IMG/VR virus record: IMGVR_UViG_3300044614_002074
Span: 1-23,129 of that record
Source of the DNA: a virus
Strand: one strand, 5' to 3'
DNA: 23,129 nucleotides
The translations under genes and the position numbers were made by a program. Of this stretch, positions 1-23,129 are shown one piece after another (the first letter of the stretch is position 1; the number at the start of each line of letters is the position of its first letter). The notes beneath the pieces were generated by a model. That model had not been told where the DNA came from and did no database searches. It worked only from the letters and a program-made list of their open reading frames with translations.

Positions 1-307
1 ATAGGCCCGAGCCCAGGCTCAGCCCGGAGAACACCCCGCCAGTGCCGGTGAACACCAGCCGGTTGGCGGGCAGGCCGCTGATCGTCAGCCCCGCGAAGGT
101 GGGCGAGCCATTCTCCGCCAGCTGATTCAGCCGCGCCTTATCCGTCGCCGACAACTTCCCCGCTGTGGTCGGTGTCGCATCCGGCAGGGTGGCCGCAATG
201 TCCGCCGTGGTCGCATCTACGGTTGTGCCGCCCTGATCCATCGGCACTCGTTCCGCTCCCGTCAATGCGGACGCATTGGGCAGCCCCGTGATGGTGATTT
301 CAGGCAT
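1..307 (-). CDS. Tail-fibre-like protein, N-terminal part (cut by window edge)
   Basis: This frame is open from an ATG at 307 to the left edge, giving 102 residues with no stop. The start follows the stop of the upstream gene by two bases (TGATCATG junction), which supports reinitiation. The sequence is rich in Thr, Ala, Gly and Leu. It contains AERVPMDQGG, a TPTTAGKLSATDKARL segment and a repetitive GLTISGLPANRLVFTGTGG stretch, the style of N-terminal regions of phage tail-fibre and receptor-binding proteins. No enzymatic motif is visible. Position after the FII-like head-tail joiner fits a tail or fibre gene. Family assignment rests on style rather than a diagnostic motif, and the rest of the gene lies outside the window. 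Confidence 0.6.
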   Translation of the reverse strand, partial: MPEITITGLPNASALTGAERVPMDQGGTTVDATTADIAATLPDATPTTAGKLSATDKARLNQLAENGSPTFAGLTISGLPANRLVFTGTGGVFSGLSLGSGL

Positions 308-309
308 GA

Positions 310-678
310 TCAGAGCGTAATGAGGTACCGGCCATCCTGTGTAACAAGGTGCAACCCTGAAAGCGTTGTGATTCGGTTAGAGTCAGTGGTGATCGGCCCG
401 GTCAGAAACACCTGATTCCACACCCCATCAAACAGGGGCCGGTTCTCACGCACACTGTACGAGCGGCCGTCAACCGTGATCGTGTCGCCGTACTGCAGGC
501 CCGCCACCAATGACATCAGGCACCGCACCGTCGGGTCGGTCAGCATCATCAGCCCATCAGCGCCCACGTACTGCCCAGGCGCGTCATAAATGCCAAGCCC
601 GCTGACGCCATTGGCGACAACGGGCACGCCAAAATCAGCCAGAAAAATTGACTGATCTTCAACGAACGGAATCGGCAT
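310..678 (-). CDS. Head-tail joining protein, lambda gpFII-like
   Basis: A 122-residue protein. The central and C-terminal part (GLGIYDAPGQYVG, then LQYGDTITVDGRSYSVRENRP) follows the pattern of lambda gpFII (a GVFDDP-type segment, then GDTLTIGEENFWV), a small beta-rich protein that sits at the head-tail interface and receives the tail. FII is about 117 residues, so the length fits. The start at 678 lies inside the end of the 62-residue gene (20-base overlap), and the stop is followed two bases later by the fibre-like gene. Its place after the capsid gene is also the lambda FII place. The match is by pattern, not alignment; a generic neck protein is the alternative. Confidence 0.65.
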   Translation of the reverse strand: MPIPFVEDQSIFLADFGVPVVANGVSGLGIYDAPGQYVGADGLMMLTDPTVRCLMSLVAGLQYGDTITVDGRSYSVRENRPLFDGVWNQVFLTGPITTDSNRITTLSGLHLVTQDGRYLITL

Positions 679-847
679 CAGCGGCCTTCGCCTTGCGGGT
701 CTCTGCAGCAGGTGGTGCCCCCTGCTCCAGCACGCCAGCCTGCACCAGGGCGGCGCCGACGGCCTCCAGCAAGGAGACCTCCTGCCCCACTTCGTAGCGC
801 TGCCCGTCGTGCTCGAGGGGGCTGATCACGGTGTAGTGAACTGCCAT
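659..847 (-). CDS. Small protein between capsid and FII-like genes
   Basis: A 62-residue protein beginning MAVHYTVISPLEHDGQRYEVG and ending in a charged, Ala/Lys-rich tail (ETRKAKAADADSVR). The N-terminal 40 residues look like a small beta domain (HDGQRYEVGQEVSL followed by a short helix EAVGAALVQAG), a form common in small proteins of phage head operons. Its start follows the capsid stop by two bases (TGATCATG at 845-852), and it overlaps the FII-like gene by 20 bases. It occupies the position of lambda FI but shows no clear resemblance to it. Function unknown; a head-completion or packaging accessory role is inferred from position only. Confidence 0.6.
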   Translation of the reverse strand: MAVHYTVISPLEHDGQRYEVGQEVSLLEAVGAALVQAGVLEQGAPPAAETRKAKAADADSVR

Positions 848-849
848 GA

Positions 850-1806
850 TCAGGCCACCGCGTTTTGGATCAGATAACCCGCCGCCTTGGAGGCGATCAC
901 CGGTGCTTCAGAGCTGGAGTATGGGAAGTACCAGGTTTTTTCATTGTTGCCGTAGTAGGCATCCTCAGCAGCCGGATAACCCTGCAAATTATAAGTGTAG
1001 CCAAAAGTGGGCTCACCACGGTTGGCCAGTGTGCCGGTCTTGGTGTAAGCCAGAATCGCGTGCTTGCCCCAGACATCGGACATCACGCCGGCATCGTTTG
1101 AGACGATGGCGTCACCCGACACCACAGATTCCAGCCCAAAGAACTGGGCCAGGTCCGCGTTGGTCGGAACATCACGGCCCGTCGGCACCATTCGATTGAT
1201 CACCGTTGGGTGATACTTCAAACTGGCCAGCACCGTGGCGCCAATAACCATCACGTTGGGACGCTTGCCCGTCTGAGTGCGAATCGCTTCCTTCGCGGTC
1301 TCGATCACCCTGAACGGGTTCGAGGTGCCGCTGTAGTCCGACCATTGGCTGGTGCCTGACAGCGTGGTCTTGTTGGTGGCGTCGTACTGGTTCGGGTCTT
1401 GAGCCAGCGTCGCCTGGGCGATCTCTAGGCGAAGGTCCAGAATGTCGTTGGCGGCCATCAGCGCCAGCTGAGCGCCATCGATCGTGAAGCCCTTGGCGGG
1501 GCTCATCTGCTCCTGACGGAGCTCGATCGGCAACGAACCCTCGATGCTGTAATCCACCAGGTTGAAGTCAGCACCGGAGTAGCCAACCTGCACCCGCTTG
1601 GTAGCCGAGCCAGGCGAACGCGCCAGGTCCGCATACTGCATGAAGTGCTCCTTATTGAAGGAGATCACTTTGCCAGCACGCTGCCCTACGTCGACGCGAG
1701 GGAACAAGGTGTAGCCAATCAGGTCATTCTGACGAATGCCCTGGGCAATGTTGGTCAGGACCGGATTGATGCCGGCCCGCGCTTGAGAAAGTGTCTGCTG
1801 CGGCAT
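850..1806 (-). CDS. Major capsid protein (lambda gpE position)
   Basis: A 318-residue protein that should form the icosahedral shell. Recognisable capsid-type segments are the N-terminal arm (NDLIGYTLFPRVDVGQRAGK), YADLARSPGSATKRVQVGY, and the helix and turn of the core (KRPNVMVIGATVLASLKYHPTVINRM), followed by SVVSGDAIVSNDAG and a C-terminal WYFPYSSSEAPVIASKAAGY. Length is typical for HK97-fold capsid proteins (about 300-350). A GAGG Shine-Dalgarno lies seven bases before the ATG at 1806. The decoration gene is upstream with a nine-base gap and the 62-residue gene is two bases downstream. Capsid identity is strong from sequence style and synteny; the exact capsid family was not resolved. Confidence 0.85.
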   Translation of the reverse strand: MPQQTLSQARAGINPVLTNIAQGIRQNDLIGYTLFPRVDVGQRAGKVISFNKEHFMQYADLARSPGSATKRVQVGYSGADFNLVDYSIEGSLPIELRQEQMSPAKGFTIDGAQLALMAANDILDLRLEIAQATLAQDPNQYDATNKTTLSGTSQWSDYSGTSNPFRVIETAKEAIRTQTGKRPNVMVIGATVLASLKYHPTVINRMVPTGRDVPTNADLAQFFGLESVVSGDAIVSNDAGVMSDVWGKHAILAYTKTGTLANRGEPTFGYTYNLQGYPAAEDAYYGNNEKTWYFPYSSSEAPVIASKAAGYLIQNAVA

Positions 1807-1815
1807 GGGTCGGCC

Positions 1816-2154
1816 TCAGTTCGGGATAATGGAAACTTCGATCTGATCACCAGCAGCGGCGGCAGTGCCGACGCTGCGAGCAACAACCGTGCCGGTGGTT
1901 GAGGTGATCAACCGGCCGGAAGCATCAAACGACAACGAAGTGCCGCGCGCAGGGATGGCAGCGCCGGCCTCGGCTACCGTGGTGCCCACCATGTTGACGG
2001 TCACCAGATCGCCGATAGCCCCGCCAGTCATGGCGATGTAACCGGGGCCATTCGCGGCGGGAACCGCGCCAGCCAGATTGATTCCGCGATTCTGTGTAAT
2101 CGCGGCAGTTGCCTTCACCGCAATGGCGAAGATGGTGGTAGCAGCTGCTGCCAT
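1816..2154 (-). CDS. Capsid decoration protein (DUF2190/gpD-like)
   Basis: A 112-residue Ala/Gly/Thr-rich protein. The pattern GAIGDLVTVNMVGTTVAEAGAAIPARGTSL, then FDASGRLITSTTGTVVARSVGTAAAAGDQIEVSIIP, is that of DUF2190-type capsid cement proteins: repeated beta strands ending in a GDxxEVxI segment. These proteins sit on the outside of the expanded head and stabilise it, as lambda gpD does. It lies between the capsid protease and the major capsid protein, exactly as in lambda C-D-E. Its ATG follows the protease stop by two bases (TGATCATG at 2152-2159), so translation is probably coupled. The fold class is fairly certain; the specific family is a pattern-based call. Confidence 0.7.
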   Translation of the reverse strand: MAAAATTIFAIAVKATAAITQNRGINLAGAVPAANGPGYIAMTGGAIGDLVTVNMVGTTVAEAGAAIPARGTSLSFDASGRLITSTTGTVVARSVGTAAAAGDQIEVSIIPN

Positions 2155-2156
2155 GA

Positions 2157-3512
2157 TCAGGCCCCCCCGGAAATGGCTTTGATTGCGTCAACATAGCTGA
2201 CGCCAGGATGCTCGGCCTGATATGCACGGGCCGCGGCATCCACCGCAGCAGCGTCCATCGCGCCATTGAACACGCCATCAAAAGCCGGGCCCCCGGCCGT
2301 CGGCGCCTCGGCACCAGTCGGTGCAGGCGCGAACGTCACTGGCTCCAGTGCATCGCCCATGCGCTGGCTCTTGGAGGCAGCGATCCGCTGCCGCTCGGCG
2401 GCATTCACCAGCATCGCGGCTTTGGAGCCGGTGGTACGGCCATCGGTGGCCAGCTGCTCGATCAGCGCTTCATGGCCTGGTAACGCCATCGAGCGAACGG
2501 CGGCGACCCGCTCGCATTCAGCAGCGGCGCCCTCGGCTCGCAGGATCGCGGCAGCCTCAGGATGATCAGCGGCCCAGGCAGCCGCCTCCGCAGTGGGAGT
2601 CATGGGAATCATGGCAGGGGAGGGGGGAGAGTCCATGGATGCGACGGCCGGGACAGTGATCACCGCACGGCTGGAAGCCGCGCGATCGTTGAGCATAGAG
2701 ATGGTCTCCTCGAGTGTAGCAATGCCGTCCACTAGCCCAGCATCTACCGCCTGTTGGCCAATGAACATCCGCCCATCCGCCATGTTCGCCAGCACCTGCT
2801 CAACACTCACGCCACGCTGAGCCGCCACATCACCCACAAACAGCCCATACAGATAGTCCACCTCCTGCTGAAGCACCTGGCGCCCCAGCTCCGTCAGCGG
2901 CCCGTACTGGCTGGCCGCTCGCTTGTAGGTGCCCGCCACGATCTCCGTTGTCTTCCGCCCCATCGCCTCCTCCGCCTTGCTCACATCGAGATGGGTCGCC
3001 ACCACCCCCACCGAGCCCACCTGGCTGGTGGGAGATTCCAGCATCACGAAATCCGCCGCAGTCCCGACCCACACCCCCGCGCTCGCCATCAGGCCCTCGA
3101 CGTAGGTTGCGATCGGCTTGACGCCACGGGCTCCCATCACCGCCGCCGCCGCCCGCTGCGTGCCGGCCACCGCGCCGCCTGGCGTGTCGGCCATGATCAC
3201 AAGGGACCTCACCGATGAATCCTCCAGTGCCGCCCGCACATCCCTGGCAAACAGCTCGGTGCTGGTGCCGCCGCTGATCTCGGTCATCATGTTCATTCGC
3301 GGCGCCATCACGCCCCGCAGCGGGATCAGCGCCGCTCCATCCTGCACCGTGTAACCCTGCGGGTCATTCACCAGCGGCCGGCCGATCCTCGCCTCCACCG
3401 CCGCCACATCCACCGACTCGCCACGGGACCACCCCTCGTAGATCCCGTGGATCTGCTCCAGGCGGTGGGGGACAATCGCCCATGGGGCGTTGAGAATGTC
3501 GAGAACAGTCAT
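2157..3512 (-). CDS. Capsid maturation protease, S49 family (gpC-like) with scaffold-like tail
   Basis: A 451-residue protein with two parts. Residues about 55-270 are an S49 (SppA/gpC) ClpP-fold serine protease: the strand with PGG at 111-113, the nucleophile Ser144 in GLMASAGVW, the SQVGSVGV segment near 163-170 and the general base Lys197 in AGTYKRAA. The Ser-Lys dyad is intact. Residues about 295-451 are Ala/Glu-rich with predicted helices (AAAWAADHPEAAAILRAEG), resembling the scaffold part of lambda gpC, from which Nu3 is made. No internal scaffold start was established. The gene overlaps the portal stop by four bases (ATGA). It should process prohead proteins during maturation. Confidence 0.88.
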   Translation of the reverse strand: MTVLDILNAPWAIVPHRLEQIHGIYEGWSRGESVDVAAVEARIGRPLVNDPQGYTVQDGAALIPLRGVMAPRMNMMTEISGGTSTELFARDVRAALEDSSVRSLVIMADTPGGAVAGTQRAAAAVMGARGVKPIATYVEGLMASAGVWVGTAADFVMLESPTSQVGSVGVVATHLDVSKAEEAMGRKTTEIVAGTYKRAASQYGPLTELGRQVLQQEVDYLYGLFVGDVAAQRGVSVEQVLANMADGRMFIGQQAVDAGLVDGIATLEETISMLNDRAASSRAVITVPAVASMDSPPSPAMIPMTPTAEAAAWAADHPEAAAILRAEGAAAECERVAAVRSMALPGHEALIEQLATDGRTTGSKAAMLVNAAERQRIAASKSQRMGDALEPVTFAPAPTGAEAPTAGGPAFDGVFNGAMDAAAVDAAARAYQAEHPGVSYVDAIKAISGGA

Positions 3513-5140
3513 GGCGTTAGGGTAGCCGTCAGGTCGTCTTCTTCATCGCCCTCGTCCGGATCATCCTCCGGGTCGTCCTGCTCAGGCCTCCCCTGCGATG
3601 CCGGCGCGTCCGAGATCTCGCCAGTTGGTGCCGCGCCGCCGCCCGCCGGCGCCTCCATCTCCAAGCCCGCCGCGCGCCGCGCCGCCGCCTCCCTGGCCCG
3701 CTGCGCGGTCTTCTCCTCCCAGTCGCCCCCGTCGTAGGCCACCGTTTCCTCGGCCAGCGTCGTGATGCCGGTCTCGATCCGCAGCTTCGCCGCCTGCCCC
3801 TCGTGCAGTGGGTTCAGGGCGCCGGGCCCATCGCCGCACCAGTTCGAGCCGCACCACGCCTCCCGCACGAACGGGTCCGAGAAAAACCCCGGCGCATCGA
3901 TGATGCCCAGCGCAATTGAATCCGCCAGCCACTCCTCATAGACCGGCTGGCTCCAGTTCGAGGTAAACCATTCCCTTTCATTCTTCCACGTATGCCAAGC
4001 GTCAAGCAGCGCCGCACGGCTTGCCGAATAGCTAGCATTAAATGCTTTGCTGAGCACCTCCTTCGGCAGGTTGAGGCCCATGCTCACAAGGTTAAGCATC
4101 GCCCCAAAGAAGCCCTCAAACTGCGGATTGGGGCGCCCCGGCGTCGGCGCCGTGATGCTCTCGCCAGGCAGCAGCCGCACCGTTTTGCCGCTGTTCAATC
4201 CGCCGTCGTACTCAGCCGCTGCATTGATATACGATTGCTTCGCTTCGTCGTTGTAAACCAAATCGAAAGCGGCGCCATCCATCATGGCGAACAGCGCCAG
4301 TGCGGCACTGTTCACCGCAGCATCCACCTCTGCATCTGAGTAGCGGGTGAGTTGCTTCACCGTCGCGATGATCGGCGCCAGGCAGGGCCGGCCCCGCGTC
4401 TGCCCCGGCCGCCGCATCTTCATCAAATGCAGCACATTCCTTCGGCCCGATGGCGCATAAAATGAAATTTGCTTCCACTCATTCGCCACACTTCGCTTTA
4501 GATTCCCTGGGTGGTACTTCGCTAGGTGAATTGCCAGCGGCTCGCCATCCGCCGCCATGTCCACGCCCGAAACCAGCGTTGCAGTATCCATCTGCCCATT
4601 CGGGTTGCACACCCGGTCGGCCTCCACCACCTGCACCGCCAGCCGAAACGGCCACCCCTGCCGCGGCTTGTTCACCAACAACGAAAACACGTCTCCGCTT
4701 TCGTCATGAGATCGCAGTAGCAGATCCTGCATCTGATAAAAATTCTGCTTTCGCGTTACATCCGCAAGTGTCGAGCGGGCCCACATGTGGAACCTTTTCT
4801 CGGTTTTTGATTGCCACGCTGACGCCTCGTCTTCACTCAACCCCAACTCTTCCGCGTTGATCCGGCTCTGCAACGTCAGGCCGGTGCCGATGATCTTACT
4901 GGCCCGGGTCTGAATCGCCCCCGTCGCAACCGGCGCCGTTCGCACCAGGTCGCGCGAAAATGTCCGCTCATCCTCCAGCTCGTAGGCCGCGGCAGTGTCG
5001 GCATCAAACGAGCTCGGCCGCCACGAGCTGAACCGCAGCTGCTGCGCCATCTGGCTGGTGCCAGTGAGCGCGCTGGTCCGGCTGGCCTCAGCCGCCAGTG
5101 CCAGCGCCTTCTCCCTCAGCCGCCGCTTCGACTTCCCCAT
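3509..5140 (-). CDS. Portal protein, lambda gpB family
   Basis: A 543-residue portal protein that forms the DNA entry ring at one capsid vertex. Diagnostic segments are AAAYELEDERTFSRDLVRTAPVATGAI near the N-terminus, HDESGDVFSLLV, GRNVLHL-type RRNVLHLMKM followed by RPGQTRGRPCLAPII, and FNASYSASRAALLDAW, all typical of the lambda-type portal family. The C-terminus is highly acidic (EQDDPEDDPDEGDEEDD). The frame is open much further upstream (to 5521), but that extension reads as Arg/Gly-rich shadow of the previous gene. The ATG at 5140 overlaps the preceding stop by one base (TGATG) and gives the expected N-terminus, so it was chosen. Length agrees with lambda gpB (533). Confidence 0.9.
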   Translation of the reverse strand: MGKSKRRLREKALALAAEASRTSALTGTSQMAQQLRFSSWRPSSFDADTAAAYELEDERTFSRDLVRTAPVATGAIQTRASKIIGTGLTLQSRINAEELGLSEDEASAWQSKTEKRFHMWARSTLADVTRKQNFYQMQDLLLRSHDESGDVFSLLVNKPRQGWPFRLAVQVVEADRVCNPNGQMDTATLVSGVDMAADGEPLAIHLAKYHPGNLKRSVANEWKQISFYAPSGRRNVLHLMKMRRPGQTRGRPCLAPIIATVKQLTRYSDAEVDAAVNSAALALFAMMDGAAFDLVYNDEAKQSYINAAAEYDGGLNSGKTVRLLPGESITAPTPGRPNPQFEGFFGAMLNLVSMGLNLPKEVLSKAFNASYSASRAALLDAWHTWKNEREWFTSNWSQPVYEEWLADSIALGIIDAPGFFSDPFVREAWCGSNWCGDGPGALNPLHEGQAAKLRIETGITTLAEETVAYDGGDWEEKTAQRAREAAARRAAGLEMEAPAGGGAAPTGEISDAPASQGRPEQDDPEDDPDEGDEEDDLTATLTP

Positions 5141-5376
5141 CACCACAACGGCCGGGGAACAATCGATCGGCGCCCCCCAGCGCCGCCCACGCCAGCTGCA
5201 GCGCCCAGATCGCCTACCTTCGCGGCCCAGTACTCGATCCCCTTTCGGATTTCCCCCAAGTCCGCCCGCTTCAGCGATCGATCCGAAATCCGATACTCCT
5301 GCCCGCTCAGCACCGCCGCCTCCGCGTCGAGGTACTGGGTGAGGCGCTGTTGCGCGATCTGCAGGGTGATACTCAT
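5140..5376 (-). CDS. gpW-position head-tail joining protein (DUF6148-like)
   Basis: A 78-residue protein. Residues 1-55 (ITLQIAQQRLTQYLDAE, then SGQEYRISDRSLKRADLGEIRKGIEYW) have the helix-beta-beta-helix pattern with the conserved GQxYxIxxRSLxRADLxxIRxxIxYW segment seen in short phage proteins coded between large terminase and portal (gpW or DUF6148 type). Lambda gpW (68 residues) enters the portal after packaging and prepares it for the tail. The Gly/Ala-rich C-terminal 20 residues look like a nonconserved tail. It starts ten bases after the terminase stop and overlaps the portal start by one base, so all three are co-translated. Function is inferred from pattern and position. Confidence 0.78.
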   Translation of the reverse strand: MSITLQIAQQRLTQYLDAEAAVLSGQEYRISDRSLKRADLGEIRKGIEYWAAKVGDLGAAAGVGGAGGRRSIVPRPLW

Positions 5377-5385
5377 GCCGCCACC

Positions 5386-7362
5386 TTAGCGGGTGAAGTG
5401 TGAGAGGCCAGAAAACAACCCGCCGCTGGCCCGGCTGCCGGAGCCGCCACCGGCACTGGCGAGGGGCAGCGCCGCCTCCGCCTGCGTGCCGCCCCCCAGG
5501 GATCGCTCCAGCTGATCCCACATCGTGCCGCGCGTGTAACGCCTCGCCATCACCTGCAGCGCGGCATAGGCCATCCGCGTGCAGTCGCCGCCCTCGTCGT
5601 GCTCACCCCGCGGCAGGGTCCATCGGTAGGTGGTCTGACCCCTGCTATCGCGCTGCGGCCGGCGCTTCCATGGGAACAGCTCCGCCAAAAACTGATCACT
5701 TGCCGCCTCGCCAAAGTGCAGGTACCTGGGGCCGGGCTGCTCCACCCGCAGGCGGTTCCTCAGCAGCGTCACACTCTCGTCATAATCCACAATGTAAATC
5801 TTTACCCCGCGCTTTATGAGCTGCCCCCGCCAATTGATGTCAACCATCGTGCCACGACTTACCAGCTCCTTCGCCTTGCTCCGGCCGTTGCCTTTCATCG
5901 GCGCCCACGTTGACGCCCTCGTGCGGCACCAGTTCCTCACCTCATGCGTCGACAGGCCGCCGTCGTCGATGCCGCCCAGCGCCATCCGCAGCACCCTCCC
6001 ATCCTCCCTCACCCATTGATGCGCCGCCAGCTCATCTAACTGATCCAGCGTTGCCGCTTGCTGCGGGTCGCCGTCAATCTCGAAATGGCCCAGATGCCAG
6101 GCTTCCTCACCATGGCCCCAGCCCCAGAAACTGACGACAAGTCGTTGATCCTCTGTCTCCCCGCCGCCCTGCACGTCCGCGCCAGCAGTCACCATCAACA
6201 CCCCATTCGGCACCGTGCCAGCCAGGTACCCATTGCCTGCTCCCGTGTCCTGACGACGCAACGAGAGGCCTTCTGCCGTCAGTTTTGATGTAATGCTGTC
6301 CTCCCACGGCACACCAAGATCTGTGTTGTGGAACGTCTGCATAGGGTCTGGGTTGCCCATCTTCAGTTGAGCCAGCGCGTTTGCATAGCGCTGCACAATC
6401 TCAGTCCATGCCGCATCACGGTGGTACGACGCCCCCACTCCTACCTGCTGCGAGCGCCACACCGGCATCCCATCGCGCAGAATCTGTCGACTGCGGTCCA
6501 GGCCCAGCGGACACGCCCAGCCCGCTTCATCATCCATCCGCCTTAGGTGGCGGTACTCAATCAGCTGGTCGCAGCCGATGCACTCGACCTTCCCCGCGTC
6601 AGGACCTTCCTTGATGAACCGATCCCACGCCAGCTGCTGATACGTCCTGCAATGCGGGCACGGATAATACCTGTACTGCTGATCTCCTTTCTTAAAGGAT
6701 TGATCCATGTAATCATTTGGCTCTACCGGTGTTCCGCCAATCGTGAAAAACGGATTATTGATAGTTCCCGCGCGCTTTAGAATGAGATCGATTGCGTCTC
6801 CTTCCTTGATTTTATCGAAAGCTGCTGGCTCCTCAATGCCGATCACGCCGCGCTCTACTCGCCGCATGCTTTTGGGAGTCGCTGCGTTTCTGATGTCAAT
6901 TAGTGCGCCGTTAGAAAGCTGCTTAAAATTATAGGTGTTTGCATGAGTCGTCTTTGACTTTCTGTTGCTAAGCAATCCACGCAAGCATGGCGCACCGTCG
7001 ACAGGATCAAAAAGAGGATCTATGTCTTCCCTGCTGTATTTCTTTACTTCATCATCCGTCGGCTGGACAAGCATTATTTTTGACGGCCGCCAGTGGCAGA
7101 AGAATTGAACGAATCCAATCTTTACAAATTCAGACCACCCCACACGAGCCGGCTTCTGGCACACCAAGCATTCAACCATCGGGTCTGTTACAGCCAAAAA
7201 CCAGTCACGTTGATACGGCCTTGTATGCCACTTGCCCCGGCTTTCAGCTCCGCCCGTCACGTATCCGTATTGCTCTGCATACTCAAGCCCTGTAATTCGC
7301 GGGCGAGGTTTTAGCTTTTCAGCTAAGCGGCGTGCAATCGCCCGGCGGCTCCGCTCAATCAT
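5386..7362 (-). CDS. Terminase large subunit, lambda gpA family
   Basis: A 658-residue packaging motor and cos-cleaving nuclease. The ATPase is N-terminal, with a gpA-type P-loop at 70-77 (KPARVGWS, like KSARVGYS in lambda) and an acidic Walker B at 173-178 (IGIEE). A zinc-ribbon-like pair, CPHC at 235-238 and CIGC at 261-264, follows. The nuclease begins near GADVQGG (Asp396). Length matches gpA (641). The frame is open to 7401, but an ATG at 7362 has GAGGAG seven bases upstream and gives an MIERSRRAIARRLAEKLKPR N-terminus, so it was chosen. It overlaps the small terminase end by eight bases. The GpA family implies cos packaging rather than headful packaging. Confidence 0.93.
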   Translation of the reverse strand: MIERSRRAIARRLAEKLKPRPRITGLEYAEQYGYVTGGAESRGKWHTRPYQRDWFLAVTDPMVECLVCQKPARVGWSEFVKIGFVQFFCHWRPSKIMLVQPTDDEVKKYSREDIDPLFDPVDGAPCLRGLLSNRKSKTTHANTYNFKQLSNGALIDIRNAATPKSMRRVERGVIGIEEPAAFDKIKEGDAIDLILKRAGTINNPFFTIGGTPVEPNDYMDQSFKKGDQQYRYYPCPHCRTYQQLAWDRFIKEGPDAGKVECIGCDQLIEYRHLRRMDDEAGWACPLGLDRSRQILRDGMPVWRSQQVGVGASYHRDAAWTEIVQRYANALAQLKMGNPDPMQTFHNTDLGVPWEDSITSKLTAEGLSLRRQDTGAGNGYLAGTVPNGVLMVTAGADVQGGGETEDQRLVVSFWGWGHGEEAWHLGHFEIDGDPQQAATLDQLDELAAHQWVREDGRVLRMALGGIDDGGLSTHEVRNWCRTRASTWAPMKGNGRSKAKELVSRGTMVDINWRGQLIKRGVKIYIVDYDESVTLLRNRLRVEQPGPRYLHFGEAASDQFLAELFPWKRRPQRDSRGQTTYRWTLPRGEHDEGGDCTRMAYAALQVMARRYTRGTMWDQLERSLGGGTQAEAALPLASAGGGSGSRASGGLFSGLSHFTR

Positions 7363-8335
7363 CCGGCAACTCCTCGAAGTCGTGATCGGCCACGGCCTCA
7401 AATATGTCCATCACTCGCTTCTCTATCGCTTCCATTTCTTTTAGCGTGAGGTGCGGAATGTCTAGCTTTATCTGTTTCGGCAGCGCTTCTGCTCTGCTCA
7501 TAATCTGCATGTTAACTGCATTCTGCGCAGCTTCTACATCTTCTCTGTAAACCAGCAACCCTTCTTCTCTCATCCTCGCCAGCGCCGTCAGTTTCCGTTT
7601 CTCGTGCTCGTGCTCACGCTTCTCATACTCCGCCCACGCACGCTCTTCCCCGATGTCCGGCGCCTCGTCGATCCCATACCGGAGCTCAGGCGGCCGAGCG
7701 GCGCCAGGCCCCGCCGGTGGGCGCCGCCGTTGCTTGGGTGGTGGAGCGGGAGATGGTGTGGGAGTAGGGGCGGCAGCAGGAGGCGGGGGAGCTGGAGCAG
7801 ATGGAGCAGCCGCGGCCGGCGGGGGGGGCGAGGGGAGGGCGGCGCCGGCATCAGGCGCCGGCTGGCCATGGGCCACAAGCACCTGGGGCGCCGGAGGCGC
7901 CGGGGGCGCAGCCTTCCGCCGAGCAGCGCGCGCTCCCCGGGTCGCTTGTTGAGAACGCTTCTCATTCTCAACAGCGGCAAGGGGGGCGGCGGGAGGGGCA
8001 AGGGGAGCAGGGGCCGGCGCGGCCGCAACCGCAGGCGCTGGCTCAGCCGGTGGCAGAGGCGGATCGGCGGGCGGATCGGCAGGGGCGGCCACCGGCACAG
8101 GCGGGGGCGCGGGCGGAGCTGGCGCCGCAGGAGGGGCAGGGGGCGCCTTCGGCACCTTCGCCTGAACCGTGACGATCGCCCGCCACACATTCTCGAGCCC
8201 ATCGCTCTCTACCAGGATCTGCCCGCGGTCGCCCGCCCAGCTGCGCAGCTCCCCGCTTCGCACTTTCCGGTGCAGCGTCGCGCGCGTTGACAGGCCCAGC
8301 TGTCGCTGTGCCTCCGTCAACGTGATTCGAGCCAT
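7355..8335 (-). CDS. Terminase small subunit, Nu1-like, with long Ala/Pro linker
   Basis: A 326-residue protein in three parts. Residues 1-55 form a winged-helix-like DNA-binding domain (MARITLTEAQRQLGLSTRA, RKVRSGELRSW), the part that binds cosB in lambda Nu1. Residues about 60-235 are almost entirely Ala and Pro. Residues about 236-326 are charged and helical (EERAWAEYEKREHEHEKRKL, MREEGLLVYREDVEAAQN) and match the C-terminal part of Nu1-type subunits, which contacts gpA. Lambda Nu1 is 181 residues, so the linker explains the excess. The start at 8335 gives the HTH N-terminus. An upstream ATG at 8395 would place the GTGAGACA repeats inside the gene and was not chosen. No clear Shine-Dalgarno is seen. 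Confidence 0.82.
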   Translation of the reverse strand: MARITLTEAQRQLGLSTRATLHRKVRSGELRSWAGDRGQILVESDGLENVWRAIVTVQAKVPKAPPAPPAAPAPPAPPPVPVAAPADPPADPPLPPAEPAPAVAAAPAPAPLAPPAAPLAAVENEKRSQQATRGARAARRKAAPPAPPAPQVLVAHGQPAPDAGAALPSPPPPAAAAPSAPAPPPPAAAPTPTPSPAPPPKQRRRPPAGPGAARPPELRYGIDEAPDIGEERAWAEYEKREHEHEKRKLTALARMREEGLLVYREDVEAAQNAVNMQIMSRAEALPKQIKLDIPHLTLKEMEAIEKRVMDIFEAVADHDFEELPDD

Positions 8336-8347
8336 GCAGGGCCAGAC

Positions 8348-8394
8348 TGTCTCACCGGAAAGCATCCTAGGCCGTGAGACAGCCCCGTGAGACA
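8348..8394. repeat. Three GTGAGACA octamers (candidate small-terminase binding sites)
   Basis: TGTCTCAC at 8348-8355 and GTGAGACA at 8374-8381 are perfect inverted copies 18 bases apart. A third copy, in direct orientation, begins 13 bases after the second (8387-8394). All three are flanked by a C or G on the CGGTGAGACAG pattern. The cluster starts 13 bases before the small terminase start codon. Confidence 0.6.
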
Positions 8395-8515
8395 CGGCCG
8401 AAACCCGCTGCTACGACTGGGCCGGGCCGCCCCTGCTGGTGAAACTTAAAGGCTGGTGAGGGGGCAGAGCGAGGGGGCGGCCGGCCGATGCCCCAGGCAA
8501 AGCCGTCTCACCTTA

Positions 8516-8532
8516 TTGAGAACCGTTATCAA
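8516..8532. promoter_or_regulatory. 17-bp near-perfect dyad (possible nicking site or operator)
   Basis: The arms TTGAGAAC and GTTATCAA are complementary at seven of eight positions around a central C. The dyad lies five bases from the isolated GTCTCAC copy at 8505-8511. Such symmetry is expected of a cosN-type nicking site or of a dimeric repressor operator; the sequence alone does not decide. Confidence 0.45.
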
Positions 8533-8594
8533 CAAAGAAAATGGGCTGCACATGGCCCGGCACTAGATATATCGTGAGAGGACCCGTGAATTTC

Positions 8595-9230
8595 TCAGCG
8601 GCTGCCGTAACCCCTTGCGGCATCTGCGATCGTCTTCTCAAACGACTTCACGAATGAAGCAGAAATCGCGGCCTCGCTGGTCTTCCGCAGCTCACGGGCG
8701 AAGACGGACCGACCCGTGTAGATCTGCCCGATTGACGGCCCATGGAGCACAGTGAGCGCGCCAGGTCCATGATCTCGACGTAGGCGAAGCATCGGCAATC
8801 CGTTGGGCGCAAGGAATGCTCCGGGCAATTGTGCGGCAGGGCGCTGCTTGAACACCTGCATGGTGGCGGGCCGACCGGGCGGCTGAGGCCGGCCCCAACC
8901 CTGACCGAGCCCCTGGCCAGGCTGTGGGCCACCGCGACGGCCCGGCTTGAACCTGTACTGCAGCGCGGTGGGAGGCTGACGGGAAAGGCGCAGGATTGCG
9001 GCATCGCCCGAGATGTATGGCTGGCTGATGTCCTGCTTGGCGCGGCTGCTCGAGATGGTGTAGCGCTCTGCGATGGCCTTGGGGATCTGTGTTCGAGCTG
9101 TGCGGCCAGCGGCGCGCAGCGCGTTGGCCTGAGCCTTGTGAAGGAGCCGCGGATCCGTGAGGGCCAGCATGGGGGCAAGGCCGGAGGTACCGACCTGGAG
9201 GCTGACGCCACCGGTGAAGCGGTTCGCCAT
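8595..9230 (-). CDS. Minor tail protein, gpZ-like
   Basis: A 211-residue basic protein. It has the prophage minor tail Z pattern: an N-terminal helix with paired Ala/Arg (QANALRAAGRTARTQIPKAIAERYTIS), a beta section with RLSRQPPTALQYRFKPGRRGG, then PGAFLAPNGLPMLRLR, a hydrophobic LTVLHGPSIGQIY, and a C-terminal amphipathic helix. Lambda gpZ (192 residues) has the same order (PGAFIQQL, then PIDVVKIP) and completes the tail end that joins the head. The start MANRFTGG at 9230 was preferred over 9272, since the longer version reads through Pro/His-rich sequence next to a hairpin. In lambda Z follows FII; here it lies upstream of the terminase genes, an unusual position. Confidence 0.7.
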   Translation of the reverse strand: MANRFTGGVSLQVGTSGLAPMLALTDPRLLHKAQANALRAAGRTARTQIPKAIAERYTISSSRAKQDISQPYISGDAAILRLSRQPPTALQYRFKPGRRGGPQPGQGLGQGWGRPQPPGRPATMQVFKQRPAAQLPGAFLAPNGLPMLRLRRDHGPGALTVLHGPSIGQIYTGRSVFARELRKTSEAAISASFVKSFEKTIADAARGYGSR

Positions 9231-9277
9231 GACTGCAGCGGGATGGGGCTGCCTGCAGGGTAGGGCGGGCATGAAGA

Positions 9278-9299
9278 AGCCCCGGCGTGAACCGGGGCT
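9278..9299 (-). terminator. Hairpin terminator for leftward transcription
   Basis: AGCCCCGG at 9278-9285 and CCGGGGCT at 9292-9299 form an eight-pair GC-rich stem with a six-base loop. On the minus strand it is followed by TTCTTCAT, a weak T-rich run. It lies between the end of the 58-residue gene and the gpZ-like gene, so it may separate the two transcripts or act only partly. Confidence 0.6.
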
Positions 9300-9319
9300 C
9301 GGAGCTCATGCGACTGAGT

Positions 9320-9496
9320 TCATGCCCAGTAGAGCACACAAACCGGGTGCGGTGTGGCGCTGACGAGCGCACCGGGGAATGCGGTGCGGCCGATCAGCAG
9401 GGCCGCGGCGGCTGAGGAGGCCAGGCAATCGAGGATCTGGTGCGGGGCGTCGTGGCGGCAGGCCATGACGCGGAACGGGAAGACCGGACGGGTCAC
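9320..9496 (-). CDS. Small unknown protein, GTG start overlapping upstream stop
   Basis: A 58-residue frame from a GTG at 9496 that overlaps the previous stop in a GTGA arrangement (9493-9496), a typical coupled junction. The protein contains VMACRHDAPHQILDCLASSAAAALLIGRTAFPGALVSATPHPVCVLYWA. The hydrophobic LASSAAAALLIG segment and three Cys are notable, but it is too short for a confident membrane call. An internal ATG at 9466 would give 48 residues. The same frame continues upstream to 9688 as Arg/Pro-rich sequence that is a shadow of the neighbouring gene. Family unknown. The tight overlap and the terminator just downstream (9278-9299) argue that it is real. Confidence 0.5.
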   Translation of the reverse strand: MTRPVFPFRVMACRHDAPHQILDCLASSAAAALLIGRTAFPGALVSATPHPVCVLYWA

Positions 9497-9792
9497 GGGG
9501 TGGTGCCCAGCGCGACGGGGACGGCAAGCGCGACGGGGGCGGGAAGGACGTTCTCTTCGAGCGGCGCGAGGATGGCGCGGCGCACCAGGCGGCGGGCGTC
9601 GTGAACCACAGCCTGGACGGCCTCGAATGACCAGTTGCGAGACCTGATCTGATGTGTGGCCCAGATGTTCAGGGTAGGAGGTGAACACCAGGCGATGACC
9701 GAGTAGTCATCGACAGGTGCGGTGGAGATGTGGTGGGCATTGCGGTAGAGGAGGCGCAGCTGCTGAAGCGCCTCGAGGGGAGTGGGGGCCAT
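9493..9792 (-). CDS. Unknown 99-residue protein
   Basis: The N-terminal 75 residues read as an ordinary globular protein (MAPTPLEALQQLRLLYRNAHHI, DDYSVIAWCSPPTLNIWATH, WSFEAVQAVVHDARRLVRRAIL), followed by a hydrophobic, Ala/Val/Pro-rich C-terminus. The helix with HDARRLVRRA is strongly basic. The ATG at 9792 is preceded on the coding strand by a run of seven C and no Shine-Dalgarno. A 17-base element also found at two other leaders in the window lies 35-51 bases upstream (9827-9843). No family was recognised. It probably shares a transcript with the overlapping 58-residue gene. Confidence 0.6.
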   Translation of the reverse strand: MAPTPLEALQQLRLLYRNAHHISTAPVDDYSVIAWCSPPTLNIWATHQIRSRNWSFEAVQAVVHDARRLVRRAILAPLEENVLPAPVALAVPVALGTTP

Positions 9793-9826
9793 GGGGGGGT
9801 GTCGGGTGACGGATGGAAGCTAGCCC

Positions 9827-9843
9827 CGTCAGCCATCCGCTGC
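9827..9843. repeat. 17-bp intergenic element, copy 1
   Basis: CGTCAGCCATCCGCTGC here differs by one base from the copy at 21469-21485 and by two from the inverted copy at 11744-11760. All three are in gaps upstream of a start codon. TATTG follows copies 1 and 2, with one extra G in copy 2. Confidence 0.55.
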
Positions 9844-9878
9844 TATTGGCGTGTTGCAGTTGTTCACAGTGGCCAGGG

Positions 9879-10208
9879 TCATGAGTGATACATGCCCAGC
9901 AGCTCCCGCAGCTGCCCCAGAGTCATCACAACGATCTGATCCTCAGGCGCGGTGGTGCGGGGGCGCTTGACCACCAGGGCATGCAGTGGCTTGCGGGCGT
10001 CCTGCTGCTGCTGGAGGGTTTCACGCAGCCACTCGCCGAGGCGCAATGTGCGGCAGTTCTTGCATTGAACCAGGCACGCACGGGTCCAAAGGTCGCCGCG
10101 GTCGATCGTGGCGCCGGCCGGAATGCGCTCGCAATCCAGGCGCTCCGCAAGGTACCGCTGTACCAGCAGCTCGAAAGCGCTGCCCTTGCGCTTGCTTGCA
10201 TTGGCCAT
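9879..10208 (-). CDS. PD-(D/E)XK-type endonuclease (Hjc-like)
   Basis: A 109-residue protein with the layout of small phage PD-(D/E)XK nucleases. It has a helix with an acidic residue (KRKGSAFELLVQRYLAERL), the catalytic segment AGATIDRGDL, and VQCKNCRTLRLGEWLRETLQQ, where QCK replaces the usual EVK/EXK. The C-terminus (HALVVKRPRTTAPEDQIVVMTLGQLRELL) closes the sheet. Candidate metal ligands are Glu of SAFE, Asp of RGDL and Lys of QCK; the Gln in place of Glu is a family variant or an inactivating change. Such enzymes cut branched or packaged DNA in phages. The ATG at 10208 overlaps an upstream stop by one base (TGATG). Confidence 0.72.
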   Translation of the reverse strand: MANASKRKGSAFELLVQRYLAERLDCERIPAGATIDRGDLWTRACLVQCKNCRTLRLGEWLRETLQQQQDARKPLHALVVKRPRTTAPEDQIVVMTLGQLRELLGMYHS

Positions 10209-10906
10209 CAGAGAGACGCGGCGAGATGTTCGAGAAGTGATTGCGGGCAGAGAGATACAGCGATCACCTCGCCGGCCAACGAATAAAGGGCATCCTGCGC
10301 GAAAGGTTCGAGGGTGATGGGGGGGGAGTAATTGGGGAGTGGGAGGGGCGGCACCCATTCGCGTCGCCACCACGCGACGGGCCGGCCATGGTGATGCACG
10401 AGGCAGGCCGCTTCGCGGGGATGGAGAGGCGCCGGGCGGGGCTGCCAGGGACCGAACGTGAACGGACAGGGGGTGATGGGTGCGCCGGGGCTGCGCGAGG
10501 GCGCGATTGGCACCGTGGGGACCGCCTGGATCGGCGGAGCTGCGGGGCGGGCGGGGGGCGCGGGCGTGCCGCGGATCAGTTCGAGCGCAGAGGCCACGGG
10601 GACGGCAGGAGGCGGCAACGACTGTAGCCGGTTGTAGTGCGTTGAGCGGCAGCAGCGAGGCGCCGGGCACCAGGTGAAGGGCCCCGAGGGAGCACCAGGC
10701 GGAGGGCTGCCGCTGCCCCGTGCCGCGCCTGCCGGCGCACCTGCCGTCGCACCTGCCGCCGAAGCGGGGGAGGTGCGGCACGCCATGCGCACGTTGCGAC
10801 AAAGGCTGGAAGCGGAGACCCCCGCCACCGCTTCGGCCCCGTACCAGGGGCGTACTACCGGGCGGTGGGGGGGGGGGGGAGTAGCGCACGTAGCGCAGCG
10901 GAGCAC
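10208..10906 (-). CDS. Unknown protein overlapping the nuclease start (true start unclear)
   Basis: This frame ends in TGATG, sharing one base with the nuclease start, which suggests translational coupling. The last 90 residues read as real protein (TFGPWQPRPAPLHPREAACLVHHHGRPVAWWRREWVPPLP, then ITLEPFAQDALYSLAGEVIAVSLCPQSLLEHLAASL). The first half is Ala/Pro/Gly-rich, includes a 12-base tandem repeat near 10728-10763, a C13 homopolymer (10867-10879) and two TAGCGCA iterons, so the true start is probably downstream of 10867. No family was recognised. A third, imperfect copy of the TGTAGT double repeat lies inside at 10623-10638. Coding status of the C-terminal part is moderately likely; the N-terminal limit is not supported. 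Confidence 0.4.
   Translation of the reverse strand: MLRCATCATPPPPHRPVVRPWYGAEAVAGVSASSLCRNVRMACRTSPASAAGATAGAPAGAARGSGSPPPGAPSGPFTWCPAPRCCRSTHYNRLQSLPPPAVPVASALELIRGTPAPPARPAAPPIQAVPTVPIAPSRSPGAPITPCPFTFGPWQPRPAPLHPREAACLVHHHGRPVAWWRREWVPPLPLPNYSPPITLEPFAQDALYSLAGEVIAVSLCPQSLLEHLAASL
10867..10879. repeat. Homopolymer run of 13 G
   Basis: Thirteen consecutive G on the plus strand, next to the first two TAGCGCA copies. In the minus frame it would encode PPPP near the N-terminus of the ORF ending at 10208. Runs of this length slip readily in replication and in sequencing, so its exact length is uncertain. Confidence 0.7.
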
Positions 10907-11233
10907 AGGGCCTGGCTACGAAAGAACCCAGTCAGGGACAGGGATCTGATGCGGTTTTAGCGCATAGCGCACCTATGGGGCAGGTGTGCGCATCCATGCC
11001 ACCAGAGGAGAACACTAGTACTAATATATATATAAAAAAGTATTTATCTATATAGGAGCGCGCTATTGCGCTACAACCGGCCCAGAAGCCTTGCAGCGCA
11101 GCGGGAGTCGAGTAGCGCACCATGCGCTACGCCAGTGCCGTGCGCCCCCCCCTACACCAGCTCAAACCGCAGTCACAGACAGGGTTTGTCCAGCGTGGAG
11201 CGCCGTAGCACAAGGTGCGCTACCGCTGCGCTA
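10882..11233. other. Iteron array with AT-rich block: candidate origin or control region
   Basis: TAGCGCA occurs at 10882-10888, 10891-10897, 10958-10964, 10965-10971 and 11113-11119, and its complement TGCGCTA at 11067-11073, 11123-11129, 11216-11222 and 11227-11233: nine copies in 352 bases, against about 0.04 expected by chance. Two copies form the perfect palindrome GTAGCGCA-CCA-TGCGCTAC at 11112-11130, and two abut directly at 10958-10971. A 45-base AT-rich block (11011-11055) lies in the middle. This is the design of iteron-based origins and also of multi-operator switches. It sits where leftward and rightward genes diverge. Most of the stretch 10,907-11,818 shows no convincing gene. 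Confidence 0.6.
11011..11055. promoter_or_regulatory. AT-rich block (unwinding element or divergent promoters)
   Basis: About 45 bases of mostly A and T, in a window that is otherwise strongly GC-rich. It includes TAGTACTA, an alternating TATATATATA run, an A6 run and TATTTATCTATATAGG. Several matches to a -10 hexamer are possible on both strands, so no single promoter is assigned. Confidence 0.6.
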
Positions 11234-11627
11234 CGGCTGTGCTGCGGCGTGCTGCGGCCCTGTGGCGGCCCTGTTGCTGGCGCCGTGGGTGGTGGCCGCC
11301 GTGACAGCGGGGGCCTGTTGCTGGTGCGCAGGGGGTGGTGGGGCTGAGAGTGGCGGGGCAGGATCGCCAGCCGCCTGGGGCGCGGCGGAGGGGCGCCCCA
11401 GGAGCTCGAGGAGCGCCATGGGCGCCCATGGATGGCTCAGCGGTGGCGGAGGGCGGCGCGGGGCGTTCCTGGCCCGCCGGAGGGCCCTGCTGCGGGGCCT
11501 GGCTGTTGCTGCTGGTGTGCCGGGCGTGAGGGCTGGCGGCGTGGCTGGTGATGGCGCTGGCGGGCTGCTGCGTGCTCCCTGGGTGACGCTGCTGCGCTCG
11601 AAGCGCTCGCGGTGCCCGGCGGCGGCC

Positions 11628-11671
11628 TGTGGAAAACCCTTGGTGCTGCCTGTGAAAAACCCTGTGGAAAA
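11628..11671. other. Three DnaA-box-like sites
   Basis: TGTGGAAAA occurs at 11628-11636 and 11663-11671, with the one-mismatch form TGTGAAAAA at 11651-11659. The complement TTTTCCACA is, as I recall it, the DnaA-box consensus of Synechococcus chromosomal origins. The two perfect sites also share flanks (CCTGTGGAAAACC). All three are in the same orientation. Confidence 0.55.
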
Positions 11672-11743
11672 CCACGAGACCGGCCGCCCCGGTTGCGTTC
11701 TCAAATGTGTATGACAGTGTGTTACGCGGCTGCTCGCTGCTGT

Positions 11744-11760
11744 GCAGCGCATGGCTTACG
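11744..11760. repeat. 17-bp intergenic element, copy 3 (inverted)
   Basis: GCAGCGCATGGCTTACG is the reverse complement of the element at 21469-21485 with one mismatch, and of that at 9827-9843 with two. It lies seven bases upstream of the shared GCATCG and hairpin leader that precedes the gene at 11819. Confidence 0.55.
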
Positions 11761-11766
11761 ATGTGG

Positions 11767-11818
11767 GCATCGGGAGGCAAGCGCCTCCCCACCCTTCACC
11801 CCCCCCCACGCACCTGCC
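11767..11818 (+). promoter_or_regulatory. Leader hairpin element A
   Basis: After GCATC, a seven-pair stem GGGAGGC (11772-11778) and GCCTCCC (11783-11789) closes an AAGC loop and is followed by CACCCTTCACCCCC and a C-rich run up to the ATG at 11819. The same order with a different stem sequence is found before the gene at 21543. There is no T-run, so it does not look like a terminator. A 5' UTR structure controlling translation is the simplest reading. Confidence 0.5.
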
Positions 11819-12037
11819 ATGTCCGCCGCCATCCATCCGCTTTTTGCCCAGGAAAACGAACTTCGTGCCACCCTCAAGGCACAAAGAGACAACCCCCTGT
11901 ACTATGACGAGGAAAACGAGAAATACCCAGAGTTTATAGCTGGCGTGATTGAAATTGAAAACAAGATTAAAGCTCTTTGGGAGTCTGATGAATACCTTGA
12001 AGCCGCCACGCCATACGAAGAAAACGGCTGGATGTGA
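11819..12037 (+). CDS. Small acidic unknown protein
   Basis: A 72-residue acidic protein (LFAQENELRATLKAQRDNPLYYDEENEKYPEFIAGVIEIENKIKALWESDEYLEAATPYEENGW). It appears mostly helical, with a possible short coiled coil at IAGVIEIENKIKALW. The frame stays open upstream to 11612, but that part is Cys/Pro/His-rich shadow sequence. The ATG at 11819 directly follows the conserved leader element and was chosen. Base composition is clearly less GC-rich than the surroundings, as in the next two genes. No family recognised. First gene rightward of the control region, so it may be expressed early. Confidence 0.7.
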   Translation: MSAAIHPLFAQENELRATLKAQRDNPLYYDEENEKYPEFIAGVIEIENKIKALWESDEYLEAATPYEENGWM

Positions 12038-12050
12038 CATTCTCCAGCCC

Positions 12051-12069
12051 GCCGGGAGCTGATCCCGGC
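12051..12069. promoter_or_regulatory. Intergenic hairpin
   Basis: GCCGGGA (12051-12057) and TCCCGGC (12063-12069) pair perfectly around a five-base loop between two small genes. No T-run follows, so it is more likely an mRNA stability or processing structure than a terminator. Confidence 0.45.
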
Positions 12070-12091
12070 ATCATTCCACTGCAACACATCA

Positions 12092-12298
12092 ATGATTTGC
12101 ATTATCAAGCGTGACGCCTGCGACAAAATTGTGGGCTGGCTGATTGCCATGGACACTTACGATGCCCGCCGACAAGCTGAGTCTGCTGGCGACAGGGCGT
12201 TAGCTTCCGCCCTTTACCGGATGGATACTGTTTGTGTATCCCAGCTTGATTTAGCTATCCCCGGAATTTACCGGTACACGCTACTGCGTGACTCTTGA
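12092..12298 (+). CDS. Small unknown protein
   Basis: A 68-residue protein beginning MICIIKRDACDKIVGWLIAMDTYDARRQAESAGD and ending GIYRYTLLRDS. Alternating short beta and helical segments are plausible, and the IIKRDACDKIVGWL segment looks like a buried strand plus helix. It has no signal peptide and no cysteine motif. It begins 54 bases after the previous gene, following a hairpin at 12051-12069, without a Shine-Dalgarno. Base composition is like that of the gene before it. No family recognised; real coding is supported by ordinary amino-acid composition and the absence of a competing frame. Confidence 0.6.
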   Translation: MICIIKRDACDKIVGWLIAMDTYDARRQAESAGDRALASALYRMDTVCVSQLDLAIPGIYRYTLLRDS

Positions 12299-12331
12299 GC
12301 GGCACTTTACCCCCTCTATCCCGTTTTTCTC

Positions 12332-12709
12332 ATGCCCCGCCCCGTTACACTAAAGTTTCAAGTTCGCAATTGCGGCGAGAAGCAAATAACGATCACTCCG
12401 GCATGGACCGGCAAAGGTATTGCCATTCATAAGCCGATTGGTTTTCATGGCGAAACCAACGAGCCGTATTTCGAAGAAATTCAAGGGCTTTGGAATTTCA
12501 CCCACATCAACACTGGCATGGCCATGGGCAGCTGCATGGGCAGCCTGGATCGCGCCAAGGGCTTCGCCCGCGAGTGGGACGCCGAGTTCGCCGCCCTGCA
12601 GGATGGCGAGGCCATGGCTCCTGATCGGCTGCAGGCCTGGGCGACTGTGGTCCAGGAGATGAAGGCGGAGCCGCCGCGCAAGCCTCGCGCCACCCGGCGC
12701 AGGCGTTGA
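12332..12709 (+). CDS. Unknown protein with basic tail
   Basis: A 125-residue protein. The N-terminal 70 residues contain beta-type segments (VTLKFQVRNCGEKQITITPAW, GIAIHKPIG, EEIQGLWNFTHINTGMAMG), followed by a helical portion (SLDRAKGFAREWDAEFAAL, APDRLQAWATVVQEMKAE) and a strongly basic end (RKPRATRRRR) that could bind nucleic acid. GC content rises sharply from the first to the second half, suggesting a mosaic origin. The start follows a T-rich C/T leader without a Shine-Dalgarno. No family recognised. Confidence 0.65.
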   Translation: MPRPVTLKFQVRNCGEKQITITPAWTGKGIAIHKPIGFHGETNEPYFEEIQGLWNFTHINTGMAMGSCMGSLDRAKGFAREWDAEFAALQDGEAMAPDRLQAWATVVQEMKAEPPRKPRATRRRR

Positions 12710-12730
12710 CCATGGCCCGCCGAGGCCTGC

Positions 12731-12756
12731 CCGACCACCCTTCCCCACACATCCCC
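12731..12756 (+). promoter_or_regulatory. C-rich leader sharing sequence with the leader at 21515
   Basis: CCGACCACCCTTC followed by C-rich bases and ATCCCC just before the ATG matches the leader of the gene at 21543 almost base for base. It contains no purine-rich ribosome-binding site. Only a weak hairpin is visible upstream here. Confidence 0.4.
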
Positions 12757-13053
12757 ATGTCCCGTTCAGCACGTTCATCCATTACCCTCGTGGGCCGCGC
12801 CCACGGCATCGTTCTCGTCTCCGACCCCGTGCGGCTGAAGATCGCCATCCGCCGCCTACAGACCCTGGCCACCGACAACTACTGGCTGCAGGCCTCGCGG
12901 CCCGAGGTGCTGGAGCAGCTGCAGCATGTCACCGAAGGCCAGCTGATCGGCGTGATCTGCACCCTGCCCGCCGCCGCGGCACCAGCCGCAGCGCTCACCG
13001 TGACCAGGCTGGAGATCCTGGGCAAGGCCACCCCGCAGCAGGAGGTGGCGTGA
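12757..13053 (+). CDS. Unknown 98-residue protein
   Basis: The protein has a compact alpha/beta pattern: SITLVGRAHGIVLVSDPVRLKIAIRRLQTLATDNYWLQASRPEVLEQLQ, then EGQLIGVICTLP and LTVTRLEILGKA. The middle helices look globular and the C-terminal strands are clear. The frame is open to 12706, but the ATG at 12757 lies exactly behind the C-rich leader shared with another gene and was chosen. Its last codons (QQEVA) double as the Shine-Dalgarno GGAGGT for the next gene, which begins one base before this one ends. No family recognised. Confidence 0.65.
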   Translation: MSRSARSSITLVGRAHGIVLVSDPVRLKIAIRRLQTLATDNYWLQASRPEVLEQLQHVTEGQLIGVICTLPAAAAPAAALTVTRLEILGKATPQQEVA

Positions 13054-13331
13054 TGAGCACTGTCTTTGAGCGGCGCGGCATCAAGATCACCGCGAACGGT
13101 TGGCCTTGGCAGTTTGTTGACGATCACTGGGCCGCCCGCGTCGATGGAAGCGCAGGCGAGAAGTATGGATGGAACCCGCTATCAGTGAAGGGGATGAGTC
13201 GGTTTGGAGGTGGGTGGGCATTCAAGTTAGGCATAACGATCTCTTCAAGCTTCCGTAGTTGGGTGCTTGATCTCGGCATCGGTTCTATTCGGGTCTCGAT
13301 CAAGAAGCAGGAGGTGGCGAGATGGAACTGA
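13053..13331 (+). CDS. Unknown 92-residue protein
   Basis: The protein is aromatic-rich and beta-like (ERRGIKITANGWPWQFVDDHWAARVDG, MSRFGGGWAFKLGITISSSFRSWVLDLGIGSIRVSIKK). The start was set by a strong Shine-Dalgarno, GGAGGT at 13041-13046, six bases before the ATG at 13053; a GTG at 13050 is the alternative. Start and previous stop overlap by one base (TGATG). The gene ends in codons that carry the next gene's ribosome-binding site, the same 13-base GCAGGAGGTGGCG found before this gene. It overlaps the next gene by ten bases. No family recognised. Confidence 0.65.
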   Translation: MSTVFERRGIKITANGWPWQFVDDHWAARVDGSAGEKYGWNPLSVKGMSRFGGGWAFKLGITISSSFRSWVLDLGIGSIRVSIKKQEVARWN

Positions 13332-13624
13332 TCCACAAGAACACGCACGATTGGAGCCTCGGCCCGCGCTGGACGGTCAAACGCCACCCAGCAGGCACGA
13401 CTGATGCAAACCTCGTCTGGTTCGTCAAGCAAGGCCAGAAGCGGAAGCTGCTCGATCAAGTCGCCCGCTGGGACGGCAACGGCTGGGATCCCAAGCGTTG
13501 GGTGCCGAAATACCCGAAGGTGCCCCAGACTCTGCTGGCCATTGTCGAGGCCCACATGCGGCGGCGGGGCGATGAGCGGCCACACCATGCCGCGAGCTCT
13601 GCTCCGCCCGAAGTGGCGGGATAG
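13322..13624 (+). CDS. Unknown 100-residue basic protein
   Basis: The protein is basic and Trp-rich (MELIHKNTHDWSLGPRWTVKRHP, NLVWFVKQGQKRKLLDQVARWDGNGWDPKRWVPKYPKVPQTLLAIVEAH). The LVWFVKQGQKRKLLDQ segment looks like a strand plus helix, and the spacing of Lys/Arg suggests nucleic-acid contact. GGAGGT at 13310-13315 stands six bases before the ATG at 13322. The last 20 residues are polar and Ala/Pro-rich. It is the last gene of the rightward group, ending 46 bases before a strong terminator. Function unknown. Confidence 0.65.
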   Translation: MELIHKNTHDWSLGPRWTVKRHPAGTTDANLVWFVKQGQKRKLLDQVARWDGNGWDPKRWVPKYPKVPQTLLAIVEAHMRRRGDERPHHAASSAPPEVAG

Positions 13625-13670
13625 ACCAGGCCAGCGGGGCAGGGCCGCCCGGCCTTTCCCCTGCGAAGCG

Positions 13671-13702
13671 AAAGCCCCCGAGCCCTGCGGCCTGGGGGCT
13701 TT
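13671..13702 (+). terminator. Terminator of the small-gene group
   Basis: AAAGCCCCC (13671-13679) and GGGGGCTTT (13694-13702) form a nine-pair stem with a 14-base loop, followed by CCTGTGTG. The A-stem and T-stem ends make it usable in both directions. Confidence 0.75.
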
Positions 13703-13764
13703 CCTGTGTGCCCGCATGCGGCCCCGGCTGGCGCCAGCGCGCCGCGGCCGGTTTCATGCCATGA

Positions 13765-13794
13765 AGAAAGGCCCTCCCGAGGGAGAGCCTTTCT
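13765..13794. terminator. Bidirectional hairpin between converging genes
   Basis: AGAAAGGC (13765-13772) pairs with GCCTTTCT (13787-13794), and CTCCC (13774-13778) with GGGAG (13781-13785) inside. A T-rich stem end lies on both strands. It sits between the rightward small genes and the leftward primase gene. Confidence 0.65.
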
Positions 13795-13803
13795 CACAAA
13801 AAG

Positions 13804-13847
13804 CCCCGGTGCTGCGCTCGTTTATCAGGCCAGAGCAGCGACCGGGG
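13804..13847 (-). terminator. Terminator of the primase-helicase gene
   Basis: On the minus strand CCCCGGT (13847-13841) and ACCGGGG (13810-13804) pair, extended after a one-base bulge by GCTGC/GCAGC, and are followed directly by CTTTTTG. It lies 62 bases past the primase stop. This is a standard intrinsic terminator shape with a 19-base loop. Confidence 0.75.
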
Positions 13848-13909
13848 AACTCACCGAGGGAGAAACCCCGATGTCTGCCTGCTAACCATAGGCCGCGGCC
13901 AATGTGGCG

Positions 13910-16528
13910 TCAATCCCCCGGCGGGATCCATTCGACCGATTTCCCGACGGCCCGGACGGTGCCACAGCCAGGCGTGGCGGCCACCACCTCGAGCAACCAA
14001 CGGCGCACCTCCGCCGCTGGGCACTGGCGGGCCGGCAGGCACCAACTGCGGACGCATTTTTGAGGGACCGGCTGGCAGCCGTGCTGCTGGCGCCAAAGCT
14101 TGCCGCGATCGAGGAGGCGTTGGATCGCCCCGGCGGTGGAGTGGCGGACGGGGGCGAGCAATTTCTGGCGTTCGGTGGCGAACAGCGCGACGAGGGCGAT
14201 GGCATCGCGCAGGGTGGAGAGGGGAATGGGGATGGTGAGGGGGAGGCCTACGGCCGCCTGGCGGATGGCGTGGAGCACCAGCGCGATGCGCAACGTCTGG
14301 CCCCTTTGTTTGCTGAGATACTGCCGATCGGTGGCGTCGGTGGCGGCACGCCGCAACTCCTGCAGCCTGCGGATCCAACCCCGGAACGTGTCCAGGGCAT
14401 CATCCGCGAGGGGGACCACGGGCGGTCGGTTGGTGTCGCTGGTGCGTGGCGGCAGCTGCGCCGCCAGGGCGTCGATGGCGCGGTAAAGGTTGCCGAGCAC
14501 CGGGGCCAGGTCGGTGGTGCTGCTGATGTAGTCGTAATCCCAGTCTCCGAGGTCGTACCAGAAAAATCTGCTCCAGAGGCCATCAGCATCGGGGCAGCCA
14601 TTGTGGGCGTCTGCGTCGGCCTTCCACAAGCCTGCGAGCATGTCCGGCTGCAGGTTGCCGAACAGCGAAACTGCAGGATTGGGCACGAAAACGGAATCGC
14701 GGCCAACGCGATCGGTGATCAGCGCGGACCCGGCATAGAGGGCCAGCCATTTGGGGCGATCGGAGCGGTGAGCGGAGCGGGTGAGCTGCTGAAACCAACC
14801 GGTGAGCTCGTCGTGATAGCTGAGAAGGCCCGGACTGGCGCCAGCAGCCAGGATGATCTCCTTTTGCTCGATGGTTGAATCGGAGATCAGGAGGTGGCGT
14901 AGCTGCGGCTGCGGATTCACGGCCAGGTAATCGGCCACTGGATCCCCCCCTGCACCACCCGATTCGGACGCCATCGCCTTGGCGAGGCGTTGCGCCTCGG
15001 AGAGGCCTGTTTTCCAGCTGGTGACGGCCTCTGCGTGGCGCTGGTGTTCGCGCGCCTGCCATGGGGTGAGTGCACTTTCGACGCATGGCGCGGCGGTGGG
15101 GGTTTTGCCGGCGCCGGCCTCGGTCATGTTGATGCCCCAGATGATCGCGGGTTCTGTCCAGTTGTTGCCGGCCTCTGCTGCGACGCGCAGGCGGTTGCCG
15201 ATCATCGAGGCGGCAGTGCAGAGGATCGGCAGCAGGAACCCGCGAGGCGGCAGCTGCTGCTCTGTCGCGTAGCTGGAGACGGTGTTGGCGATGCCTGCGG
15301 GAAGGACGTTGGCGACGGTGGCCAGCTCGGCCGCGGCGGAGAGATCACGCAGATCGGCAATCGCTGCGGCGAGCTCGGCAGCGGCATCCTCGTCGTCGTC
15401 AGCGTCCCCGCCGGCGGGGGCCGCCTTGCCTGGGTAGTGGGGGGCGGGCAGATCGGCGGGAATGAACGGCTCGCCGTTGAGGGGCGGGCTGGGCGGCGTG
15501 GCCCTGGGCACGTCGTGCCTACTGACATCGACGCGGGCGGCCTTGCATTGGGCGATGAATGAGCCGGGGTCGAACTGCTCAAACGCCCAGCGCTCCACCC
15601 CCTCGAACGTATCGGCCGCCTGGGGGTGATAGCGGGAGGCCAGGGCAATGGCGTCCGCTTTGCCTTTGCCGATAAGCTCCAGGCAACGGGTGAGGCCGCA
15701 GACCAGGCGCAGCGCTTCATCCCGCTGGCCGTTGTTGGCGTGGATGGTCGGGTAGGCGGCCACGAGGCGCTCCAGCTCGGCGTAGGAGCGGGGCTCGTTG
15801 GCGCTGCTGGTGCGGGCGGGGGCAGCTGGGGGAGCAGCGGGCGGTGGCGGCGGCGGCAGCTGGGGGAGGCCCGCTTCAAATTCCTCGGCGGCGTAGATGG
15901 CGGCCGGGTTGGAGGAGATGAGCCGGGCCCTGTGGGGGCCGTACTGGCCGCCAAGGCTGGTGCCATCGGCGGCGGCGTCTTTGTCGCGGTAGATGTAGGA
16001 GCTGCCGGCGAGGCGCATGAGGCGCGACGGGTTTCGGCAGGTGGGGTCCGAATCGCAAAACCGGATGAGCCGGGCGGTGAGCGCCCGCCACCGGCCCGGG
16101 TCGATTGGTTCGCGCAGGCGCCAGTAGCAGTGAACTGATTTCCCGCCGGTGGCGAGCTGTGCGGTGGGTTCGGGCAGGCCGAGTGTCTGCCAGGCAGTGG
16201 TCTGCCAGGCGAGGTCTTGGTTGTCCCACTCGACGAACAGAAACTGGCAGGCGGCCACGTCGCTGTCGTTGGGCCCGCCGTTGGGGAGCCAGTAGAGGCG
16301 ATAGCCGCGGCGCTGGAGCTGCTCGAGCTGCTCGCGGCGATGGCCGAAGGTGGGCGCCAGATGAACGGCTCTCTCACCTGCTGGCTCGTGCTTTGAATCC
16401 CAGTGGATGGCGCGGTAGTGGCAGGCTGTGGGTGCGACCCCGAGGGCGGCCATGAACTGGCCGGCGGCTTCAACGTCGAAACGGGTTGCCGGCCCGATGT
16501 CGGTGACGGGTGCCGCCTGGAGGGTCAT
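13910..16528 (-). CDS. Primase-helicase: AEP-type primase fused to DUF3987 ATPase
   Basis: An 872-residue protein for phage DNA replication. Residues 35-215 look like an archaeo-eukaryotic primase domain, with an acidic motif near 97-103 (LFVEWDN), the sxH motif at 131-133 (KSVHCYWRL) and the LMRLAGSSY segment near 170. A Pro/Ala linker (223-245) precedes a helical middle part. Residues about 390-790 are DUF3987, a helicase-like ATPase with Walker A at 469-477 (TEAGAGKTP). Together they would prime and unwind at the phage origin. The start at 16528 follows a run of nine C and no Shine-Dalgarno. The gene diverges from the SF2 helicase across 78 bases. Confidence 0.82.
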   Translation of the reverse strand: MTLQAAPVTDIGPATRFDVEAAGQFMAALGVAPTACHYRAIHWDSKHEPAGERAVHLAPTFGHRREQLEQLQRRGYRLYWLPNGGPNDSDVAACQFLFVEWDNQDLAWQTTAWQTLGLPEPTAQLATGGKSVHCYWRLREPIDPGRWRALTARLIRFCDSDPTCRNPSRLMRLAGSSYIYRDKDAAADGTSLGGQYGPHRARLISSNPAAIYAAEEFEAGLPQLPPPPPPAAPPAAPARTSSANEPRSYAELERLVAAYPTIHANNGQRDEALRLVCGLTRCLELIGKGKADAIALASRYHPQAADTFEGVERWAFEQFDPGSFIAQCKAARVDVSRHDVPRATPPSPPLNGEPFIPADLPAPHYPGKAAPAGGDADDDEDAAAELAAAIADLRDLSAAAELATVANVLPAGIANTVSSYATEQQLPPRGFLLPILCTAASMIGNRLRVAAEAGNNWTEPAIIWGINMTEAGAGKTPTAAPCVESALTPWQAREHQRHAEAVTSWKTGLSEAQRLAKAMASESGGAGGDPVADYLAVNPQPQLRHLLISDSTIEQKEIILAAGASPGLLSYHDELTGWFQQLTRSAHRSDRPKWLALYAGSALITDRVGRDSVFVPNPAVSLFGNLQPDMLAGLWKADADAHNGCPDADGLWSRFFWYDLGDWDYDYISSTTDLAPVLGNLYRAIDALAAQLPPRTSDTNRPPVVPLADDALDTFRGWIRRLQELRRAATDATDRQYLSKQRGQTLRIALVLHAIRQAAVGLPLTIPIPLSTLRDAIALVALFATERQKLLAPVRHSTAGAIQRLLDRGKLWRQQHGCQPVPQKCVRSWCLPARQCPAAEVRRWLLEVVAATPGCGTVRAVGKSVEWIPPGD

Positions 16529-16606
16529 GGGGGGGGGACGGATCTCCGGACCCTAGCATTTTGTAGTCTGTTGTAGTGCTAGCATCCGGCGAGTCGCCGA
16601 GGTGTT
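16529..16606. promoter_or_regulatory. Divergent promoter region between primase and helicase
   Basis: These 78 bases must hold the start signals for both the leftward primase-helicase and the rightward helicase operon. A C9 run (G on the plus strand, 16529-16537) abuts the primase ATG. The 16-base repeat at 16562-16577 lies near the middle. No clear -35/-10 pair could be chosen. Confidence 0.55.
16562..16577. promoter_or_regulatory. TGTAGTCTGTTGTAGT repeat, copy 1 (candidate RHH operator)
   Basis: Two TGTAGT half-sites start ten bases apart, one helical turn. The identical 16 bases recur at 18229-18244 just before the ribbon-helix-helix gene. RHH dimers characteristically bind such in-line repeats. 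Confidence 0.55.
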
Positions 16607-18226
16607 GTGTTCGAGCTGCGTCCGTACCAAACGGCCCTGGCGACGGCGGGCGATGAGGCGATGTTGCGCGGGCAGCGGCCCTGCCTGGTGGCGCCGACGG
16701 GTGCAGGCAAAACCGTGATCCTGGCGGAGCTGACGCGCCGGGCGCTGGCCCGTGGCGAGCAGGTGCTGGTGCTGTGCCATCGGGAGGAAATCCTGGGGCA
16801 GATCGTCGCCAGCTTGCGGCGCCACCTGGGCCCGTCGGTGGTGGTGGCGATGGCGATCGCTGGCAGCCGTCCGCGGATGGATCGGCGGGTGATCGTGGGC
16901 ATGGTGCCGACCCTCAACCACCGCCTGGCAGCGCTGGCAGCGCTGTCCGGCTGCACGGTGCTGGCGGACGAGTGTCATCACGCTCCCAGCCCCAGCTGGC
17001 GGCGGGTGATGACAGCCGCGGCCCCGGCACGCATGGCGGGGTTGACGGCCACACCGGTGCGACCCGACGGGAAGGGCCTGGGCGATGAAGGTGTGTTCGA
17101 TGTGCTGGTGAATGGGCCAGAGGCGGCGGAGCTGATGCGCGACGGGAAGTTGTGCCGCTACCGGCTGTTTGCGGCGCCGCATTGGATCAGCTCGAAAGGC
17201 GTCAAGAAGAGGGGAGGAGAGTTCGTTTCGGCGGAGGTCGAGGGGCGGGTGGTGGAGATCAATGGTTACATCGTGCGCGACTGGCTGGCTGTCAACCCGC
17301 AACGACTCCCCACCATCTGCGTGGCGGTGAGCGTGACCCATGCGCACAAGGTGGCGGAGCTCTACCGGGCGGCGGGCATCAGTGCCGAGGCAGTGGATGG
17401 GAAGACCGCGAAGGAGGAGCGGCGGCGGATCTTCGAGCGGTTCCGGCAGGGCCGGTTGACGGTGCTGGTGGCGTGCGCGGTGGTGGATGAGGGGCTGGAC
17501 GTACCGGAGGCGACGGTGCTCCAAGTGTTGCGGCTGATCGGCAGCCTGCGGCTGTGGCGGCAACTGATCGGCCGGGTGCTGCGGACTGCGGACGGGAAGT
17601 CGCACGCGATCATCCTTGACCATACGGATAACTGGCAGCGGCTGCCGCCGCCGGATGCCGACATGGATTGGCGGCTGAATGCAGAGCCACAGCAGCCCCG
17701 CAAGCGGCTGCGGGTGGTGATGGATGAGGAGACCGGAGAGGTGCGGACCGATGGTGAGCTGCCGCCGGTGGAGGTGGAGGAGAACGGAACGCGACTGGTG
17801 GAGATCTCATCAGCCGAGCTGGCGCGCGCGCATCCGATCGTGGCGCGGCGGCTGCTGAATGAGAGGTGTAGGGCGGAGATTGACGAATTAAACAGACATT
17901 ATGAAATGTATTACCAAAAGCGTCTCTATAATCGCCCTGATCGACCCAAGGACGATTTTTTCTATGCTTGCCGCGGAGACTATCCGAAAGATCCCCAAAA
18001 GGCGCTATGGGTCGTGGAGAGGACTTCTTATCTGAACGACAGACTACGTCGATGGTTTGATTGTTTGGATGTACTGGAGGATGAAACACTGCACCTGCTG
18101 GGCGCAGCGCCGTCGCTGCGGTTGCCGTCGGGCTGGGCTGAGGGTCAGATGATGGTCAGGATGCTGCTGAGCACTGAGCAACGACTGGCGGCCACGAAGC
18201 GGCTGCAGCGCTCGTGGATGGGCTAG
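16607..18226 (+). CDS. SF2 DNA/RNA helicase (RadD-like architecture)
   Basis: A 539-residue ATP-driven helicase. Motifs in order: RPYQ Q-motif (5-8), Walker A APTGAGKT (29-36, Lys35), LCHRE (56-60), DECH box (121-124), TATP (147-150), RPDGKGLGD (152-160), motif V VDEGLDVP (293-300) and motif VI QLIGRVLR (319-326). These are complete, so activity is expected; the layout resembles YejH/RadD-type phage helicases. GTG at 16607 is the start, with GAGG at 16599-16602. The C-terminal 150 residues are not part of the helicase core, and bases about 17878-18060 within them are much less GC-rich than their surroundings. First gene of the recombination operon. Confidence 0.9.
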   Translation: MFELRPYQTALATAGDEAMLRGQRPCLVAPTGAGKTVILAELTRRALARGEQVLVLCHREEILGQIVASLRRHLGPSVVVAMAIAGSRPRMDRRVIVGMVPTLNHRLAALAALSGCTVLADECHHAPSPSWRRVMTAAAPARMAGLTATPVRPDGKGLGDEGVFDVLVNGPEAAELMRDGKLCRYRLFAAPHWISSKGVKKRGGEFVSAEVEGRVVEINGYIVRDWLAVNPQRLPTICVAVSVTHAHKVAELYRAAGISAEAVDGKTAKEERRRIFERFRQGRLTVLVACAVVDEGLDVPEATVLQVLRLIGSLRLWRQLIGRVLRTADGKSHAIILDHTDNWQRLPPPDADMDWRLNAEPQQPRKRLRVVMDEETGEVRTDGELPPVEVEENGTRLVEISSAELARAHPIVARRLLNERCRAEIDELNRHYEMYYQKRLYNRPDRPKDDFFYACRGDYPKDPQKALWVVERTSYLNDRLRRWFDCLDVLEDETLHLLGAAPSLRLPSGWAEGQMMVRMLLSTEQRLAATKRLQRSWMG

Positions 18227-18228
18227 GA

Positions 18229-18244
18229 TGTAGTCTGTTGTAGT
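18229..18244. promoter_or_regulatory. TGTAGTCTGTTGTAGT repeat, copy 2
   Basis: Exact copy of 16562-16577, ending 13 bases before the start codon of the RHH gene and starting two bases after the helicase stop. The position fits autoregulation of the RHH gene. Confidence 0.55.
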
Positions 18245-18257
18245 CCAGCCCTCCCCG

Positions 18258-18482
18258 ATGGCATCGCGCAACAAGGCCAAGGCGTGCAAGTCGCTCAAGC
18301 CAAGTCTTGTTATTTCTTTGCGGCTGCCTGTGCAGACGCATGCGCGGCTGCGGGAACTGGCTGCAACAGAGCGGCGTTCAGTAAACTGGCTGATTTCCGA
18401 CATTTTGCGGGAGCAGTTGGCGCTACTGGATGCGCGCGGCAGGAAGTGTTCTGCCGCCCCACCCTTGACATCCGAACCCTGA
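18258..18482 (+). CDS. Ribbon-helix-helix transcriptional regulator (Arc/CopG type)
   Basis: A 74-residue protein. After a basic N-terminus (ASRNKAKACKSLKPS), LVISLRLPVQTHARLRELAATERRSVNWLISDILREQLAL gives the full RHH pattern: a strand with alternating residues (VISLRLP) that enters the DNA major groove, helix A (THARLRELAATE), the turn RRSVN, and helix B (WLISDILREQLAL). The protein should dimerise and bind tandem repeats. An exact 16-base repeat lies just upstream and again before the helicase-primase divergence, so it may control its own gene and the replication genes. No Shine-Dalgarno is visible; the leader is CCTCCCCG. Confidence 0.8.
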   Translation: MASRNKAKACKSLKPSLVISLRLPVQTHARLRELAATERRSVNWLISDILREQLALLDARGRKCSAAPPLTSEP

Positions 18483-18489
18483 GGACCCA

Positions 18490-18891
18490 ATGAATCGATG
18501 GATGGCTGCTCCACCTCCGCCCACTGCTTCGCCCACTGCTCCGCCATTCTCCCACCACGATCTCGACGCTGCACAGCTCGAACGGTTTCAGGCTGAGACT
18601 GCTCTGCTGGAGGCCCAGGAGTGCCTAGTCATGGCGCAAGTCGATTGGCTTGTTGCCCACACGGCAGCGATCGAATCCGGTCAGGCATTCCAGCAGGCCC
18701 CCCAGCAGGCCCCCCAGCAGGCCCCTTGCCCCGCCCCCTACCCCGTAGTCTGCGCCCCCTACTCCGGCTACCCCGTTCCGCCCGTCGCTGACACGATGTG
18801 GCAGCAGGTTGTGAATGCACCCCACCAGCGGCCTGATGGGAAAGGCCTAGGCGATACCAGGACTACTGCTCACTCTGATTTCCAGATCTAA
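18490..18891 (+). CDS. Unknown protein with QQAP repeats and a helicase-like C-terminal peptide
   Basis: A 133-residue protein. The N-terminus is Pro-rich, then a helical segment (HHDLDAAQLERFQAETALLEAQECLVMAQVDWLVAHTAAIESG) that could form a coiled coil. Three QQAP units follow, coded by a 12-base tandem repeat near 18693-18724, then a Pro/Tyr-rich stretch. Near the C-terminus it carries RPDGKGLGD, identical over nine residues to residues 152-160 of the upstream helicase but with different codons. It begins seven bases after the RHH stop and ends three bases before the annealase gene, so it belongs to the operon. No family recognised. Confidence 0.65.
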   Translation: MNRWMAAPPPPTASPTAPPFSHHDLDAAQLERFQAETALLEAQECLVMAQVDWLVAHTAAIESGQAFQQAPQQAPQQAPCPAPYPVVCAPYSGYPVPPVADTMWQQVVNAPHQRPDGKGLGDTRTTAHSDFQI

Positions 18892-18894
18892 CCC

Positions 18895-19650
18895 ATGGCA
18901 ACAACTGCAGCAGCCGCCCAATCAGCGGCACTCGCTACCCAGGCGGCACCAGCGGCCGCGCCCGCAGCCGGGGGGCAGCATCAATGGCCCCTCCCACCGT
19001 CCTGCGGGCCAGACCCTGAGCGGCTCGCCGCTCTGGACAAGGCAATTTCTCTCGCAAGGCCTAATTTTGGGTCGTTGGCAAAAAACGAAACTGCCGACAT
19101 CAAGGGCAGGAAACATGGCTATTTGAATCTCCCTGGTCTTTATGAGGCCACGGTTTCCGCCCTGCTCACGCAGGGGGTGGTAGTGACTAACTCAATCGAC
19201 ATGGTTCAGGGCGGATTTTTAATTGTTACCACCCTCCACGACCTTAACAAAGGCGGTTGGCGTCAGAGCTCCTTTCCGATCGTAAACCTGTCGGGCGGCA
19301 GCAGCGCCATCGCCGCGGCGGCCACCACCGCCCCGAGGATCAACCTGCAGCTGTTGCTAGGCATCTGCGCGCAGGATGACGAGGTGGACGCGCCGGCGGC
19401 GGCGGTGGCGCCATGGAATGCGCCGGCGACTGCGGGCGGTAGCTGGGAGGCGCCAGCGGCCATGCAGGCCGCCCAGCCGGCTGCGCCTGGGCCTGCGATG
19501 CCATCGCCGATGCAGGGGCAGGGCCAGCAATGGACCCCCGCCGGCTACGCCCCCCAGGGCCAGCTCCAGGGCCAGCCGCAACCTCAGGGCCAGCCGGCTC
19601 CGCAGCAGCAACAGCCCCAACCCAACTCCAACCCTTACGCCAACTTCTGA
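18895..19650 (+). CDS. ERF-type single-strand annealing protein
   Basis: A 251-residue recombinase-type annealase. Residues about 55-165 follow the ERF pattern: LAKNETADIKGRKHGYLNLPGLYEATVSALLTQGVVVTN, FLIVTTLHDLNKGGWRQSSFPI, and AIAAAATTAPRINLQLLLGICAQDDEVD, corresponding to the usual ...YARRYAL..LLG...EDDD end of the domain. The first 40 and last 85 residues are low-complexity (Ala, then Gln/Pro/Gly) and end in NPYANF, possibly a protein-contact tip. ERF proteins pair complementary strands after an exonuclease has made single-stranded ends, and the exonuclease candidate is two genes downstream. Similarity is clear at the C-terminal ERF motif and moderate elsewhere. Confidence 0.8.
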   Translation: MATTAAAAQSAALATQAAPAAAPAAGGQHQWPLPPSCGPDPERLAALDKAISLARPNFGSLAKNETADIKGRKHGYLNLPGLYEATVSALLTQGVVVTNSIDMVQGGFLIVTTLHDLNKGGWRQSSFPIVNLSGGSSAIAAAATTAPRINLQLLLGICAQDDEVDAPAAAVAPWNAPATAGGSWEAPAAMQAAQPAAPGPAMPSPMQGQGQQWTPAGYAPQGQLQGQPQPQGQPAPQQQQPQPNSNPYANF

Positions 19651-20033
19651 TCATGAAATCCGCGAGAGTCTGCCTCTGGCCTGCAAAAGCTTCACAAAAT
19701 CCCCAGGCGCCGTGCCTAAATGGCGCGGTTGAGATCCCCGCTCAGCTGGTGTGGGAGCTCTCTCAGCTCATGGCCAATGGCCAGGGCATGGAGGTGAACG
19801 AGCGAACCGGCGAGCAGTTTTTCAGGCTGCGCCTATCGGTTTGGCGCGGCACCGGCGAAAACAATGGGCCGGTGCTCAACGGTCAATTCGAAAGCCCGAC
19901 CGAGCGGGCGACGTACGAGGCCAGCAAGGCGCAGCAGCAGGGCGGCGGCGGCTGGGGAGCAGCAGCGCAACCGTTCGGCGCTGCCCCACAGCCGCAGGCC
20001 CAGGGCCAGCCACAACCTCAGGGCCAGCCCGCT
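19567..20033. repeat. 33-bp near-identical repeat in two adjacent genes
   Basis: The segments 19567-19599 (end of the annealase gene) and 20001-20033 (tail of the next gene) match at 31 of 33 bases and encode the same GQPQPQGQPA-type peptide. Both begin CAGGGCCAGCC and contain CAACCTCAGGGCCAGCC. Confidence 0.7.
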
Positions 20034-20225
20034 GCAGGCGGCTATGCCCCCCAAGGCCAGCCACCCGCCGGCTACCCCCCTGCTGGCTATGCCCCTGCTG
20101 GCCAGCCCCCCGCCGGCTACAACCCGGGGCCCGCATACCCTGCAGCAGCACCCGCCGCTGCTCCACAACCGGCCGCCGCTCCGCCGCAGAGCGGCTGGGG
20201 GCAAACTGGCGGCTGGGGGCAGTGA
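19653..20225 (+). CDS. Small-domain protein with Q/P/G-rich tail (possible ssDNA-binding accessory)
   Basis: A 190-residue protein. The first 85 residues form one domain with two similar segments: CLWPAKASQNPQAPCLNGAVEIP and SVWRGTGENNGPVLNGQFESP, sharing W, N, P, LNG and E.P. This W-N-P-G spacing recalls DUF736-like small proteins. The remaining 100 residues are Gln/Pro/Gly/Ala/Tyr repeats (GYPPAGYAPAGQPPAGY) ending GWGQTGGWGQ, a tail arrangement like single-stranded DNA-binding proteins, although the acidic SSB tip is absent. It starts two bases after the annealase stop (TGATCATG) and overlaps the exonuclease start by one base. An SSB-like partner role is inference from context. Confidence 0.6.
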   Translation: MKSARVCLWPAKASQNPQAPCLNGAVEIPAQLVWELSQLMANGQGMEVNERTGEQFFRLRLSVWRGTGENNGPVLNGQFESPTERATYEASKAQQQGGGGWGAAAQPFGAAPQPQAQGQPQPQGQPAAGGYAPQGQPPAGYPPAGYAPAGQPPAGYNPGPAYPAAAPAAAPQPAAAPPQSGWGQTGGWGQ

Positions 20226-21154
20226 TGACCCCAGCCCTGGCCCTCCTGTCCCCGCAGGAGGGCCTTGCCTTTGATGAGCTCAGTCATCGGTACTGGGCCT
20301 GGTCTGCGTGTCGTGGCGAGTGGCTGCAACTGCCCAGCTGCTCGCAGGTGCTGTCCGAATCAGGCGTGAAGGCGTTCTCCTCGGCCAACTGGGAGCGATC
20401 CCTGATCAACAAGCAGGGCATGCGCCCCTACGAAGCCCGCCTCTACACCGAGCTCCACCGCGACGGCCGCGCCAGCATCGGAACCGAGCTCCACCGGCTC
20501 ATCCGTGCCGAGCTGCTGGGCGTGCCGGCGCCGCGGCCGGTCCATGCCGAGTCGTTGATGCTGCTGGCCACCTGGCGGCGTGAATTCCTGCCGCGGGTAG
20601 AGGTGGTGCTGGCCTGTGAACAGCCGATGTTCTCGAGGATGGGGTTCTACTCAGGAACACCCGACCTGGTTGCCAGGGTGGAGGGGCTGTGGCTGGTGAT
20701 CGACCCGAAATCGAAGGTGAGCCAGGAGAAGGCGAGGCCTTCGAGTTGGTGGCGGTACCAGCTGGCGGGCTACGACCTGCTGGTAGCCGAGAACTACGGC
20801 ATCGAGCTGGACGGCGCCGCCAACCTGATGATCTGGCCTGACGGGCTCGAAGAGGTTCATTGGACGGCTGCGGACATGGTGGCGGCGCGGTGTCGGTTCA
20901 TCGGCCACCTGGCGTGGTCGCATGCGGTGGCTGGCGCGGCCGGCAATGACGATCGAGCCAGGGCCCTGGGGCACCTGCTGACGGTGCGGCCTGATGCGCT
21001 GGAGCTGGCGCGACCACCCCGCGACTGTGGCGGGTGGACGGTGGCGGAGGCGTTGGGTGCCGGGCATTGGGCCGTGGCGGCGGCGGGGCCGCGTGATCCG
21101 CCCAATGCTGCTGCCTCCTCCCTGCCCTCTTCCCCTCCCCTCCTGCCCCCATGA
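20225..21154 (+). CDS. PD-(D/E)XK exonuclease, partner of the annealase
   Basis: A 309-residue nuclease. The N-terminus has FDELSHRYWAW and LPSCSQVLSESG, a signature start of phage RecB/Cas4-like PD-(D/E)XK enzymes. GTELHRLIRAELLG (86-99) supplies the conserved His, GTPD (144-147) the first Asp, VIDPKSK (159-163) the D-x-K, and WWRYQLAGYDLLVAE the following QxxxY helix. All catalytic positions are present. It would degrade duplex ends to create single strands for the ERF protein, as lambda Exo does for Beta. The start overlaps the upstream stop by one base (TGATG). The last 35 residues are Ala/Pro-rich and not conserved in style. Confidence 0.85.
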   Translation: MTPALALLSPQEGLAFDELSHRYWAWSACRGEWLQLPSCSQVLSESGVKAFSSANWERSLINKQGMRPYEARLYTELHRDGRASIGTELHRLIRAELLGVPAPRPVHAESLMLLATWRREFLPRVEVVLACEQPMFSRMGFYSGTPDLVARVEGLWLVIDPKSKVSQEKARPSSWWRYQLAGYDLLVAENYGIELDGAANLMIWPDGLEEVHWTAADMVAARCRFIGHLAWSHAVAGAAGNDDRARALGHLLTVRPDALELARPPRDCGGWTVAEALGAGHWAVAAAGPRDPPNAAASSLPSSPPLLPP

Positions 21155-21444
21155 TGCGATTTCTGCAAGATCCCAGCCTGCCGCCACGGTTCCCGATGGA
21201 GGTGAGTGCAACGCGAGACCAGGACGGCGTCGGCATGGCCTACGTGCGCTGCAACGACGGCAGTATCTGGATGGACACTGGCAATGAAACGGTGCCGTGG
21301 CGACGGCTGCCGGCGATCCCGGAGCCGACGGCGGAGGAGGAGGAGGAGGCAATGGGGAGGATGCAGGCGGCGACGCAGAGGACCTTTGATGCGGCGTACA
21401 TGAGATGGTCAGTGCCGCAAGCGGCGAATCGGGAGGGCGCGTAA
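21151..21444 (+). CDS. Unknown 97-residue protein
   Basis: The protein starts MMRFLQDPSLPPRFPMEVSATRDQDGVGMAYVRCNDGSIWMDTGNETVPWRRLP. The pattern DGSIWMDTGNETVPWRRLP looks like a small all-beta domain, followed by an acidic stretch (EEEEEAM) and a C-terminal helix. Two ATG codons in tandem at 21151 and 21154 are possible starts; the first overlaps the exonuclease by four bases. Leader sequence is C-rich. Last gene of the recombination operon. No family recognised. Confidence 0.65.
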   Translation: MMRFLQDPSLPPRFPMEVSATRDQDGVGMAYVRCNDGSIWMDTGNETVPWRRLPAIPEPTAEEEEEAMGRMQAATQRTFDAAYMRWSVPQAANREGA

Positions 21445-21468
21445 CGGATTACGACTGCCCCCCTTGCG

Positions 21469-21485
21469 CGTAAGCCATCCGCTGC
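21469..21485. repeat. 17-bp intergenic element, copy 2
   Basis: CGTAAGCCATCCGCTGC, one mismatch from the copy at 9827-9843 and, inverted, one mismatch from 11744-11760. It lies 12 bases upstream of the GCATCG hairpin leader. Confidence 0.55.
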
Positions 21486-21496
21486 GTATTGTTGGT

Positions 21497-21542
21497 GCAT
21501 CGGCGGACACCCCGCCGACCACCCTTCACCCCCTTGATCCCC
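21497..21542 (+). promoter_or_regulatory. Leader hairpin element B
   Basis: GCATC leads into a six-pair stem CGGCGG (21501-21506) and CCGCCG (21512-21517), then ACCACCCTTCACCCCC and ATCCCC before the ATG at 21543. Flanking bases match leader A (11767-11818) while the stem bases differ yet still pair. Confidence 0.5.
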
Positions 21543-21698
21543 ATGAATAGGTATTACCTGCAACTTAGAGTCACGCCTACATTGGCATTTGTGTTTTTGC
21601 TGCTGGCTGCTTTTGCAGTCGCGGGAGCGGATGAAACCCGTTTGGAACGTAGCTGCATCAGTTACGCCACCAATACAGCAGCATGCCGCAGGATTTGA
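21543..21698 (+). CDS. Small exported or membrane protein
   Basis: A 51-residue protein with a short basic N-terminus (MNRYYLQLRVTP), a hydrophobic core (TLAFVFLLLAAFAVAG) and an AGADET region that could be a signal-peptidase I cleavage site. A mature part of about 20 residues with two Cys (LERSCISYATNTAACRRI) would follow. Alternatively the core stays in the membrane. The ATG at 21543 directly follows leader element B, which sets the start. The next membrane-type gene begins two bases after the stop. A role in lysis or superinfection exclusion is possible but not shown. Confidence 0.65.
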   Translation: MNRYYLQLRVTPTLAFVFLLLAAFAVAGADETRLERSCISYATNTAACRRI

Positions 21699-21700
21699 AC

Positions 21701-22114
21701 ATGACTCCAGCATCTTTTACGCGCGCCTACGTGGCGCATGATCTCGGCGCTGATCTCCACCGCTGGGCCTGCCGTGTGGCGGCCGCCTGCGCAGTGGTCT
21801 ACGTCGCTGGGCTGGTGGTCGGTGAGGCGGTTCACTGGCTGAATGACTGGCTGGCGGGAGACTGCCGACCGTGGCCAGTGCGGTGGGGCAGCCGGGCCGA
21901 TGCAGCGGCGCCGACACCGGCGATTGTAGTGCTTGCAGGGCGAAACAAGCGCCCGTCGCGCACGGCGCAGGCTTACATAAATTGGCTGTATAAGGAGGAT
22001 GGCCGGGATGCCCCCAGCCATCCAAAGCACGGCCTTTATACGGGATTGCTTCAATCTCGGATTTCTCAACTAATTGCTTACGATCAAACCGTAGCGCTTT
22101 CCCCCAATGACTGA
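21701..22114 (+). CDS. Single-span membrane protein of unknown function
   Basis: A 137-residue protein. Residues about 21-45 (RWACRVAAACAVVYVAGLVVGEAVHWL) form one membrane segment. The following part is soluble and basic (LAGRNKRPSRTAQAYINWLYKEDGRDAPSHPKHGLYTGLLQSRISQLIAYDQ). AGGA stands seven bases before the ATG at 21701; an ATG at 21683 would lengthen it by six residues and overlap the previous gene. The soluble part and its YINWLYKED segment were not matched to a family. Being next to another small membrane protein, it could act in host lysis, but holins usually lack a long basic domain. The stop overlaps the next start by eight bases. Confidence 0.6.
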   Translation: MTPASFTRAYVAHDLGADLHRWACRVAAACAVVYVAGLVVGEAVHWLNDWLAGDCRPWPVRWGSRADAAAPTPAIVVLAGRNKRPSRTAQAYINWLYKEDGRDAPSHPKHGLYTGLLQSRISQLIAYDQTVALSPND

Positions 22115-23129
22115 ATCCCAACGTGCCATCATGGCACTTCACGACCGCTTGGCGGTCCTTGAAACTGGCGCCAGGGTGCTGCACACATCGCTGCATGCGC
22201 TGCAGACTGTTCTCGAGTCCCAGCAAAGCCGGTTGGGGGGTGTGGAAGCCGAAGTCAGTAACCTCACCCATTGGACCCAAGACGAGGGAATAAGCCAGCC
22301 GGCTGAGGAAGGCATGGGTTCTTTCGAGACTATCGCGGTTCAAAATGTAAGCGGGCGTTACGTAGGAAAGGGTGAGGTGATTTACCTCTCGGATTTGCCG
22401 GACTTAGTGGTGCCGCCGCCTCTTCAGCAGAGCCGCCAGGTGGAGCAGAGCAGTTCGCCGGCTGAACCTAGCAATGAGGAGTTGTGGGAGCTGCGCAGGG
22501 CAACCCAGCAGGGCCGGACCTCAATCCGGGAATTCCCCACGTGGTCTCAGTCTTCGCCAGAAAACTGGATCACCAGGGCGGAAATCTACGGCAACCGCGC
22601 CCTGTTCAATGCCGGCGTGGAGTGGGCCACCCGCAGGGCTGAGCAGCAGGCAGCCACCGAGGAATCCTTGGCACCTCAGCCCGCCCTGGCCACCCCGCCA
22701 GCCCCCACGCCCTCCACGCCCGACTGGCGGGAGTTGCTGGCGATTTACGTTCACGCACACCGAAACGGAAACGCTGTGCCTCCTCACATCGACGAGGTGG
22801 CCCGCGCCGCCCTGGCCACCACCCCGCCGGCCCCCACCCGCGAGGCGGCGCCGGTGCCGCAGCAGGGGGCGGAGATCAGCGATCGGGAGTTGCTGGAGCT
22901 GATGCCGCAGCAGCTGCGCGATGCGTTTGCAGAGGCGGCACGATACGGCTCCCAGTCCACAGGGGGCGCCGCTGCACCCGGCGTTTTTCGTGTGGTTCTG
23001 AATACTCATGCGCTGGACTATGCCCGCGCCGTCTGGGCACGTGCGCAGGGCGCTCGCCCCGCCAAGGCGCCGCCACTGCCGCAGCAGGCGGAGATCAGCG
23101 TAGAAGATGTGGCCGATCTCGCCAGCGCC
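22107..23129 (+). CDS. Long repeat-containing unknown protein, cut by the right edge
   Basis: The frame is open from the ATG at 22107 to the window end, at least 341 residues. Residues 1-60 (RAIMALHDRLAVLETGARVLHTSLHALQTVLESQQSRLGGVEAEVSNL) have heptad spacing and should form a coiled coil. The middle is Pro/Ala-rich with helical parts (RAEIYGNRALFNAGVEWATRRAEQQ). Near the C-terminal end PQQGAEISDRELLELMPQQLRDAFAEA recurs in part as PQQAEISVEDVADLAS, which suggests a repeated module continuing beyond the edge. The segment GVFRVVLNTHALDYARAVWAR looks conserved. The start overlaps the previous stop by eight bases (ATGACTGA). No family recognised. Confidence 0.65.
   Translation, partial: MTESQRAIMALHDRLAVLETGARVLHTSLHALQTVLESQQSRLGGVEAEVSNLTHWTQDEGISQPAEEGMGSFETIAVQNVSGRYVGKGEVIYLSDLPDLVVPPPLQQSRQVEQSSSPAEPSNEELWELRRATQQGRTSIREFPTWSQSSPENWITRAEIYGNRALFNAGVEWATRRAEQQAATEESLAPQPALATPPAPTPSTPDWRELLAIYVHAHRNGNAVPPHIDEVARAALATTPPAPTREAAPVPQQGAEISDRELLELMPQQLRDAFAEAARYGSQSTGGAAAPGVFRVVLNTHALDYARAVWARAQGARPAKAPPLPQQAEISVEDVADLASA

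Follow-up and report, generated by a model that had tools for sequence, protein, structure and literature searches.

A probable iteron-type replication origin in the genome of an uncultured PrimPol-encoding siphophage

The word TAGCGCA occurs nine times in an uncultured viral genome record of 23,129 nt, and all nine exact copies lie within 352 nt (10882-11233). Such confinement raises the question of whether the locus is a start site of DNA replication or an assembly of operators for a phage regulator. The record analysed (IMG/VR IMGVR_UViG_3300044614_002074, taken whole and hereafter called the window) is linear and possibly a fragment. IMG/VR scans with its PrimPol, terminase and exonuclease led to a single contig in which this replication module recurs, IMGVR_UViG_3300042908_000860 (G001; 45,101 nt), referred to below as the relative. 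It is the sole contig found with the same block, a point that weighs against the interpretation proposed here. The joint occurrence of a repeat-word cluster, an AT-rich core and DnaA boxes in one non-coding stretch argues that this is probably where replication of the virus starts. We assign a probability of roughly 0.8 to the interpretation of the region from 10848 to ~11700 as the replication origin of a PrimPol-type siphophage of Synechococcus-type cyanobacteria, composed of iterons, an unwinding element and a DnaA-box array. An iteron origin with an unwinding element was one of two functions offered in the original prediction, and it has gained support from a conserved footprint in the relative, a genome-wide melting minimum, nearby DnaA boxes, an association with the PrimPol/helicase module across three records, and analogues in cultured phages.

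Architecture of the repeat cluster

Direct copies of TAGCGCA begin at 10882, 10891, 10958, 10965 and 11113, and inverted copies at 11067, 11123, 11216 and 11227, exactly as first described; seven of the nine extend to GTAGCGCA. A count over the entire record in both orientations agrees with the initial impression that no exact copy exists elsewhere in the window. Dinucleotide shuffling predicts a mean of 2.53 copies per 23 kb, equivalent to the ~0.04 per 352 nt originally quoted; the highest whole-record count among 100 shuffles was seven, and nine was reached in none. When 7-mers confined to a single cluster were sought in 60 order-3 Markov genomes, the maximum was four copies, versus nine here.

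The copies are arranged in two arms. The left arm contains four plus-strand copies, comprising the pair TAGCGCA-CG-TAGCGCA (10882-10897, +; each 6/7 identical in the relative) and the tandem TAGCGCATAGCGCA (10958-10971, +; 5/7 and 6/7 identical). The right arm begins with a minus-strand copy (11067-11073; 7/7 identical in the relative), continues with two 19-bp inverted repeats, and ends in an outermost minus-strand copy (11227-11233; again 7/7). The inverted repeat at 11112-11130 consists of two iterons in the form GTAGCGCA-CCA-TGCGCTAC, represented in the relative by GTAGCGCA-CCC-TGTGCTAC; this palindrome, like both left-arm pairs, had been recognized at the outset. Two further elements had escaped notice: a degenerate copy at 11093, and the second, imperfect inverted repeat at 11205-11223, GTAGCACA-AGG-TGCGCTAC, which joins one degenerate to one exact iteron and appears in the relative as GGAGCACA-AGG-TGCGCTAC. 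Arguing against an origin, the iterons are not helically phased in the manner of plasmid iterons, since they occur in mixed orientation at spacings of 7, 9, 10, 11 and more nucleotides.

Between the two arms lies the AT-rich core (~11015-11057; TACTAATATATATATAAAAAAGTATTTATCTATATAGG), the proposed DNA-unwinding element. The AT-rich block reported amid the repeats is real: no 40-mer in the record has a higher AT content, and the same is true of the corresponding segment in the relative. In both genomes it is also the 40-mer and the 60-mer of lowest stability (z=5.5 and 5.6 for the 40-mers), and 36 of 38 bases are identical between them. A pattern scan with the core returned the known relative as its only match.

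Two positional claims fared less well. The block had been placed at a point of divergence between leftward and rightward genes, which holds locally, with genes on the left reading leftward and the adjoining small ORFs on the right reading rightward; however, the large PrimPol gene (13910-16528) reads leftward toward the block, and the main strand switch is located at ~16.5 kb, with PrimPol on one side and the helicase on the other. The anticipated turning point in cumulative GC skew did not materialize, as neither genome has an extremum at the block (the minimum is at 7.7 kb in the window, not 11 kb, and at 25.1 kb in the relative). This result counts against an origin, and support for one consequently comes from the other lines of evidence. 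A second origin may also be present elsewhere, the record being linear and possibly incomplete.

Conservation of the block and its association with a replication module

The proposed core origin, the whole conserved non-coding block at 10848-11262, is 78% identical to G001:28107-28528, and this identity is unevenly distributed: it reaches 95% in the AT core and 90% over the iteron bases, versus 65% at the remaining positions, so that repeats and AT element are conserved above the DNA surrounding them. Substitutions in the block are spread over the three codon phases as 31/42/36, compared with 24/39/79 and 30/37/80 in PrimPol controls, which identifies the block as a non-coding footprint. The most improbable of the explanations we considered is that a small gene (63 aa on the minus strand, or 93 aa on the plus strand) carries these repeats by chance: tblastn does report 53-58% identity for both frames in the relative, but a coding reading of either ORF was rejected in view of the even phase distribution, a stop codon that interrupts the homologous 63-aa frame, and indels of 1 nt. 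By comparison, the segment upstream of RusA (10208-10600, -) is coding, with strong codon-phase bias and ~60% amino acid identity in the relative; its product matched no family.

Searches of phage and plasmid nucleotide sequences gave zero matches, as did Rfam, and no tRNA or tmRNA was found. The exact palindrome GTAGCGCANNNTGCGCTAC is present in four IMG/VR contigs; each has a lone palindrome without a cluster, and the number is about that estimated for chance, so the notion of a shared operator was dropped. Genes immediately to the right of the block have no counterpart at that position in the relative. The interval from the DnaA boxes to PrimPol (11830-13700) contains small ORFs of lower GC content that are likewise missing at that position, and one of them (12706-13053) has a homologue elsewhere in the relative (43.2-43.5 kb), indicating that genes move into this slot.

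A third record, G006 (60,332 nt), was found through a search with RusA, the gene to the left of the block. It has only RusA (82%) and a neighbouring 99-aa gene (68%) in common with the window; PrimPol, helicase, DnaA boxes and the TAGCGCA cluster are all absent. The block accordingly tracks the PrimPol/helicase module rather than RusA, as judged from three records. G006 instead displays a lambda-like arrangement, in which a 385-aa protein (576-1733) matching replication-initiation and O-like families is encoded by a gene that itself contains seven GTGGCACA/ATGTGCCAC repeats. The presence of this O-like gene in a RusA-sharing genome is an exchange of replication modules. Two outcomes had been named at the start as contrary to the interpretation of the repeats, namely a similar 7-mer density elsewhere and the loss of repeats from relatives retaining the replication genes; neither occurred.

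DnaA boxes, replication proteins and a proposed initiation pathway

Outside the coordinates originally considered, to the right of the iterons (by ~400 bp in the window and 250 bp in the relative), lies an array of putative DnaA boxes. The word TTTTCCACA, the cyanobacterial DnaA box consensus (PMC4674748), has exact copies in the window only at 11628-11636 and 11663-11671, with a single near-copy between them (TTTTTCACA, one mismatch; 11651-11659), all on the minus strand. Its only exact copies in the relative are at 28753, 28765, 28788 and 28800 (array 28753-28808), and 11648-11677 aligns with G001:28750-28779 at 93% identity. Neither record contains a DnaA gene, so that DnaA of the host would be used. 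That host was deduced from terminase, PrimPol and the endolysin of the relative, which together point to an uncultured virus of Synechococcus-type cyanobacteria. The terminase is 50% identical to that of S-LBS1; the endolysin is 54% identical to that of S-CBP2 over nearly its whole length and locally up to 62% identical to that of S-CBS1, and 105 of 105 records matching it are Synechococcus phages or cyanophages. Immediately preceding the large terminase, a 346-aa proline/alanine-rich ORF (7355-8395, -) with a weak N-terminal HTH_17 match is probably the small terminase subunit.

The replication genes lie to the right of the block. The PrimPol (13910-16528, -), a primase-polymerase with a DUF3987 helicase-like domain, matches the AEP domain of the S-2L PrimPol (PDB 6zp9, E=1.6e-30) and is 84% identical in the relative; in S-2L, PrimPol has been argued to be possibly the only polymerase (PMC8065100). 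A superfamily II helicase (16607-18226, +) co-occurs with the block and is the helicase absent from G006. It is followed on the same strand by a ribbon-helix-helix (RHH) DNA-binding protein of CopG/Arc-like type, conserved in both phages (18258-18482), an Erf-like single-strand annealing protein (18895-19650) and a PD-(D/E)XK exonuclease of the replication/recombination module (20204-21154). The PrimPol is a candidate origin-acting replicase and possibly binds the iterons itself; candidates for the binder would be its C-terminus or the RHH protein. The C-terminus is plausible in this role by analogy with P4 alpha and with pRN1 Rep (PMC4234260 for pRN1). An AlphaFold model of it has low confidence (pLDDT 46) and is insufficient to demonstrate a winged helix. 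Weighing against an origin, the record contains no match to the Rep_3 initiator family of iteron plasmids (PF01051) or to phage O (PF04492).

We infer from these sequence features both that the site fires as an origin and that DnaA binds at the array. A phage-encoded protein would bind the TAGCGCA half-sites and 19-bp inverted repeats that flank the AT-rich unwinding element, while host DnaA would occupy the TTTTCCACA array ~400 bp to the right. Together, the two proteins might melt the AT core, allowing PrimPol/helicase and the superfamily II helicase to load on the opened strands and prime synthesis.

Alternative functions and relation to known origins

The other function originally suggested for the repeats, that of a master switch, would make them operators of a phage regulator such as the RHH protein, acting on divergent promoters in the AT block. 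The 19-bp inverted repeats do resemble dimer operators, the RHH protein is conserved in both phages, and one marginal sigma-70-like match occurs on the minus strand inside the AT block. We nevertheless consider a switch unlikely. Neither record contains an integrase (PF00589) or an HTH_3 repressor (PF01381), which makes operators of a lysogeny switch improbable, although the records may be fragments; TAGCGCA is found at no other promoter, conservation in the relative does not extend to the genes just right of the block, and the block is missing from G006 despite retention of RusA. Regulation would also leave unexplained the DnaA boxes and the coincidence of the AT core with the genome-wide melting minimum. 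With that one promoter match and no lysogeny genes, the proposal found no positive support. A role in partition or packaging instead of replication is very unlikely for a similar reason, as it accounts for neither DnaA boxes nor AT core. Clustered inverted and direct repeats do occur in parS-type sites; however, ParA was not found among the proteins scanned, the ParB-like match of the relative adjoins a DNA methyltransferase ~3 kb from the block, and the terminase genes are 3-6 kb away.

Two further proposals are variants of an origin. In many iteron replicons the iterons also control the replication genes, and such autoregulation, which overlaps with our preferred explanation and would refine it, is possible if somewhat doubtful here. 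Direct half-sites are mixed with inverted repeats, which iteron plasmids divide between origin and operator functions, and the promoter-like match is compatible with it; on the other hand, the nearest replication gene, PrimPol, has its end rather than its start near the block. There is also a slim chance that the two right-hand inverted repeats pair as a long hairpin for PrimPol, the iterons being simply stem sequence. This resembles pRN1, for which a stem-loop origin was proposed that is likewise 3' of the prim-pol gene (PMC4234260), and in each phage the folds do pair the two palindromes with each other (z=-1.9 and -2.0). Two palindromes would yield such stability by construction, however; the left arm folds poorly in the relative (z=0.1), and left iterons and AT core would go unexplained.

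Taken as an iteron origin with an unwinding element and DnaA boxes, the locus is of a known kind. With the origins of P1 (oriR), F, pSC101 and RK2 it has in common clustered initiator-binding repeats, an AT-rich unwinding element and DnaA boxes at the edge; it differs from them in repeats of only 7-8 bp, which lack helical phasing and occur in either orientation to the left and right of the core, in having a PrimPol as replicase and in encoding no Rep_3-type initiator. The O-protein iterons of the phage lambda ori are similarly 19-bp inverted-repeat units adjoining an AT-rich region, whereas the block described here is outside an initiator gene, has no O protein and is accompanied by DnaA boxes. 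The alpha protein of satellite phage P4 is a primase-helicase that binds its own iterons. P4 thus resembles the present system in its single primase-helicase protein and its short repeats in both orientations, a likeness without sequence match, and the iteron-binding domain here is only a candidate; P4 is not known to require DnaA. The pRN1 prim-pol replicon also has its origin 3' of an AEP primase/helicase gene and includes a small DNA-binding copy-control protein, but features a 100-nt stem-loop, iterons and DnaA boxes not being described for it (PMC4234260). Within the searchable literature, no tailed phage appears to have been described that combines a PrimPol replicase and mirror-image iterons with DnaA boxes of the cyanobacterial type. 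Searching text for "iteron" together with "cyanophage" gave no paper on such an origin, judging by titles and abstracts; the terms "origin of replication" and "iteron" are absent from the S-LBS1 paper.

Four cultured cyanophages (S-LBS1, S-H1, S-CBS1 and S-2L) have types of replication gene (PrimPol, primase or helicase) in common with the window, and in the first three a repeat cluster is located at or adjoining a primase/helicase-type gene. Their repeat words are different, no origin is annotated in their records, and no TTTTCCACA boxes were found in any of the four. The strong case is S-LBS1 (MG271909), in which 15 of 15 copies of TGCCYAACC fall in the last 400 bp (34242-34619), directly after the PrimPol gene, with 11 exact copies of AGGTTAGG versus at most four in Markov genomes; this segment is probably an unannotated origin. 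It also contains a long direct duplication, which might be a terminal-overlap artefact. In S-H1 (MK105819 reversed), CCKAACGG repeats at 12605-12884, mostly in opposite orientation, flank the melting minimum, and the neighbouring AZB50552, annotated as hypothetical, is a DNA primase (phrog_35358, E=2e-141). In S-CBS1, the gene for gp41, an AAA ATPase that also shows a match to a winged helix, encloses GTGCGAAAC repeats and, at the same place, the melting minimum by both 40- and 60-mer. The S-H1 and S-CBS1 clusters, of four copies, are each within Markov expectation, weak when taken alone, and count against the origin reading; repeats in the region downstream in S-2L are weak and form no significant cluster by the Markov test.

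We tentatively raise the idea, with somewhat less than even confidence, of an undescribed and recurrent class of cyanosiphophage origin, in which lineage-specific short iterons surround a melting core at or near a PrimPol, primase or helicase gene. In some lineages host DnaA boxes would be added, so that the phage would recruit the initiator of the host chromosome despite encoding a primase-polymerase, and the origin-replicase module would be exchanged whole against lambda-O-like modules. A compact origin in such a phage is relevant to how phages whose sole polymerase may be a PrimPol start replication and to whether they need host DnaA, and it would permit origin-based shuttle plasmids. DnaA boxes together with iterons would also provide a signature for locating origins in uncultured phage contigs. 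In a survey of 46 scored viral contigs with paired DnaA boxes, the window and the relative included, 15 had a nearby 8-mer cluster exceeding all other sampled windows of the same contig. DnaA-box arrays near lineage-specific repeat clusters were seen in contigs L060, L063, L069, L073, L087, L093, L095 and L100, examples among these uncultured contigs being eight copies of CGTTCCA in ~212 bp and eight of ATAACGAA in 384 bp.
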